Source: Acidobacteriota bacterium (GTDB lineage Bacteria > Acidobacteriota > Blastocatellia > Chloracidobacteriales > JADJPF01). From it: a DNA stretch of 64,000 nucleotides. The stretch covers positions 62,001 through 126,000 of the forward strand of contig JACQZQ010000092.1 of assembly GCA_016213785.1 (NCBI GenBank), written 5' to 3'. Of this stretch, positions 1 through 64,000 are shown piece after piece. The notes below the pieces were generated by a model. It searched no databases. It worked only from the letters and a program-made list of their open reading frames with translations, and was not told where the DNA came from. Each line of letters begins with the position of its first letter. The first letter of the stretch is position 1. Both the position numbers and the translations under genes were made by a program.

Positions 1-437
1 TTATGACCGCGTAAGGGGTTTGCCCCTAATAAGTTTATATGATCATCAATAATCATTAGATCTCCAGCCTTAAAGTCAGGGTTTAATCCTCCAGAAGCAT
101 TTGTAACTATTAGGTTTTTAATACCTAAGAATTTAGCCATTCTTATAGGAAAAGTTACTTCCTCCATAGAGTAACCTTCATAATAATGAAAACGGCCTGC
201 CATAACTGCAAGAGGTATTGTTTGACAAAGCCCTAAAACCATTTTTCCAACATGCCCAACTACTGTTGTTTGGGGTAGATAAGGAATTTCACTGTAATTG
301 ATGGTAATGGATTGGTCTAATTTTTCAGCAAAACTTGCTAGCCCTGAACCAAGAATAACAAGGGTATTTATCTGCCAAGGTGATTTTGATTTTATTATTT
401 CTGCTGCACTAACAGCTTTATCATAAAGGCTAAGCAT
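1..437 (-). CDS. Purine nucleoside phosphorylase, partial (3' end beyond window)
   Basis: Phosphorolysis of purine nucleosides to base plus pentose-1-phosphate in purine salvage. The ATG lies at 435-437. The first 145 residues show the class I (trimeric) PNP signatures: LVILGSGLASFA near residues 26-37, a VVGHVGKMVLG segment, GRFHYYEGYSMEEVTFPIR and the NASGGLNPDFKAGDLMII stretch that lines the active site. The gene runs off the left edge, so its C-terminus cannot be judged. The JAMM peptidase gene lies about 30 bp upstream in the same direction, so the two may be co-transcribed. Family assignment is firm; substrate preference (guanosine or inosine) is not visible. Confidence 0.9.
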   Translation of the reverse strand, partial: MLSLYDKAVSAAEIIKSKSPWQINTLVILGSGLASFAEKLDQSITINYSEIPYLPQTTVVGHVGKMVLGLCQTIPLAVMAGRFHYYEGYSMEEVTFPIRMAKFLGIKNLIVTNASGGLNPDFKAGDLMIIDDHINLLGANPLRGH

Positions 438-466
438 TTATTTATTTGCTCCTTAAGTAAATATCT

Positions 467-862
467 TTATTCTAGAACACGAAATTCTAAAGGGATAACT
501 TTATTTTCTAAGATAGAAAAAAGTGCTAAATTTTCTGGTTTTAGTGAGAGGATAAAATAAACTGCTTTTGGATAAAGGGCAAGTTGAATATCTGTTTTAG
601 AAGGATAAGCTATGGAATTAGGGTGTGAATGATAAATACCTAACAAGTCTTGTCCTAGGTTATTTATTTGTTGTAAGTTTTGAAAAAGTTCTATTGGGGC
701 AACAAAAAAACTCTTTTTTTTGTCTTGAGCAGAATTTTTTAACGGGTAGTAATGCGTAAAAGTATCTTTTTCACCCCCTAAAAATGCACAACATTCTTCA
801 GGCGCAGAATTTTTAGCATAAAAAATCATTTTACTCACTAGGCTTTTATATATTTTATACAA
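467..862 (-). CDS. JAMM/MPN-domain (M67) metallopeptidase
   Basis: A stand-alone 131-residue zinc peptidase domain. The complete JAMM signature is visible: an acidic residue in PEECCAFLGG (Glu22/23), His78-Ser-His80, then Ser88 and Asp91 with the family's exact HxHx7SxxD spacing. Bacterial members cut C-terminal tails from ubiquitin-like sulfur carriers or release cysteine from such carriers. No ThiS/MoaD-like carrier or E1-like gene is seen next to it, so the substrate is unknown. It sits directly upstream of the PNP gene on the same strand. There is no signal peptide, so it is probably cytoplasmic. Confidence 0.85.
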   Translation of the reverse strand: MYKIYKSLVSKMIFYAKNSAPEECCAFLGGEKDTFTHYYPLKNSAQDKKKSFFVAPIELFQNLQQINNLGQDLLGIYHSHPNSIAYPSKTDIQLALYPKAVYFILSLKPENLALFSILENKVIPLEFRVLE

Positions 863-1071
863 GGCAAATTTCTTTAGAAGAAGTTTTATTCTTTTAACAT
901 ATAAAAGTCTTTATACGCAATTAGTTATAAACATTAATTTATTATTTTAGTAAACCTCAGTACCAAAGAAAGCTAGTTGCTGTTAACTAAGCTAGTCTTA
1001 AGCAGTATAATGTTGGCCGAATGTTTCAAACCTTCTAACACTTATAATTACTAAAATAAAATCAACCAGGA

Positions 1072-2226
1072 GTGGATAACACCCCAAATATGCCAGGCAA
1101 AATCTTAATTGCTGACCCTAATTTAGATAGCTACTCTTCTTTAGAAAGTATTTTAAAAAAACAAAATTACGAGGTTTATAAAATTAATGATGGTAATTTA
1201 GTTCTAGCTAAAGTATGTGAAGTCCAACCTCAGGTTTTAATACTTTCTGTAAAAATGCCTGGAATTATGGGCTATGATATTTGTTTGGCAATAAAGAATA
1301 ACCCTGACTTAAAAGATATTTCAGTTATTTTAACCTTTGGCGAAAATGAGGCTTTTGATTACCAAAAAGCTAGACGTGTTGGTGCTACTAGGTTTTTACC
1401 TAAATCTGTAGAGCCTTCTCTCTTTGTTTCTTTAATAGGCTTTATTCATTCAGATAATACAAGATATTCTGAGTCTTTTTCTGGTAGCTTTGCCACATCT
1501 TCTGAGCTTAGCCATTCAAATGAAAGTGATAGTTTTGAATCAGATGATATTGCTGTAGAAATAGAACCTCTTGATTATGCTGATTATGATATGGATGAAG
1601 GAGAAATAGAAACTATTGAGGTAGAAGGAACAGAAGAAGTTATTTATCAATTTGATGAAGAAAACCTTGAAACTATAGAAGATCTTGAAGAAATAGAATC
1701 TATAGATGAAGTTCAAGAAATAGAATCTATAGACGAAGTTCAAGAAATAGAAGTAGTTGAAGTTTTTGATGAAGAAAAAGCAATAAAACAGGTAGAAGAA
1801 AAAAAGGAAACTAAAAAAGTAGAAAGACCTATAGAAGACCTTCCTCTAAAACTTAATATTAATTCTCAGGATAAAGAAATAGAACTACCTGGTCTAGAAT
1901 TACCAAAATCCCCTACTACAGGCAGACTTAAAAACATTATTGTTGCTGATAGCTTTGGACAAGTTTTTGAACCTCCAATTGTTGGCGATCAATTTGAATA
2001 TAGTGAAGATTTAGAAGACCTACTACAAGTAAAACACCAGCTAAATAGCATATCTTGCCGTGAATGTGGCGCTAGTGTTTTAACAGAAGATGTTTTTTGT
2101 GTTGAATGTGGTGTTGCTGTTGATGAAAGCGCTGTACATATACCAGCAGATTTTAGCTGTGGTTCTTGTGGAAAAATGATTAATTTAGGTGATGTATTTT
2201 GTCTTAATTGCGGTGCTGTTCAATAA
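1072..2226 (+). CDS. Degenerate receiver domain protein with two C-terminal zinc ribbons
   Basis: Three parts are visible. Residues about 9-125 form a CheY-like receiver that keeps the conserved lysine (Lys111, in FLPKS), but the phospho-acceptor Asp is replaced by Ser59 (VLILSVKMPG) and the acidic pair is reduced to one residue (IADPN). It should therefore not be phosphorylated in the usual way. Residues about 145-280 are a very acidic, repeat-containing linker, including a doubled ESIDEVQEI unit. Residues 329-384 hold two CxxC...CxxC zinc ribbons. The start is uncertain: GTG at 1072 overlaps the AGGAG motif, while ATG at 1090 lies about 17 nt after it. It is probably a regulatory or scaffold protein; no output domain was recognised. 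Confidence 0.75.
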   Translation: MDNTPNMPGKILIADPNLDSYSSLESILKKQNYEVYKINDGNLVLAKVCEVQPQVLILSVKMPGIMGYDICLAIKNNPDLKDISVILTFGENEAFDYQKARRVGATRFLPKSVEPSLFVSLIGFIHSDNTRYSESFSGSFATSSELSHSNESDSFESDDIAVEIEPLDYADYDMDEGEIETIEVEGTEEVIYQFDEENLETIEDLEEIESIDEVQEIESIDEVQEIEVVEVFDEEKAIKQVEEKKETKKVERPIEDLPLKLNINSQDKEIELPGLELPKSPTTGRLKNIIVADSFGQVFEPPIVGDQFEYSEDLEDLLQVKHQLNSISCRECGASVLTEDVFCVECGVAVDESAVHIPADFSCGSCGKMINLGDVFCLNCGAVQ

Positions 2227-2248
2227 ATTGTTATAAGAATTTTTCTAT

Positions 2249-2284
2249 CTGCTTAGACTTGGAATGAATCGCAAATCTAAGCAG
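2249..2284. terminator. Candidate bidirectional terminator hairpin
   Basis: CTGCTTAGA (2249-2257) pairs with TCTAAGCAG (2276-2284) across an 18-nt loop. The hairpin sits in the short gap between the convergent receiver/zinc-ribbon gene and the carboxyltransferase gene. A T-rich stretch precedes it on the plus strand, which would be the tail for minus-strand transcripts. The loop is long, so this is only a candidate. Confidence 0.4.
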
Positions 2285-2296
2285 CATTTATTTAAG

Positions 2297-3955
2297 TTAG
2301 AGTGAGTTATTAGGTAAAATAAATGTTCCTAGATGCGGGCCACTATTATTAAGCGTGGTTCGCAAAGCCAATGACAGACATTCACGGGTATTTTCAGGCA
2401 TAATTACAGCATCTACAAAACCGCGTGCTGCTGCATATTTAGCATCAAGCTGATGATTATAGTCTGCTCTAACACTATCCATTGCAGCTTTTAGCTCATC
2501 ATCAGGCTGTTTTCCTTCAGCTTTTAGTTTATCTAGTTGAGCACTAAATAGAGCCATCACAGCTGATTCGCCTTCCATTACACCCATTCGCCCTGTAGGC
2601 CAAGAGAAAATAAAGTCAGGATCAAAGCCTTGACCAGCCATTGCATAATAACCAGCCCCAGAAGCATGATTTATTGTTAAGACTATCTTAGGTACTGTTG
2701 CTGTAGCCATTGCTTCAACAAACCTTGCTCCAGCACGAATAATTCCTGATTGTTCAGCCTCTACACCAACCATAAACCCAGAAACATCTTGGATAAAAAG
2801 TAGTGGTGTTCCTTGACGATTACAAGTTTCAATAAAATAAGCTACTTTTTCAGCACTATCAGCATAAATAATCCCACCAAACTTAGGTGGTTTTCCTTTT
2901 GTGCCTTTAATTAAGTTACGCTGATTTACAATTATTCCTACAGGAATACCACAGATACGAGCATGCCCCGTAATAATTTCTTTAGCAAAATCAGCCTGAA
3001 ATTCATTTAAGTATCCTTCGTCAAGTATACAATCAAGTAATGATCTCATATCATAAGGATGACGATGATCATTAGGTAAAATATCATAAATATCTATTTC
3101 AGGGCGTTTAGGAGGTTTTGCTACTTCGATTGCAGCACGAAATGGAGTAGGGGGAGGAAGATCTTTAATAAGTTCTCTTAAGCGTAAAATACAGGTTTGA
3201 TCATCAGGGACTTTGTAATGAGCTACTCCGCTAATTTCATTATGCATACTTGCCCCACCCAGAGTTTCGCTATCAACCGTTTGGCCTGTTGCTCCTTTAA
3301 CTAAATTTGGCCCACCAAGCCCCATAAAACTTTTTTCTTCTACCATAATTATGCTATCACTAAGTGCTGGTAAATAAGCGCCTCCAGCAACACATTGACC
3401 CATTACGGCAGAAAGTTGAGGAATTTTTAAGTAACGGCGCATTACAGAATTATAGAAAAATATCCTTGACCCACCATATTGACCAGGAAATACCCCACCT
3501 TGATAAGGAAGATTAACACCAGCAGAGTCTACTAAGTAGATTATTGGTACGCGAGAGCGCATAGCTATTTCCTGAGCGCGTAAAATTTTCTTTATAGTCT
3601 CAGGCCACCAAGAACCAGCTTTTACTGTTGCATCATTAGCAACTACAACCGCTTCGCGACCACATACTTTACCTATACCTATTATTGTTCCTACACCAGG
3701 AGCTTGACCTTCATATTGATCATAAGCAATCAATAGCCCTAGTTCTTGAAAATAACTTTCGGGATCAAAAAGTTTAGCTATACGTTCTCTTGCTGTTAAC
3801 TTTCCTTGTTTTTGATGTTTCTTTATTTTATCTAGCCCACCACCTAGTTTAAGTTGTTCTTCTAGTTCTTTTAGTTCTTTAGCTAACTTTCTCATATTAG
3901 ATAACATAGGGGTTTTTTCAGTCTGTTGTTGTGTCACAGTAAAAGGTGCCTCCAC
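2297..3955 (-). CDS. Acyl-CoA carboxylase carboxyltransferase (beta) subunit
   Basis: A biotin-dependent carboxyltransferase of the crotonase-like fold, 552 residues, which is the usual length for propionyl-CoA or methylcrotonyl-CoA carboxylase beta subunits. The N-terminal half has KLTARERIAKLFDPESYFQE and the oxyanion-hole region GQCVAGGAYLPALSD. The C-terminal half has PLLFIQDVSGFMVGVEAEQ and the ATVPKIVLTINHASGAGYYAM segment that binds carboxybiotin. The pattern looks closest to methylcrotonyl-CoA carboxylases, but substrate cannot be fixed by eye. No biotin carboxylase or biotin carrier gene is adjacent, so the partner subunit is elsewhere. The upstream gap is the GATC-rich array described separately. 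Confidence 0.88.
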   Translation of the reverse strand: MEAPFTVTQQQTEKTPMLSNMRKLAKELKELEEQLKLGGGLDKIKKHQKQGKLTARERIAKLFDPESYFQELGLLIAYDQYEGQAPGVGTIIGIGKVCGREAVVVANDATVKAGSWWPETIKKILRAQEIAMRSRVPIIYLVDSAGVNLPYQGGVFPGQYGGSRIFFYNSVMRRYLKIPQLSAVMGQCVAGGAYLPALSDSIIMVEEKSFMGLGGPNLVKGATGQTVDSETLGGASMHNEISGVAHYKVPDDQTCILRLRELIKDLPPPTPFRAAIEVAKPPKRPEIDIYDILPNDHRHPYDMRSLLDCILDEGYLNEFQADFAKEIITGHARICGIPVGIIVNQRNLIKGTKGKPPKFGGIIYADSAEKVAYFIETCNRQGTPLLFIQDVSGFMVGVEAEQSGIIRAGARFVEAMATATVPKIVLTINHASGAGYYAMAGQGFDPDFIFSWPTGRMGVMEGESAVMALFSAQLDKLKAEGKQPDDELKAAMDSVRADYNHQLDAKYAAARGFVDAVIMPENTRECLSLALRTTLNNSGPHLGTFILPNNSL

Positions 3956-3993
3956 ATATTTGATAAACTTTTTGAACGCTTTAGAAATAGCCT

Positions 3994-4110
3994 GATCAAA
4001 TTATTTTGATCAAGCTGATCATTTGATCTAGATCAAGTGATCAACCTGATCGCGATCAGATCATTTTGTGATCTAGATCAACGATCAACTTGATCTAGAT
4101 CAGGTTGATC
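3994..4110. repeat. GATC-word array, noncoding (15 GATC in 117 bp)
   Basis: GATC begins at 3994, 4008, 4017, 4025, 4031, 4039, 4048, 4054, 4059, 4070, 4076, 4083, 4092, 4098 and 4107. Many copies form nested palindromes such as GATCTAGATC and CTGATCGCGATCAG. The array fills the gap between the rluB stop and the carboxyltransferase start, so it lies upstream of the latter. In random sequence of this composition one would expect fewer than one GATC here. The same words recur in the array at 24774-25041. Confidence 0.9.
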
Positions 4111-4114
4111 AAAA

Positions 4115-5833
4115 TTAGTCTTGAGTGTTTTTAGTAAATTTTCTAGAAAAATTAGATCCTTTTGAGCTTTTGTTTTGACCTGAAGCAGTGTTTTTTCTAA
4201 AACTGCCTTTTCTAGCAAAATTACTTTTTGGCTTAAAGTCATCTTTTTCCTTAAAACTATCTTTAGCCCTAAAGTCGCTTTTTGGCTTAAAATCGCTTTT
4301 TGGCTTAAAACTTTCAGTTTCGTTCAAATCATCTTTAGACTTAAAGCCATCTCTAGACTTGAAATTGTCTCTGGACTTAAAGCCGTCTCTAGGCTTAAAA
4401 CTATCTCTGGATCTAAAGTTATCTCTAGACTTAAAACCGCTTTTTGGTTTGAAATCGTCTTTAGACTTAAAGTCTTCAGTTTGGTTAAGGGTATCTTTAG
4501 ATTCAAAAGCTTCTTTAGGTTTTCTAGCCTCAAAATTGTCTCTAGACTTGAAATTGTCTCTGGATTTAAAGCCATCTCTAGGCTTAGAACTATTTCTGGA
4601 TCTAAAGTTATCTCTAGGCTTAAAACCGCTTTTTGGTTTGAAATCGTCTTTAGACTTAAAGTCTTCAGTTTGGTTAAGGGTATCTCTGGATTCAAAAGCT
4701 TCTTTAGGTTTTCTAGGCTCAAAATTGTCTCTAGGCTCAAAATTGTCTCTAGACTTAAAGCCGTCTCTAGGTTTGAAGTCATCTCTGGGTTTTAAGCGAG
4801 GTTTGGCTTTGAAGTCGTCTCTAGTCCTAAAACCGCCAGAACTCTTAAGGTCGTCTTTAGGTTTTAAGCGAGATTTGGACTTAAACTCATCTCTAGACTT
4901 AAAGCCGTCTTTAAACTTAGAATCGTCTTTTTCATTAAAATCAGGTTTTTCGCTAAGAGGGTCTTTTTTTCTAAAATTATTAGTTTTACGAAAACGATCT
5001 TTTTGTCCAAAACTTCTTTTAGGCTCAGTAGACTTACTTTGTTTTTTAGGGGTTGAGTGTGTTTCTTCTGAATCGTTTAGGAGTGTTTTTAAGGAAGATT
5101 TTTTATTAACTTTTCTAAAAAAGCGATCTACTTCGTTTTGTGAAAGATAACGAAATTTTCCTATTGGCAAATGCTCATCAGTAATATGACCAATGCGAGT
5201 GCGCCTTAATTTAACTACTGAATGACCAATTGAGTCAAACATTTTTCTAATTTGATTATTACGTCCTTCATAGAGAAGGATTTCAAACCAGCTATTACCA
5301 GCGTCACTTACTTCAAGTTTTCGTAAATTTACAGGAGCAGTTTTTCTATCTTCAATTACTATACCGGCTCTTAGCCTATCTATAGCATAGCTAGTTGGTT
5401 CGCCTTTAACTTTTGCTTCATAAACTTTAGGTACATGCTCAGAGGCACTAGTAACAATTTTAGTTAAATCACCATCATTGGTTAAAATCAATAGTCCTTC
5501 AGTATTAAAATCAAGTCTACCAACAGGATATACTCTAGGAGTACCTACAGGGAGCAAACTAGTTACTAAGGGGCGATTTTCTGGGTCAGAAAGGCTGGAA
5601 AGATAGCCTTTTGGTTTGTTAAGTAAGATATAGACTTTTTGGAAATTTTCTATCTTAGGGTTAATTAGTTTACCGTTGACCTTTATATGATCAACCTCTG
5701 GATCAGCTTTAGTTCCTAATTGAGATATGACTTCTCCATTAACTGTAACTTGGCCTAGAAGAATTAATTCTTCAGCTTTACGTCTAGAAGCTATTCCGAT
5801 ATTTGCGATAATTTTTTGTAGTCTTTCTTGCAT
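4115..5833 (-). CDS. RluB/RsuA-type pseudouridine synthase with long repetitive basic tail
   Basis: Makes pseudouridine in rRNA. Residues 1-60 form an S4 RNA-binding domain (RLQKIIANIGIASRRKAEEL). Residues about 65-230 form the synthase domain, with the catalytic aspartate in GRLD (Asp108) and RNNQIRKMFDSIGH near residue 190. Family members usually end near residue 240-290. Here about 320 more residues follow, built from FKxRDxFKxKD-type units rich in Lys, Arg, Asp and Phe, with a 63-residue block present twice (189-bp period at DNA level). The tail is probably disordered and may bind RNA. The gene sits upstream of the carboxyltransferase gene and downstream of scpB, a common neighbour of rluB. 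The large plus-strand frame across the tail is a shadow of the repeats. Confidence 0.9.
   Translation of the reverse strand: MQERLQKIIANIGIASRRKAEELILLGQVTVNGEVISQLGTKADPEVDHIKVNGKLINPKIENFQKVYILLNKPKGYLSSLSDPENRPLVTSLLPVGTPRVYPVGRLDFNTEGLLILTNDGDLTKIVTSASEHVPKVYEAKVKGEPTSYAIDRLRAGIVIEDRKTAPVNLRKLEVSDAGNSWFEILLYEGRNNQIRKMFDSIGHSVVKLRRTRIGHITDEHLPIGKFRYLSQNEVDRFFRKVNKKSSLKTLLNDSEETHSTPKKQSKSTEPKRSFGQKDRFRKTNNFRKKDPLSEKPDFNEKDDSKFKDGFKSRDEFKSKSRLKPKDDLKSSGGFRTRDDFKAKPRLKPRDDFKPRDGFKSRDNFEPRDNFEPRKPKEAFESRDTLNQTEDFKSKDDFKPKSGFKPRDNFRSRNSSKPRDGFKSRDNFKSRDNFEARKPKEAFESKDTLNQTEDFKSKDDFKPKSGFKSRDNFRSRDSFKPRDGFKSRDNFKSRDGFKSKDDLNETESFKPKSDFKPKSDFRAKDSFKEKDDFKPKSNFARKGSFRKNTASGQNKSSKGSNFSRKFTKNTQD
4340..4740. 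repeat. 189-bp tandem duplication inside the rluB tail
   Basis: The stretch containing TTGGTTAAGG recurs with a 189-bp offset (4481 and 4670), and the flanking codons match with few changes. In protein this is a 63-residue block (from PRKPKEAFES through the FKSRDNF units) present twice. The offset is a whole number of codons, so the frame is kept. Smaller units of the form 'FK-S/P-RD' make up each block. Boundaries are approximate. Confidence 0.75.
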
Positions 5834-5900
5834 AAATTTAAATATTTAGGAGGTTCCTTGTAGAAACAGAACTATTTTTCTGCTTCTAAAAATGGGTAAA

Positions 5901-6434
5901 TTAATTTGCTAATAATTCCTCAAAATCTTCAATATTAGGTAGTTCTGAAAGGTCTTTAAGTCCAAACTGTATGAGGAATTCTTTTGAAGTACCGTACATA
6001 ATTGGGCGACCTACGCAGTCTTTGCGTCCTTTAGGAATAATTAGCCTACGATCAAGTAATGTTTTTATTGCTGATGAAGAACTAACTCCTCTAATTTCAA
6101 GAATTTCTGGAATTGTAACAGGTTGTTTATAAGCTATTACTGCTAAGGTTTCTAGAGATGCTAAACTAAGTTTAGCAGAAGGTTTAGTTTTAAGATAACG
6201 CCTAATCGCTTCATGATAACAAGGGCGTGTAGATATACGCCATCCTCCAGCTATCTCTCTTAATTCCATTCCACTATCACGAGAATTAAATTCTATTACT
6301 AGGTCTGATAAAATTTGCTCTATTTCTTTAGGGTCTTCATCGCTAAGTACTTGGCAGATTTCTTTTAGTTGGATTGGTTGATCAGCAACAAAAATTAAAG
6401 CTTCAAGTATAGGCTTGATTGGCGAGCGGGTCAT
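5901..6434 (-). CDS. scpB: Segregation and condensation protein B
   Basis: ScpB is a winged-helix kleisin-binding subunit of the SMC-ScpAB condensin, which organises the replicated chromosome. The typical core is present: PILEALIFVADQPIQLKEI at the start, LETLAVIAYKQPVTIPEI, and the second winged helix GVSSSSAIKTLLDRRLI. The frame is open up to 6476 (TTG), but the ATG at 6434 begins exactly where family members start (MTRSPIKPILEAL) and is chosen here. It overlaps the scpA stop (6403) by 32 nt, so the two are translationally coupled. No C-terminal extension is seen. Confidence 0.9.
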   Translation of the reverse strand: MTRSPIKPILEALIFVADQPIQLKEICQVLSDEDPKEIEQILSDLVIEFNSRDSGMELREIAGGWRISTRPCYHEAIRRYLKTKPSAKLSLASLETLAVIAYKQPVTIPEILEIRGVSSSSAIKTLLDRRLIIPKGRKDCVGRPIMYGTSKEFLIQFGLKDLSELPNIEDFEELLAN

Positions 6435-7188
6435 AGGCTTTACTAATATCTCTTCTAGTAGCAATAAGTTCTCCAAATGTTTCTGTTTGTACCAATCCTA
6501 TAATGGACTCTTTTGTTAATTCAAGTACAGCTAGAAAAATGATGACAATTTCTGTACGAGACTTTGCATTATTAAAAAGTTCACTTACACTAATTTGTTC
6601 TTTTAAACTAAGTAAGCCTTTTATTTCCTTGATTTTCTGAGCCAGGGTTAGTTTATCATTAGCAATTTCAACTTGGATTTCTTCTTTTCTACGTTCTAGG
6701 ATTTTCTTAAACATTGATACTAGGTCAAATATCGTAGCTGCAATTTCTGGATTATCTTTATCGCTATCTATAGGAGCACGTGTAAAGACAGCTTGTTCAA
6801 TTTCTGCTCTTGACCAAAGTGTTTCTGCCGCTGCCTTAAATTTTTTATGTTCTAGGAGTCGATTTACTAATTCTTGTCTTGGGTCTGCAACATCTTCTAA
6901 CTCACTTGCTTGAGTGCTAGATATAGGCAAAAGCATTTTTGACTTAATATGAATCAAAGTTGCTGCCATTACTAAAAACTCGCCTGCTAAATCTATATCT
7001 AGTTCCTGCATTGCTCGAACATACTTTAAGTATTCTTCTGTAATGTAGGCAATAGGAATATCATAAATATCAATTTCATCTTTTTTTATAAGATAAAGAA
7101 GTAGATCTAGTGGCCCCTCAAATACTTCTAATTTAATTTTATAATGTGCGTTTGCTAATGTGTCAGGCTGGTTTTTTGGTAAAACCAT
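6403..7188 (-). CDS. scpA: Segregation and condensation protein A (kleisin)
   Basis: Kleisin subunit that bridges SMC heads and binds ScpB. The N-terminal signature is clear (KIKLEVFEGPLDLLLYLI, then IDIYDIPIAYITEEYLKY), followed by EFLVMAATLIHIKSKMLLP. The C-terminal winged helix carries VSELFNNAKSRTEIVIIFLAVLELTK. Its 261 residues are normal for the family. It follows the site-2 protease gene by 30 bp and overlaps scpB downstream, giving a protease-scpA-scpB-rluB order. Confidence 0.93.
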   Translation of the reverse strand: MVLPKNQPDTLANAHYKIKLEVFEGPLDLLLYLIKKDEIDIYDIPIAYITEEYLKYVRAMQELDIDLAGEFLVMAATLIHIKSKMLLPISSTQASELEDVADPRQELVNRLLEHKKFKAAAETLWSRAEIEQAVFTRAPIDSDKDNPEIAATIFDLVSMFKKILERRKEEIQVEIANDKLTLAQKIKEIKGLLSLKEQISVSELFNNAKSRTEIVIIFLAVLELTKESIIGLVQTETFGELIATRRDISKAYDPLANQAYT

Positions 7189-7218
7189 TTTTAAGCAGTT
7201 CTCCTAGTTCATTTATTA

Positions 7219-7914
7219 TCAAAGTCTTAAAAAGAAATCTATTAAAATAAAGAATGGAAAAGCCAAATATAAAAGAATATGAAGTGAACTATTAATAACA
7301 ATAAATGCTATTAATATTATGCCACCATACTCGCGTAAATTTTCGTAGGTTTCCATTAATGAAGGAGAAATAATGCTTAATATACTGGAAAGAATATGAC
7401 TTCCATCTAAAGGAGGAATAGGAATCATATTAAAAATAGCTAAGCCTAAGTTAGTAAATACAGCGAAGGTAAGTAGTTTTTGAACTGCTTCCAGTACAGG
7501 GGATGGATTTACAGGAGCAAATGAAAGCAATCCTGTATAAACAAATATTCCTTGAGAAATTAGGATTTTTATTATCCCTACTGAAACCAATAGTATTAAT
7601 ACATTAGCTAGAGGGCCAGCAGCAGAAACCGCAATATTAGCTACGGTTTTATTTCTCCAAAGTAGAGGATTTACAGGGACAGGTTTTGCCCAACCAAAAA
7701 CAAATCCTCCAGCTATTGCGCCTATAAGGGGAAAAAGTATTGTACCTATTGGGTCTATATGGACTAATGGGTTAAGAGAGACTCTTCCTAAATATCTTGA
7801 AGTATCATCACCAAATTTTTCTGAAGTCCAAGCATGACCTACTTCGTGTAGGGTAAGAGAAAAAATAAAAACCACAAAGGAAAGAATTATATCACCAGGA
7901 TTAATATCACCCAT
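7219..7914 (-). CDS. Site-2 protease family (M50) membrane metallopeptidase
   Basis: A compact 231-residue intramembrane zinc protease. The zinc motif HEVGH lies at residues 23-27 in the first membrane segment, and the second motif NMIPIPPLDGSHIL (NPDG type) lies near residue 160. Several hydrophobic segments surround them. It lacks a PDZ domain, so it belongs to the small FtsH-independent YwhC-like group rather than RseP. It is often found next to scpA and scpB, as here. Substrate is unknown. Confidence 0.88.
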   Translation of the reverse strand: MGDINPGDIILSFVVFIFSLTLHEVGHAWTSEKFGDDTSRYLGRVSLNPLVHIDPIGTILFPLIGAIAGGFVFGWAKPVPVNPLLWRNKTVANIAVSAAGPLANVLILLVSVGIIKILISQGIFVYTGLLSFAPVNPSPVLEAVQKLLTFAVFTNLGLAIFNMIPIPPLDGSHILSSILSIISPSLMETYENLREYGGIILIAFIVINSSLHILLYLAFPFFILIDFFLRL

Positions 7915-8037
7915 ATTTTACTCCCATAGAGGCAAATGCTTTAGTTGGAAGTTAGCACGCGCCTTTGTACAGTGTCAATTGGCATAAGTTTTATGCCAGT
8001 GCAAAATAAGATGAAAATTCTTTCAAAAAATTATCCT

Positions 8038-8724
8038 CTATCCCGTAAATTTATAGCCAACTCGATGAATTGTAATGATAAAAGTTGGATTAGATGGGTC
8101 AGTTTCAATTTTTTGACGTAATTTTACTATATGCATATCAACTGTTCGAGTTAATGGAAAACTATCGTATCCCCAAACAGTATTAAGTAATTCATCCCTA
8201 GTGATTACTTCACCGCGACGTGAGATAAAATATTTTAATAAGTTTAATTCTCTACCTGAAACTTCAACTAGTCTATTATCTTTACTGACTTGGAATTTTT
8301 TAAAATCAATAACAACATTTCCAAAACTATAAAAATCGGCAACATTTGGACAGTCAAATTTACAAAGTCGTCTTTGCACAGCTTGGATACGAGCCATTAA
8401 TTCAAGAAAACTAAAAGGTTTAGTTACATAGTCATCTGCACCTAATTTTAAGCCTATAACTTTGTCAATTTCCTGGCTACGTGCTGTAAGCATTATGATT
8501 GCAACATCATTGCCTTCAGTTCTAAGTTGTTTACAAATATCGTAGCCACATATTTTAGGTAACATTATATCTAGGATAATTAGATCAAAAGATTGTTCCT
8601 GAGCTAAACGCAAGGCTGTTTCACCATCATATGCAGGAACTACTGTGTAGCCTTCAAACCCAAACCCATCATGTAATGCCATTGCCATTGCACGGTCATC
8701 TTCAGCAATAAGAACTTTTCTCAT
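8038..8724 (-). CDS. OmpR/PhoB-family response regulator
   Basis: A receiver with the acidic pair Asp9/Asp10, phospho-acceptor Asp52 (LIILDIMLP) and Lys102 (VTKPF), followed by a winged-helix DNA-binding domain ending in [18 protein letters not shown]. The frame is open to 8796, but the ATG at 8724 is preceded by GAGGAGG and starts at the canonical [10 protein letters not shown], so it is chosen. It overlaps the end of the sensor kinase gene by about 23 nt, so the pair is translationally coupled. It probably binds the TTTTAC direct repeats upstream of the kinase gene (10459-10494). Confidence 0.92.
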
Positions 8725-10372
8725 AAGCCTCCTCATTAGTAAAAACAACAGAGTTTTTAAGAGGTAAGTAAATAGTAAAAGAACTACCCTTTCCAAGTGT
8801 ACTTTCTAATGTTACTTTGCCACAGTGAGCATCAACTACATGTTTTACAATAGATAAGCCTAAACCACTTCCCTTTATATCATGAATATGAGAACACCTT
8901 GTATTAACACGATAGAATTTCTCAAAAATTTTTGCTTGCTCATCTTTTGCTATCCCAACACCACGATCGCTAATAGAAATGCTTACATACTCTTTCTCTA
9001 AAGTTAATTTAACACTAATATTTTTATCTTCATTAGAGTATTTAATTGCATTATCAACAAGATTAATAAGGGCTTGTACTAGAGCGTTTTCGTCTATTTG
9101 TAGTAGTGGTATTTTTTTATCAGGAGTTTCTAATGTTATATTAAAGCCTTGTTGTTTTTGTTGTACTTCAAATACTTTTAATGTTGTTTGGATAAGATTT
9201 GTAATGTCAGTAGGTTCCATTTGATAAGTTTTATGACCCGAAGAAATACGTGAAAAATCAAGAATATTATCTATTAATTGTGTTAATCTACGGCTTTCTG
9301 CTTCAATATATTCTCCATATTCGCGGACTTTAGCGCTATCTTTTACCCAGCCTAAACGCATAAATTCACCAAAAACTCTTATGGAAGAAAGAGGTGTACG
9401 TAGTTCATGGGAGACATTAGAAACAAAATCTGTTTTCATTTGTGAAAGCTTTTTTTCTTTAGCAATTGTATGTAAGGTAATTGCTATGCCACTAAGTAAA
9501 ACTATAGCCATAAGTATTGATAAAGTGAGGTTTATCCTAAAATTGCTATGAGCTAGTTCTTCTAAAGTTATATCATAATTTTGATAACCTAATATCCAAT
9601 CGGTAAAAATAAATGGAAGAGTAACCTCGACTTCATCGTTTTGGCGGGGTAGTAGATTTTTACTACAGCTACTCATTATTAAGTTTTTAGAGCCATCTCT
9701 AACAGTAATAACCATTTTTTTATTATCTTCAGGAAATACCATTGGTAAAGATTCTTTAATTGCTTGAGCTAGACGTTTCTTAAAATTTTCCGAATTAATA
9801 ATTAAGCCTACTATGCCTACAGTGTTATTACCATTATCAAAAATTGGTTTAAGAATTAGCCGATTTTCAGGATCAAGTTCATTAACTGTTAATAGCTGTG
9901 AGCTTAAGTTACTACTTTGAAGTGTAGAGCGTTTACTTAAACCCCAAAGTGTGCAGGCTGCATTAACAGCACGTTTTTCTTTTGAGTCAAATCTAAGTTC
10001 TAGTAGTTTAGTAGTAGGATTATAGAAATATGTTGAAGAATCACCTTGTTCATTAAAGCTAACAAAGAAAATTTGTTTTGCCCCATCCCAAAGTTTAATT
10101 TCTGAAGTTTTAATATCTGAATATTGTTGTTGAGTAACTTCTTTAGCTAATGAGTTAAGAAGTTGCTCAGCTTGCAGACGGTAATCTTGCTCTAATTCTG
10201 CTACTACAGATTTAAGATAGGTTTTAGCTGCCATTCTATAGGAAACTGTTGATGTTTGCTCAAGTTCGCAAAGTGAGCGATATTGTAACTTCATAATGAT
10301 AAGCAGTGGAACTAAAGCTATAACTAAACCAATCCAGACAATATATTGCTGCCAATAATTTTTTATCGCCAT
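8702..10372 (-). CDS. Membrane sensor histidine kinase
   Basis: Numbering is from the upstream in-frame ATG at 10387. One membrane segment lies at residues about 15-33, followed by an extracytoplasmic sensor region of roughly 250 residues and a second membrane segment at about 284-306. HisKA carries the phospho-accepting His327 (SHELRTP). The ATPase domain has the N box [11 protein letters not shown]1 [11 protein letters not shown] and G2 [13 protein letters not shown]. No clear HAMP domain is seen. The ATG at 10372 has GAGG 9 nt upstream and is preferred over the ATG at 10387. It is the partner of the response regulator encoded just downstream. The signal sensed is unknown. Confidence 0.9.
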
Positions 10373-10458
10373 TAATTTTGACCTCATTAGGCTAGATTAT
10401 AGCACTAAAAATTTAGCTAATTTCCTATCCATTTAAATTTTTACAAATTTTTGACAAC

Positions 10459-10494
10459 TTTTACGTGTTTTTACTTATTGGTGAGGACTTTTAC
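10459..10494. promoter_or_regulatory. TTTTAC direct repeats, candidate response-regulator box
   Basis: TTTTAC begins at 10459, 10469 and 10489, spaced by one and two helical turns, the arrangement used by OmpR/PhoB-family regulators. The repeats lie between the divergent sensor-kinase gene and the secreted HExxH protein gene, and a TTGACA (10451-10456) precedes them. Control by the adjacent response regulator is an inference. Confidence 0.4.
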
Positions 10495-10559
10495 TCTTTA
10501 GATCATTCAAAATTTGCTCATTGAAAAATTTAAAACTTAAATTTTGAAGGGTAAAAGTT

Positions 10560-11273
10560 ATGCTTTTCACTACTACTATAAAGCTTATTGATTATGTTTT
10601 TTTGAGCTTCTTTTTAATAGTAATTTTTGTAAGTAATGCCAATTGCCAACAAACCTTAGTTGCTAATATTCCTAATATTCCTAATATTCCTAGTATTCCT
10701 AATATTGCTAGCGCTGCTAGTGTTGCTAGTAGTGAAAGATCACTAGGGCAAACTATAAAGTATCCAATTGTAGGAAATAATCCATTTCCTTTAATTATGG
10801 GAGTTGAGCTTGAAAAGGTTAATCAAGCCTTGTTATTAGCCAAAGAGCTAACAAAAAGGTGTGAGTGTGATAGAGCATTGCAAGATTATGGAGTTGAAAG
10901 CTTAGCTCAGTTATTAAAATCTGAGGTTAATATAAACCTTTTTGATGGTAGAACTTCTACGCTTGGTTTACCTTGGATGAGTGAAAATAAAAAAAGAGAA
11001 ACCGTTAATACATATTTCTTAAAAAATCAAGATTGGCTTTGGGCAGGTGTAATACAAGCACCTTTTACAGGAAAAGGAAATGTAATTTTTCTTAATCATT
11101 ATTTCTTTAGTCCAACTAAGTCTGTTTCCTTAGCCTTAGAGCAACGCTCTATTATCCTTATCCATGAGTCAGTCCATCAATTTGGAAATAAAGATGACAA
11201 TCATTTTGGTGGTAGTAAAAGGCTAACAAACTTAATTACAAAAGCTTGTTTGCCTAACTTAAAAATAAACTAA
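10560..11273 (+). CDS. Putative exported HExxH protein
   Basis: 237 residues with an N-terminal signal peptide (hydrophobic core about residues 10-27, ending near SNANC). A low-complexity segment of NIP repeats follows, encoded by a 9-bp repeat. The rest is globular. Near the end is LIHESVHQFG, a HExxH zinc-peptidase motif (His202, His206), followed by a polar stretch with His and Asp residues that might supply a third ligand. No known family was recognised; a peptidase role is suggested by the motif alone. GAAGGG precedes the ATG. It is divergent from the two-component genes and could be their target. Confidence 0.6.
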   Translation: MLFTTTIKLIDYVFLSFFLIVIFVSNANCQQTLVANIPNIPNIPSIPNIASAASVASSERSLGQTIKYPIVGNNPFPLIMGVELEKVNQALLLAKELTKRCECDRALQDYGVESLAQLLKSEVNINLFDGRTSTLGLPWMSENKKRETVNTYFLKNQDWLWAGVIQAPFTGKGNVIFLNHYFFSPTKSVSLALEQRSIILIHESVHQFGNKDDNHFGGSKRLTNLITKACLPNLKIN

Positions 11274-11301
11274 GGTGGCTAAACTTATTTAAGTTTTCTA
11301 G

Positions 11302-12147
11302 TTATTTTACTAAAGAACCTATTCTACTCCATCGTGTTCTTGTAAAAATATCTGTTAGTAGATTGCCTGAACTTGTATTTCCAAGTTGATCTTTAGAGGC
11401 ATCTAGAGAGTAATAGATAATAAAAGCACGTCCAACAATATGACTTTGAGGGACTGTTCCCCAATAGCGACTATCTAGACTGCTATCACGATTATCACCC
11501 ATTGCAAAATATCCATTAGCAGGGATTTTATAAGGTGCAGAATTTCCAAATTGCTGACCTGCTGAAGTTATATCTGATGATTCTGTAGGGTTTTCTATAG
11601 TGTGATAAGCTTTATAAAAAGCTTCAGTGGGTTTATCTTGAGTCTTAAAGATTTGTAAAGGGGCAAATTCATCACCTAAGGGTTGTTTAGCATAAACAAA
11701 CTGTTCAGGAAGTTCTTTTCCATCAATAAAAACTTTTGTCCCTTTTATTTCAATAGTTTCGCCAGGTAGCCCAATAACTCGTTTAACATAACTAGTTGTA
11801 GGATCATTAGGATACTTAAAAACTATTATGTCTCCTCGTTTAATAGGACGGTGAGGAGTAAATTTATCTAGCATTAAACCATCTTGACCAAAAACAAATT
11901 TATTAACTAATAAATGATCGCCTATTAAAATAGTATTAAGCATTGAACCTGTAGGAACTTTTACGGCTTGTACAACAAATGTCATACCAAAAAGTGCCAT
12001 AATTACTGTTACTACTAATGATTCAAAAGTATCTCTAAAAAATCCTTTTTTGCTTTCAGGAGACTTTTCTTTAGGAGTGTTTGTAGTAGAATTACTTTCA
12101 GTTGATGTTGTTTGACTATTGTTTAAGGGTTTTTCTTCTGATGACAT
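11302..12147 (-). CDS. lepB: Signal peptidase I
   Basis: Cleaves signal peptides from exported proteins on the outer face of the inner membrane. After a polar Ser/Thr-rich N-terminus there is a membrane segment at residues about 43-62, the nucleophile Ser68 in VPTGSMLNT, the general base Lys122 in VKRVIGLPGE, and box E MGDNRDSSLDSRYWGTVP. It has 281 residues, normal for the family. It is the only leader peptidase gene in the window. It converges with the HExxH protein gene, leaving a gap of 28 bp. Confidence 0.94.
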   Translation of the reverse strand: MSSEEKPLNNSQTTSTESNSTTNTPKEKSPESKKGFFRDTFESLVVTVIMALFGMTFVVQAVKVPTGSMLNTILIGDHLLVNKFVFGQDGLMLDKFTPHRPIKRGDIIVFKYPNDPTTSYVKRVIGLPGETIEIKGTKVFIDGKELPEQFVYAKQPLGDEFAPLQIFKTQDKPTEAFYKAYHTIENPTESSDITSAGQQFGNSAPYKIPANGYFAMGDNRDSSLDSRYWGTVPQSHIVGRAFIIYYSLDASKDQLGNTSSGNLLTDIFTRTRWSRIGSLVK

Positions 12148-12213
12148 AAACTTAAATCCCTAAAATAATATAGTAAAAATGTTTTGTTATTAGTGGTCTT
12201 AAGGTGTTTAGGT

Positions 12214-13254
12214 TTAAGACCAATTAGAAACCAATATCCCTTTAATTCCTAAAGAAATATGGTAGATTTCATGTGTACTAGCAATAATAAGATTACCACT
12301 ATCATCAAAGACTAGTCCAACCAAAGCATTACCAGAAATAAATGTTTCAGCTTTTTTATCAGGTGTAATTTTTACTACTCCTCTATGACCATGTAAACTT
12401 GCTACTACATAAAGATTTCCACCAGTATCAAATGCAAGCCCTTGAGGTCGCCCTAACCCAGTATAAAAGCTAGAAACTTCACCACTAGGGCTAATACGCA
12501 TAATACTTTCAAAACTTGAAGCCGTTGGGCCAGTAACATAAAGATGATCATCTAAGCCAAAAGCTAGGTGATAAGCTGAAACACTAGGTTCAAGCTTAGC
12601 AAAAGGATAAGATTGTCCTGAATTATTTACTTGAAAAATTGTTCCCTGTCTATCACCAACATAAAGTTTACCAAGTTTATCAAAAGCAATTCCTGTAGCT
12701 ATACCTAAATTTTTAACAAAAGGTTCAGCTTCCTTAAAAGGTGAAATCCTATAAACATTGCTATCATGTCTACTAGAAACATACATGGTTCCATCTTTAT
12801 CAAAAGCAATTCCTGTAGGGTTAATTATATTAGAAAGAAATGGTGTAGTTTCTCCAGATGGTGAGATTTTCCAAACCGAAACAGGAACTTTTTGACCACG
12901 ACTACCAGATAAGGTTACATAAATGTTTCCTGTTTCAGGGTCAAATGCTGGATTAGTAACAGGATGAAGATTGTCAGCTAATTTTTCACCTAGATTAATA
13001 TCTATGGTATTACTAACTATATCGCCTACTTGTAGGCTAAGCCCAACTTTAGAATCAACTAAGTTTTTAACCTCAGGTGCCGCTACAATTACACGTTTAT
13101 TAGAAGCGCTAATAATTCGTCCTGGAGTAGTCTCAAATAAAGCTTTGCAAATACGGAAGTTAGAAGCGTCAAAATTTTCGCAACTAATGATTACCTCACC
13201 TCCTGGCAAAGTGGAAGCAGGCAAAACTTTATTAATTGTTGGCTTAAGGGTCAT
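12214..13254 (-). CDS. IPT/TIG plus NHL-type beta-propeller protein
   Basis: Residues about 4-95 resemble an IPT/TIG immunoglobulin-like domain (INKVLPASTLPGGEVIISC). The remaining part is a six-bladed propeller with repeated 'TGIAFDKDGTMYVSSRHDSNVYRISP' style blades split over several copies (FDKLGKLYVGD, FGLDDHLYVT, FDTGGNLYVV, FDDSGNLIIA). Such propellers bind proteins or small molecules or act as lactonase-like enzymes. No signal peptide is evident. It lies 66 bp upstream of lepB in the same direction. The function is not determined. Confidence 0.75.
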   Translation of the reverse strand: MTLKPTINKVLPASTLPGGEVIISCENFDASNFRICKALFETTPGRIISASNKRVIVAAPEVKNLVDSKVGLSLQVGDIVSNTIDINLGEKLADNLHPVTNPAFDPETGNIYVTLSGSRGQKVPVSVWKISPSGETTPFLSNIINPTGIAFDKDGTMYVSSRHDSNVYRISPFKEAEPFVKNLGIATGIAFDKLGKLYVGDRQGTIFQVNNSGQSYPFAKLEPSVSAYHLAFGLDDHLYVTGPTASSFESIMRISPSGEVSSFYTGLGRPQGLAFDTGGNLYVVASLHGHRGVVKITPDKKAETFISGNALVGLVFDDSGNLIIASTHEIYHISLGIKGILVSNWS

Positions 13255-13433
13255 TTATAACTCCAAGTTATAGAGTGTAGGGTAAATTAGTTTTTAGATT
13301 TTAGTTAAACTTATCAAACGTTATATCACATGAATAAGTTTAAGCTCAACCTGCATTAATATTTCACTCTATTTGATCAAATAAACGCTAAAAACATAAA
13401 TCTAATAAAAATTTAAAAAATAAAAAATTTTTG

Positions 13434-13462
13434 TTGACTAATACGAACGATCGTACTATTAT
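13434..13462 (+). promoter_or_regulatory. Promoter with embedded TetR-type operator
   Basis: TTGACT (13434-13439) and TATTAT (13457-13462) are separated by exactly 17 bp. The near-palindrome ACGAACGATCGT (13443-13454) sits in the spacer, so a bound repressor would block RNA polymerase. A perfect version of the same word occurs at 14652-14663. The regulator is most likely the TetR protein encoded in this operon. Confidence 0.75.
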
Positions 13463-13514
13463 TTTTTTACCGAATAAAATGATAAATTTAAGAGAGGCTT
13501 CCAAAAAATAGTAT

Positions 13515-13985
13515 ATGCACAGAAATGAACTACTTATAGAGACTTTTTATAAAGCTTTTCAAAAACGTGATTATCAAACTATGAATAGTTGTTATTCTGA
13601 TGATATTGAATTTTCAGATATGGTTTTTATAGGATTAAAAGGAAGTCAAGCTAAATCTATGTGGAAGATGCTTTGTGAGAGAGGGAAAGATTTAGAGATA
13701 ACTTTTTCTGGTGTTAGTGCTGATGATAGAAAAGGAAAAGCTCATTGGGAGGCAAAATATACTTTTTCTCAAACAGGTAAAAAAGTCCACAATGTGATAG
13801 ATGCTACTTTTGAGTTTCGTGATGGAAAAATAGTTAAACATCATGATAGTTTTGATTTATGGAGTTGGGCTAGTATGGCCTTAGGCTTAAAAGGCTTGCT
13901 TATAGGCTGGTTGCCTCCAGTTCAAGGCGCTATTAGAAAAGAAGCAAGTAAAAACCTAGAAGCATTTATAAAGAAAAATTCTTAA
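13515..13985 (+). CDS. SnoaL/NTF2-like domain protein
   Basis: A 156-residue small alpha+beta barrel protein of the NTF2/SnoaL superfamily: it starts with an LIETFYKAFQKRDYQTMNSCY helix pair followed by DDIEFSDMVF, and ends with the strand DATFEFRDGKIVKHHDSFD. Members include steroid isomerases, polyketide cyclases and many proteins of unknown role. It is the first gene of a three-gene operon with a TetR regulator (20 nt downstream) and an alpha/beta hydrolase. The promoter upstream carries a TetR-type operator, so expression is probably inducible. Ligand or substrate is unknown. Confidence 0.8.
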   Translation: MHRNELLIETFYKAFQKRDYQTMNSCYSDDIEFSDMVFIGLKGSQAKSMWKMLCERGKDLEITFSGVSADDRKGKAHWEAKYTFSQTGKKVHNVIDATFEFRDGKIVKHHDSFDLWSWASMALGLKGLLIGWLPPVQGAIRKEASKNLEAFIKKNS

Positions 13986-14004
13986 ATAATTAAATAATAC
14001 ATAT

Positions 14005-14586
14005 ATGACTAAAGGTAAAGATACTAAAGAAACAATTTTAATATCCGCTTTATCAATTGTTAGTCAATCAGGGCTTGAAGGTTTAAGCATTGGCAAATTG
14101 GCTCAAACAGTTGGGCTTTCTAAAAGTGGACTCTTTGCGCATTTTAATTCTTTAGAGAATTTACAATTAGCCGTTTTACAAAAAGCTGTAGATATTTTTA
14201 TTGAGACTGTAATTGTTCCTGCTCTAAAACAACCTAGAGGAGAGCCTAGAATCTGTGCTATAAGTAAAAATCTTTTTGAGTGGGATAGAAAATTTTCAGG
14301 AGGTTGTCCCTTTTTTTCAATTTCTGCTGAACTAGACGATAAGCCTGGAGTTGTAAGAGACTTTTTAGTTAGTACTCAAAAAGATTTTGTTTCTACTATT
14401 GCCAATATGGCGCAAATTGCAATAACTGAAGGGCATTTTCGTAAAGACCTAAATCCACAACAATTTGCATATGATTTTTATGCAATTGTTTTATGTCATC
14501 ACCATTTTGACCGCTTATTAAATGACCCACTAGCTCAAAATTATTACCTAAACGCCTTTAAGGCATTAATTAAGAACTCTCATTAA
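14005..14586 (+). CDS. TetR/AcrR-family transcriptional regulator
   Basis: The N-terminal helix-turn-helix is clear (GLEGLSIGKLAQTVGLSKSGLFAHF, residues about 20-45). The C-terminal ligand domain resembles TetR_C members near fatty acid or steroid genes, with SGGCPFFSISAELDDKPGVVRD at about residues 90-112. It is the second gene of the NTF2-like/TetR/hydrolase operon and probably represses it through the ACGAACGWTCGT sites at 13443-13454 and 14652-14663. The effector is unknown. Confidence 0.9.
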   Translation: MTKGKDTKETILISALSIVSQSGLEGLSIGKLAQTVGLSKSGLFAHFNSLENLQLAVLQKAVDIFIETVIVPALKQPRGEPRICAISKNLFEWDRKFSGGCPFFSISAELDDKPGVVRDFLVSTQKDFVSTIANMAQIAITEGHFRKDLNPQQFAYDFYAIVLCHHHFDRLLNDPLAQNYYLNAFKALIKNSH

Positions 14587-14606
14587 AAAATATAGGAGTA
14601 AATTTT

Positions 14607-15695
14607 ATGTTTCACCATATCCAAAAAGCCATAAATTTTATTAGAAATAGTACGAACGTTCGTCAAATAACTAATTTATTAAAACACACATTAATTCGTA
14701 CTAAATTTCAAATCCTATCAAAGCTTTCTTTAACTTGGGCAGCAAAAGAGGGGATACAACTTTTCTTTCGTACTTATAAACATAAACGACCTGAGAGGGA
14801 AGAGAAATTATTGTTAAATGCTACCAAGAAAATAACTTTTAACTGGCAAGGAAAAAAGCTAGCTGCCTGGGAATGGGGCAATGCTTCAGCACCAGCTATT
14901 TTACTAGTCCATGGATGGAATGGAAGAGGTGCACAATTAGGTTCATTTATTAGCCCTTTAATTAATGCAGGTTATAGAGTTATAACTTATGATGCACCTG
15001 GACATGGTAATTCACCTGGCACCTCAGCTTCTTTGGTTGATCTTAGCGAAGCCATTACAGCTATCTTAAGTCAAGTAAATTTAGTAGAAGGCATTATAGC
15101 TCATTCTTTAGGTGCCGCTGCTAGCACATTAAGCTTAATTGAAGGCAGTAGAGTTTCTTGGGCAGTTTATATAGCTCCGCCACTTCAACCACGCGATTAT
15201 ATACATAAATTTGCTAGGTTTCTTAGGGCTTCCCCAGAGCTAACGGATTTAATGATTGGACTTATGAGTTCATATTTTCGTCGCAGTTGGGAGAACTTAG
15301 ATATTCCTACTCTAGCAAAATCTTTAGAAACCCCATTATTAGTTATTCATGATGAAGAGGATAAGGATGTTCCATTTTTTGAAGGTGCAGAATTAGCTAA
15401 AGCTTGGCCTAAAGCTAAATTAATACCAACAAAAGGTTTAGGACATCGCCGAATTTTACATAATAAAGAAGTTATAGAAGAAACACTTGCTTTTATTAAA
15501 ACTCATCAATTAAACCTAAACCAAGTTAATCATAATCTAAAAGAAAAAACTTCTTTAGTTACAAGAATTTCTAGGAAATGCAGCCAAGAGGGGTGTGAAA
15601 ATCTAGTCTTAGGAACTTGGGATATAACAGGTCAACGCTGCTCTTCTTGTTTAATGGATGCAGAATTATTTAACCCATCACTTCGTTGGGCATAA
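14607..15695 (+). CDS. Alpha/beta hydrolase with C-terminal Cys-rich segment
   Basis: The hydrolase core has an oxyanion-hole motif LLVHGWNGRG, the nucleophile elbow AHSLGAA with Ser167, an acid in HDEEDKDVPF and the catalytic His in GLGHRRIL. About 60 residues after the core contain CSQEGCENLVLG and QRCSSC, spaced like a small zinc-binding knuckle, which is unusual for this family. It is the last gene of the TetR-controlled operon, 20 nt after the regulator. Probably an esterase or lipase-like enzyme; substrate unknown. A perfect TetR-type palindrome lies inside its first 20 codons. Confidence 0.85.
   Translation: MFHHIQKAINFIRNSTNVRQITNLLKHTLIRTKFQILSKLSLTWAAKEGIQLFFRTYKHKRPEREEKLLLNATKKITFNWQGKKLAAWEWGNASAPAILLVHGWNGRGAQLGSFISPLINAGYRVITYDAPGHGNSPGTSASLVDLSEAITAILSQVNLVEGIIAHSLGAAASTLSLIEGSRVSWAVYIAPPLQPRDYIHKFARFLRASPELTDLMIGLMSSYFRRSWENLDIPTLAKSLETPLLVIHDEEDKDVPFFEGAELAKAWPKAKLIPTKGLGHRRILHNKEVIEETLAFIKTHQLNLNQVNHNLKEKTSLVTRISRKCSQEGCENLVLGTWDITGQRCSSCLMDAELFNPSLRWA
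14652..14663. promoter_or_regulatory. Second TetR-type operator, inside the hydrolase gene
   Basis: ACGAACGTTCGT is a perfect 12-bp palindrome, differing by one base from the site at 13443-13454. It lies within codons 16-19 of the alpha/beta hydrolase gene, downstream of the promoter. It could act as an auxiliary operator or roadblock, or allow looping with the promoter site. Function is inferred from sequence identity only. Confidence 0.55.
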
Positions 15696-15799
15696 ATTGT
15701 ACTCTTAAATAGTTTATTAAATATAAACTAAATAGTTTATTAAAAGATTTAGAAATAAATCTAAAAAGTTTTTGATTCAGGTTATAAAAAGGAGAACTT

Positions 15800-16177
15800 A
15801 TGAAAAAATTTGCAAGTCTAACCATTCTTTTAATAGGAGTATTTCTAGTTTCAAATCAGCTAGTTTTTGCTGGTGGAAAAGGTAGAAAAGTAGAATTTCC
15901 TCGTGATGTAATTATTGATGGTAAAGAAGTAAAAAAAGGAAAATATAAACTCCAGTTTGATGAACAAACAAGTGAAATAGTTATATTGAAAGGAAATAAT
16001 GTTATTGCTAAATCTAAAGCTAGAAAACAACCACGTAATAAGAATTATGAGGCTATTATTAGTGAAATGTTAATAGTTAAACAAGCTGAGAAAAGTTTTG
16101 TAAAAAGAATCACTTTAGCAGGTGAAAGAGAAGATATTTTACTTGATGTTAAAACTGTTAATGCTTCCCCTCAATAA
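15800..16177 (+). CDS. Small exported protein of unknown function
   Basis: 125 residues with a clean signal peptide (KKFASLTILLIGVFLVSNQLVFA, cleavage near residue 24-25). The mature part is basic (KGRKVEFPRDVIIDGKEVKKGKY) and looks like an all-beta domain. AGGAGA precedes the ATG with good spacing. No catalytic motif is seen. It appears to be transcribed alone, between the hydrolase operon and a perfect palindrome that may end it. Confidence 0.7.
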   Translation: MKKFASLTILLIGVFLVSNQLVFAGGKGRKVEFPRDVIIDGKEVKKGKYKLQFDEQTSEIVILKGNNVIAKSKARKQPRNKNYEAIISEMLIVKQAEKSFVKRITLAGEREDILLDVKTVNASPQ

Positions 16178-16199
16178 TTAAAATTACAATAATTTATAA

Positions 16200-16231
16200 G
16201 TTACCAACAATATAATTATATTGTTGGTAAC
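16200..16231. terminator. 32-bp perfect palindrome, likely bidirectional terminator
   Basis: Each half begins with GTTACCAACAATATAA and the halves are exact reverse complements with no spacer. It lies 22 bp after the stop of the small exported protein, and the methyltransferase gene converges on it from the other side. No strong T tract follows, so termination is inferred from position. A protein-binding palindrome is the alternative. Confidence 0.55.
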
Positions 16232-16256
16232 GATTACATTCTAACTTACCTATTTT

Positions 16257-16296
16257 AATATCGTAATAATATCGTAATAATATCGTAATAATATGT
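16257..16296. repeat. 11-bp tandem repeat
   Basis: Three exact copies of AATATCGTAAT (16257-16267, 16268-16278, 16279-16289) and a truncated fourth lie just after the stop of the methyltransferase gene. It is noncoding. Confidence 0.85.
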
Positions 16297-16303
16297 AGCC
16301 AAC

Positions 16304-16984
16304 TTAGCCAATTTTCTCATGAAAAAAGACTTCAGCTTTTCCCCAAGAAAAATAAAAAGACTTTACTTTTTTTAGTTGAAAAAGTGTTGAGTCTAATTTT
16401 TCAGATACCGTAATTAACTGTACTCCAACAGGTAAGAGTTCAAGTCTAGATGTAATTTTAACTAGTAAGTCATCCTCAAAAGTTGTTCCTGTTAAGTAAA
16501 AAATAGTCCCATCCCCAATTTGCTCCATTGTTACCCAAGAAAGATTTTCCTTAATAAATCTTACTTTAGTTAATCCTAAATTTTTAGCTAATATTTCCGC
16601 TCGTCTGATAAATGTAGGAATAATATCTACTCCAATTGTAGGTATATGAAAAAACTGATTAACAAAAATAACAGTAAGACCTCGACCACAACCAAGATCT
16701 ACAAAACGATCAGATGGTTTTACTTCTGCTTCTTGCAAGATTTTTTTTATTGTTAAACAGGAAGTCTCTCCATAAATTAAATTTTGTGGTAAAACAGGTG
16801 CTCGTCGGCCTTCTTTTCTTACAAGTAAATATGGCCCATCGCTTAGATAAGAAAGAAAAAGTAATACTCGCATTTTCCACCACCATATGTAGGAACTAAA
16901 AAGACCAACCTCTACTATAAATAAGCCTAAGTTATAGAATAAGTTAACTAAGTTTATAAATACTAGATAAAAGATTTGTCTCAT
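16304..16984 (-). CDS. Membrane-anchored class I SAM-dependent methyltransferase
   Basis: Two hydrophobic stretches at residues about 5-30 and 36-48 form an N-terminal membrane anchor. The Rossmann methyltransferase follows, with motif I FVDLGCGRGLTV near residue 95, an acidic post-I strand (PTIGVDIIP) and GTIFYLTGTTF at motif IV. The 226-residue length and anchor recall small bacterial proteins of unknown substrate. It is divergent from the DCC operon; a TetR-type site (17013-17026) lies about 29 bp upstream of its start, so it may share that control. Confidence 0.75.
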   Translation of the reverse strand: MRQIFYLVFINLVNLFYNLGLFIVEVGLFSSYIWWWKMRVLLFLSYLSDGPYLLVRKEGRRAPVLPQNLIYGETSCLTIKKILQEAEVKPSDRFVDLGCGRGLTVIFVNQFFHIPTIGVDIIPTFIRRAEILAKNLGLTKVRFIKENLSWVTMEQIGDGTIFYLTGTTFEDDLLVKITSRLELLPVGVQLITVSEKLDSTLFQLKKVKSFYFSWGKAEVFFHEKIG

Positions 16985-17012
16985 AAATAAATTTTATTTT
17001 TCGGAAAATGTT

Positions 17013-17088
17013 TTGAACGTGTTCAAAATATGTATTGACAAGCTTATTTACTAAAACTATTATTAGCACAAATATTGAACACGTTCAA
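17013..17088 (+). promoter_or_regulatory. Promoter flanked by two TetR-type operators
   Basis: TTGACA (17035-17040) and TATTAT (17058-17063) have the ideal 17-bp spacing. TTGAACGTGTTCAA (17013-17026) lies upstream and its reverse complement TTGAACACGTTCAA (17075-17088) lies downstream of the -10. Each is a 6-bp inverted repeat around two bases. The TetR protein at 17938 is the likely ligand. The upstream site also sits in front of the divergent methyltransferase gene. Confidence 0.8.
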
Positions 17089-17116
17089 GAATTCATTACT
17101 TTAAGGAGAAATCTTT

Positions 17117-17518
17117 ATGGATAAGACTTTACTTGCTTATTTACTTTATTTGGCTATTAGCATTGTGCTAACTGTTTGGGTAGCAAAGACTTTACATAAA
17201 AATGGCCGTATATTTTTAGTTGACGTTTTTCATGGTAATGAACCTTTGGCTGATTCTGTAAATCATTTGCTCGTAGTAGGGTTTTACTTAATTAATTTTG
17301 GTTATGTTAGTCTAGCTCTTCAACTTGGCTATAGAATAGAATCTGACTATGCACAAGTCGTTGAAGTACTTTCTACTAAGATAGGTTGGGTATTAATTGT
17401 TTTAGGTGGTATGCATTTCTTTAATTTATTTGTGTTTAGCCGTATTCGTCGCCGTTCGGTAATTCCAGAACTTCCTCCTCCAGTTCAAGCAGATAGTTGC
17501 ACGATAGTACGTGGATAG
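17117..17518 (+). CDS. Small integral membrane protein
   Basis: 133 residues with three or four hydrophobic helices (about residues 4-23, 45-68, 85-105) and a basic C-terminus (FSRIRRRS). A charged loop, GNEPLADSVNHLLVVGFYLINFGY, separates the first two helices. No known enzyme motif was recognised. It heads the operon with the DCC thiol-disulfide protein and a TetR regulator, and the strong operator-flanked promoter precedes it. AAGGAG precedes the ATG. Confidence 0.75.
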   Translation: MDKTLLAYLLYLAISIVLTVWVAKTLHKNGRIFLVDVFHGNEPLADSVNHLLVVGFYLINFGYVSLALQLGYRIESDYAQVVEVLSTKIGWVLIVLGGMHFFNLFVFSRIRRRSVIPELPPPVQADSCTIVRG

Positions 17519-17541
17519 AGTCTAGAAAAAGGGGGCATATT

Positions 17542-17910
17542 ATGAGCATAAATACTCCTTTTACAGTACTTTACGATAAACGCTGTGTGCTTTGTCGTCG
17601 TGTAAAAAAATGGCTAGAAGAACAGCCTAAATATGTAGAAATGAAATTTGTTGAAGCTACATCAAAAGAGGCTTATCATAAATTTCCTGAAATCGATCAT
17701 AACCGAACATTGACTGAACTTACTGTAATCAGTGATAATGGTTTGGTTTATAAAGGTGAAAAAGCTTGGGTAATTTGTCTTTGGGCGCTTGAAGAATATA
17801 GAGAATGGGCTGTTACACTTACTGCTCCAGAACTTTTTCCTCTAGCTCAAAGAATGATTATGTGGGTATCAAGCAATCGCTTTAAGATTTCAAGGCTTCT
17901 TGGTAAGTAA
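17542..17910 (+). CDS. DCC-family (DUF393) thiol-disulfide oxidoreductase
   Basis: A small thioredoxin-like protein of the DCC family, named for its motif: DKRCVLCRR carries the CxxC pair after a conserved Asp in VLYDKRC. The centre, KGEKAWVICLWALEEY, matches the family's 'GxxA' helix. The open frame extends to 17497, overlapping the previous gene, but the ATG at 17542 has GGGGG upstream and starts at the canonical position. It follows the small membrane protein and precedes a TetR gene. Redox partner unknown. Confidence 0.85.
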   Translation: MSINTPFTVLYDKRCVLCRRVKKWLEEQPKYVEMKFVEATSKEAYHKFPEIDHNRTLTELTVISDNGLVYKGEKAWVICLWALEEYREWAVTLTAPELFPLAQRMIMWVSSNRFKISRLLGK

Positions 17911-17937
17911 CTTGTAGAAAGTAATAGATTTAGATAA

Positions 17938-18774
17938 ATGTCTTCACCAAAATCAGAAAGTCCGAAACTAAATAAAGGGCAACAAACTAAAGCTTTAATT
18001 CTAGAAACAGCCCTTGAACTTTTCCGTGAACGTGGTTATGAACAAACCACTATGCGCGATATTGCAGAAAAAGCTAATGTTGCTTTAGGCAATACTTACT
18101 ATTACTTTCGTTCTAAAGAACACTTAATCCAAGGCTTTTATCAACGTACTCAAGAAGAACTTCTAGTAGCCAGCACTCCTATTTTAGAAAAAGAGCGGAG
18201 CTTAAAAGCTAGGCTACTAGGAGTTATGAAAGCTAGATTTGAACTAATAGAACCTTATCATCAGTTTGCAGGAGTTCTTTTTCGTACCGCAGGAGATCCT
18301 AAAAGCCCTCTTAACCCCTTTAGTGCTGAATCCCTTGAGCTAAGAAAACAAAATACAGCTATTTTTGAGCAAGTGCTTCAAGGCGCAAGGCTTAGAATTG
18401 CTATTCCAAAGGATCTTTATGCAGAACTACCTAATTTACTTTGGATTTATCAAATGGGGGTAATTCTTTTTTGGATACATGATAAGTCTCCAAATAGAAT
18501 TAGAACTCATCAACTTATTGAACATACAGTAGATATAACTGCAAAACTAATTGCTATAGCTAGTGTTCCTTTAATGAAACCATTGATAAAGAAGACATTA
18601 AATCTTTTAGCTACATTTAGAGAAGACCTAAATAACCTTCTTCCATCATCAAATCCCGATCTAGAACTAGATGAACTAGATGAACTAGATGAACTAGATG
18701 AACTAGATGAACTAGATGAACTAGATGAACTAGGTAAAAGTCTTAAAGTTACAAAACCACTAAAGACAGAATAG
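17938..18774 (+). CDS. TetR-family regulator with (Asp-Glu-Leu)n tail
   Basis: The N-terminal helix-turn-helix is canonical (MRDIAEKANVALGNTYYYF, residues about 38-57). The ligand domain extends to about residue 225. The C-terminus carries seven exact DEL tripeptides, which are encoded by seven identical 9-bp units and are not part of the TetR fold. It is the third gene of the operon and probably binds TTGAACRYGTTCAA sites at 17013-17088. Its 3' end overlaps the end of the convergent membrane protein gene by 26 bp. Confidence 0.9.
   Translation: MSSPKSESPKLNKGQQTKALILETALELFRERGYEQTTMRDIAEKANVALGNTYYYFRSKEHLIQGFYQRTQEELLVASTPILEKERSLKARLLGVMKARFELIEPYHQFAGVLFRTAGDPKSPLNPFSAESLELRKQNTAIFEQVLQGARLRIAIPKDLYAELPNLLWIYQMGVILFWIHDKSPNRIRTHQLIEHTVDITAKLIAIASVPLMKPLIKKTLNLLATFREDLNNLLPSSNPDLELDELDELDELDELDELDELDELGKSLKVTKPLKTE
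18670..18732. repeat. 9-bp minisatellite, seven perfect copies
   Basis: GATGAACTA is repeated seven times without a single change, encoding (Asp-Glu-Leu)7 at the end of the TetR gene. Perfect identity suggests recent expansion and possible length variation between strains without frameshift. Confidence 0.95.
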
Positions 18775-19231
18775 AAAGAACTGCTGCAACAATACTAAAA
18801 ATAGTGCGACACCAATGCCATAAAGCCCAACGAGTTAGTTCTGTTGCTACATCCTCAACTCTAAGACTTGCTGTAGCAAAACTAAGGTTTGCTTTTTGGA
18901 AATAAACAAAAAATGAGGAAAGTACTAGAAGAGAAATTATAGCATTAATAAGCGTAATCCATCTGAGAGGATAGCCTTGCCATATACAAACAATAGCGGT
19001 TGTGATAGCTAAAAGCACCGTTATAGAAGTAAGCGGCCCAAAGAAATTTAACAATCTTTTATCATTAGCTTTGTACCAAGCAAAAAATTCTAATGGAGCA
19101 AGTGACCTCCAATAAGGAACCAAAACTAAAGCTTCTGTAAGCATTGCTCCAGCAAATAACCCCCAAGATGTTGCTGAAAGCGACCTTGTTACAATAGAAA
19201 CAATATCCATAGTGGTTTTTATTTCTTCCAT
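18749..19231 (-). CDS. DUF1772-like four-helix membrane protein
   Basis: 160 residues with four hydrophobic segments. The features TSWGLFAGAMLTEALVLVPYW, EFFAWY and LNFFGPLTSITV resemble DUF1772 (anthrone oxygenase-like) membrane proteins. It has no obvious partner; its 3' end overlaps the convergent TetR gene. Family assignment is by pattern only. Confidence 0.65.
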   Translation of the reverse strand: MEEIKTTMDIVSIVTRSLSATSWGLFAGAMLTEALVLVPYWRSLAPLEFFAWYKANDKRLLNFFGPLTSITVLLAITTAIVCIWQGYPLRWITLINAIISLLVLSSFFVYFQKANLSFATASLRVEDVATELTRWALWHWCRTIFSIVAAVLSILSLVVL

Positions 19232-19332
19232 AAACTTTATTGTCTTTTAACTTTTGTACTAAATGAATTCATTTAATTTTAATAATATAATCTTTATAGA
19301 AAAAGGCAAAAAGTGTCTGCTTACTAATGTGA

Positions 19333-22300
19333 TTAGTCTTTAGGCAGTTGCAAAGTAATGTTTTGTTCAAAAGAATCTGTTCTAGATTGAGGGGGGTTTT
19401 TCTCCGAAGCACTTTTTTCATCAGTTGTTTTCTCAAAAGAATCTATTTTAGCTTTAGAGATAGTTTTTTCAAAAGAATTTGTTTGTGGAGAATTTGTAAA
19501 AGGTGTTGTTTGAGGAGTATTATTAGTTAATATTTGGGTTGTAATATCTATATCTTCTGTATTTAATGTAGTTATTGCTTCTAGGCTTAGTGCTCCTGAT
19601 GTATTTGCTTGTTTATTAAATCCAACAATGATAGAAAGTTTGTCTCCTAGTTCTTTAGCTGTTGGACGGTCTTTAGGGTCTTTTGATAGTGCTTGAAAAA
19701 CTATATCTTCTATTTCTTTAGAAATATCTGGGTTTGTCTCTACAATTGATGGCGGAGCCTCAGCTAGATGTGAAGATATGATTGACCAAAAATCTTCTTT
19801 ACTTGCTTGAAAAGGTGTATATCCAAGTAACATTTCATATAACATAATTCCTACACTATAAACATCGGCTTTTCCATCATAAGGTTTATGGCTTAGCCTT
19901 TCTGGAGCCATATAATTAGGTGTTCCAACAATACTTCCTGCTTCTGTTAAAGTTCTATTTTTTGTACTAGCCGCATCTCCTAAGAGTTTAGCTATACCAA
20001 AATCTAAAACCTTTACCACTTCACCACTAGCATCTTTGTGTAAAAAAATATTATCTGGCTTAATATCACGATGAATTATTCCTGCTGCATGAGCTTTTGA
20101 AAGAGCATTACAGACAGGGAGAAGAATTTCTGCACATCTAGTCGTTGAAAGATAACGTTTTCTCCGTAATTCAGCGCTTAGCGTATAACCTTTAAGTAAC
20201 TCCATTACTAAATAGGGAATTCCCGTAGAAGTAATACCTGAATCAAGAATAGAAATTGCATTAGGATGATTTACTCTACAAGCCGATGCTCCTTCCATTT
20301 GAAAACGTTCTAATGCTTCTAAAGTAACATTGTTATCTATAGGCCGAAATACTTTAATTGCTACATCCCGATTAAGATTTAAGTGTGTTGCTCGAAATAC
20401 TATTCCAAAACCACCAGAACCTATTTTATCTTCTAATCTATATTTATTATCTAAAACTGTTCCTGGCAGTAGGTCTGATAAAGCAGAAAAAATAGCTTCA
20501 ACCTTTTGATTTGACTGAATAAGTTCTTCTTTAGATTTTATAAGTTCTTCATTTTTTTTATTAAGTTCTTCGTTTTTTTCATTTAACTCTAAATTTTTAG
20601 ATTCTAGCTCATTTTTTTGAGATATAACTTCATTAGTACGTTCTTTTACAAGTACTTCTAACAGTAGTTTTTGTTTTTCTATTTTTCTAATTTGATAGCT
20701 ATAGCCTCCATAAATCATCATCATAAAACCAATAGATGATAAAATTAAAAACCAGGGTTTTAGCCAAAAAGGTTTTTCAACCTCAAATTCTAATATTTTA
20801 ACTTCACTTTCTAAGCCATATTTATTTAAAGCTTTTACCTTAAGTAAATATTTTCCTGGAACAAGATAAGGATATTTAGCAACTCTATCTTTAGCTGTAA
20901 GCCAATCCTTATCATAGCCTTCTAGGATATGTTTATAAAAAATTAAGTCTTCATTAATAAAGGATATACCTAAGAACTCAAACTCAAAATTATTTTCAAA
21001 GTACTGAAATAATACAAATTTATTTTCTAATAAGTCCGTATACTTACTATAACCCAAAGGTTTTTGGTTTAATTTAATAGTTTGAATTTCAATTTTAGGA
21101 GGAGTTTTTACTTGATAATCAAGGGAAGGAATATATTTTTTTAAGCCAAAACTAGTAGCAAACCAAAGGCTCTTGTCTTTATCTGCCATAATCCATTTTA
21201 CATCAGAGCTTTTAAGATTAGTTGCATCATTATAATTATAATTCTTAAACTCACGTTTAATAAATTTATCTACTCCTTTAGATGTTGCAATCCAAAGAGT
21301 ATCTTTAGGGCTTTCTAAAACAGCATAAGTAGTATTGCTAGATAAACCATCAGCTGTAGTATAGCGGGTAAATTTTTCACCATCCCATTTAAATAATCCT
21401 GAGTTATCGCTACTAAACCAAATATTTTCTCTCGAATCTTCATAAATATGGCTAACACGTTTAGCTGAAAGCCCTTCTCTAGAAAAATAATACTTAAACT
21501 TAGGCTCGGTGTCTTTTTCAATGCTAACCTTTATTGCTCCTTCATATCCTCCTACCCAAACATTACCTTTAACATCAATATTTATAGATAGAAACCTAGT
21601 TTCAGGAAAATCTTTTGTTTTACTACTACTATAGATTTTTGTGTTTTCTCCATCATAACAAATAAGTTCATTACTATAATTAGCAATCCAAATTTGACCT
21701 AATTTATCTTCAACAAGGCTAATTGGTCTATTAACGCCTTCTTTAATCCCTAAACTTGCTACTCTCTCTAAAAATATTTTTTCACCTTTACGTTTTTTCT
21801 TAAAGGCAAAAACTCCATTCTGTTCTTGTATAACCCAAATTTTTTCCTCGCTCCCAAGAAATAAAGAAGCAGTATCATTACCTAGTATTGGGTTAATTTC
21901 AGATAAATTTAGAGCTTTATTACCTGAAAGTAAGTTTACTCCTTTATGAGTTGCTACCCAAATATCTCCTTCACTATCTTGAATGGTTTTATAAACAGTA
22001 TTAGAAAGCAGTCCTGTGCTAACATCATAGTTTGCAAATCTTTCACTAGCTAGTTTACTTAACCCATGATGAGTACCAAACCATAAATTCTGTTCTCTGT
22101 CCATTAAAACAGGGTTCATATTATTATGGATTAAGCCATTTTGTTCTTGGTAAATTTGTAAGTTATGTAAACTCCCAAGTTGATCTGGGCTGGAAGAATC
22201 TATGTCTTTTTCTAGTTTAAATTTTGCTATACCATTATAAGTTGTTACCCAATAATTTCCCGCAAAGTCTTGAAGTAGCTTAAAACATAAATTAGAAGGC

Positions 22301-23064
22301 AAGCCATCTTTTTCTGTAAAATGTTGTGTTTTAGTGATATTTTGATTTTGAAAACGAACTTGTAAAATTCCTGATTCTTGAAAACAAATCCAAAAATCTT
22401 TTGCATTATCTTGATAAATTCCTCTTATTAGATCTGTTGAAAAAATTCCATCCTTATCATTATAAACTCTGTGTTGACCAGAAGTTAAGTCTAATTTAAT
22501 AAGACCTTGGCTACTACCTACCCAAAGATTTTCTTCTAAGTCCTTATAACCACAACGAAAACGCATTTGATTAGTTGTAGGAAGATTAGGAATTAAGCTA
22601 AAGGTATTTTTATCAAGCTTTACAATTCCTGTTTTTCCAATAAAAAGCACTTTTCCGTCTTTTTCTAAAATACTAGTTACAGCGCCAATGCTAGAAATTT
22701 CTTTTTCGTTTATTGTAGTAAAAATTTCTTTACCGTTTTTAAATTCTAATTTTGTAAGTCCTGTTTCTGTCCCAATCCAAAATAAGTTATCAAATTGTTG
22801 GTATATAGTATAAACCCTATTGTTATTTAACCCATCATCAGTTGTGTAATTCTGGAATTTTATTCCATCATAACAACTTATTCCATCTCCTGTACTAATC
22901 CAAATACGCCCAGACTTGTCTTGTAATAGGTCTATAACTAAATTATTTGCTAACCCATCTTGTGTAGTGTAATTGCGAAAATTATATTTTTGCGCAAAAA
23001 CTTTTACAGATAAAAAGGCAAGAAAACAACAAATAATTATTAATGGAAAAATCTTTCTAAGCAT
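19333..23064 (-). CDS. Two-component-type sensor propeller fused to a Ser/Thr protein kinase
   Basis: 1243 residues. A signal/anchor segment (FPLIIICCFLAFLSVKVFA) is followed by about 650 residues of Reg_prop propeller blades with repeated 'DKSGRIWISTGDG' and 'NVWVGG' style motifs, then a Y_Y_Y domain (residues about 690-760), a membrane helix near 770-787, and a coiled coil of ELNEKNEELNKK heptads (about 790-848). The cytoplasmic part is a complete Hanks-type kinase: glycine loop IGSGGFGIVF near 883, VAIKVF lysine, HRDIKPDN near 998, DFG near 1023 and APE (NYMAPERL). The same sensor architecture normally ends in a histidine kinase. The last 90 residues are polar, with repeated SFE(K/Q) motifs. 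Likely a transmembrane sensor that signals by Ser/Thr phosphorylation. Confidence 0.92.
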   Translation of the reverse strand: MLRKIFPLIIICCFLAFLSVKVFAQKYNFRNYTTQDGLANNLVIDLLQDKSGRIWISTGDGISCYDGIKFQNYTTDDGLNNNRVYTIYQQFDNLFWIGTETGLTKLEFKNGKEIFTTINEKEISSIGAVTSILEKDGKVLFIGKTGIVKLDKNTFSLIPNLPTTNQMRFRCGYKDLEENLWVGSSQGLIKLDLTSGQHRVYNDKDGIFSTDLIRGIYQDNAKDFWICFQESGILQVRFQNQNITKTQHFTEKDGLPSNLCFKLLQDFAGNYWVTTYNGIAKFKLEKDIDSSSPDQLGSLHNLQIYQEQNGLIHNNMNPVLMDREQNLWFGTHHGLSKLASERFANYDVSTGLLSNTVYKTIQDSEGDIWVATHKGVNLLSGNKALNLSEINPILGNDTASLFLGSEEKIWVIQEQNGVFAFKKKRKGEKIFLERVASLGIKEGVNRPISLVEDKLGQIWIANYSNELICYDGENTKIYSSSKTKDFPETRFLSINIDVKGNVWVGGYEGAIKVSIEKDTEPKFKYYFSREGLSAKRVSHIYEDSRENIWFSSDNSGLFKWDGEKFTRYTTADGLSSNTTYAVLESPKDTLWIATSKGVDKFIKREFKNYNYNDATNLKSSDVKWIMADKDKSLWFATSFGLKKYIPSLDYQVKTPPKIEIQTIKLNQKPLGYSKYTDLLENKFVLFQYFENNFEFEFLGISFINEDLIFYKHILEGYDKDWLTAKDRVAKYPYLVPGKYLLKVKALNKYGLESEVKILEFEVEKPFWLKPWFLILSSIGFMMMIYGGYSYQIRKIEKQKLLLEVLVKERTNEVISQKNELESKNLELNEKNEELNKKNEELIKSKEELIQSNQKVEAIFSALSDLLPGTVLDNKYRLEDKIGSGGFGIVFRATHLNLNRDVAIKVFRPIDNNVTLEALERFQMEGASACRVNHPNAISILDSGITSTGIPYLVMELLKGYTLSAELRRKRYLSTTRCAEILLPVCNALSKAHAAGIIHRDIKPDNIFLHKDASGEVVKVLDFGIAKLLGDAASTKNRTLTEAGSIVGTPNYMAPERLSHKPYDGKADVYSVGIMLYEMLLGYTPFQASKEDFWSIISSHLAEAPPSIVETNPDISKEIEDIVFQALSKDPKDRPTAKELGDKLSIIVGFNKQANTSGALSLEAITTLNTEDIDITTQILTNNTPQTTPFTNSPQTNSFEKTISKAKIDSFEKTTDEKSASEKNPPQSRTDSFEQNITLQLPKD

Positions 23065-23351
23065 GACAATTTTATTTTAGATTATTCAACTTATTTAAGT
23101 TATTAATTATAAATCTTTAGCTTGTTTAAGCAAAGATAGAAACTTTTAAATTTGTTTAGCAACTAAGTTGAGGTGTTTTTGATGTTGTTTTATTTTATTG
23201 TTTTGTGATTATGAAAAAAGGAATATTTTGTAACTTTTCTAAATAATGTAATCAGCTATATTGGCATTTATTTATTAACTTTATCCGAAAATTTTTTTAT
23301 AAACTTCAAATATTATTTTGATCCAAAATAATATTTGATATAACCAAAAAT
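23065..23351. other. AT-rich noncoding stretch upstream of the propeller kinase
   Basis: The region between the kinase start and the 35-bp repeats. It probably contains the kinase promoter for minus-strand transcription, but no confident -35/-10 pair, operator or RNA gene was seen. The doubled word ATAATATTTGA near 23309-23338 forms a short imperfect inverted repeat. Confidence 0.4.
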
Positions 23352-23530
23352 AGTTTGGGCAGACCTAACAGCCATTCATTATCTATAGTTTGGGCAAACC
23401 TATATACCCTTTATCTTAAGCAGTTTGGGCAAACCTATATACCCTTTATCTTAAGCAGTTTGGGCAGACCTATATGCCCTTTATTTTAAACAGTTCGGGC
23501 AGACCTATGTGTCTGCCCTTTATTTTAAAC
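23352..23530. repeat. 35-bp tandem repeat, five copies
   Basis: Copies start at 23352, 23387, 23422, 23457 and 23492; four are exactly 35 bp and the last is 39 bp. Each begins AGTTTGGGCARACCTA (the last has AGTTCGGG). The last copy runs over the stop codon and final codons of the deaminase gene. There are no spacers, so this is not CRISPR. The last copy contains the hairpin described next, and the shorter copies look like decayed versions of it. Confidence 0.9.
23497..23518 (-). terminator. Hairpin after the deaminase gene, member of a dispersed family
   Basis: GGGCAGAC (23497-23504) pairs perfectly with GTCTGCCC (23511-23518) over a 6-nt loop. It starts one base after the stop codon of the deaminase gene and could end its transcript, although no T run follows. 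On the minus strand its core reads GACACATAGGTC, matching the GACACAAAGGTC cores of two hairpins at 54645-54709. Confidence 0.6.
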
Positions 23531-25067
23531 TTTCTAAAATTTGCTCACGATATTTTTTAATTTTTTGGTTAATTTCAGCTTCATTTAATGTTAAAACTTT
23601 CCCATTTTGCATAACTATTTTGCCATTAATTATAGTAGTTTCTACATCACTTCCTTTTGTAGTGTAAGCTAATGATGAGTATAGATTATAGAGCGGTTGA
23701 TGATGGGTTTTTTCTAAATTTACTAAAATTAAATCTGCTCGTTTTCCTACTTCAAGAGAGCCAATTTCTTTTTCTAAATGAATTGCTTTTGCTCCACCAA
23801 TAGTTGCCATTTCAAGTGCTTCTTTAGCACTAATTACAGTAGGGTTTTTTGAATTAAGCTTATGTAGTTTTGCAGCTGTATCAATTTCTTCAAATAAATT
23901 TAAGTCATTATTTGAAGCCGCCCCATCTGTGCCAAGACCTACTGCAACACCAGCCTTAAGCATTTCAGGTACAGGTGCAACACCACAAGCAAGTTTCATA
24001 TTACTTTGAGGGCTATGTGCAACTCCTACACCACGTTTTTTAAGTAACTCAATCTCTTCAGCATTTGCCCAAACCACATGAGCTGCAATTAAGCGATTAC
24101 TTAAAAGCCCTAGTTTTTCTAAATGCATAATTGGACGAGCACCATAACGTTTTTCTATATCATCTACCTCGGCTTGTGTTTCTGATAAATGAATGACTAT
24201 AGGGACATTTTGCTTTTCTGCAAACTCCTTAACTGCAATTAAATGATCTGGTTTAACCGTATAAGGAGCATGTGGGGCTATAGCTGGTATAATTAAAGGG
24301 CTATTTCGCCAACGCTCCACAAATTTTTGTGTATAAACTAATGTTTCTTGAGGTGTTTTATTATCTGCAACTGGAAAATCTATTAGTGTTTCTCCTAGGA
24401 CTCCTCTCATTCCTGCTTTACTGGTTGCTTCGGCTATTGCATCTTCAAAATAATACATATCTACATAAGTAGTTATCCCAGACTTAATCATTTCTAAACA
24501 CCCTGCCATTGTTCCCCAATAACAGAAATCTCTAGATACGTTTTTAGCCTCAGCAGGGAAAATATATTTTTCTAGCCACTCCTGCAAAACTAAATCATCA
24601 GCAATCCCTCTAAATAAAACCATAGGAACATGAGTATGTGTGTTAATTAACCCAGGGATAATTGCTCTACCTTTAGCTAAAATTTTTTTCTTGGGTAAGT
24701 ATTTTTTTGATAATTCTACTCTTGAACCAATATCAACAATTCGCTCACCTTTAATTGCAAGATAACCATCTTGGATCACTTCTTTTTGATCATTCATTGT
24801 TAAGATCACACCACCAACAATCGCAATATCAATAGATCGACTTGATCGCTGATCTTTTTGATCTAAAGTTTGATCTTTTTGATTTGATTTTTGATCTAAA
24901 GCTGATCGAACTGATCTAGATCGCGATCTAGAGCTTGATCGCAAGGAAATTTCTTTGATCTTACTTTTTTGATCAGATTGGGCTAAAAGATCAACATTTG
25001 AGATCAATATGATCATTAAAATTGTAGTTAAAAAAAAGATCACTCTTTGTAAGTAAGACTTACCCAT
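23520..25067 (-). CDS. Exported MtaD-like amidohydrolase (methylthioadenosine/SAH deaminase family)
   Basis: A metal-dependent deaminase of the TRZ/ATZ group. Zinc and catalytic motifs are complete: GLINTHTHVPMVLFRG, PHAPYTVKPD, HLSETQAEVDD, HVVWANAEEI and GTDGAASNNDLNLFEEID. These match 5'-methylthioadenosine/S-adenosylhomocysteine deaminases. Unusually, the first 30 residues form a signal peptide (VIFFLTTILMIILISNVDLLA), followed by about 50 low-complexity residues (SSSRSRSRSVRS, DQKDQ units) encoded by a GATC-rich array, before the enzyme starts near residue 78 (IDIAIVGGVILTMND). The enzyme is thus predicted to be exported. An internal start would give a cytosolic form, but no in-frame ATG is seen between the signal peptide and the enzyme core. 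Substrate is by homology only. Confidence 0.88.
   Translation of the reverse strand: MGKSYLQRVIFFLTTILMIILISNVDLLAQSDQKSKIKEISLRSSSRSRSRSVRSALDQKSNQKDQTLDQKDQRSSRSIDIAIVGGVILTMNDQKEVIQDGYLAIKGERIVDIGSRVELSKKYLPKKKILAKGRAIIPGLINTHTHVPMVLFRGIADDLVLQEWLEKYIFPAEAKNVSRDFCYWGTMAGCLEMIKSGITTYVDMYYFEDAIAEATSKAGMRGVLGETLIDFPVADNKTPQETLVYTQKFVERWRNSPLIIPAIAPHAPYTVKPDHLIAVKEFAEKQNVPIVIHLSETQAEVDDIEKRYGARPIMHLEKLGLLSNRLIAAHVVWANAEEIELLKKRGVGVAHSPQSNMKLACGVAPVPEMLKAGVAVGLGTDGAASNNDLNLFEEIDTAAKLHKLNSKNPTVISAKEALEMATIGGAKAIHLEKEIGSLEVGKRADLILVNLEKTHHQPLYNLYSSLAYTTKGSDVETTIINGKIVMQNGKVLTLNEAEINQKIKKYREQILESLK
24774..25041. repeat. GATC-word array inside a coding region (20 GATC in 268 bp)
   Basis: GATC begins at 24774, 24788, 24804, 24835, 24844, 24851, 24860, 24872, 24893, 24904, 24913, 24919, 24925, 24937, 24957, 24971, 24989, 25002, 25011 and 25038. 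The densest part carries GATCTAGATC and GATCGCGATC, the same words as the array at 3994-4110. It covers the signal peptide, the linker and the start of the enzyme domain of the deaminase gene and keeps the reading frame. Confidence 0.9.
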
Positions 25068-25105
25068 ACTTAAATTTACTCCTAATTGTTAAAAGGTATG
25101 TGATT

Positions 25106-26095
25106 TTATTTTGTAGTTTTTTGAGTTTTTAATGTAAGTAACTCTATAATATCACTATTATTTTTTTTCTTAGCATAATCTAAGGCTTTATAGCCAACAT
25201 TATTTTTTAACTCAGGATCAGCACCCCATAAAAGTAAAACTTCTACTGCTTCTTTATACCCACTCATTGTTGCATACATCAAAGCCGATAACCCATTTGC
25301 ATCTTGAGCATTAACATCTGCTCCTGCTTCACAAAGTAAAGTCAATATTTCTATGTAACCTAATTGTGCCGCATAAATTGTAGCGCTTGTCCCTGACCCA
25401 TCTCTATCGTTAATAGTTTCAGGATTGTCTACTAAAATATTTGCAACCTTTACTCTTTCATTTCTAATAGTTGCTTGAATTAATGATAGCTTTTCTGTTT
25501 TTGGATCTGTAAACGTATAATTATTTTCGTTTTGCAAGTAGGAATAATTTCTCAACATTACTTCTCTAAGCACCATTACCCCAAGAATACTTACGCTTAA
25601 AAAGAAGCCAATAGAACTAGTTATCATTCCAGTAAGAACACGTTTGCGGGTTATTTGCCAATCAGGGTCATCTTTTCTTTGTTCTCTAAGTACTTTAAGA
25701 ATGTCATAGCCTTTTACCACAATAGCAGTACTAAGTACCCAGAAACTAACTACAGGGGTTAAAACAAAGCTTAATGCTGCAACAAATGTGCCTAGTATGC
25801 GGTAGTAGTTATTTTTGCTATACCAAAGTACTGCTAGCCCTACACCAACACCTATAGCTTTACCAATGCCAACAAAGATTAGCCCAACTAAAGATATAAT
25901 GCCAAAAGTTTTTACAAATCGAGCATCATTAACAGCATCTAGAAAATCAGTAGAATTATTATAGCGGCTTGGAACAGTGGTAGGCACACCTGCACAACGT
26001 GAACAGAAATTAATTTTTGCATCAAAACAATCTGACTTATGACAAATTTCGCATCTTGTAGGTAGAGTTTCTGATTTAAGTTGTATTTTGTCCAT
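25106..26095 (-). CDS. Membrane protein with N-terminal zinc ribbon and C-terminal ankyrin repeats
   Basis: Residues about 15-35 carry CEICHKSDC and FCSRC, likely a zinc-binding knuckle. Three hydrophobic stretches follow (about residues 62-85, 90-130 and 155-178), then a short soluble link. The C-terminal 130 residues are three to four ankyrin repeats (GTSATIYAAQLGYIEILTLL, GLSALMYATMSGYKEAVEVL). Ankyrin repeats bind other proteins; the partner is unknown. It lies just upstream of the deaminase gene in the same direction. Confidence 0.8.
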   Translation of the reverse strand: MDKIQLKSETLPTRCEICHKSDCFDAKINFCSRCAGVPTTVPSRYNNSTDFLDAVNDARFVKTFGIISLVGLIFVGIGKAIGVGVGLAVLWYSKNNYYRILGTFVAALSFVLTPVVSFWVLSTAIVVKGYDILKVLREQRKDDPDWQITRKRVLTGMITSSIGFFLSVSILGVMVLREVMLRNYSYLQNENNYTFTDPKTEKLSLIQATIRNERVKVANILVDNPETINDRDGSGTSATIYAAQLGYIEILTLLCEAGADVNAQDANGLSALMYATMSGYKEAVEVLLLWGADPELKNNVGYKALDYAKKKNNSDIIELLTLKTQKTTK

Positions 26096-26247
26096 AAGTT
26101 TTACTCCTAGAATCTACTTAAATTGACTAAGGAAAGTATATAAGAGAACGTTACTAGAAAAGCTTTTAGTCGGCAAGAATAAAAATAAAAGGCGGAAATC
26201 GTTCCGCCCAAAGAGTTTGAATAAGAGGTTTATGAACACAAAAAACT

Positions 26248-28749
<2,502 letters not shown>

Positions 28750-28776
28750 CTACGTTAAAGTTTAGAGTTTAAATGG

Positions 28777-30186
28777 TTAAAAGGGTGCCCGATGACGGTC
28801 TTCAGAGTCAGATAAGCTTTCTTCCTCAGTAAGAGAGACTGTGTTTTGGCTCGGTGGTGTTTTTACTGATAAATTCTCTTCTAATTTGGAGCTATTTATA
28901 GAATTTGGTTTTAGAATAGGTGCTACTGCTAGTTCTGTTGTAGGTTGAGCTAATTCTTTTAATTCTTTTAATTCTTTTATTTGTTCTGCTTCTTCTAATT
29001 TTATTTCTGTTTTATTTATAGTATTTATTGAATCATTGTTTATAGAGTTTTCTAGAGCTTTTACTACATTTCCTTGGCTGATAAAATTACATAGTGCTTT
29101 AGATTGGTATTGATGGGCAATTTCACGTTTTGACGTGGATATAAATACTTGCATTTTATCAGCTAAATGATTTAGTAAAAGAGAGATTCTATTTAAGTCT
29201 AGTTCTGCATCAATATCATCGATAAGAAAAACTGGATATTCTTCAAATGCTTGGTGATATACAGAGATTTGAGCTAAGTCTAGGGTAATTAGTGCACTAC
29301 GTTGTTCGCCAGCACTACCAAATTTACCAGCTTCTAAAGTATCAATAAGTATTTCCATTTCATCACGATGTGGGCCAATTAAAGAATAGCCTGCGGAAAC
29401 TTCATTTTCCATTCTTAAGCCTAAGCGCTCCGTAATAATTTTTTGGTAATCTGTCCTTGTAGTAGTCTCTATAACACCATGAGATGAGAGAGCAGAAACA
29501 TATCTAATATCAACTTGTTTTTGGCTAAAAAGCTGTTTATTTAGCACTTTACGCAAGCGATTAGTGTAATCTAGTCTTGCCATATGAATTTGAGTGCTAT
29601 AGTCAGCTAATTGCTCATTCCAAGTTTCTATAAGGTCAAAAAACTTTTTAGGTTGAGGATTTTCTTGAGCTTGTTTAAGTAAAACATTTTTTTGTTTTAA
29701 TATACGGTTATATTCTGAAAGAGTTTTTAAGTAAGATGGAAAAAGGCTTAAAACCCCTCTATCTAAAAAGCGGCGGCGTTCAGAAGGTTCTCCTCTAACT
29801 ATCTCCATTTCTTCTGCACAAAAGACTACTACATCTAGATTTCCTATATAGCGAGTTACAGCCTCTCTTTTTCCATTAACATAAAAACTTTTAGTAGTTT
29901 CTTCTAATTGAACTTGTAAATCTTTTTTTAATCGCTCTTTAATTACTGAACCTCGAACATAAGCTTGTTTAGTGTTTTGGTTATTTTGACTACTAGGATT
30001 TAATCTTAGGGTGTCTTTAAGGGTTGAAGTACGAAAAGATTTTGTACTAGCAAGCAAGTAGATTGCTTCTAACCAATTAGTCTTTCCTTGAGCATTATCT
30101 CCGCATAGAATATTAATGCCGGGACATGCAGTTAACTTACCCGAAAGATTACGAAAACCTTCGGTATACATTTCAGTAATTATCAT
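28777..30186 (-). CDS. recF: DNA replication and repair protein RecF, with C-terminal extension
   Basis: Loads RecA at gaps with RecO and RecR. The ABC-type ATPase motifs are present: Walker A GDNAQGKTNWLEAIYLL, the signature region FGSAGEQRSALITLDLAQ and Walker B YPVFLIDDIDAELD. Most RecF proteins are near 360-380 residues. This one has 469, the extra 100 being polar with a KELKELKEL stretch encoded by a 9-bp repeat and an acidic end (TEEESLSDSEDRH). The extension looks disordered. It lies directly upstream of gyrB. Confidence 0.95.
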   Translation of the reverse strand: MIITEMYTEGFRNLSGKLTACPGINILCGDNAQGKTNWLEAIYLLASTKSFRTSTLKDTLRLNPSSQNNQNTKQAYVRGSVIKERLKKDLQVQLEETTKSFYVNGKREAVTRYIGNLDVVVFCAEEMEIVRGEPSERRRFLDRGVLSLFPSYLKTLSEYNRILKQKNVLLKQAQENPQPKKFFDLIETWNEQLADYSTQIHMARLDYTNRLRKVLNKQLFSQKQVDIRYVSALSSHGVIETTTRTDYQKIITERLGLRMENEVSAGYSLIGPHRDEMEILIDTLEAGKFGSAGEQRSALITLDLAQISVYHQAFEEYPVFLIDDIDAELDLNRISLLLNHLADKMQVFISTSKREIAHQYQSKALCNFISQGNVVKALENSINNDSINTINKTEIKLEEAEQIKELKELKELAQPTTELAVAPILKPNSINSSKLEENLSVKTPPSQNTVSLTEEESLSDSEDRHRAPF

Positions 30187-30317
30187 AAGATTAAAAGTAA
30201 ATATTTTATGCTATAACTCCAATATTTTAACAGAATTAAGCCCTCTGGTCTAGCATAGAAATCCGGTCAAAAAATAGAGGAAAATTTCCTATCCATAAGC
30301 CGTTTAAGGAGAGCAAT

Positions 30318-30908
30318 TTGATGGCAATAAATAAGAATACGCAAGTTTTTTCGCCTGAATTTTTATCTACAAATTACAAACATTGGGCAGCAATTGGTCT
30401 AGGATCTAATTTAGGTGATCGTGCTGCTAACCTTTTAAGAGCAGTTTCGCTTTTAATAAAAGCAGATGTAAAGGTTTTAGCTATTTCTGATATTTATGAA
30501 ACAGCCCCGGAAGATTACTTAAAACAAGGAGCTTTTCTTAATCTAGTTATCTTAGTAGCAAGCGATGATTTAATTTCGCCTCATAAACTTTTAGAAGTTT
30601 GTTTAGATATAGAAATTAAGCTTAAAAGAGAGCGAATAATTGATAAAGGGCCACGTATAATAGACCTTGACCTACTTATCTATGATGATTTGGTGATAAA
30701 TAATTTAAGCGATTTAGTAAAAAAATATCCTGATAGCCAAAATTTTTCTTTAGAGCTAACCCTGCCTCATCCACTTATGCATAAAAGGGGTTTTGTACTT
30801 GTTCCTTTAGTAGAGCTAATTCCTCAAGCACTACATCCAATATTTAGAATAAGTTACCAAATGCTATTAGAAAAATTAGACTTAAATGGAAAAGTTATTC
30901 GTTATTAA
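30318..30908 (+). CDS. folK: 2-amino-4-hydroxy-6-hydroxymethyldihydropteridine pyrophosphokinase
   Basis: Transfers pyrophosphate from ATP to the pterin in folate synthesis. Motifs: IGLGSNLGDRAANLLRAV near residue 30, YETAPEDYLKQGAFLNLV near 65, and the catalytic GPRIIDLDLLIYDDLVI near 110, plus LPHPLMHKRGFVLVPLVEL. AAGGAG lies upstream of the ATG. It is divergent from recF and begins a folK-panB-panC block on the plus strand, a frequent cofactor gene grouping. Confidence 0.95.
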   Translation: MMAINKNTQVFSPEFLSTNYKHWAAIGLGSNLGDRAANLLRAVSLLIKADVKVLAISDIYETAPEDYLKQGAFLNLVILVASDDLISPHKLLEVCLDIEIKLKRERIIDKGPRIIDLDLLIYDDLVINNLSDLVKKYPDSQNFSLELTLPHPLMHKRGFVLVPLVELIPQALHPIFRISYQMLLEKLDLNGKVIRY

Positions 30909-31007
30909 AGCTAGCTTTATTATAAATTCACGTTTTAACTTTGCTATAATTAAAAAACCCTAGTAAACCCAACAGAAACTTATTTATTTTATTGATAGGA
31001 AAAATTT

Positions 31008-31865
31008 ATGAGCCATCTTGGAACAGAAGCAACTGGAAAAATTACTACTCAAGTAATTCAGTCTCGTAAACAAAAAGGCGAAAAAATAACTGCTTTAACT
31101 GCTTATGATTATCCATCTGCCCGCTTAGTTGATGAGGCAGGTATAGATATTATTTTGGTCGGAGATTCTCTTAGTAATGTTGTCTTAGGGCATGAAAATA
31201 CGCTCTCCGTAACTTTAGATGATATGTTGGTATTTGCTAGGGCTGTACGTAGAGGCACTAAACGTGCGTTAGTTGTTGGAGATATGCCTTTTGGCTCATA
31301 TCATATTAATGAAGAACGTGCCTTAGAATCTGCTGTACGCTACATTAAAGAGGGCGGTGTAGAGGCTGTTAAAATTGAAGGAGGCCGTACACGTGCTTTA
31401 CTTGTAGAAAGGCTAGTAGAAAATGAAATTCCTGTAATGGGACATATTGGATTAACCCCTCAATCTTTACATAAGATGGGCGGTTATAAAGTCCAAGGAA
31501 AAACACTTAATTCTGCACAAAACCTAATTGAAGATGCTGTAACTCTAGAGCATGCAGGTATTTTTGCTTTAGTCCTAGAAGGTATTCCAGAAGAAATAGC
31601 TTGTTTAATTACAGAAAGGATAAGTATCCCTACTATTGGAATAGGCGCAGGTTCTCATTGTGATGGACAAATACTAGTTTATTCTGATTTACTAGGGCTG
31701 ACTTTTGGACATCAACCAAAATTTGTGCGTAAATATGTAGACTTAAAGAGTATTATTAATCAGGCTTTGACTAAGTATGTTTTAGATATAAAAGAAGGAA
31801 AATTTCCTGCTGATTCAGAGTCTTATCATATGTCTTTAGAAGTAGTGACTAAATTAAAACGGTAA
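31008..31865 (+). CDS. panB: 3-methyl-2-oxobutanoate hydroxymethyltransferase
   Basis: First committed step of pantothenate synthesis: adds a hydroxymethyl group from methylene-tetrahydrofolate to alpha-ketoisovalerate. Family signatures: TAYDYPSARLVDEAGIDIILVGDSL, DMPFGSYHINEERALESAVR, KIEGGR (metal and substrate region), MGHIGLTPQS and GIGAGSHCDGQILVYSDLLGL. 285 residues is normal. AGGAAA precedes the ATG. panC follows after 7 nt. Confidence 0.96.
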   Translation: MSHLGTEATGKITTQVIQSRKQKGEKITALTAYDYPSARLVDEAGIDIILVGDSLSNVVLGHENTLSVTLDDMLVFARAVRRGTKRALVVGDMPFGSYHINEERALESAVRYIKEGGVEAVKIEGGRTRALLVERLVENEIPVMGHIGLTPQSLHKMGGYKVQGKTLNSAQNLIEDAVTLEHAGIFALVLEGIPEEIACLITERISIPTIGIGAGSHCDGQILVYSDLLGLTFGHQPKFVRKYVDLKSIINQALTKYVLDIKEGKFPADSESYHMSLEVVTKLKR

Positions 31866-31872
31866 AGAGCTT

Positions 31873-32763
31873 ATGGAAATAATTAATCGTATTCCTAGAA
31901 TGCGTTCAGTAACAGAAAAACTTCGTCGTGACAAGCGTAAAATAGGTTTTGTTCCTACTATGGGAGCTTTACACGATGGGCATTTAAGCTTAATTCGTCG
32001 TGCTAGGGCAATGAGCGATATAGTTGTAGTGTCGATTTTTGTTAATCCAATACAATTTGGTCGTGGTGAGGATTTTGATGCCTATCCCCGTGATTTAGCT
32101 CGTGATGCTGAACTTGTATCAACAAGAGGAGTAGATTATTTATTTGCTCCTAATATTGATGAAGTTTACCCAGAAGATTTTTCTACCTATGTGATAGTTG
32201 AAGAATTAGGGGAAAAGCTTTGTGGTGTAAGCCGTCCAGGTCATTTTCGTGGGGTTACTACTGTGGTAATGAAACTTTTTAATATAGTAAAACCTCAGTT
32301 TTCTTTCTTTGGTCAAAAGGATGCTCAACAAGTAACAATGATTAAGCGTATGGTACATGACTTATGTGTAGATACGGAAGTTGTTATATGCCCTATTATT
32401 CGTGAAAGCGATGGACTTGCAATGTCTTCACGTAATGCTTATCTAAATGCTGAGGAGCGTAAATCTGCATTAGTTCTATCTCGTGCTCTTCAACAAGCTA
32501 AAAAGCTTTATACTGAAGGCGAAAGAGAAGCTACTAAGTTAATAACTGCAATGAGGCAGATTATTGAAAATGAAGCTATAGCACGAATAGATTATGTAGC
32601 AATTGTTGATAATTTAACTCTAGAACCTATTTCTATAATAGAAGAAAATAGAGCGGCACTAATTCCTTTAGCTGTTTATATTAATCGTGTAAGGCTTATT
32701 GATAATATTACTCTAAATACTTCATCTATGGATGATGAAGATGATGAGACTTCATTTTTTTAG
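31873..32763 (+). CDS. panC: Pantothenate synthetase
   Basis: ATP-dependent condensation of pantoate and beta-alanine. Motifs: GFVPTMGALHDGHLSLI (HIGH-like nucleotide site), VVSIFVNPIQFG, YPRD, FFGQKDAQQVTMIKRMV and SSRNAYL (KMSKS-like, MSSRN). 296 residues. It is coupled to panB. The end is acidic (SSMDDEDDE). It converges on the PilZ protein gene with 12 bp between stops. Confidence 0.96.
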   Translation: MEIINRIPRMRSVTEKLRRDKRKIGFVPTMGALHDGHLSLIRRARAMSDIVVVSIFVNPIQFGRGEDFDAYPRDLARDAELVSTRGVDYLFAPNIDEVYPEDFSTYVIVEELGEKLCGVSRPGHFRGVTTVVMKLFNIVKPQFSFFGQKDAQQVTMIKRMVHDLCVDTEVVICPIIRESDGLAMSSRNAYLNAEERKSALVLSRALQQAKKLYTEGEREATKLITAMRQIIENEAIARIDYVAIVDNLTLEPISIIEENRAALIPLAVYINRVRLIDNITLNTSSMDDEDDETSFF

Positions 32764-32775
32764 CTTAAATAAGAA

Positions 32776-33243
32776 TTAAGTTTCAAAATTAGGTTTTATT
32801 ACATGATGAACGGTTTGAGGTTTACGCTTAATATTTTCTAAGTAATCTAAAAGTAGTTTTTTATCTGCTTGGCTAATCTTAAGAAACTTAACTCCTAGGA
32901 GATAAGAGTATTCTTGGGAATCTATTTTTATATATCTACAGGTCTCTCCAATAATATTTATGGATTTATGAGGAAGAGGTAGTTCTATTTCTAGGTGGGT
33001 ATTAATATCTGTATTAAAATGTGCATGCATTCCATCAACAAAAATTGTTGGGGAAAGAATACTTATTCCGCTCTCGCTTAGATCATAAGTGTTACCTTGG
33101 ATTATACGAGAGCTTTTTTTGCTTCGTCCGCTATAGGCGATACGAAAACAAAGAGGTAAATCCACTTCATAACGAGGACTAACACCCCATTCTAGTACAA
33201 AGCGGCTAAAAGCTGTGCGTAGTTTGTCTGTTATTTTACCCAA
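32776..33243 (-). CDS. PilZ-domain protein
   Basis: 155 residues. The PilZ signature is recognisable: SPRYEVDLPLCFRI near residue 22 (RxxxR-like region weakened, with Arg23 as the only obvious first Arg) and NTYDLSESGISILSP (D/NxSxxG) near residue 50. PilZ domains bind cyclic di-GMP. Because the first motif is not full, ligand binding is uncertain. It lies between panC and parB. The receiver-GGDEF protein at 61665 is a possible source of the ligand. Confidence 0.75.
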   Translation of the reverse strand: MGKITDKLRTAFSRFVLEWGVSPRYEVDLPLCFRIAYSGRSKKSSRIIQGNTYDLSESGISILSPTIFVDGMHAHFNTDINTHLEIELPLPHKSINIIGETCRYIKIDSQEYSYLLGVKFLKISQADKKLLLDYLENIKRKPQTVHHVIKPNFET

Positions 33244-33487
33244 TCGTTTGCCCTTCTTTGCTTAAGGTTTCTAAAGAGTATAGGGCTTTTGTTATTTCTT
33301 GTAATTTTTGGGATTGAATTTTAGCAAGTTAAGTTGCCTGATTCACATAATTTAATTACTTTTTATTTGGAAACTTACCCTCGATTACTTTCTATTGTAG
33401 TTTAAATTTTACTCTCTAGGAAAGAAAAATTTTTTTATAAGAATAAAAATTTAATGCTTATTTTTATTCTGTAAGGAAATTAACCCC

Positions 33488-34339
33488 TTATTTATTTGCT
33501 ATAAATAATTCATATAAGCGATCAAGCTCACTTTCTGAATCAAAACTAAATTGGATACGCCCACCTTTTTTATCATTTAGGTGAATTTTTACTTGTGTTC
33601 CAAAACGTTTTTCTAATTTTTTTTCAGCATCTTTAATATTAGGGTCTTTTTTTACAACAACATCAGTTTTTTTAGCCGGTTCACAAATTTGTTGAACAAG
33701 CTTTTCTACCTCTCTAACTGAAAGGGAATCATCTATTATCCTCTGGGCTAAACGTATTTGTTCATTAAATTTCTGCTCTAGTTTTAGTAAAGCTCTAGCA
33801 TGTCCCATAGAAATTTTTTCTGTTTCTACTAATTCTTGGATCTCTTCAGGTAGTTTAAGCAGTCGTATAATATTAGCTATAGAGGATCGCTCTTTTCCTA
33901 CACGACGGGCAACTTGTTCTTGAGTAAGTTTATGAAAATTAGTAAGTTTTTGATAAGCTAAGGCTTCTTCTATAGGGTTTAATTCTTGACGTGCTATATT
34001 TTCTACTAAGGCTAATTCTAGTAGCTTATCATCAGGAATATCTTTTACTACAGCAGGAATTTTTAATAGTTTAGCTTTTTGTGCTGCTCGCCAACGTCTT
34101 TCCCCTGCAATGATTTGAAAACGATCACCTTTGCGTCTAACTAAAATAGGTTGAACTATACCATTTTCTTCAATCGATTCTGCAAGCTCTTTAAGTCTTT
34201 GTTCATCAAAACGGGTTCGAGGTTGCTCTTCATTGACATCTAAAAGATCTAAGTCTATTTCTAATAATTCTTCATTAGAAGAGCTATTAATTGGAGGCAA
34301 GAGCGCAGAAAGTCCTTTACCTAACGCCTTTTTGGTCAT
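33488..34339 (-). CDS. parB: Chromosome partitioning protein ParB
   Basis: CTP-dependent clamp that loads at parS and spreads on DNA. Motifs: [10 protein letters not shown] at the start, [12 protein letters not shown], the CTP/phosphate motif [28 protein letters not shown], and the helix-turn-helix [23 protein letters not shown]. It overlaps the parA stop by 23 nt. Two parS sites lie upstream of parA (35211-35226, 35262-35277). Confidence 0.96.
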
Positions 34340-35090
34340 GGCTAATTACCTCCTTGGCAAGTTTTAAGTAACTATCTGCTCCTTTTGATTTTACATCATA
34401 AAGAATTATAGGTTTGCCATGACTTGGGGCTTCGGCAAGTTTCACATTTCTTGGAATCATTGTCTTAAAAACTTGGCCTCCTAAAAAGTCTCGTAAATCT
34501 GAAGTTACTTGAGATGCTAGTTTTGTACGTTCATCATACATTGTAAGCAAAAATCCCTCTACTGCTAGGTTAGGGTTAAGACTTCGACGAACTCTAATAA
34601 GGGTCTCCCAAATAGCAGAAACCCCTTCTAGGGCAAAATATTCACACTGAACAGGAATTAAAACCGAATCCGCTGCTGCTAAAGCATTTAAGGTAAGTAG
34701 CCCTAAAGATGGAGGACAATCTATTAGTATATAATCATATTTTTCTCTTAGTGGTTCTAAAATGGATTTAAGTTTTAATTCTCGGTCACTTAATTCTACT
34801 AATTCAACTTCTGCTCCTGCTAAATTGCGATCTGCTGGTGCTAGAGCTAATTTTTCTATTTCTGTTTTAATTAAAATATTTTCTACAGGCTCATTCATAA
34901 CTAGGACATGGTAGAAACTTCGTCGTAAATTCTTGGACGTTCCTAGCCCAGAGGTTGAATTAGCTTGAGGATCAATATCTACTAACAGCGTGTTTTTATT
35001 TCCTTTTGCTAACCCAGCAGATAAATTTATTGCCGTAGTAGTTTTGCCTACCCCGCCTTTCTGATTTGCAATAGCAATTATTTTTCCCAT
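34317..35090 (-). CDS. parA: Chromosome partitioning ATPase ParA (Soj)
   Basis: Walker-type ATPase that moves ParB-parS complexes. Motifs: deviant Walker [17 protein letters not shown] near residue 10, [16 protein letters not shown], and Walker [21 protein letters not shown]. The frame extends to a TTG at 35105, but the ATG at 35090 ([13 protein letters not shown]) is preceded by GAAGG and is the family-typical start. It is co-transcribed with parB. Confidence 0.96.
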
Positions 35091-35200
35091 AAACCCTTCT
35101 TTCAAATCTCTTAAAGAAGATAAGCGCTATATTTCTACCATTAATATTTTTAGCATAATATTTTGAAAAGATAACATAGGCGAATTAGTAGATAAAGTTT

Positions 35201-35236
35201 AACTAGCAAATGTTTCACGTGAAACATTTGCTAGTT
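35201..35236. promoter_or_regulatory. parS site within a 36-bp perfect palindrome
   Basis: The core TGTTTCACGTGAAACA (35211-35226) is the universal parS sequence. The flanks AACTAGCAAA and TTTGCTAGTT extend the dyad to 36 bp without a mismatch. It lies between rsmG and parA, both minus strand. The extended palindrome could also fold as a transcript hairpin ending the rsmG transcript. Confidence 0.95.
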
Positions 35237-35261
35237 TTAATCCCTAAAATTTTATTTTAAG

Positions 35262-35277
35262 TGTTTCACGTGGAACA
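35262..35277. promoter_or_regulatory. Second parS site
   Basis: TGTTTCACGTGGAACA differs from the consensus parS by one base. It overlaps the stop codon of rsmG (35266-35268), and lies 35 bp from the edge of the first site. Confidence 0.92.
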
Positions 35278-35943
35278 TATAGAATAATTTAAGTTGTAAA
35301 GCTGTAATAGTACACGATTTTCACTTTCTGGCAATAGAGTAATCTCGGTTTTATAGCTTAAAAGCTCCTGTTTATAAGTTTCTAAAATAGTTTCTGCTGT
35401 AGGTAAAGAGATAAATAATATTATTTGTTTTGACTTAGCTGCAAATTTAAGAATATTAGGGATTTGTGTTTGTAATTTTTCTAGTGCTCTTATAGTAACT
35501 ATATTTGAGCTAGAAAGTACTTTTTGAAAAAGCTGGTTAATTATTACTAGATTTGGAATCTTGACAGTTCTTCTTACCTCTCCTAAAAAAGCAAATTTTC
35601 TTTGATCCGACTCAATTAAAGTTGTTTCTATTTCAGGTAGTGCTAGAGCTATTGGGATACCTGGAAATCCTGCCCCTGTTCCTATATCAGTAAGAGATTT
35701 TGTTTCTTTATCTATAAAACTTGTAGGAAATAAAGACTCAAAGTAAAGCTGTTTAGCAGCAAGTTTAGGATCTGTAATTTTAGTAAGAGAGATTTTTTTG
35801 TTCCATTTAAGAAGTAATAAAAAATGCTCGCTAGCTTTATTTACTACATCGCTTAAATTATTTTGACAAAGCTTATGTTTTTCACATAGCCTTACCAATT
35901 CTTCTTTCATTTTTTCTACTTCATTATTTATAGAAACTGTCAT
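35266..35943 (-). CDS. rsmG: 16S rRNA m7G527 methyltransferase
   Basis: Methylates G527 of 16S rRNA. SAM-binding motif I is TDIGTGAGFPGIPIALALPE near residue 82, followed by TLIESDQRKFAFLGEV. N-terminal NLSDVVNKASEHFLLLLKWNKKISLTKI is typical GidB. It lies 9 nt after mnmG, the usual gidA-gidB pair. Its stop codon lies inside a parS site. Confidence 0.95.
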   Translation of the reverse strand: MTVSINNEVEKMKEELVRLCEKHKLCQNNLSDVVNKASEHFLLLLKWNKKISLTKITDPKLAAKQLYFESLFPTSFIDKETKSLTDIGTGAGFPGIPIALALPEIETTLIESDQRKFAFLGEVRRTVKIPNLVIINQLFQKVLSSSNIVTIRALEKLQTQIPNILKFAAKSKQIILFISLPTAETILETYKQELLSYKTEITLLPESENRVLLQLYNLNYSICST

Positions 35944-35952
35944 AAAAATTAT

Positions 35953-37833
35953 TTAGACAGACCTGTGCCTAAGCTCTAGCTGAAGGTTAATAATAGATAG
36001 AGCCGCAGATGTAACCCCAGGTATTCTTGAAGCCTGGCCTATTGTTTCTGGCCGCACCCTTGAGAGTTTTTCAACCATTTCTCTAGATAGCCCTGGAATA
36101 GATGAATATTCAAAAGTATTAGGTATTTTACGCTCTTGAGCTTTAGCCAGTCTGTCTGTTTGAACCCGCATCATTTCAATGTAACCTGCATATTTAATAT
36201 CATTAACAGTTACAGAAAGCTCTTCTGGGTCTAGGGTATCTAAAATATTTGCTGGTAGGAGTAGACTTAAATGTTCTGCTGTTACTTCAGGGCGTTTTGC
36301 TAATTTAGCCAAAGAAGTTGTCTCATTTAATTTTGCTTTGCTTGCTTCACAAAAACGGTTAGTTGCTTCACTTCCAAGAGTAGCTTTAACTCTATTAAAA
36401 GCTTGTTTAAGTTCACTAATTCGATCTTGTTTAGCTTGGAAGTTTTGAAAATCCTGGTCGGTTACAAGCCCAATTTGACGACCTAATGTAGTAAGCCTTT
36501 GATCTGCATTATCCATTCTAAGTAGTAATCTTACTTCTGAGCGGGATGTAAACATTCTATAAGGCTCATCTACACCACGAGAAATTAAATCATCTATTAA
36601 AACTCCTATATAGCCCAAATCTCTAGGTAAGACTAATCTTTCGCGTCCTTCAATCATTAAAGCGGCGTTAATTCCAGCTATTAGACCTTGGCAAGCAGCT
36701 TCTTCATAACCTGTTGTTCCATTAATCTGACCTGCATGAAAAAGACCTTTAATTTTTTTAGTTTCAAGAGATGCTGTAAGCTCTGTAGGGTCAACCATAT
36801 CATATTCAATTGCATATCCAGGGCGAATCATTGCAACCAATTCTAAACCAGGAATCTTTCTAACAGCTTGTTCTTGAACATCTAAAGGAAGACTAGTAGA
36901 AAAACCATTAAGATAAACTTCATTAGTTTCATAGCCTTCAGGCTCTAAGAAAAGCTGATGACGATCTTTGTCTGCAAATTTAACTATTTTATCTTCAATT
37001 GAAGGGCAATATCTTGGGCCAATAGATTGAATTTGACCGCTATAGAGCGGTGAACGAGAGATATTTTCTTTAATTATGTTATGAGTCTTTTCGCTAGTAT
37101 AAGCAATATAACAAGGGAGTTGTTTTTGGTTTATTTCTTTTGTTTGAAAGGAAAAAGGAGTAGGTTTATCATCTCCAGGTTGAATTTCAAATTGAGAAAA
37201 GTCTATTGTACGAGCATCAAGACGTGGAGGTGTCCCAGTTTTAAGTCTTGCCATAGAAAATCCTAGTTTAGCAATAGATTGACTAAGTAAAATAGATGCA
37301 ATTTCACCAGAGCGTCCTGCTGAAAAGGTTCGTGTTCCAATATGAATTGTGCCATTTAGAAAAGTTCCTGTTGCTATTACTATAGCTTTTGCCGAGAGTT
37401 TACGGCCATCCATAAACTCAATTCCTATAACCCTACCTTGTTCTGTTAAAATTTCTACTACTTCTCCCTGACGTAAGAACAGCGAAGGAATAGCTTCTAG
37501 TTGTTTACGCATTTCTGTACGATAAATCCCACGATCAGCTTGAGCACGAGGTGATTGTACAGCAGGGCCGCGACTACGATTTAGCACACGAAATTGAATT
37601 CCTGCTTTATCAATAACTTTGCCCATCATTCCGCCTAGAGCATCTATTTCTCTAACAATATGACCTTTAGCAATACCACCTACAGCAGGATTACAAGACA
37701 TTTGAGCGATTAAATCTAAATTGATTGTTACAAGTGCGGTTTGTCGTCCCATCTTAGCTGCTGCTGCTGCTGCCTCACAGCCAGCATGACCTGCACCTAT
37801 AACTATAACTTCAAAATTTTCATTAAATTGCAT
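35953..37833 (-). CDS. mnmG: tRNA uridine-5-carboxymethylaminomethyl modification enzyme MnmG
   Basis: FAD enzyme that, with MnmE, modifies U34 of certain tRNAs. FAD motif GAGHAGCEAAAAAAKMGR is at residues 13-30. Other signatures are CNPAVGGIAKGHIVREIDALGG, the catalytic Cys in RYCPSIEDKI, GQINGTTGYEEAACQGLIAG, and the C-terminal SIPGLSREMVEKLSRVRPETIGQASRIPGVT. 626 residues, complete. It lies in the order mnmE-mnmG-rsmG with a 193-bp gap upstream that holds DnaA-box-like sites. Confidence 0.97.
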   Translation of the reverse strand: MQFNENFEVIVIGAGHAGCEAAAAAAKMGRQTALVTINLDLIAQMSCNPAVGGIAKGHIVREIDALGGMMGKVIDKAGIQFRVLNRSRGPAVQSPRAQADRGIYRTEMRKQLEAIPSLFLRQGEVVEILTEQGRVIGIEFMDGRKLSAKAIVIATGTFLNGTIHIGTRTFSAGRSGEIASILLSQSIAKLGFSMARLKTGTPPRLDARTIDFSQFEIQPGDDKPTPFSFQTKEINQKQLPCYIAYTSEKTHNIIKENISRSPLYSGQIQSIGPRYCPSIEDKIVKFADKDRHQLFLEPEGYETNEVYLNGFSTSLPLDVQEQAVRKIPGLELVAMIRPGYAIEYDMVDPTELTASLETKKIKGLFHAGQINGTTGYEEAACQGLIAGINAALMIEGRERLVLPRDLGYIGVLIDDLISRGVDEPYRMFTSRSEVRLLLRMDNADQRLTTLGRQIGLVTDQDFQNFQAKQDRISELKQAFNRVKATLGSEATNRFCEASKAKLNETTSLAKLAKRPEVTAEHLSLLLPANILDTLDPEELSVTVNDIKYAGYIEMMRVQTDRLAKAQERKIPNTFEYSSIPGLSREMVEKLSRVRPETIGQASRIPGVTSAALSIINLQLELRHRSV

Positions 37834-37849
37834 AACTTACCTAGCCTCT

Positions 37850-38020
37850 CGCTTTTATGAAGAGAAAATTATCTCAGACCAGTTAATAAAACACAACAGT
37901 TGGAGCAGGTTAACAAGGGAGTTTTCCACAGCCTGTGGAAACTTATAATTCGCTTTATTTTCTAGTAATTATCCTGTGAATATATACAAATCTTGTAATA
38001 TGTCTGTGGAAAACTTTTTA
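37850..38020. other. Candidate replication origin: DnaA-box-like cluster between mnmG and mnmE
   Basis: Four words close to the DnaA box lie within 92 bp: TTTTCCACA (37922-37930), TGTGGAAAC (37934-37942), TGTGAATAT (37975-37983) and TGTGGAAAA (38005-38013). The first two form an inverted pair. The rest is AT-rich. The neighbours (mnmG, mnmE, rsmG, parAB, rnpA, rpmH, gyrB, recF) are the classic origin-linked genes. None of the boxes is the perfect TTATCCACA, and dnaA is not nearby, so this is a candidate only. Confidence 0.45.
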
Positions 38021-38026
38021 TAGATA

Positions 38027-39415
38027 TTATTTACCAATACAGAAAGTAGCAAAGATTTGGCCTAAGATGTCTTCAATAGTAGTTTCTCCAGTAATCTCTC
38101 CAAGCTTTTTTAAGGCTAAATGTAAATGACATAATGCTACTTCTTCAGAATAGCCTTCTTTAAGCCTAGAAACTCCTTCATCTAATTCTTGGATAGTGTC
38201 AGAAATTAAAGAAAAATGTCTAGCATCTAAAATTAAAGTATCTTCTTGACTAGAAAAATCTTTTTGAAAGAAATTACTAATAAGGTTTTTTTGGAGTTCA
38301 TCAATACCTTGGCAAGTTTTAGCCGACACAATAAAAATATTCTTTTCTGTTATTTTTTCTGGATTTTGTTTAATTAAATCCTGAGATTTTACTTTTTGCT
38401 CTAAATCAGCTTTATTGATTATAAGTGCAAAGGGAGCAGGGTTATCAATACACTTTATTAAGAGATTTATATCTTCGCTATCAAGTTCTTCTGAACCATC
38501 AATTAGTTGTAGCACAAGATCTGCATCAACCATTGCATTATAACTACGCTCGATTCCCATTTTTTCTACAATATCAGAAGTTTGTCTAATCCCTGCTGTA
38601 TCAATTAAATGAACTGGAATTCCACCAATACTTGCTTGTTCCATTAGACTATCACGAGTAGTTCCTGGAATTTCTGTTACAATAGCGCGGTCTTTTTGAA
38701 GGAGTGTATTAAAGAAACTAGATTTACCTACATTAGGCCGTCCAACAATAGCTAATTTAACTCCGCTACGAACCACACGGCCAAATTGATAGCTATCTGC
38801 TAAACGTTTAAGTCTTTTTACTAGTTCAGCTAGGTGTTTTGCTAAAGTTTCTATTGAATCAGTGTTTAAGTTTTCTTCCACAAACTCTACAGCAGATTCT
38901 AGATGTACAATAATTTCTAGGAGTGCAGTTTTTATAGGTTGAAGATAGCGAGAAAGTTCGCCTTTAAGCTGACGAGAAGCCAAACGAGTTTGATATTCTG
39001 TTTGGGCATCAATTAAATCTCTTACTGCCTCAGCTTGAGTTAAATCAATACGGCCTGAAATAAAAGCCCTCATAGTAAATTCGCCAGGTGTTGCACTTCT
39101 AGCACCTAACTGAAAACAAAGCTCAAGTATTTTACTAAGAATAAAAGGACTACCATGACAACTTATTTCTACTACATCTTGACCAGTGTAGGATTTAGGT
39201 TTTTGAAAATAGATTGCAATCCCTTGGTCTAAAAAATTTCCTTTTGGGTCATAAATATCAACAAGTTGGGCTTTTTGTGTAGCTTGAGTGTTTACTTTAG
39301 GCGCAAGTTTGACAAGTATTTTAATTGAGTCAGGGCCGCTTAATCTTATTACACCTATTCCACCACGACCTAAAGGAGTAGAAATTGCTGCAATTGTGTC
39401 ATCAAAAAGAAGCAT
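38027..39415 (-). CDS. mnmE: tRNA modification GTPase MnmE
   Basis: GTPase partner of MnmG. N-terminal folate-binding domain (DDTIAAISTPLGRGGIGVIRLSG and YTGQDVVEISCHGSPFIL), then a G domain with GRPNVGKSSFFNTLL, DTAGIR and NKAD, and the C-terminal catalytic Cys in FCIGK. The open frame reaches a TTG at 39424, but the ATG at 39415 fits the family start (MLLFDDTIAAI). No strong ribosome-binding site precedes it. Confidence 0.96.
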   Translation of the reverse strand: MLLFDDTIAAISTPLGRGGIGVIRLSGPDSIKILVKLAPKVNTQATQKAQLVDIYDPKGNFLDQGIAIYFQKPKSYTGQDVVEISCHGSPFILSKILELCFQLGARSATPGEFTMRAFISGRIDLTQAEAVRDLIDAQTEYQTRLASRQLKGELSRYLQPIKTALLEIIVHLESAVEFVEENLNTDSIETLAKHLAELVKRLKRLADSYQFGRVVRSGVKLAIVGRPNVGKSSFFNTLLQKDRAIVTEIPGTTRDSLMEQASIGGIPVHLIDTAGIRQTSDIVEKMGIERSYNAMVDADLVLQLIDGSEELDSEDINLLIKCIDNPAPFALIINKADLEQKVKSQDLIKQNPEKITEKNIFIVSAKTCQGIDELQKNLISNFFQKDFSSQEDTLILDARHFSLISDTIQELDEGVSRLKEGYSEEVALCHLHLALKKLGEITGETTIEDILGQIFATFCIGK

Positions 39416-39637
39416 AAAAAACAATTAAGATTTAAATAATTTACAAATTCTTTAGCCATAAATGGCTGCTATTCTTAAGAGGTGTTATCTTAAAGAAAAA
39501 GACTAAAAAAATAATAGTAGCAATGCTTTTAAGCTAGGAAAAAGTATTTGCGCAGAAAACAAGCAAATAGCTTGTTGCTTAAGTAAATCCTTTTCCATTT
39601 TAGCGAATATTTAAGTCAAACCCCTTAGCTCAAACAA

Positions 39638-40587
39638 CTAGTTAGTAGGATTGTTTGCTTCTTCCCAAAGTTTTGGAAAATACTCTTCAACCCTTCTTAA
39701 TACTCCATGTTTTGTTCCTATAGGGAGTGGTTCAAGGTGGAAAATTTCTGATGACCAATAAGCTTCTTTAGCTAAAGGGTAATATTTTAATTGTCCTCCA
39801 GAACCATAGTACCATTCGATTACTGTTTCGTCAGAAGCATCTTTAGCTACCAAACATTTTCTGTGTTCTGGAGAGGCATTAGCGTTTCCTTGTAATTTTA
39901 TAGGAATAGACCAATTAAGAGTTTTGGCAGAAGGAAAACTTAAAGCAAATTGGTATAGTTTATAAGTTGCTGTAGAGTTATATAGTAATATCAGATATGA
40001 ACTTTTGCTTACATCTATTAAACCGTTATTGCTTATATCAACAGACTTATGCCTGTTCTCAACCGTTTCAATAAGTGTTTCTCCCATTGTAAGAGCTTGT
40101 TTTGGTTCTTTAAAGTTAGCTTCATTTATCCCTTTAGCTCTTAATCTATCCCAAAATAAAATCCTCCTGCGGCATTAGAAACTTCAATATTTACTCTTCC
40201 ATTAGGTTTTAAAGCCTTATTTAATTCTGCTCTAGACTTACACGACAGCCCAAAGTAGTGTTTGTCGTTTAATTGTAATACTACATCAAATATAAATTTA
40301 CTTTCAAAAGTAACACCATTAAAGGCAAGGGCAACTGCTCGTTCAAAATCTCGCCACCCTGGTAAAGTATTTATGATACTTTCTTTAAGCGAGTATTTTG
40401 TTTGTTCTTTTATGGAAAATAAAGACTCTTGTTGGTTGGTATGTCTTTTTTGAGAAATAGCAGTAAATAACCTAGAGTGTTCATCTGTAGATAGCATGCC
40501 AATACCATCTTGGTAAACACTAAGAATTAAACGTAATTTTTCAAGCTCTTTATGTGTTATTGGAGTCTCTCCAAGAATCAGACTCAT
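39638..40587 (-). pseudogene. Type II restriction endonuclease-like gene, broken by a one-base frameshift
   Basis: Two consecutive frames look like one protein of about 316 residues. The 5' part (40587-40141, 148 residues) has GWRDFERAVALAFNG and FDVVLQLNDKHYFGLSCKSR, with Asp101 and Lys117 in a PD-(D/E)xK-like layout where Ser115 takes the usual acidic place. It ends abruptly after EVSNAAGGFYFGID. In the other frame FWDRLRAKGIN continues without a stop into the 3' part (from the ATG at 40087 to 39638). Adding one base in the AAAA run at 40153-40156 joins them. The 5' frame overlaps the HTH gene by 4 nt. This may be decay, strain-level phase variation, ribosomal slippage on the T run, or a sequencing error. 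The family is inferred from neighbours and motif; recognition sequence is unknown. Confidence 0.6.
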
Positions 40588-40838
40588 AAATAGTTTTCCT
40601 CTATTTCAATTTCGTCTTTAAGCAAATAATCCGTTGACATATTGAAGGTTCTAGAAATTTTAAGAACCAGGTCAATGGATGGTTTTTTTTTCCCAGACTC
40701 AAGCTCACTTAAATAGCTATGAGATGTTAAACCTAGCTTAATAGCCATTTGTTGTAACGTTAATTTTTTAGCTAAGCGGAGTTTGTAGAGCTTGTCGCCG
40801 AATAGTTGTGTAATATTATTTGAATCATTACTTGACAT
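40584..40838 (-). CDS. Small Xre-type helix-turn-helix regulator (C-protein-like)
   Basis: 84 residues, almost all a Cro/C1-type helix-turn-helix: LRLAKKLTLQQMAIKLGLTSHSYLSELESGKKKPSIDLVLKIS spans residues about 18-60. Its stop overlaps the endonuclease start as ATGA, which fits translational coupling seen in controller-endonuclease pairs. It is divergent from the adenine methyltransferase gene. A perfect 10-bp inverted repeat at 40856-40880 lies just upstream and is its probable operator. Such proteins delay endonuclease expression after entry into a new host. Confidence 0.85.
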   Translation of the reverse strand: MSSNDSNNITQLFGDKLYKLRLAKKLTLQQMAIKLGLTSHSYLSELESGKKKPSIDLVLKISRTFNMSTDYLLKDEIEIEENYL

Positions 40839-40855
40839 TGTTGGTTTTTATAGAT

Positions 40856-40880
40856 ATATTGTCTCTGTTAGAGACAATAT
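40856..40880. promoter_or_regulatory. Operator-like inverted repeat between regulator and methyltransferase genes
   Basis: ATATTGTCTC (40856-40865) and GAGACAATAT (40871-40880) are perfect inverted repeats around TGTTA. The element lies 18 bp upstream of the HTH gene and 38 bp upstream of the methyltransferase gene, so one bound dimer could control both. Binding by the HTH protein is inferred. Confidence 0.7.
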
Positions 40881-40917
40881 GTTTGTAAGTTTGTAATATT
40901 TGTTTAAGGAGTAAAGT

Positions 40918-41835
40918 GTGCCATCACCAAAAAAAACTTTCCAACAAAACATGCTAAATAGCCCTTTTAAATGGGTTGGCGGTAAATCACGATTAAGAAA
41001 ATATATTATACCTCTAATAACGCCACACTCTTGTTTTGTTGATCTTTTTGCAGGAGCAGGTTGGATACTTTTTGGTAAACCCCCTAGTAAAATAGAAATC
41101 CTTAATGACAAAGACGAAGATTTAATAACATTTTTTCGTGTTGTAAAAGAAAAACCTAATGAGCTTATAGCTTCATTTAATTGGGAGTTAGTTTCCCGTG
41201 CTGAGTTTGAGCGTTTTGCGTCTTTAAATGTTTCTGAACTCACTGATATACAACGTGCACACAGATTTTATTATTTGATTATGGCTGGTTGGGGAGGTGA
41301 ATTAGCATACCCTCGCTTCCAAACAAGCATTAATGATGGGGGGCATGGCAATCGTTTATTTGGTGCTATAAAAAATTTGCATTCTCGCCTAGAACCAATT
41401 CACAAAAGATTAAGTACTGTAATAATCGAAAATTTAACATGGCAGGAATGCTTTAAGCAATATGATAGCTCCAGTAGTTTTTTCTATATTGACCCACCTT
41501 ATCCAGGAAATAAATGTAATTACGTTCATAATATGAAAAGTTGGTCAGAACATTATGAATTATATGATGCCTTAAAATCTTCAAAATCACGTTGGATAAT
41601 ATCTTCATATGATATACCAGAAATGTACCAAATATTTAGTGAATCTAAATATCACATTATTCCAGTATCGTCTTATTCTGGTATGAATACAGATAAAAAT
41701 GCTGTGAGTAGAGTACAAAATAAAGAAATTTTGCTATTAAATTTTGTCCCAACAAATTTATCTTATGAAATAAACATCGCCTCTGAAGGATTTGCCTTAG
41801 AAGAAAAGTTAAATCAAGACTTGCTCCCTTTTTAA
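40918..41835 (+). CDS. Dam-family (D12 class) N6-adenine DNA methyltransferase
   Basis: 305 residues. SAM-binding motif I in alpha-class order: FKWVGGKSRLRKYI near residues 17-30, then DLFAGAGWILF (Asp42), and catalytic motif IV DPPYPG (Asp192). These are typical of Dam, DpnM and related enzymes that methylate adenine. It starts at GTG 40918, with AAGGAG 6 nt upstream; an internal ATG at 40948 is possible. It is divergent from the regulator/endonuclease pair, forming a type II restriction-modification locus. The target sequence cannot be read by eye; GATC is one possibility, of interest because of the GATC arrays in this window. Confidence 0.9.
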   Translation: MPSPKKTFQQNMLNSPFKWVGGKSRLRKYIIPLITPHSCFVDLFAGAGWILFGKPPSKIEILNDKDEDLITFFRVVKEKPNELIASFNWELVSRAEFERFASLNVSELTDIQRAHRFYYLIMAGWGGELAYPRFQTSINDGGHGNRLFGAIKNLHSRLEPIHKRLSTVIIENLTWQECFKQYDSSSSFFYIDPPYPGNKCNYVHNMKSWSEHYELYDALKSSKSRWIISSYDIPEMYQIFSESKYHIIPVSSYSGMNTDKNAVSRVQNKEILLLNFVPTNLSYEINIASEGFALEEKLNQDLLPF

Positions 41836-41873
41836 TGGCTTTAAATACAATAGCTATCCTTCTAAACCAATCG

Positions 41874-44800
41874 CTAATGCTTTTCTATTTCTGTTACTAA
41901 ATCATAAACAGGTTGTTTATCTTCTAGAAAGGTTTTTAGGTTTGCACCAGAAGGAAGTTGGGATTTCATTTTTTCAATAACTGCAATCGCTTCATTAATA
42001 ATAGTCTTAGCTTCTTGATAGTGTTTTTGCTTAGCTAATATATTCCCCTGACCTAGTAAAGCACGCCATTGGTAATCTAAGTAGGAAAGCTTATTACAAA
42101 GCTTTGTAGCCTTTTTATAATTTTCCAGTGCAGAAGTTTCTTCTCCTAAGCCTTCTCTAGCTTTTCCAAGTGCCCAATAAACTTCTGCTTCAGAAATTCC
42201 GCGATGTTGAGCTTGAAAAAGGACTAGAGATTTTTCTAGCATCTCTGCGGCTTCAAAAAACTGTTCACGAGCAATTGCTACTAACCCTAAGTTTTGAGTT
42301 GAAATAGCTTCTACATCTGAGCGTTCGATTTGGCTAGCAATACTTAAAGCTTTTCTATAGTGTTGTTCAGCTTGAACTAGGTTGTTTTTTAGTCTATTTG
42401 CTTCGCCTAAATCAATATACATCAAAGCTTGTTGGTGTTGATGACCTATGGCACGGGCAAGCTCTAAACCACTTTCAAAAAAGTAAAGTGCTCGGTCTTG
42501 ATCTCCTAACATACTAAAAATTATTCCTACGCGTTCCCAAGCAAACATTTCACTTACACGATCCCCAGAGGCTCTAAGTAAGTTTAAGCCTTTTTCTCCA
42601 AGCTCCATTGCTAGAGTACCATTACCTCTAAAACAATGGATTAAGCCTAAATAAGAAAGTGCCCAACCCGCAGGGCGACTATCTGTAGAAGCTTCGGCTA
42701 TTGCTACTGCTTTTTCTAAAGGCTCTTGAGCTGCGTCCATTTGTCCACTCATCCAAAGAGTATAACCTAACTGTTGAAGTAGGCGGCGATGTAGCTCATT
42801 ATCGCTTATATTACCTTCAGTAATTGATTCTAGACCAAGTTTAGCTAGTTCTACTGCTCGTTTCATAGCTCCACGAGCTTGATGATAGCGACTTGCAAAG
42901 AATTCTCCCCAAGAACGGAGGGAAATATCATTTTCTTTACTAGCTAGTTCAAATATTTTAGTTAACTCTTTTTCTGCCTCATCAAAGCGATTTAGGATAA
43001 TTAAGGCTTCAGAAAGGCCAACATGCATTTTACCTATTAGTGTTGTATCTACTGTTATATCAGTAAGTTGTAGTTGTTCCATTGCTTCATTACCATAATG
43101 AAAATAAGTTATGGCTTCACTAAAAGCTTCTCGTTTACGGGCAATTTCTCCAGCTTTTACTGATGGGGAGAAGGCTTTTTGCCATTCCGCTCCCCAATAG
43201 TAGTGATAGGCAATTTGGCCTACTACACGATCCTTTTTACTTCCATAAAGATTTTCTATAGTTCTAGCGACTCTAGAATGAACTTTTCTTTGATTAGCTT
43301 TTGCCATAGAGTTATAAAGAGCACGGCGCAACATACTATGGTGAAAACGAAAAAAGTCACCAACAGCGCTTTTTTGCTTTTTAAGAATCCAGCCTACTAC
43401 ACCTTCTCGCAAAATATTATCAAGTTCATCTTCATCTATATCTAGGATTTCTACTAGGACATCAAATTGAAACTCATCACCAATTACAGCCGCATGCTTA
43501 AAGACTTCCAGAGCTTTTTTATCAAAACGACGTAATTTAGCATTAACTAAATTATTGACTGAAGGAGGTGTATCAAGTTGTCCAAACCAATTGGCTTGCC
43601 ATTTATCTCCAATTTTTTCTATTTTGCCTGATACCATTAAATGTTCTAGTAATTCTACTAGAAAAAGTGGATAACCTTGAGTTTCACTCCAAAGATAATC
43701 AATTGCAGTATCAGAAATTTCTATTTCACCAAAAATAACGGCTAAAAGTGTTTCTGCTTCAGAACGAGGTAGTCCAGCTAAAGAGATTTCTTTGTAATTA
43801 CTATGTCCTATTTGTTTTGTTAACCAAGTGCGTAGAGCTTTACCTGTTGTTTGTGTTTCTTCAACTAAAGCTGTTGCAATAACTTGTAAGCGTACTCCTG
43901 CAAGATTACGAATAATATATGCAAGCATTTCTAGACTTAGACTATCGGCAAAATGTAGATCATCAAAAAGAAAAACCAAAGGAGAAGACCTAGAAATACG
44001 TTTATAGATTTCTGTTACTGCTTCAAAAACCCGCCATTTATCGGTTTGCCCACCTGATAAAGCCTCAGCAGAAAAAGCTTCTTCAGGTAAAACTACTCCA
44101 GTTCGCCCTTGGATAATTTCTGTTAATTGTGTTGTAACTGTTGTATCTACAAACTTTTGAGTATCTGAAATATTTATTTTTTGTGTAATTGGGGGAAGTT
44201 TATGACCAAGTAGACAGGCTCTTAACATATCTAAAAATACTTGATATGGAGCTAGTTGGCTACCACCATAATCATAAAATCTAGCTGGTAAGACTACTGC
44301 TCCTTCACTCTCAGCCCATCTTTGATACTCAAGTAGGATTTGTGAACGACCTGCACCAGGGTCAGAAGTAATAATTACTGGCAAGTTACGCCCTAAGGCT
44401 ACTTGTTGAAAGTTTTCTTTTAATAAATCTAGCTCTTTTTCTCTACCTAGACAGTAATCTAAATTAAGTGTTCCAACTTCACCTTGCCAGCGAAGCGCAG
44501 CCGTAGCGCCTGTTTTGGTAGTATCAGGCGTTTCAAATGTTTGAGGAGTAAGTTCTCCGCTAGCTTTATGAACAAAAATAGGTTTAGCTCTAGCAGCAGC
44601 ATCCATAAGCTCTTGGGCTAGCTCATTAGCGGATTGATGTCGATCAGCAGGGTTTTTTGATAATGACTTAAATAAAATTAGTTCTAATCTAGAGGGAATA
44701 TCTGGCCTTAAGCTTTTTAAGGATTTAGGCTGTTCCTTAGCCATTGCTACTAAAAGCTGTGGGGTGGAATTGGCTTGAAATGGTAAATTTCCTGTTAAAA

Positions 44801-45539
44801 GCTCATAAAAGATTACAGCTAAACTATATATATCAGAACGATGATCTAGATTTTCTCCTTTAACTTGTTCTAAGGACATATAGCCTAGAGTGCCAACTAC
44901 AACACCTTTAGCTGAAGGGTCTATGTTTTCTGATTTAGAAATTGCTTTTGCAATACCAAAATCAACTACTTTAATAAATTCTCCGCCCCATTTAAGTTGT
45001 TGCAAAATTACATTAGAGGGTTTTAAGTCACGGTGAATTAACCCGCTAGAGTGAGCAGCAGTTACAGCAGCACAAATAGGTTGGAATATCTCTAAGGCTC
45101 TTTCAAGACTTAGGGTTCCATGTTTTCTTAGTTCTTCAGAAAGATTGGGGCCTTCCAAATACTCCATTACTAAATATGGGAGTTTATTTTCTGTGACACC
45201 AAAATCATAAATTTGTACTACATTGGGATGGCTTGCAGAAGCGGCAAGGCGGGCTTCCATTTCAAATTGTGAGAGCGAGTCAGGGTCGGATGCAATGCTT
45301 TGGTTCATTAGCTTTAATGCTGCTAAATCTCCAATATTAAGACGTTCTACTAGGTGAACTACTGCCATTCCACCAGCGCCTAGTTTACGAATAACTTTAT
45401 ATCTAGCAGCAATAATTTCTTCTGGTTGGCTAATTATTATTGAACTAGCCTTTATTTGTTCTAGAGGGGTAAAGTCATTAGCACAACGTTGGCGCGTTGG
45501 ATCGTCATATTTAGTTTGGCAAACTGGACAAACCAGCAT
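41874..45539 (-). CDS. Ser/Thr protein kinase - STAND-like ATPase - TPR signalling protein
   Basis: 1221 residues. Residues 1-30 form a small zinc ribbon (VCPVCQTKYDD, RCANDF). A Hanks-type kinase follows: KLGAGGMAVVHL near 50, ALKLMN lysine, HRDLKPSNVIL near 170, DFGIAKAI, and GTLGYMSLEQ. Next is an AAA/AAA_16-like ATPase. Its P-loop is degenerate (SDPGAGRSQ near 393, Arg in place of the Lys), while a Walker B FLFDDLHFAD is kept near 525. The C-terminal 450 residues are tetratricopeptide repeats (about ten, of the 'AEVYWALGKAREGLGEETSALENYKKA' type spread over separate copies). It probably relays signals by protein interaction. It sits alone between the restriction-modification locus and jag. 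Confidence 0.9.
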   Translation of the reverse strand: MLVCPVCQTKYDDPTRQRCANDFTPLEQIKASSIIISQPEEIIAARYKVIRKLGAGGMAVVHLVERLNIGDLAALKLMNQSIASDPDSLSQFEMEARLAASASHPNVVQIYDFGVTENKLPYLVMEYLEGPNLSEELRKHGTLSLERALEIFQPICAAVTAAHSSGLIHRDLKPSNVILQQLKWGGEFIKVVDFGIAKAISKSENIDPSAKGVVVGTLGYMSLEQVKGENLDHRSDIYSLAVIFYELLTGNLPFQANSTPQLLVAMAKEQPKSLKSLRPDIPSRLELILFKSLSKNPADRHQSANELAQELMDAAARAKPIFVHKASGELTPQTFETPDTTKTGATAALRWQGEVGTLNLDYCLGREKELDLLKENFQQVALGRNLPVIITSDPGAGRSQILLEYQRWAESEGAVVLPARFYDYGGSQLAPYQVFLDMLRACLLGHKLPPITQKINISDTQKFVDTTVTTQLTEIIQGRTGVVLPEEAFSAEALSGGQTDKWRVFEAVTEIYKRISRSSPLVFLFDDLHFADSLSLEMLAYIIRNLAGVRLQVIATALVEETQTTGKALRTWLTKQIGHSNYKEISLAGLPRSEAETLLAVIFGEIEISDTAIDYLWSETQGYPLFLVELLEHLMVSGKIEKIGDKWQANWFGQLDTPPSVNNLVNAKLRRFDKKALEVFKHAAVIGDEFQFDVLVEILDIDEDELDNILREGVVGWILKKQKSAVGDFFRFHHSMLRRALYNSMAKANQRKVHSRVARTIENLYGSKKDRVVGQIAYHYYWGAEWQKAFSPSVKAGEIARKREAFSEAITYFHYGNEAMEQLQLTDITVDTTLIGKMHVGLSEALIILNRFDEAEKELTKIFELASKENDISLRSWGEFFASRYHQARGAMKRAVELAKLGLESITEGNISDNELHRRLLQQLGYTLWMSGQMDAAQEPLEKAVAIAEASTDSRPAGWALSYLGLIHCFRGNGTLAMELGEKGLNLLRASGDRVSEMFAWERVGIIFSMLGDQDRALYFFESGLELARAIGHQHQQALMYIDLGEANRLKNNLVQAEQHYRKALSIASQIERSDVEAISTQNLGLVAIAREQFFEAAEMLEKSLVLFQAQHRGISEAEVYWALGKAREGLGEETSALENYKKATKLCNKLSYLDYQWRALLGQGNILAKQKHYQEAKTIINEAIAVIEKMKSQLPSGANLKTFLEDKQPVYDLVTEIEKH

Positions 45540-45687
45540 GGAAATCCTTAGAGTTTAAGTCTTGATTCTTTATAAGCTAGGAACTTTTTCCTAAGCTGTT
45601 TTTAACTATCTGGGGGCTTTGGTTTTTAATAAGCACCTAGAAAGGCTTTTGGTGTTAGCTTGGCGCTATTGGGGTTTTAATTAAATT

Positions 45688-46143
45688 TTAAGCTAAACAA
45701 ATCATAACTTTACGATCATCGCCTTCGCCATGGCTTTCTGTACGAACATCAGTAAGTTCTGATAGAGCTAGATGCACTATTCTACGTTCATTAGGAGACA
45801 TTGGCTCAAAGGTAAAAGGTTTTTTAGTTAGACGAACTCTTTCGGCTGCGTGTTTTGCCATTAGAGTTAGTTCTTTTTCTCTCATATTACGAAAGTCTGA
45901 AGAATCAAAAACTATTCTAGTATCTTCAGATAAAAATCTACCATAGTTTTTATTAGCTAAATATTCTAGAGCATTAAGTAGCTCACCATTATGTCCTAAA
46001 AGATAAGAAACATCTTCACCTGAAAGATTTACATTAATAGAATTTTCTTCAGTTGTAACATTTAACGATAAATTTAATTGGGAAAGTACTAAAACTCGAT
46101 TAACAAATTCGGTAAGACTTTTTGCTACTTTTTCTTCTGACAT
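45688..46143 (-). CDS. jag: Jag/SpoIIIJ-associated RNA-binding protein (KH-R3H)
   Basis: 151 residues. A type II KH domain (VNLSGEDVSYLLGHNGELLNALEYLANK, residues about 33-60) is followed by R3H (MSPNERRIVHLALSELTDVRTESHGEG, residues about 112-140). The N-terminal Jag_N domain of Firmicutes is absent. It lies 22 bp after yidC, the normal position, and is probably a small RNA binding protein. Confidence 0.93.
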   Translation of the reverse strand: MSEEKVAKSLTEFVNRVLVLSQLNLSLNVTTEENSINVNLSGEDVSYLLGHNGELLNALEYLANKNYGRFLSEDTRIVFDSSDFRNMREKELTLMAKHAAERVRLTKKPFTFEPMSPNERRIVHLALSELTDVRTESHGEGDDRKVMICLA

Positions 46144-46165
46144 TTAAGGCTTCTCCTAAAAGTTT

Positions 46166-47941
46166 TTATTTAGTTACCGCTGGGGTTGGTTCAGCCACGA
46201 ATTTATTAATTATTAATTGTAAGGCTACACCAAAAACACTATTAAACATCCAGTATAAAACTAGTCCGCTTGGAGCACTCTTAAAGAAAGCAACAAAGAA
46301 AATTATTGGCATTACATATGTCATCATTACTTTTTGCATTTTTTGTGCTGGATCATCATTTGTTGCAGGTGTAGGCATTATAGCAGTAGCCGCCATAGAC
46401 GCAACGGTCATAATAATTGGTAAAATATAAGTTGGATCAGCTACAGATAAATCTTTTACCCAAAATATAAAAGGGGAATGTCTAACATTAACTGACATTG
46501 AAAGGTAAATATATACAGCCCAAAAGATAGGTAGTTGTAAAAGTAATGGTAGACAACCTGCTAAAGGATTACCTTCCTTAAAGATTTGCATCATTTCTGA
46601 TTGAAGCTGAACTGCACGAGGATCATCAGGTTTAAGTTTCTTAAGCTTTTCTTGGATTTCTTTATATTTAGGCTGCATTTTCTTAGCTCTTTCCATTGCT
46701 ATAGCACTTTTCCATTTTAAGGGGAAAAATATTACATTTATGAGAAGAGTAATAAGAATAATTGCCCAGCCATAGTTATAAGTAACTTTATAAATACCTT
46801 TTAAGGCTAAATCTAGGACAGGAATAAATGGCCTAACCATAAAAGCAAAATAACCATAATTAAGTATTACTTCTAGATCATGTTTATTTTTTAATAAGTC
46901 TACGCTTAAAGTAGCAAGTAGGTCGCGATCCTTAGGAGCAATAAAAAATAAATAAGGTTGATCATTTACTACTGGAATGGCTACAGATAACATCCCTTTA
47001 TAAGTATTATCATTTTCCTTAATAAAGTTATTGTAGACAACTGCATTAGAAGTTTTATCAGGAGGGATTACTGCCATAGCAAAGTAATGATCAATAACTG
47101 CTACCCAATCAGCATTTCCAGGATAAGTTTTAGTTGCAGATAAAGAATCTCCAGTACGCTCAAGCTCTGTTCCTGTTAGAAAGTTGGTTTTAGTATTTTG
47201 AACTATTAAGGTTTGTGGGGGGGTATTAACATAAACATCAAAAGCTTTAACAGATTGATCCCCAAAATTTGGCCCAATTAAAAGCTTTGCTGCTAGAGCT
47301 TGGTTATTATTAAGTACTTTTGCTTGAAAATCAAAAGTGCTTTTTCCTCCTATTATCTTAAGACGTTTTTCTGCTTCAATTCCACTAGAGTTTTTGAGAG
47401 TAAAGACTATTTCTCTAGTTTCGCCATCTTTTAAGATAATGGTTTCAGCATCTTCATTAATACTATAATTAGATTCATTTAATATCTTAGTAAAGTTAGT
47501 TGTTTCTGTTTCAAAACGTAGTGGAGCACCAACTTTTTGTAGCCCTTCTTGAGAAACTAGTTCTAGCGAGCTATAGTCAGACCCTTTTATTTCTCTACTG
47601 CCTAAGTGATGAATACTAAGTGATGTTAGTAGTGCACCACGATTATCAAAAGTAGCGTTCCATTGAGAAGTTTTAATAGTTAATTTTCTTTGATTAACTT
47701 GTTGTTCTATAGGTACTGAGCTAGTTGTTTCTATAGGTGAAGTAGTAGGTGTTACTGTAGATGTAGCATTTTCGCTTGATTGTGGAGTAGATGAAGTGCT
47801 TGGAGATGGAGTTGTGCTAGATGTAGTCTTAAGATCTTTACTAGGGGTTACTGCTTCTGGATAAAAGTAGGAAACAGCAAATTGCCAACCAACAAGTATT
47901 AAAAATGATAATACTATAAAAGTAATAAAGCGTTTTTCCAT
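46166..47941 (-). CDS. yidC: Membrane protein insertase YidC
   Basis: 591 residues with one N-terminal membrane helix (RFITFIVLSFLILVGWQFAVSYF), a Ser/Thr/Pro-rich link, a large periplasmic beta domain (about residues 90-360) and five conserved C-terminal helices starting with YNYGWAIILITLLINVIFFPL. The insertase groove Arg is in WKSAIAMERAKKMQPK. The large periplasmic domain indicates a diderm host. It lies between yidD and jag. Confidence 0.96.
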   Translation of the reverse strand: MEKRFITFIVLSFLILVGWQFAVSYFYPEAVTPSKDLKTTSSTTPSPSTSSTPQSSENATSTVTPTTSPIETTSSVPIEQQVNQRKLTIKTSQWNATFDNRGALLTSLSIHHLGSREIKGSDYSSLELVSQEGLQKVGAPLRFETETTNFTKILNESNYSINEDAETIILKDGETREIVFTLKNSSGIEAEKRLKIIGGKSTFDFQAKVLNNNQALAAKLLIGPNFGDQSVKAFDVYVNTPPQTLIVQNTKTNFLTGTELERTGDSLSATKTYPGNADWVAVIDHYFAMAVIPPDKTSNAVVYNNFIKENDNTYKGMLSVAIPVVNDQPYLFFIAPKDRDLLATLSVDLLKNKHDLEVILNYGYFAFMVRPFIPVLDLALKGIYKVTYNYGWAIILITLLINVIFFPLKWKSAIAMERAKKMQPKYKEIQEKLKKLKPDDPRAVQLQSEMMQIFKEGNPLAGCLPLLLQLPIFWAVYIYLSMSVNVRHSPFIFWVKDLSVADPTYILPIIMTVASMAATAIMPTPATNDDPAQKMQKVMMTYVMPIIFFVAFFKSAPSGLVLYWMFNSVFGVALQLIINKFVAEPTPAVTK

Positions 47942-48032
47942 AAAATTGTTGTCTTTACCTCTAATGCTAAAAAGCTGTTAAGAACAAATAAAATCCGCTG
48001 AATGTTGACATAAAAGAAAGAATGCCTGCTAG

Positions 48033-48398
48033 TTACTTCACCGGATCATAACCACCTGGACAAAATGGGTGGCAACGCAGTAAACGACCTATTGCTAGGT
48101 AAATACCTTTTAGTACTCCATAACGCTCTACAGCTTCTAAAGTATATTGTGAACAAGTTGGTATAAAACGGCATGAAGGTGCTTTTAAGGGTGAAATAAA
48201 TATTCTATAGAAATTAATTAAGCCAATAACTAAGATTTTAAGTCCTTTTGTAGGAAGTTGAGCAAGCGTAAGAACTCTGTTTTTACCTCTTGGAAGGGAG
48301 TCGTTATCATTGCTTTCTTTACATTGAACACTAGGTCGTAAGGTTTTATTAGTAGAGTTTTGTTTTGGCGAAATATTTCTCTTAAAATTCTTTTGCAT
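48033..48398 (-). CDS. yidD: Membrane protein insertion efficiency factor YidD
   Basis: The C-terminal 70 residues are Yid[35 protein letters not shown] and [16 protein letters not shown] with the conserved Cys residues. The only ATG in this frame is at 48398, which gives a 121-residue protein and a 169-bp overlap with rnpA. Family members are usually 70-90 residues. A non-ATG start near 48245 (for example an ATT or ATC codon just before LVIGLINFY) would give the usual length, so the true start is open. The N-terminal 45 residues may be only the shadow of rnpA. Confidence 0.88.
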
Positions 48399-48598
48399 CG
48401 GTTTCTTTCCACTGCGTTACCTATTTTCTTAGTAACAGTTACGCCTAAACGAGACATAGGTTCGTTGTTTTTTAATGCAAAGAAGGTAAATAAAGGAGAG
48501 TTATAACGACGGCCTTTGTCATAAACCCACTTAAATTGGTAAGAAACTCTTAATCTTTCAACTTTTTGATAACGGGCTTTTGCTGATAAGCAAGACAT
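48230..48598 (-). CDS. rnpA: Ribonuclease P protein component
   Basis: Protein subunit of RNase P, which matures tRNA 5' ends. Motifs: [11 protein letters not shown]-like start ([20 protein letters not shown]), [27 protein letters not shown] with the RNR signature at residues about 65-72. 122 residues. It lies between rpmH and yidD, which overlaps it in another frame. Confidence 0.94.
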
Positions 48599-48737
48599 AA
48601 CTAGCTGTCTCTAGAGAAAAACTTAAAACTTAAATTTTAATTTTTTAGTTCTTAAGCTTTATAATCTTTAATCTATCACTTTTACTAGCCCAGGACTACT
48701 CTGTCCTGGGGCTTAAGTTATAAAGTGATAAAAATTT

Positions 48738-48881
48738 TTAGTAATGAAAAGGGGTTAAGCGCTGGCGTCCTTTAGCACGACGACGTTTTAACACTAAACG
48801 ACCTCCTTTAGTGCTCATACGAGAGCGAAACCCATGTTTTTTAGCACGACGGCGATTATTGGGTTGATAAGTTCTTATCAT
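48738..48881 (-). CDS. rpmH: 50S ribosomal protein L34
   Basis: 47 residues, highly basic: starts [19 protein letters not shown] and ends [15 protein letters not shown], the full family pattern. ATG at 48879-48881 (minus), with AAGGAG upstream, stop at 48738-48740. It is the first gene of the rpmH-rnpA-yidD-yidC-jag run. The region normally occupied by dnaA, upstream of it, is noncoding here. Confidence 0.96.
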
Positions 48882-49325
48882 ATGCTTACTCCTTAGAAAA
48901 ATATTATTTAATATATTAGGCCATAGTTTTAGAAAAGAAGTAAGAATAAGAGACTCTCTTTACTAAAGTCAAGCTGATTATGAGAGTATAAAATTAAACT
49001 CTTATAAATTTGGTAAAATTTTATAGCCTAAAGTTTTTTCCTTAGATTGAGTTTTGCATAGATTTTTACTAAAAGAAAAATTTTGTTTCTGAATTTTAGT
49101 TATAGCGCCATAAAAGAAAAGGTTGTAATATAGTCTGCTATTGATTATAAAGTATTCTTATAATACCTTTTACCCAAATTGCCCTAGATAAGATACTATA
49201 GGTAAACTAAAGTAAGCGTATAATATAGTCTGTTATTTATGAGGCTATTAAGTTACTTAGTCAGTTAAAATTAGGAAAGGATAGTAGAGTTGGGCATTTA
49301 GCTCAATTCTTACAAGGGTTTAAGT
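48882..49325. other. 444-bp noncoding divergent region upstream of rpmH
   Basis: AT-rich and without an open frame of note. The word TAATATAGTCTGYTATT occurs at 49126-49142 and 49221-49237, with one change between copies, and a TATAAT lies at 49219-49224 overlapping the second copy. The region holds the rpmH promoter for the minus strand and probably the promoter of the pilT pair for the plus strand. No DnaA box close to consensus was seen. Gene direction switches here from mostly minus to mostly plus. Confidence 0.5.
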
Positions 49326-49883
49326 ATGTTAACTTCAGACTTAGGAGCTACTTTTCAAATCCCTAAACTTGAAGCATCAGCAGAACTACTTTTTACTGAT
49401 AATCGTCGTCTAAGAGGAAAACTTTTTCTATCCATCTTACCTTCTAGCAGACTAGGACATAGTTCAGTTTTAGATGGGTTAAATGAAGATCAAAAGTTTT
49501 TTCCTTTTTTGTCTGATGAATCAAATAGAGTAGAAATTTTTAATAAAGATTTTTTAATTGAAGTAATTATAGATATTAAACTAGACCAAGCTGAGCAAAA
49601 CAGTATTCTAGAGTCTAATATTTGGATTGAAAAAGTCGAAGTACAATGTGGTAACAATATTACTTTAACAGGTAATGTAGTATTAGATTTACCTCCAAAT
49701 CGTGCTAGAGTGTTAGACTTTTTTAATTTACCAGAGCATTTTTTTGCTTTGCAAAAAGATGATAAGAGTCACATTATCAACAAAAAATATGTTACAAGCG
49801 TTAGAGAAATGACTCTACTACCTCCACCACAAACACAATTTGAAACAAAAAAACGTGGTAGGACAAAGAAAAAATCTTCTTAA
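49326..49883 (+). CDS. Conserved-looking protein of unknown function upstream of pilT
   Basis: 185 residues, no signal peptide or membrane segment. The N-terminal half has FTDNRRLRGKLFLSILPSSR and IEIFNKDFLIEV-like strands; the C-terminus ends in a basic KKRGRTKKKSS tail. The fold looks mostly beta. It precedes the PilT-like gene by 59 bp, so a role linked to pili is possible but unproven. GTTTAAGTATG is the start context, with a weak ribosome-binding site. Confidence 0.7.
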   Translation: MLTSDLGATFQIPKLEASAELLFTDNRRLRGKLFLSILPSSRLGHSSVLDGLNEDQKFFPFLSDESNRVEIFNKDFLIEVIIDIKLDQAEQNSILESNIWIEKVEVQCGNNITLTGNVVLDLPPNRARVLDFFNLPEHFFALQKDDKSHIINKKYVTSVREMTLLPPPQTQFETKKRGRTKKKSS

Positions 49884-49942
49884 AACATAATAATAAATAT
49901 TTTAGTCTAAAACAAAGCAAAGTTTTATTAATTGAGGGGCAT

Positions 49943-51634
49943 ATGGATCAAATAGAACAACTGCTTTCCAAGTTCAAAGATTTTAATGCTAATGAATTAC
50001 ATCTAGAAGCTAGTCAAAAACCTTATTTTGCAACCTCTTCGGGTGTTCGTGAAATAAGTTCAAATCCTATTCAACATAAAGATATTGTCCAGCTTATTTC
50101 TCCAATTCTTACGCCTGCGGCAAAAAGCGAACTAATAGAAAAGCCTGGAACAGAATTTCAATATCGTGGTTCATCAGGCACATACCAAGTCTCTATAAAA
50201 AAATCTAGTTTAGGTTTTAATGTAATAATTCGACCATTAGGTGCGCCTGCTGGAACGGCTCCTACTCCAATGGTAACACAGCCTGTAGCTGCTATGTCTA
50301 AGCCTACTAATTTCACTCCTTCAAGTGCAACGGGTACTTATTCAAACACACAACCAACTCAACAATATGCTGCTCAACAAAATGTTACTCAAATGCAGCC
50401 CCCGCCCACACCTCAACAAACCCAACCAGTTCAACAGCCTTTTAGACAGCCTATTGCTCCTTCTCCAGCAGCCAATTCTAATTTTGCTGCTCCAAGCTCT
50501 GTTTCAAGCTCTGCTTCAAGCCCTTCACCTGCACCTCAACGACCTCGTGTTGGGCATAGTCCAGAAATCGATAAATATTTTGAAGAAATGGTAAGAATGA
50601 AAGCCTCAGACTTACATCTTTCCACTGGAATGCCTCCTATGGTACGCCACGACGGTGAAATGAAAACTCTTGACCATCCTGTTTTAAGATCTGAGGACAC
50701 AGAACGAATTCTTCAAGAAATAATGCCACAAAGAAATAAAGAAGAATTTAACCGACGACATGATACAGACTTTGCTTATGAAATCAGAGATTTAGGCCGA
50801 TTTCGTTCTAATATCTTTATGGATCGCAAAGGTTGGGGAGCAGTATTTCGTGTAATTCCTACAAAAATTCTTACTGCTGAAGACTTAAAACTTTCTAAAC
50901 CAATCTTAGATTTATGCTTTTTAAGCAAAGGCTTAGTTGTTGTTACTGGCCCAACTGGTAGCGGTAAATCTACTACTCTAGCTGCTATGATGGATTTTCT
51001 TAATCGCCACCGTAAAGACCATGTAATTACTATTGAAGACCCTATAGAATTTGTCCATGAAAATAAAGGCTGTTTAGTAAATCAACGCGAAGTCCATAAT
51101 CATACAGATTCTTTTAAGGATGCTCTACGCGCAGCCCTTCGCGAAGACCCTGATATTATTCTAGTAGGTGAAATGCGCGACCTTGAAACTATTGCAATTG
51201 CTATTGAAACAGCAGAAACAGGACACTTAGTTTTTGGTACACTTCATACCACCACAGCAGCATCCACTATTGACCGTATCATTGACCAGTTTCCAACAGA
51301 TCGCCAATCTCAAATTCGTACAATGCTCTCAGAATCTCTTAAAGGCGTAGTTGCCCAAACACTCCTAAAGAAAAAAGGCGGAGGCCGTATAGCTGCATTA
51401 GAAATCTTACTTGTTACTCCAGCTATTTCTAACCTAATCCGTGAAGGTAAGACTTTCCAGATTCCTTCTGTAATGCAAACCTCTAAAAACCTAGGAATGG
51501 TTACACTTAATGATGCACTATTTGAACATGTAAAAAATGGTCTAGTCTCTGCTGAAGATGCTTATGTTAAAGCTGTAGATAAAACTAGCTTTAAGGAACT
51601 TTGTAAACGGGCTAATATTGACCTTGGTTTTTAG
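49943..51634 (+). CDS. PilT-type retraction ATPase with extra N-terminal domain
   Basis: Hexameric ATPase that depolymerises type IV pili. Residues about 215-560 are a complete PilT: MVRMKASDLHLSTGMPP, Walker A VTGPTGSGKSTT near 336, Asp box ITIEDPIEFVHEN, Walker B region DPDIILVGEMRDLETI and the His box GTLHTTTAASTIDRI. Before it come about 100 residues that look like a second, degraded PilT N-domain (FNANELHLEASQKPYF) and a Pro/Gln/Ser-rich linker of about 100 residues (residues 105-205). Most PilT proteins are near 340-380 residues, so the extension is unusual. Confidence 0.9.
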   Translation: MDQIEQLLSKFKDFNANELHLEASQKPYFATSSGVREISSNPIQHKDIVQLISPILTPAAKSELIEKPGTEFQYRGSSGTYQVSIKKSSLGFNVIIRPLGAPAGTAPTPMVTQPVAAMSKPTNFTPSSATGTYSNTQPTQQYAAQQNVTQMQPPPTPQQTQPVQQPFRQPIAPSPAANSNFAAPSSVSSSASSPSPAPQRPRVGHSPEIDKYFEEMVRMKASDLHLSTGMPPMVRHDGEMKTLDHPVLRSEDTERILQEIMPQRNKEEFNRRHDTDFAYEIRDLGRFRSNIFMDRKGWGAVFRVIPTKILTAEDLKLSKPILDLCFLSKGLVVVTGPTGSGKSTTLAAMMDFLNRHRKDHVITIEDPIEFVHENKGCLVNQREVHNHTDSFKDALRAALREDPDIILVGEMRDLETIAIAIETAETGHLVFGTLHTTTAASTIDRIIDQFPTDRQSQIRTMLSESLKGVVAQTLLKKKGGGRIAALEILLVTPAISNLIREGKTFQIPSVMQTSKNLGMVTLNDALFEHVKNGLVSAEDAYVKAVDKTSFKELCKRANIDLGF

Positions 51635-51650
51635 CTATAAAGGCAATAAA

Positions 51651-52604
51651 ATGAATAAATTAGAACGTATTGATGCTGCTATTAATGGTAACACTCTAGA
51701 CCGCTTACCCTTTAGCTTTTGGTATCACTTTGGCCTTCAACACACAAATGCAGAATCTCTTGCTCAAGCCCACCTTAGCTTTTTTTATACCTATGACCTA
51801 GATTTTCTTAAGATAATGAATGATTATTCTTATCCTAAGTCTGATAACCAAAGTGTAGATTCAAATATATTTGATTTATCAGATATATCTGATTGGAAAG
51901 CACTTAAAGTTCTTTCAGGTGATGAAGGCGGTTTTGGTGAGCAACTAAAAGCATTAAGAATAATTGCTGATGAGCTTAAAGGCCAAGCCTATTTTGTAGA
52001 AACAATTTTTAGCCCTTGGACAATAGCAAGAAGACTTTCAGATAAAAAGACTATTTTAGAGCTTAAAAATAAAGAGCCTGAATTGCTACTAGATGTTATG
52101 CATAAAATTGCTGAGTCTTTAGCAAACTATGCTCGTCAGGCGGTTTTAGCTGGTGCAGCAGGAATATTTCTTTCTCTTAGCGCAGCATCAGCCGATATTA
52201 TGACTTACTCAGAATATAAAAAGTTCTGTCGTCCATTTGATTTAATTATTCTTAATGCAATAAAAGATCAGACTAAGTTTAATATCTTACATATTCATGG
52301 GCAAAACATCTTTTTTGATGAGCTACTTGACTATCCTGTTCAATCAATAAACTGGTCACATAAACACACTAAACCCACTTTAGAAACGGCTCACAAACAA
52401 TATAAAGGCTGTTTACTTGGTGGAATTGATGAAGAGGGTTTTGGTCATAACACTGTGAAAAATATTGAAGAAGAAGTTAAAGAAACTATAAATACCATAG
52501 GGAAAAGAAACTTAATCATAACTCCAGGTTGTTCTATCCAGACTGATAGCGCCCCTAAATTACTTTATGCAGTAAAAAGGGCTGTTTTAGAACACTCAGC
52601 TTAA
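51651..52604 (+). CDS. Uroporphyrinogen decarboxylase-superfamily protein
   Basis: 317 residues from the ATG at 51651; the open frame extends to 51618, overlapping pilT, but AAGG precedes this ATG and MNKLERIDAAINGNTLDRLPFSFWYH is the typical URO-D start. Later motifs: FVETIFSPWTIARRL, NILHIHGQN and LGGIDEEGFG. The second conserved half ends in LIITPGCSIQTDSAPKLLYAV. It may be a haem enzyme paralogue or a methyltransferase of the MtaA/CmuA type; HemE itself usually has a stronger PRxxR motif, not seen here. Confidence 0.8.
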   Translation: MNKLERIDAAINGNTLDRLPFSFWYHFGLQHTNAESLAQAHLSFFYTYDLDFLKIMNDYSYPKSDNQSVDSNIFDLSDISDWKALKVLSGDEGGFGEQLKALRIIADELKGQAYFVETIFSPWTIARRLSDKKTILELKNKEPELLLDVMHKIAESLANYARQAVLAGAAGIFLSLSAASADIMTYSEYKKFCRPFDLIILNAIKDQTKFNILHIHGQNIFFDELLDYPVQSINWSHKHTKPTLETAHKQYKGCLLGGIDEEGFGHNTVKNIEEEVKETINTIGKRNLIITPGCSIQTDSAPKLLYAVKRAVLEHSA

Positions 52605-52620
52605 GATTATTTACCTGTAT

Positions 52621-54630
52621 TTAGCTTAGATCAGAAATAACTAAGTTAGAAAAATCATCTACTTCTAGTTCAAATTTTTCTGGAAGTAAGGTTGTAGAGC
52701 TATATTCCATCACAATTAAAGGCCCTTTGAGTTTACAACCAATGGGCAAATTCTCACGTTGATATACAGGAATTTCCTTAGCACCTTTTTGAAAATAAAC
52801 TTGTGATAAAAAGGCTGGTTTAACTGCTAGCGTATTTTTAAAATAGCGTTTTATTGGCGGTTTAGTTGTTAAACCAATAGCTTTTAGTTTTAGGCTAACA
52901 ATTTCTACTGCTCGACTAGAATCAGAATATCCATATCTTTTTTCATGTAATTTATGGAAGTTTTCTAACACTTTATTTGACCAATCAAGCTCTAATTCAA
53001 AAGATTGACCTTTGTAGCGAAGCGCAACGCGTCTAGATAATTTAATTTTATTTAGACTAAAACCTTCTTCCATTAAATCTTTTTGGGCAAGTGTTGCTAG
53101 CTCATCAAAAATTATAAGTGCTTGTTTTTGATGTAATTGGCTTGCATTTAACATAACTGTTCGAGAATAATCTTTTAAAACATCAGCCATTAAACACCCC
53201 AATGCAGAAAGTGCCCCAGGTGCAGGTGGGATAAGGATTTTAGGGATTCTTAATGATTGTGCAAGTTCAGCAATATGTAACCCTCCAGCACCACCAAAAC
53301 TAACTAATGTAAAATATCTAGGGTCATAACCTCGTTCTATAGAAACAACCCTTAGGGCTTGTTCCATATTAGCATTAGCTATAGCAATAACTCCAAGTGC
53401 AGCACCAATTGGGGTTATAGAATGTTTAGTCTTTTCTGTAATTAAATGAGCAAATTTTTCAAATGCTTTTTCAACACTTTTTCGATCTAGTTTTAAGTCT
53501 CCACCAAGTAAACTATCACTCCCAAATCTTCCTAAAAGTAGATTAGCATCTGTAACAGTGATTTGCTCACCCTTGCCATAACAGATAGGGCCAGGGTTAC
53601 TACCAGCACTTTCTGGGCCTACTCCTAAGGCTCCACCACTGTCTAAATAAGCAATTGAACCACCACCAGCGCCAACTGTATGAATATCTAAAACTGGTAC
53701 AGCAACGGGTAGGGCTGCAATGTTAGCCTCATTTGTAGTTGTCACTTTACCGTCAACTAATGCTACATCTGTAGAAGTACCGCCCATATCAAAAGTAATA
53801 ATTTGGTTAAACCCTGCTTTTTGAGCAACTAAACTTGCACCTAATACTCCTCCTGCTGGGCCTGATAAAATTGTACGTACAGGTTCACGGCTTGCTATAG
53901 TAGCAGAAATTACCCCCCCACTAGACTGCATTACTCTTAAAGTACTAGGTTTATTTTCTAGCACTTTATCTAGACTTTTATTTAATGAGGATAAATAGTC
54001 TCCTACTTTAGGGCTTAGATAAGCATTAATTACTACTGTTGAAGTCCGTTCATATTCTCGATATTCTGGTAAGATTACAGAAGATAAAGAGATAGGGAAA
54101 TAGTTAGATAATTTTTCAGCAATTTTTCTTTCATGTATAGGATTAACAAATGAGAAAAGCAAACAAACTGCAATTGCACTAACTTCTTTATTTTGACATT
54201 CTTGTAGGATATTTTCTAAGTCTTGTTCATCTAATGGCTCTAAAATATTGCCATCAAAAGTTATTCGTTCCTTAACACCAAAGCGCAAATCATTAGAAAC
54301 TAGAGGAGAAGGACGGGTTACATTAAAATTATAGATTTCAGGTCGAGCTTGTCGGCCTATTTCAAGCACATCCTCAAAGCCTGCTGTTGTAATTAAAGCT
54401 GTTTTAGCCCCTTTACGCTCAAGTAGGGTATTAGTTGCTACGGTCGTTCCATGTAGAATTTTATAGCTAGAGCCTTTTAACTTTTCATGAATTTGTTTTA
54501 GTCCTGCTAGAATGGCTTCAGCAGGGTTATGTGGGGTTGAAGAAAGCTTAAAAGTTAAAAACCCGCCTTTGTGCCAAACCACAAAATCTGTAAATGTACC
54601 ACCTGTATCAATGCCTACAAAAATTTCCAC
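52621..54630 (-). CDS. Hydantoinase A / N-methylhydantoinase-family ATPase subunit (HyuA-like)
   Basis: 669 residues. Two Hydant_A domains: FVGIDTGGTFTDFVVW at the start, ILHGTTVATNTLLERKGAKTALITT near 60, VISATIASREPVRTILSGPAGGVLG and ITFDMGGTSTDVALVDG in the middle, and SFGGAGGLHIAELAQSL near 440. The family hydrolyses hydantoins or 5-oxoproline or is a subunit of acetone carboxylase. A HyuB partner is not next to it. The C-terminus is complete. Confidence 0.88.
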   Translation of the reverse strand: MEIFVGIDTGGTFTDFVVWHKGGFLTFKLSSTPHNPAEAILAGLKQIHEKLKGSSYKILHGTTVATNTLLERKGAKTALITTAGFEDVLEIGRQARPEIYNFNVTRPSPLVSNDLRFGVKERITFDGNILEPLDEQDLENILQECQNKEVSAIAVCLLFSFVNPIHERKIAEKLSNYFPISLSSVILPEYREYERTSTVVINAYLSPKVGDYLSSLNKSLDKVLENKPSTLRVMQSSGGVISATIASREPVRTILSGPAGGVLGASLVAQKAGFNQIITFDMGGTSTDVALVDGKVTTTNEANIAALPVAVPVLDIHTVGAGGGSIAYLDSGGALGVGPESAGSNPGPICYGKGEQITVTDANLLLGRFGSDSLLGGDLKLDRKSVEKAFEKFAHLITEKTKHSITPIGAALGVIAIANANMEQALRVVSIERGYDPRYFTLVSFGGAGGLHIAELAQSLRIPKILIPPAPGALSALGCLMADVLKDYSRTVMLNASQLHQKQALIIFDELATLAQKDLMEEGFSLNKIKLSRRVALRYKGQSFELELDWSNKVLENFHKLHEKRYGYSDSSRAVEIVSLKLKAIGLTTKPPIKRYFKNTLAVKPAFLSQVYFQKGAKEIPVYQRENLPIGCKLKGPLIVMEYSSTTLLPEKFELEVDDFSNLVISDLS

Positions 54631-54644
54631 GTTTTATTCCTATG

Positions 54645-54709
54645 AGAGGTAGACACAAAGGTCTACCTCTACCGTTTACCTACACGAAGGCTGACACAAA
54701 GGTCAGCCT
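54645..54709. repeat. Two hairpin repeats with shared loop and compensatory stems
   Basis: Hairpin 1 (54645-54670) has stem AGAGGTAGAC/GTCTACCTCT; hairpin 2 (54688-54709) has stem AGGCTGAC/GTCAGCCT. Both have the loop ACAAAG and are followed by CTCTAC(C/T)GTTTACC. The stems differ at positions that still pair. The core GACACAAAGGTC matches the hairpin at 23497-23518. They lie in the gap between the HyuA-like gene and the small gene at 54717. Confidence 0.85.
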
Positions 54710-54716
54710 CTACTGT

Positions 54717-54968
54717 TTACCGTTTTTTTATCTCTTCCATAACACTTAAAACTAATTCCTTACCATCTTCTAAATTCTTTAGAATTTGTTCAATATCCAT
54801 TTTAGGTTTATTAGGAAAACGATTGCTATGACAATATACCCCATGCATTCCTACTAGGGTAAGAGCATCTGTTAAGATATCTAGAGTTACAGCTAAACGA
54901 CCTCGACAGGTGCCCATCATAAATTCATGTTTTTCTAATTCTTCTTGATAAGTTTCAAATACTGACAT
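54717..54968 (-). CDS. Small protein of unknown function
   Basis: 83 residues: MSVFETYQEELEKHEF at the start, a helical middle (LAVTLDILTDALTLVGMHGVYCHS) and a charged C-terminus (LEDGKELVLSVMEEIKKR). No family recognised. It lies 19 bp downstream of the SDR gene in the same direction, so it is likely co-transcribed. Confidence 0.65.
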   Translation of the reverse strand: MSVFETYQEELEKHEFMMGTCRGRLAVTLDILTDALTLVGMHGVYCHSNRFPNKPKMDIEQILKNLEDGKELVLSVMEEIKKR

Positions 54969-54987
54969 AAATTTCCTTTATACTGTT

Positions 54988-55713
54988 CTATTTTTTAGGC
55001 TTAGATGGTCGAATGTCTACAGCACTAGGTAGACTTCGAGGGTTATGATGTAGAAGATCTATAACAACTTGGGCTACATCCTCAGGCGCTAATTTCCAAT
55101 CTGCCATAGGATCATTAGGGTCAGATCCTTTAAATGAAGTTCTTACGCTTCCTGGTAAAATATAGCTAACGCGGATGTTATCATGACGAACTTCCTGCAT
55201 CATTGCTTCAGAAAAACCTATTAAGCCAAATTTAGAGGCATTATAAGCTGAAGCATTAGGATGAGGGTTTTTTCCTGCAAGACTACCTATATTAAAAATA
55301 TAGCCTCCAGAGCGTTTACGCATTCGAGGAATAGCTTCATGAGAACAATAAAAAAGGCTATTAAGGTTTGTTTCAATTACTGTATGCCATTCTTCTACAG
55401 TCATTTTTTCTACACTAGCAAGTAGCCCAACGCCAGCATTATTAACTAAAACATCTAGAGCGCCAAAGGTTTTATCTACAAATTGAAAAAGGCTTGCGAC
55501 TTCTTCATATTTACGAACATCACAAGTTTGTCCAGCAATTCTATCTCCGCCAATTTCTCTTAACTCATTTATTGCTCGATCTAGCTCTGACTTTCTTCTA
55601 GAGCAAATTACTACATTAAACCCTTCTTTTAGTAACATTTGCGCAGTAGCATAACCAATTCCTAGGCTAGCGCCTGTAACAAGTGCAACTTTAGCATTAT
55701 CAGAAGATTGCAT
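54988..55713 (-). CDS. Short-chain dehydrogenase/reductase
   Basis: 241 residues. NAD(P)-binding TGASLGIGYATAQ near residue 15, SRRKSELDRA suggesting NADP preference (Arg after the second strand), NNAGVG near 92, catalytic Ser in FNIGSLAG and Tyr/Lys in YNASK near 157. Substrate is not evident. Upstream are the divergent penicillin-acylase homologue and a 195-bp gap. Confidence 0.92.
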   Translation of the reverse strand: MQSSDNAKVALVTGASLGIGYATAQMLLKEGFNVVICSRRKSELDRAINELREIGGDRIAGQTCDVRKYEEVASLFQFVDKTFGALDVLVNNAGVGLLASVEKMTVEEWHTVIETNLNSLFYCSHEAIPRMRKRSGGYIFNIGSLAGKNPHPNASAYNASKFGLIGFSEAMMQEVRHDNIRVSYILPGSVRTSFKGSDPNDPMADWKLAPEDVAQVVIDLLHHNPRSLPSAVDIRPSKPKK

Positions 55714-55908
55714 ATTACCCCCAAGTTAAAAAGTTTTTCTATTTTGCCTTAGCAAATATTTGATTGCAAACTAGGGTAGATGTTTAACGGAAAAGTGTTT
55801 TTAATTAAGCTAAAGGCTGTGTTCATGTTAGCTAGGGTTGTAATAATATAAACCTTACACAAAATCTAAATCTAATAAGTCACTATTTTAAGCTAAAAAC
55901 TTTAATTT

Positions 55909-58461
55909 ATGTCAAATACAACAGAAAATAACACTGAAATTAAACCACAAAAATCTCGTCTAATAGTCCGTCTTTTATTAGTCTTTTTTCTTTTAGTTTT
56001 TGCCTCAACTTTAGTCTTAGCTATTGCAACTAAAGTAACTTATGATAGTTGGACTAAAAATGCAATTTCACAAACAGATGGTGAGTTAAAAGTAAAAGGG
56101 GTTTCTCAAGAAGTAAGAGTTATTCGTGATAAATGGGGAGTTCCTTATGTTACAGCTAAAAATATCAATGATTTAGCTTTTGCTCAAGGTTATGTAACGG
56201 CTCAAGATAGGCTTTGGCAAATGGATTTACTACGTCGTGCTGCTAAAGGTGAATTGTCGGCTGTTTTAGGTGCTGGAGATAAAAATTCTACTTTAGAAGT
56301 CGATAAACTCCATCGTAGCCTTGGATTAAAACGTACAGTAGAAAAAGACCTACCTAAACTTCCTAAGCAACTACAACAGATGTTAAGTTCCTATAGCCAA
56401 GGTGTAAATGCCTATATAGAGAGCCATAAAGATAAATTACCGCTTGAGTTTAATCTACTTGGTTATAAACCTGATCTTTGGCAACCTATTGATTCTTTAG
56501 TAGTTGGCAAATTAATGGCAATTTCTTTAACAGGGACTTGGAAATTTGACCTTATGCGTGCTGAGATGCGCGAAAAACTAGACCCTAAAGTCTATAAAAT
56601 GTTTTTTGATGAAAGTAGTCAGTTTAATCAACCTGTTTTTGACCTAAATTTAGTAAAAAACGATCCATTAGCTGACAAAAATGAGAAAGTAGAGACTAAA
56701 ACCGCTAGCACTTCTAATAACTTATTATTAAATCAATCATTACCAAAATTACCAAAAATTGAACCAGAATTATTTGCTCAAGTACAAGAAAAAAATCAAA
56801 CTTTGTCAGATTTAATTTTAAGTAGTAATGAAGCAATGATAGGCAGTAATAATTGGGTAGTATCAGGTAAGTTGACAGATACAGGTAAACCACTATTAGC
56901 TAATGATCCTCATCAAGGTTTATCGCTTCCTGCTATTTGGTATCAAGTACATTTACGTGCAATAGATGGAAGCTATGCAGCAGCAGGTGTTTCTATAATA
57001 GGTGCTCCAGGCATAGTAATTGGACATAATGACTATATTGCTTGGGGTGCAACAAATGTAATGGCTGATGTTCAAGATGTTTATGTAGAAGAATTTGACC
57101 AAAGTAACCCTACTCGCTACCTTGTTGGCTCAGAATGGCGTGATGCAGAAGTAATTAAAGATAAAATTCAGGTTAGAGAATCTATTTTAAGTAGTAAAAC
57201 TAGTGCTGTAGATCATGACATTGTTATTACTAGACATGGGCCTATTGTATCAAGTGTTAAGGGGCAAAAACTAGCTCTAAGATGGGCTGGGGTTGATGCT
57301 CCATCAGAGTTTTTACTTACATTTAGTCTTAATCAAGCACGTAATTGGGATGAATTTTGTAGTGCTCTAAAAAATGCTGCTGTGCCTTTAATTAACTATG
57401 TTTATGCAGATAAAGAGGGAAATATTGGCTATTATGCAGTAGGGCGAATTCCTATTCGTGCAACTGGTAATGGGTCTTTGCCTTATGATGGACGTACAGA
57501 AGATGGTGAATGGAAAGGCTATATTCCTTTTGAAGAGTTACCACATCTTTATAATCCAGAAAATGGTTATATAGCGACTGCTAATCAAAAACTGGTTAGT
57601 GAAAAATATCCTTACACGATAGCTAATGACTGGGCACCGCCCTATAGAGGTCATAGAATTTATCAACTTTTGTCAGAAAAAAATAAGTTTACTTTTGAGG
57701 ATATGCATAATTTTCAGGCAGATGTTTATGCTATTCCAACAAAGTTTTTTGCTGATCAAGTAGTAAAAATGGCAGCTAATCATAAAGATGACCCTGTTTG
57801 GCAAGAGATAGAAAAAGAATTAAAAGATTGGGATGGTAATTTAACAGTAAAAAGCCGGGCTGCTACTATTGCTGTTACAATGCGTAAGCATTTTACAGAG
57901 GATTTCTTTACTTCATGGTTAGGAGAACTAAGACCTAGTTATACTTGGTATTTACGTGGGTTAACAATAGATCGAGCAATAACTAATTGGTCAACAGAGT
58001 TTTTGCCTAGCAAATATAAGGATTTTGATACAATGGTAGTAAATGCTTATAATACAACAGTTAAAGAACTAAATACTACCATAGGTTCTGATCGCAATAG
58101 CTGGGAATATGGCAGGATTAACCGATTTTCCTTTAATCACCCAATTGCCAAAATATCAGTCCTAAAATCTCTGCTTAACTCAGATCAAGTAATAGTAGGT
58201 GGTTCAGCACATACGCTAAATTGTAATGACACAAATGCTGATCGTATTTGGGGGCCATCTATGAGAATGGTAATATCGCTAGATAGTTTTGATAAAACTA
58301 CTCTAAGTATTGTTCCAGGTGCTTCAGGTCAAGTTGCTAGCCCACACTATTTAGACCAGATAAATGATTGGGTAGCCCTTCAACCACACGCTTTTGTTTT
58401 TAGTAAAGAGAGCATTGGGGCAATGAAAGGGAATAGTTTATTACTAGTACCAGCTAGATAA
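55909..58461 (+). CDS. Penicillin acylase-family (S45) Ntn-hydrolase
   Basis: 850 residues. An N-terminal membrane anchor (LIVRLLLVFFLLVFASTLVLA) is followed by the alpha chain (VIRDKWGVPYVTAKNINDLAFAQGYVTAQDRLWQMDLLRR). The self-cleavage site and nucleophile is Ser313 in IGSNNWVVSG, with LLANDPHQGL after it, and DYIAWGATNVMADVQDVYVE in the beta chain. Products of this family cleave amides such as acyl-homoserine lactones or beta-lactams, and function in the envelope. The substrate here is not known. The DinB gene follows after 24 bp. Confidence 0.92.
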   Translation: MSNTTENNTEIKPQKSRLIVRLLLVFFLLVFASTLVLAIATKVTYDSWTKNAISQTDGELKVKGVSQEVRVIRDKWGVPYVTAKNINDLAFAQGYVTAQDRLWQMDLLRRAAKGELSAVLGAGDKNSTLEVDKLHRSLGLKRTVEKDLPKLPKQLQQMLSSYSQGVNAYIESHKDKLPLEFNLLGYKPDLWQPIDSLVVGKLMAISLTGTWKFDLMRAEMREKLDPKVYKMFFDESSQFNQPVFDLNLVKNDPLADKNEKVETKTASTSNNLLLNQSLPKLPKIEPELFAQVQEKNQTLSDLILSSNEAMIGSNNWVVSGKLTDTGKPLLANDPHQGLSLPAIWYQVHLRAIDGSYAAAGVSIIGAPGIVIGHNDYIAWGATNVMADVQDVYVEEFDQSNPTRYLVGSEWRDAEVIKDKIQVRESILSSKTSAVDHDIVITRHGPIVSSVKGQKLALRWAGVDAPSEFLLTFSLNQARNWDEFCSALKNAAVPLINYVYADKEGNIGYYAVGRIPIRATGNGSLPYDGRTEDGEWKGYIPFEELPHLYNPENGYIATANQKLVSEKYPYTIANDWAPPYRGHRIYQLLSEKNKFTFEDMHNFQADVYAIPTKFFADQVVKMAANHKDDPVWQEIEKELKDWDGNLTVKSRAATIAVTMRKHFTEDFFTSWLGELRPSYTWYLRGLTIDRAITNWSTEFLPSKYKDFDTMVVNAYNTTVKELNTTIGSDRNSWEYGRINRFSFNHPIAKISVLKSLLNSDQVIVGGSAHTLNCNDTNADRIWGPSMRMVISLDSFDKTTLSIVPGASGQVASPHYLDQINDWVALQPHAFVFSKESIGAMKGNSLLLVPAR

Positions 58462-58485
58462 ACTTAAAAATTAAGGGGAAAGGTT

Positions 58486-58992
58486 ATGGAAAAAGTTTTA
58501 GCAAATTTGGATGAAACGCGAAAAAAAATTCTTGATTTAGTTAACCCTATGTCAGAAGAAAAGTTTTCAGGCCGTCTTGTGCCAGAAATGTGGAGTATTG
58601 CTGAAAATCTCCATCATGTAACCATAGTTGAGAATCGTTATGTGAGCGAAATTCAAGAAGCATTAAAAAACCCTAAACCAATGAGTGCACTACGCAGATT
58701 ATTTCAAGTTCCTGGATGGATGGCAGAAATCCGTTTAATTAAAGTAAAAGCCCCTAAATATGTTGAGCCTCTTAATGCTCCACCAAAAAAAGAAACTATT
58801 AATAATTTTGAGAAAACTCGAAATGAGCTTAAAGAAATTTGCAAACAAGCAGGGGAAAAAGGAATGCTTGCAATAACTGTAAAACATCCGTTTTTTGGCG
58901 ATATGGATGGAGTAAATTCTGTAGTTTTTCTTGGTGCGCATGAAGTAAGGCATTATAAGCAAATACTAGAGACTATTGAAAAAGAGAAATAA
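58486..58992 (+). CDS. DinB-superfamily four-helix protein
   Basis: 168 residues. A helical bundle with candidate metal ligands: His64 region in AENLHHVTIVENRY and HEVRHYKQILETIEK near the C-terminus, the pattern of the DinB/YfiT superfamily. Enzymatic role unknown; some members are thiol transferases. AAGGGGAAAGG precedes the ATG. It is probably co-transcribed with the penicillin acylase homologue and the methyltransferase gene after it. Confidence 0.8.
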   Translation: MEKVLANLDETRKKILDLVNPMSEEKFSGRLVPEMWSIAENLHHVTIVENRYVSEIQEALKNPKPMSALRRLFQVPGWMAEIRLIKVKAPKYVEPLNAPPKKETINNFEKTRNELKEICKQAGEKGMLAITVKHPFFGDMDGVNSVVFLGAHEVRHYKQILETIEKEK

Positions 58993-59016
58993 ATATTAGG
59001 TTTTTAAATTTAATTT

Positions 59017-60039
59017 ATGGATGAATCCCAACTTATCTCTTTGCTTTCTAGTGCTATTACAGCACGTATAGAGTTATTTGATAACCGCCATGAAAGAGCT
59101 TTACGCTTATTTAATGGTTTTTTTGAAGGCTACCCTAGCCTTGTTATTGATCTTTATGCACGTACAGTCCTGCTACATAATTATGCCGACTCTCCAGACC
59201 TAATACATCCATTGTTAAAGGCTGTGGAGCAATATTTGATTAACCAATTCCCTTGGGTAAATACCATAGTCCTAAAAACACGTAATACTGAAAGCTTAGA
59301 TGCTAAGAAAGGGATTATTATTAAAGGAGAAAAGCCTGATAGTAGAATATGTGAACATGGTGTTTGGTATGCTATAGATCTTTTATTAAACCAAGATGCT
59401 AGTTTTTATCTAGATACATATAATCTACGTTCTTGGATTATCAATAATCTAAGAGAAAAAACAGTCTTAAACACCTTTGCTTATACTTGCAGCCTTGGTG
59501 TTGCTGCTCAAAAGGCTGGTGCAAAGCGTGTTGTAAATCTTGATCTTAATCGTAATTTTCTTAATGTAGGAAAAACTTCTTATACTCTTAATGGTTTTCC
59601 AATAAATAAAGCTGATTTTCAATCAGGTGATTTCTGGACACAAATCAGTCACTTTAAAAAAACAGGAGAAACCTTTGATGTTGTTATTGTAGATCCTCCA
59701 TTTTTTGCCATTAGTAACAAGGGAAAAATAGATTTGGTTAATGAGAGCCACCGAATTATTAATAAAGTGCGTCCTCTTATTAATAATGACGGATATTTAA
59801 TTGCAATTAATAACGCTTTGTTTGTTAGTGGGGCAGATTATTATAAATCCTTAGAAGCATTATGTTCTGATGGCTACTTAAGCATTGAAGAATTGATATC
59901 TATTCCAGATGATTTTATTGGTTATAAGCAAACACAGATAAAACCACAAATGGTAGACCCAACACCTTTTAATCATTCAACAAAAATAGCCATTATAAAA
60001 GTACGGCGTAAACTAAATTCAACAAAAGTTTCCCAATGA
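59017..60039 (+). CDS. RlmI-like class I rRNA methyltransferase
   Basis: 340 residues. N-terminal RALRLFNGFFEGYPSLVIDLY resembles the PUA-like start of RlmI/RlmK enzymes. The catalytic domain has LNQDASFYLDTYNLRSWI, motif I VLNTFAYTCSLGVAAQKAGAKRVVNLDL, and motif IV FDVVIVDPPFFAIS. The probable product is m5C in 23S rRNA, though the target cannot be fixed by eye. The ATG at 59017 lies 24 nt after the DinB stop. Confidence 0.85.
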   Translation: MDESQLISLLSSAITARIELFDNRHERALRLFNGFFEGYPSLVIDLYARTVLLHNYADSPDLIHPLLKAVEQYLINQFPWVNTIVLKTRNTESLDAKKGIIIKGEKPDSRICEHGVWYAIDLLLNQDASFYLDTYNLRSWIINNLREKTVLNTFAYTCSLGVAAQKAGAKRVVNLDLNRNFLNVGKTSYTLNGFPINKADFQSGDFWTQISHFKKTGETFDVVIVDPPFFAISNKGKIDLVNESHRIINKVRPLINNDGYLIAINNALFVSGADYYKSLEALCSDGYLSIEELISIPDDFIGYKQTQIKPQMVDPTPFNHSTKIAIIKVRRKLNSTKVSQ

Positions 60040-60209
60040 ATTTTATTAAACAAGTCTGATAATAAACTACAGGATAATTCTTAAAACTCTAATTTTATAG
60101 AGTAGTTAATAAGAAATCATAGGAGAATATCCTAGTAAAAATTTAGTTATTCTATGTAACTTTTCTGGGATCTGTTTTCTATGTTATCCTAGCCAGCAGA
60201 GGTAAATAT

Positions 60210-61661
60210 ATGGCTTATGACGATCTAAGAGACTTTATTAAAGCGTTAGAAAAAGCTGGTGAGTTAAAACGAATATCTGTAGAAATCTCACCAGTGCTTG
60301 AAATTACAGAAATAGTTGACCGTGTTTGTAAACGTTCACAAGGTGGGCCAGCGCTTTTATTTGAGAAAGTAAAAGGCCACTCAATGCCAGTTCTTATCAA
60401 CGCTTTAGGCAGTCGCCGACGTATGGAAATAGCCCTTGAGGTTAATGGTTATAAAGAAATTGCTGATAGAGTAACTGAGTTACTAGATTTTAAGTCCCCA
60501 CAAGGGTTTATTGAGAAAATAAAAATGCTACCTAAATTAGCTGAATTAGGTAGATTTTTTCCTAAAATTGTACGCTCAGGTGCTTGTAAAGAAATTATTC
60601 AAAAAGATAATTTTTCACTTTTTGACCTGCCAGTATTAAAATGTTGGCCTGATGATGGTGGACGTTTTATTACTCTACCTATGGTATTTTCTCGTAATCC
60701 TATAACAGGAAAGCGTAATTGTGGAATGTATAGGATGCAAGTGTTGGATGAAAAAACCACAGCAATGCACTGGCAACTTCATAAACATGGAGCAAGTCAT
60801 TTTCGTGAGCATAGCAAACGTAGTAAAGATCCTATGCCTGTAGCAGTAGCAATTGGAAGTGATCCTATTACAACTTTTGCTGCTACTTTGCCTCTACCTG
60901 ATGATTTAGATGAAATGCTTTTTGCTGGATTTTTACGCTCAAGCCCTGTAGAAATGGTTAAATGTGAGACTAATGACTTAGAAGTTCCTGCATCAGCAGA
61001 AATAGTTTTAGAGGGTTATGTAGATCCAAATGATATGCGTACAGAAGGCCCATTTGGTGATCATACAGGCTTTTACACTCCTAGAGAACCATATCCAGCT
61101 TTTCATGTTACAGCCATAACAAGGCGTAGAGATCCTATTTACTCTACAATTGTTGTAGGTCGTCCGCCTATGGAAGACTGCTATATGGGAGAAGCTATTG
61201 AGCATATATTCTTACCTCTTTTCCAAAGACAATTTCCTGAGGTTGTAGATATGCATATGCCTTTTGAGGGTATTTTCCATAATTTAATGATTATTTCTAT
61301 AAGGAAATCTTACCCAGGGCATGCTCGTAAAATAATGAATGCTGTTTGGAGTTTAGGCCAAGCAATGTTTACTAAATGTATTGTTGTAGTAGATGAACAT
61401 GTACCCGTTAGAGATCCTGGTTATGTTCTTTGGTATGCACTTAATAATATTGATCCAGAAAGAGATATTCAATTTACTATGGGGCCAATAGATGTCTTAG
61501 ACCATGCCTCAAGGCTTTTTGGTTATGGGTCAAAAATGGGTATAGATGCAACTCGTAAAACTGCCTCAGAAGGTTTTACTCGTGATTGGCCGGATCAAAT
61601 AGAAATGAGCGAGGAAATTAAAAAACTTGTTGATTCTAAATGGTCAGACTTGAGGTTATAG
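60210..61661 (+). CDS. UbiD-family decarboxylase
   Basis: 483 residues. Prenyl-FMN dependent decarboxylase: DDLRDFIKALEKAGELKRIS start, LPMVFSRNPITGKRNCGMYRMQVLD and the glutamate-rich region PDDLDEMLFAGFL plus EIVLEGYVDPNDMRTEGPFGDHTGFYTPREPYP, which contains the catalytic Glu/Arg/Glu set. Typical of ubiquinone or menaquinone biosynthesis. UbiX (flavin prenyltransferase) is not next to it. The stop overlaps the context of the next gene's ribosome-binding site (GAGG at 61652-61655). Confidence 0.93.
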   Translation: MAYDDLRDFIKALEKAGELKRISVEISPVLEITEIVDRVCKRSQGGPALLFEKVKGHSMPVLINALGSRRRMEIALEVNGYKEIADRVTELLDFKSPQGFIEKIKMLPKLAELGRFFPKIVRSGACKEIIQKDNFSLFDLPVLKCWPDDGGRFITLPMVFSRNPITGKRNCGMYRMQVLDEKTTAMHWQLHKHGASHFREHSKRSKDPMPVAVAIGSDPITTFAATLPLPDDLDEMLFAGFLRSSPVEMVKCETNDLEVPASAEIVLEGYVDPNDMRTEGPFGDHTGFYTPREPYPAFHVTAITRRRDPIYSTIVVGRPPMEDCYMGEAIEHIFLPLFQRQFPEVVDMHMPFEGIFHNLMIISIRKSYPGHARKIMNAVWSLGQAMFTKCIVVVDEHVPVRDPGYVLWYALNNIDPERDIQFTMGPIDVLDHASRLFGYGSKMGIDATRKTASEGFTRDWPDQIEMSEEIKKLVDSKWSDLRL

Positions 61662-61664
61662 ACT

Positions 61665-62612
61665 TTGCCAGATAAAATTCTAATTGTTGATGACAATGAA
61701 ACAGTACGTAAAATCGTAGTATCTGCATTAGGCAAATACTATGAAGTAATAGAAGCCTCATCTGGTGAAGAGGCTTTAGCCATAGCTAATCAGGGTGATA
61801 TACGTCTAATACTTTTAGATATTATGATGCCAGGAATAGATGGGCTAGAGACTTGCTTAAAACTACGCCGTAATCCACATAGTTGTCATACCATTATTGT
61901 AATGCTTACAGCACGCACTAAGGAAACAGACATTGTTACAGGGCTTAAGATGGGTGCTGATGATTATGTTACAAAACCTTTTAATTTTTCAGAGCTAAAA
62001 GCCAGAATTGATAGCCATTTGCGTAGGCAATGGAGAGAACTACAAGCAAGCCCGCTTACAGGGCTTCCTGGGAATCGGCAAATCCAACAAATTCTTACTA
62101 CAAATCTAAAAGCAGAAGTCTCTTTTGCTGTTATTTATGCAGACCTAAATAGCTTTAAGGCTTATAATGACCGCTATGGATTTACAGCAGGGGATGAAAT
62201 CTTAAATTATACTGCTAATGTATTAACTAATACTGTGTTAGAAGTAGGCAATAATGATACAGACTTTGTAGGGCATATAGGAGGAGATGATTTTATTATT
62301 GTAACTTCCCCAGAACGCGCCGAGGCTATTTGTAGACTTGCTATTGAGCGCTTTGATACAGAAATAAAAGATTTTTATGAACCAGAAGATATTGAAAAAG
62401 GAGGTATTGAATCAATAGATAGACAAGGAAATTCTATTATTGCCCCAATACTTTCTCTTAGTTTATCTGTAGTAATTCATGAAAATAAAAGGTTTTCTCA
62501 CCCAGGAGAGATTTCCCAAGTGGCCGCAGATGTTAAAAAATATGTAAAGAAAAAAGGAAAAAGCTCTTATCTAATCGACCGTCGAAGAACTAATAGCGAG
62601 GAATTAAAGTAA
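61665..62612 (+). CDS. Response regulator with C-terminal GGDEF-like domain
   Basis: 315 residues. Receiver with IVDDN acidic pair (Asp9, Asp10), phospho-acceptor Asp52 (LILLDIMMPG) and Lys104 (VTKPF). Then a GGDEF domain with FAVIYADLNSFKAYNDRYGFTAGDEIL, where the signature reads GGDDF (residues 206-210) rather than GGDEF, so cyclase activity is uncertain. It starts at TTG 61665, with GAGG 9 nt upstream inside the ubiD end. selA overlaps its stop by one base. It could feed cyclic di-GMP to PilZ proteins. Confidence 0.85.
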   Translation: MPDKILIVDDNETVRKIVVSALGKYYEVIEASSGEEALAIANQGDIRLILLDIMMPGIDGLETCLKLRRNPHSCHTIIVMLTARTKETDIVTGLKMGADDYVTKPFNFSELKARIDSHLRRQWRELQASPLTGLPGNRQIQQILTTNLKAEVSFAVIYADLNSFKAYNDRYGFTAGDEILNYTANVLTNTVLEVGNNDTDFVGHIGGDDFIIVTSPERAEAICRLAIERFDTEIKDFYEPEDIEKGGIESIDRQGNSIIAPILSLSLSVVIHENKRFSHPGEISQVAADVKKYVKKKGKSSYLIDRRRTNSEELK

Positions 62613-64000
62613 TGAGCAAAACATTACTTAGGCAAATAAAATCTATTGATTATTTGCTAGAACTTCCATTAAGCCAAAGTTTAAGCCAAAAAAGTAGCCG
62701 AGAGTTTGTTAGAGAATGTTTAAGAGACTTATTAGATAATTTAAGACAGCGTATTTTAGCTAGTCAACTACCTGAAAATACCGAACTTGATGCTTTAATT
62801 GAAAGTGAATTACCCATTTATTGGCAAAAAAATCTATACTCTAATCTACAACCTATTATTAATGCTACTGGAACATTACTTCATACAAATTTAGGTAGAG
62901 CCCCACTAGCACCACAAGCACTTGAGGCTATAAATAAAGTAGCTAAAGGTTATAGCAACCTTGAATACAATTTAGCAAAAGGTGCTCGTGGTAGTCGGGA
63001 TGAACATTCTGAGGAACTTCTAAAAGTTTTATTAGGTTGCGAAGCGGCAGTAATTGTTAATAATAATGCAGCGGCAGTAATGCTTGTTTTAGATGAGCTT
63101 GCACAAGATGGAGAGGCGATTATTTCACGAGGAGAATTAATAGAAATTGGTGGAGCCTTTCGCATTCCTGATGTAATGAAAAAAAGCGGTGCTACTTTGC
63201 GCGAAGTAGGAACAACTAACCGAACTAGACTTTCAGATTATGAATCAGCAATTAATGAAAATACTAAAATTATCCTTAGAGTCCATCCTAGTAATTATAG
63301 AATTATAGGTTTTACTGAAAAACCTAGTCTTATAGATTTAGTTAAATTAGCAAAAAAATATAACTTAATTTTAGTAGAAGACCTAGGTAGCGGTTGCTTA
63401 GTTGATCTTAGAGATTGTGGAATTAAGGATGAACCAACGGCTCAAGCCTCTATTTTAGCAGGAGTTGATGTAGTGACTTTTAGTGGTGATAAAATGTTAG
63501 GTGGGCCACAAGCAGGAATTATTGCAGGAAAAAAAGCTTATTTAGCTCGTATACGTCGCAACCCTTTAATGAGAGCGCTTAGAGTTGATAAGCTTAGCTA
63601 TGCTGCATTAAGTGAGACATTAAAGCTCTATAGAATTGGTAAAGCTTGGCAACAAATCCCTATTTTAAGAGCGCTGCAAGCCACAGAAAAAGATTTACTT
63701 TTACGCTCACAAAATTTTTTAAGACGCTTAAAGCGTCGATTACCAAAAGACCATAGCTTAAAATTATCTATGCGTGGGGGAAGTTCGGTTATAGGTGGAG
63801 GGTCTGCTCCTGAAACACCACTTCCTACAACACTAATAGTTATAGAAAATAGCAAGATGTCTGCTAATGAAATGGAAATCAGGTTGCGTAAAAATATTTT
63901 ACCTATAATTGCTCGTATAGAAGAAAATAATTTAATTATAGACTTGCGAAGCGTACTTGATGACGATGAAGAGCCTTTGTTAAAAGCAATTATGGCTTTA
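62612..64000 (+). CDS. selA: L-seryl-tRNA(Sec) selenium transferase, partial
   Basis: Converts seryl-tRNA(Sec) to selenocysteinyl-tRNA. ATG at 62612 overlaps the previous stop (TAATG). Visible: N-terminal DYLLELPL domain, INATGTLLHTNLGRAPL, VNNNAAAVMLVLDELAQ, VEDLGSGCLVDL, and the PLP lysine in FSGDKMLGGPQAG (Lys294). GGGSAPETPLPT precedes the cut. The gene runs off the right edge after 463 codons; family length is about 460-470, so little is missing. It implies the organism makes selenoproteins; selB would be expected just outside. Confidence 0.95.
   Translation, partial: MSKTLLRQIKSIDYLLELPLSQSLSQKSSREFVRECLRDLLDNLRQRILASQLPENTELDALIESELPIYWQKNLYSNLQPIINATGTLLHTNLGRAPLAPQALEAINKVAKGYSNLEYNLAKGARGSRDEHSEELLKVLLGCEAAVIVNNNAAAVMLVLDELAQDGEAIISRGELIEIGGAFRIPDVMKKSGATLREVGTTNRTRLSDYESAINENTKIILRVHPSNYRIIGFTEKPSLIDLVKLAKKYNLILVEDLGSGCLVDLRDCGIKDEPTAQASILAGVDVVTFSGDKMLGGPQAGIIAGKKAYLARIRRNPLMRALRVDKLSYAALSETLKLYRIGKAWQQIPILRALQATEKDLLLRSQNFLRRLKRRLPKDHSLKLSMRGGSSVIGGGSAPETPLPTTLIVIENSKMSANEMEIRLRKNILPIIARIEENNLIIDLRSVLDDDEEPLLKAIMAL

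Follow-up and report, generated by a model that had tools for sequence, protein, structure and literature searches.

GATC arrays in the window

The window is the whole stretch of DNA that was analysed, 64,000 bp from contig C75 (C75:62001-126000) of G000, the genome under study. G000 is a draft assembly of 6.4 Mb in 132 contigs, which are referred to here by C-numbers. In a search with gyrB its named relatives were Pyrinomonadaceae and further Acidobacteriota, and G000 is probably a member of the Blastocatellia. The genomes used for comparison include G001, from the same genus, and G002 and G003, from other genera.

Array 1 contains 15 copies of GATC in 117 bp, with spacings of 5 to 14 bp (Table 1). 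It is noncoding: the carboxyltransferase ORF begins at 3955 and the rluB-type ORF ends at 4115, both on the minus strand, and the array occupies the space between them. The count had been given in a preliminary description of this DNA and is confirmed here, with the array filling the gap between the two genes. The background frequency of GATC is about 1.9 per kb in 348 kb of control sequence. In 761 kb of sequence simulated with Markov models of order 1 to order 3, the maximum was 5 GATC per 117 bp, against the 15 of array 1. GATC also has the most extreme local clustering of all of the tetramers tested on four contigs. The long tail of the RluB-type protein encoded next to the array consists of near-repeats (KSRDxFKxKDDFK), and these give the opposite strand long antisense ORFs and clusters of CTAG words.

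Table 1. Arrays, neighbouring genes and origin-proximal features in the window
Feature	Position in window	Position on C75	Strand	Remarks
GATC array 1	3994..4110	65994-66110	.	15 GATC; in noncoding DNA, with the dnaA-dnaN gap 10.3 kb away
Acyl-CoA carboxyltransferase (methylmalonyl-CoA decarboxylase alpha-type)	2297..3955		-	Host neighbour; array 1 is upstream of its start
RluB/RsuA-type pseudouridine synthase, repetitive tail	4115..5833		-	Host neighbour; array 1 is just past its stop codon
GATC array 2	24774..25041		.	20 GATC in 268 bp; in the region coding for the amidohydrolase signal peptide/low-complexity linker
Amidohydrolase (TRZ/ATZ family)	23520..25067		-	Host of array 2
gyrB	26248..28740		-	Origin-proximal set, followed by recF, parAB, rsmG, mnmG, mnmE, yidC, rnpA
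Chromosomal ParB	33488..34339		-	
Chromosomal ParA	34317..35105		-	
Canonical parS TGTTTCACGTGAAACA	35211..35226	97211-97226	.	Exact
parS copy	35262-35277	97262-97277		One mismatch

Array 2 was not mentioned in the preliminary description, though it is within the same window. The gene set that starts with gyrB, the canonical parS and the dnaA-dnaN pair are all on C75, which identifies this as the chromosomal origin region. Between the end of dnaA (C75:55462) and the start of dnaN (55772) is a gap of 309 bp (C75:55463-55771), which contains a cluster of DnaA boxes and 7 GATC. The oriC is outside the window, 6.2 kb beyond its left end. Relative to oriC, the arrays on C75 are at -14 kb, within valS and beside parS-like sites, at +10.3 kb (array 1), and at +31 kb, in the amidohydrolase gene near gyrB (array 2). 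The canonical parS 16-mer does not occur within the arrays and stands separately on C75. The idea that the arrays are the canonical ParB/parS centromere was therefore rejected, parS being present but distinct from them.

Arrays at replication and partition loci

Genome-wide statements are based on pattern scans and on about 1.1 Mb of sequence read directly. A scan for further arrays, as had been proposed in the preliminary description, identified about ten in the 6.4 Mb, against no cluster of at least 4 GATC in the 348 kb control sequence. The pattern TGATC-TGATC-GATC has 64 matches in the genome, all of them on the five contigs C75, C31, C91, C117, and C92. On C31, arrays are found within a RepO-like gene and before the parA that is its partner, and also after a parB and in the interval from parA to a gene for a RepA/RPA-type initiator. 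The C91 array is inside another RepO-like gene and that on C117 adjoins a third, both with parA adjacent. The C92 array, which precedes a gene for a HARE-HTH protein, is the sole array away from the origin or rep/par loci.

The initiators found were either PF10134 or PF04492-like; among the RepO-like genes, only those on C117 and G001:C30 passed the cut-off of PF04492 (Phage_rep_O). The C91-type RepO-like protein has no relative in the plasmid collection, and that of C117 has none in the phage collection. The parAB loci of C34 and C105 have no array in the stretches read. This indicates that the arrays are tied to origins and Rep genes, not to parAB as such.

The RepA locus on C31 also has separate, GATC-free TTAACAGTTG iterons next to its array, so the GATC array is not the sole repeat there. 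About a dozen of these TTAACAGTTG-type repeats are found in the interval from parA to the gene for the RepA/RPA-type initiator (G000:C31:133830-134640; G001:C551:2930-3640). They are conserved between the two species and are probably iterons of a secondary replicon in Acidobacteriota. A 7 bp tandem repeat, TGATCCC, is present on contigs C110, C273, C275, C649, and C656 of G012, a different member of the order, and is probably unrelated to the GATC arrays of G000.

Beyond GATC itself, the arrays share weak T/A flanks and an avoidance of a preceding G. Only 2% of the array GATC are preceded by G or followed by C, compared to 19% in the background. Spacing across the arrays varies from 4 to 35 bp; the mode is 9 bp, and most spacings are between 6 and 12 bp. 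These spacings, with GATC as the only shared sequence, fit a reader of the tetramer itself.

The chief rival to a Dam-dependent marking of origins is that the arrays are methylation-independent binding arrays, iteron- or centromere-like, for Rep or ParA-partner proteins, with the chromosomal copies serving as titration or checkpoint sites similar to crtS. This is unlikely, but it would account for arrays being located in or adjoining RepO-like genes that have a parA partner, and for the presence of both an array and parS-like sites in valS. The origin of phage lambda is inside gene O and has four iterons of one sequence. The arrays are comparable in being repeats inside a RepO-like initiator gene, and differ in having only GATC in common between repeats and parA adjacent. 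No longer consensus or fixed spacing is common to the arrays, yet the Rep proteins are about 21-30% identical outside of ortholog pairs. The lack of a shared motif beyond GATC across such divergent initiators weakens the case for Rep or Par binding. The separate TTAACAGTTG iterons beside the array at the RepA locus also count against it, as does the C92 array, with neither a Rep nor a Par gene within about 3.5 kb of it.

The preliminary description saw in array 1 a possible methylation switch at the carboxyltransferase locus. Array 1 is directly upstream of the start codon of this gene, as would be expected of a local epigenetic switch of the kind seen in Pap-type phase variation. However, array 1 is one member of a set found across the genome and linked to oriC and to plasmid-type replication and partition loci; the other arrays are at origins or in coding sequence, including valS and the amidohydrolase gene, and the array 1 gap has no promoter-like site. 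A switch specific to the carboxyltransferase was set aside because the other arrays are located elsewhere, and is now very unlikely.

Conservation and selection for GATC

Orthologous arrays of G001 are located in valS, where about 450 bp contain 37 GATC, to either side of parAB/RepA, and within the RepO-like gene of the C91 type. Each of five further Rep-like genes in G001 also has an array. In alignments of G000 and G001, some of the arrays keep their GATC among altered spacers and others turn over sites at a retained density. The region orthologous to array 1 is missing from the assembly of G001, the sole genome of the same genus. The comparison of this gap between relatives, suggested in the preliminary description, showed that the array is absent from the rluB/carboxyltransferase junction of G002 and G003. 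No arrays were found in the stretches read of G003, a member of the family that has Dam and GATC enrichment near dnaA.

The origin itself is GATC-rich across the family. The dnaA-dnaN gap of G001 has 11 GATC in 350 bp, and in the other two members of the family the 400 bp preceding dnaA contain 6-7. Outside of the family, the counts in relatives are 0-4 downstream of dnaA and 0-2 upstream.

For the arrays in coding sequence, the expected number of GATC was obtained by sampling synonymous codons, given the encoded amino acids and the codon usage of the genome. Observed numbers exceed those expected in valS (24 versus 7.6), in the amidohydrolase gene (20 versus 7.1), in valS of G001 (37 versus 11.5), and in the RepO-like gene of C129 (14 versus 0.7). 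The excess is weaker in three RepO-like arrays (P about 0.02). The reading frame of the GATC differs among the genes, and all three frames are used in valS and the amidohydrolase gene. The protein sequence is therefore not the cause of the excess; GATC itself is selected for.

It is highly improbable that the arrays are the result of neutral tandem growth, or a side effect of restriction avoidance or of DNA uptake. Near-regular units of 8-10 bp in some arrays are as slippage would give, and the length of the valS array varies between the species. Neutral growth does not explain the recurrent tie to origins and rep genes, the retention of arrays at orthologous places, or the GATC excess in all frames. 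A role for array 1 as a folded RNA or DNA structure, for example a terminator or a cruciform, is scarcely credible: its fold is strong against dinucleotide shuffles (z = -8), but z is about -3 when GATC is kept and the spacers are shuffled, several arrays show no excess, the array 1 gap has no terminator-like site, and all Rfam matches are far below threshold. An RNA hairpin or terminator was rejected, as the fold is largely due to GATC content and is not common to all of the arrays.

Dam methylase, SeqA and MutH

The preliminary description linked the GATC sites to Dam methylation, SeqA-like sequestration, and MutH. A Dam-type, SeqA-like use of GATC is the likeliest class of explanation, given a Dam-family methylase in the genome, arrays at origins, and selection for GATC, but SeqA and MutH themselves are both absent. 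The Dam-family methylase is encoded on C96 and scores 309 bits against TIGR00571 (dam; cut-off 114.85). Its closest solved relatives in the PDB are DpnM and E. coli Dam, and by this homology it is predicted to be specific for GATC. It is an orphan, with flanking ORFs unlike an endonuclease, and similar genes are present in other members of the family.

A second, divergent adenine methylase gene of the D12 class (40918-41835) is present in the origin region between mnmE and a kinase gene, with two small unassigned ORFs (40141-40587 and 39638-40087). Together these look like a restriction-modification island. The D12 methylase was considered as the Dam and rejected. Since it scores below the Dam cut-off, the C96 gene is taken to be Dam.

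Neither SeqA (PF03925) nor MutH (PF02976) had a match in 6 genomes, the E. coli controls being positive. In their absence, a different reader would be required.

A possible mark at replication origins

It is held here, with moderate confidence, that the arrays are a Dam-dependent and SeqA-independent marking of replication origins and partition loci, which delays or times initiation. The GATC of the arrays would be targets of Dam methylation. After passage of the replication fork, a cooperative reader other than SeqA may bind the dense block of hemimethylated GATC. Such binding would delay re-initiation, or set the time of initiation and segregation, for both the chromosome and the plasmid-type replicons, which is what SeqA does at oriC of E. 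coli and at the V. cholerae origins. The arrays at -14, +10, and +31 kb would enlarge the bound domain at the GATC-rich oriC or make it stronger. The distance of 31 kb between the amidohydrolase array and oriC was counted against a sequestration reading. Studies cited in PMC4786541 have it that synthetic GATC clusters in E. coli increase SeqA binding at nearby sites, which fits arrays that are placed around, and not only in, oriC.

The E. coli oriC/Dam/SeqA system and the GATC enrichment of genes next to oriC in Dam-positive gammaproteobacteria (PMC4786541) share with the present case a Dam-family methylase, a GATC-rich oriC, and enrichment that continues into neighbouring coding genes. Unlike the E. 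coli system, the arrays described here occur without SeqA or MutH and in the phylum Acidobacteriota. The gammaproteobacterial enrichment is diffuse, whereas these are compact arrays of 9-37 GATC that are also found at plasmid-type rep/par loci. In V. cholerae, the RctB 11-/12-mers of ori2 contain GATC, and Dam-dependent delay or timing of initiation is known at the origins of this species (PMC2865523, PMC6090056). There too the origin of a plasmid-type initiator is dense in GATC and both the chromosome and a secondary replicon are marked. However, the arrays have no regular 11-/12-mer with 10-11 bp spacing, the RepA locus of C31 has its separate GATC-free iterons, and the initiators are RepO-like or of the RPA type. 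The P1 oriR has GATC repeats beside its iterons, and so resembles the RepA locus in having a GATC-rich block adjoining iterons at a plasmid-type origin. The arrays are longer than those of P1, irregular, and also located in coding genes and around oriC.

Replication control by Dam and SeqA has been described for a clade of the gammaproteobacteria. As SeqA was looked for and not found, the array system resembles the Dam/SeqA system without being a member of it. If the proposed marking is correct, methylation-timed control of origins has evolved on at least one further occasion, and with another reader. It would also mean that one common mark couples the chromosome with several plasmid-type replicons, those of C31, C91, and C117 being putative in a draft assembly. 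Searches of the literature did not turn up any earlier account of GATC arrays at origins in Acidobacteriota.

A candidate reader

The gene downstream of the C92 array encodes a HARE-HTH protein of 214 aa, in which the C-terminal half is strongly conserved. The gap before this gene is GATC-rich in G001 as well, but not in G003. The protein is present in all four of the family genomes and in none of nine from the sister family. The distribution of GATC enrichment at dnaA among genomes is similar, a co-occurrence that is based on one clade. Adenine methylation can be sensed by winged-helix domains, that of DpnI being an example (PMC11037411). The array upstream of its own gene in both species of the genus, the presence in the family but not in the nine sister-family genomes, and this property of winged-helix domains make the HARE-HTH protein the best, albeit speculative, candidate for a reader of the arrays. 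A fold search with a model of the protein gave no significant match, the best being the winged helix of RNA polymerase delta (E 0.14), and the C-terminal half of the model had no match among solved folds.

A more specific form of the proposed marking is put forward tentatively, as possible but less likely than not. Acidobacteriota may have independently evolved an origin sequestration system, with Dam-methylated arrays at oriC and plasmid-type rep/par loci and with the HARE-HTH protein replacing SeqA as the reader and regulating itself through its upstream array. The set of array sites is compact, conserved in the genus, and easily testable, and a candidate for its reader has been named. A gene for another protein, of 479 aa and with two HARE-HTH domains, is found at G000:C91:178377-179246 and is also present in G001 and G002.
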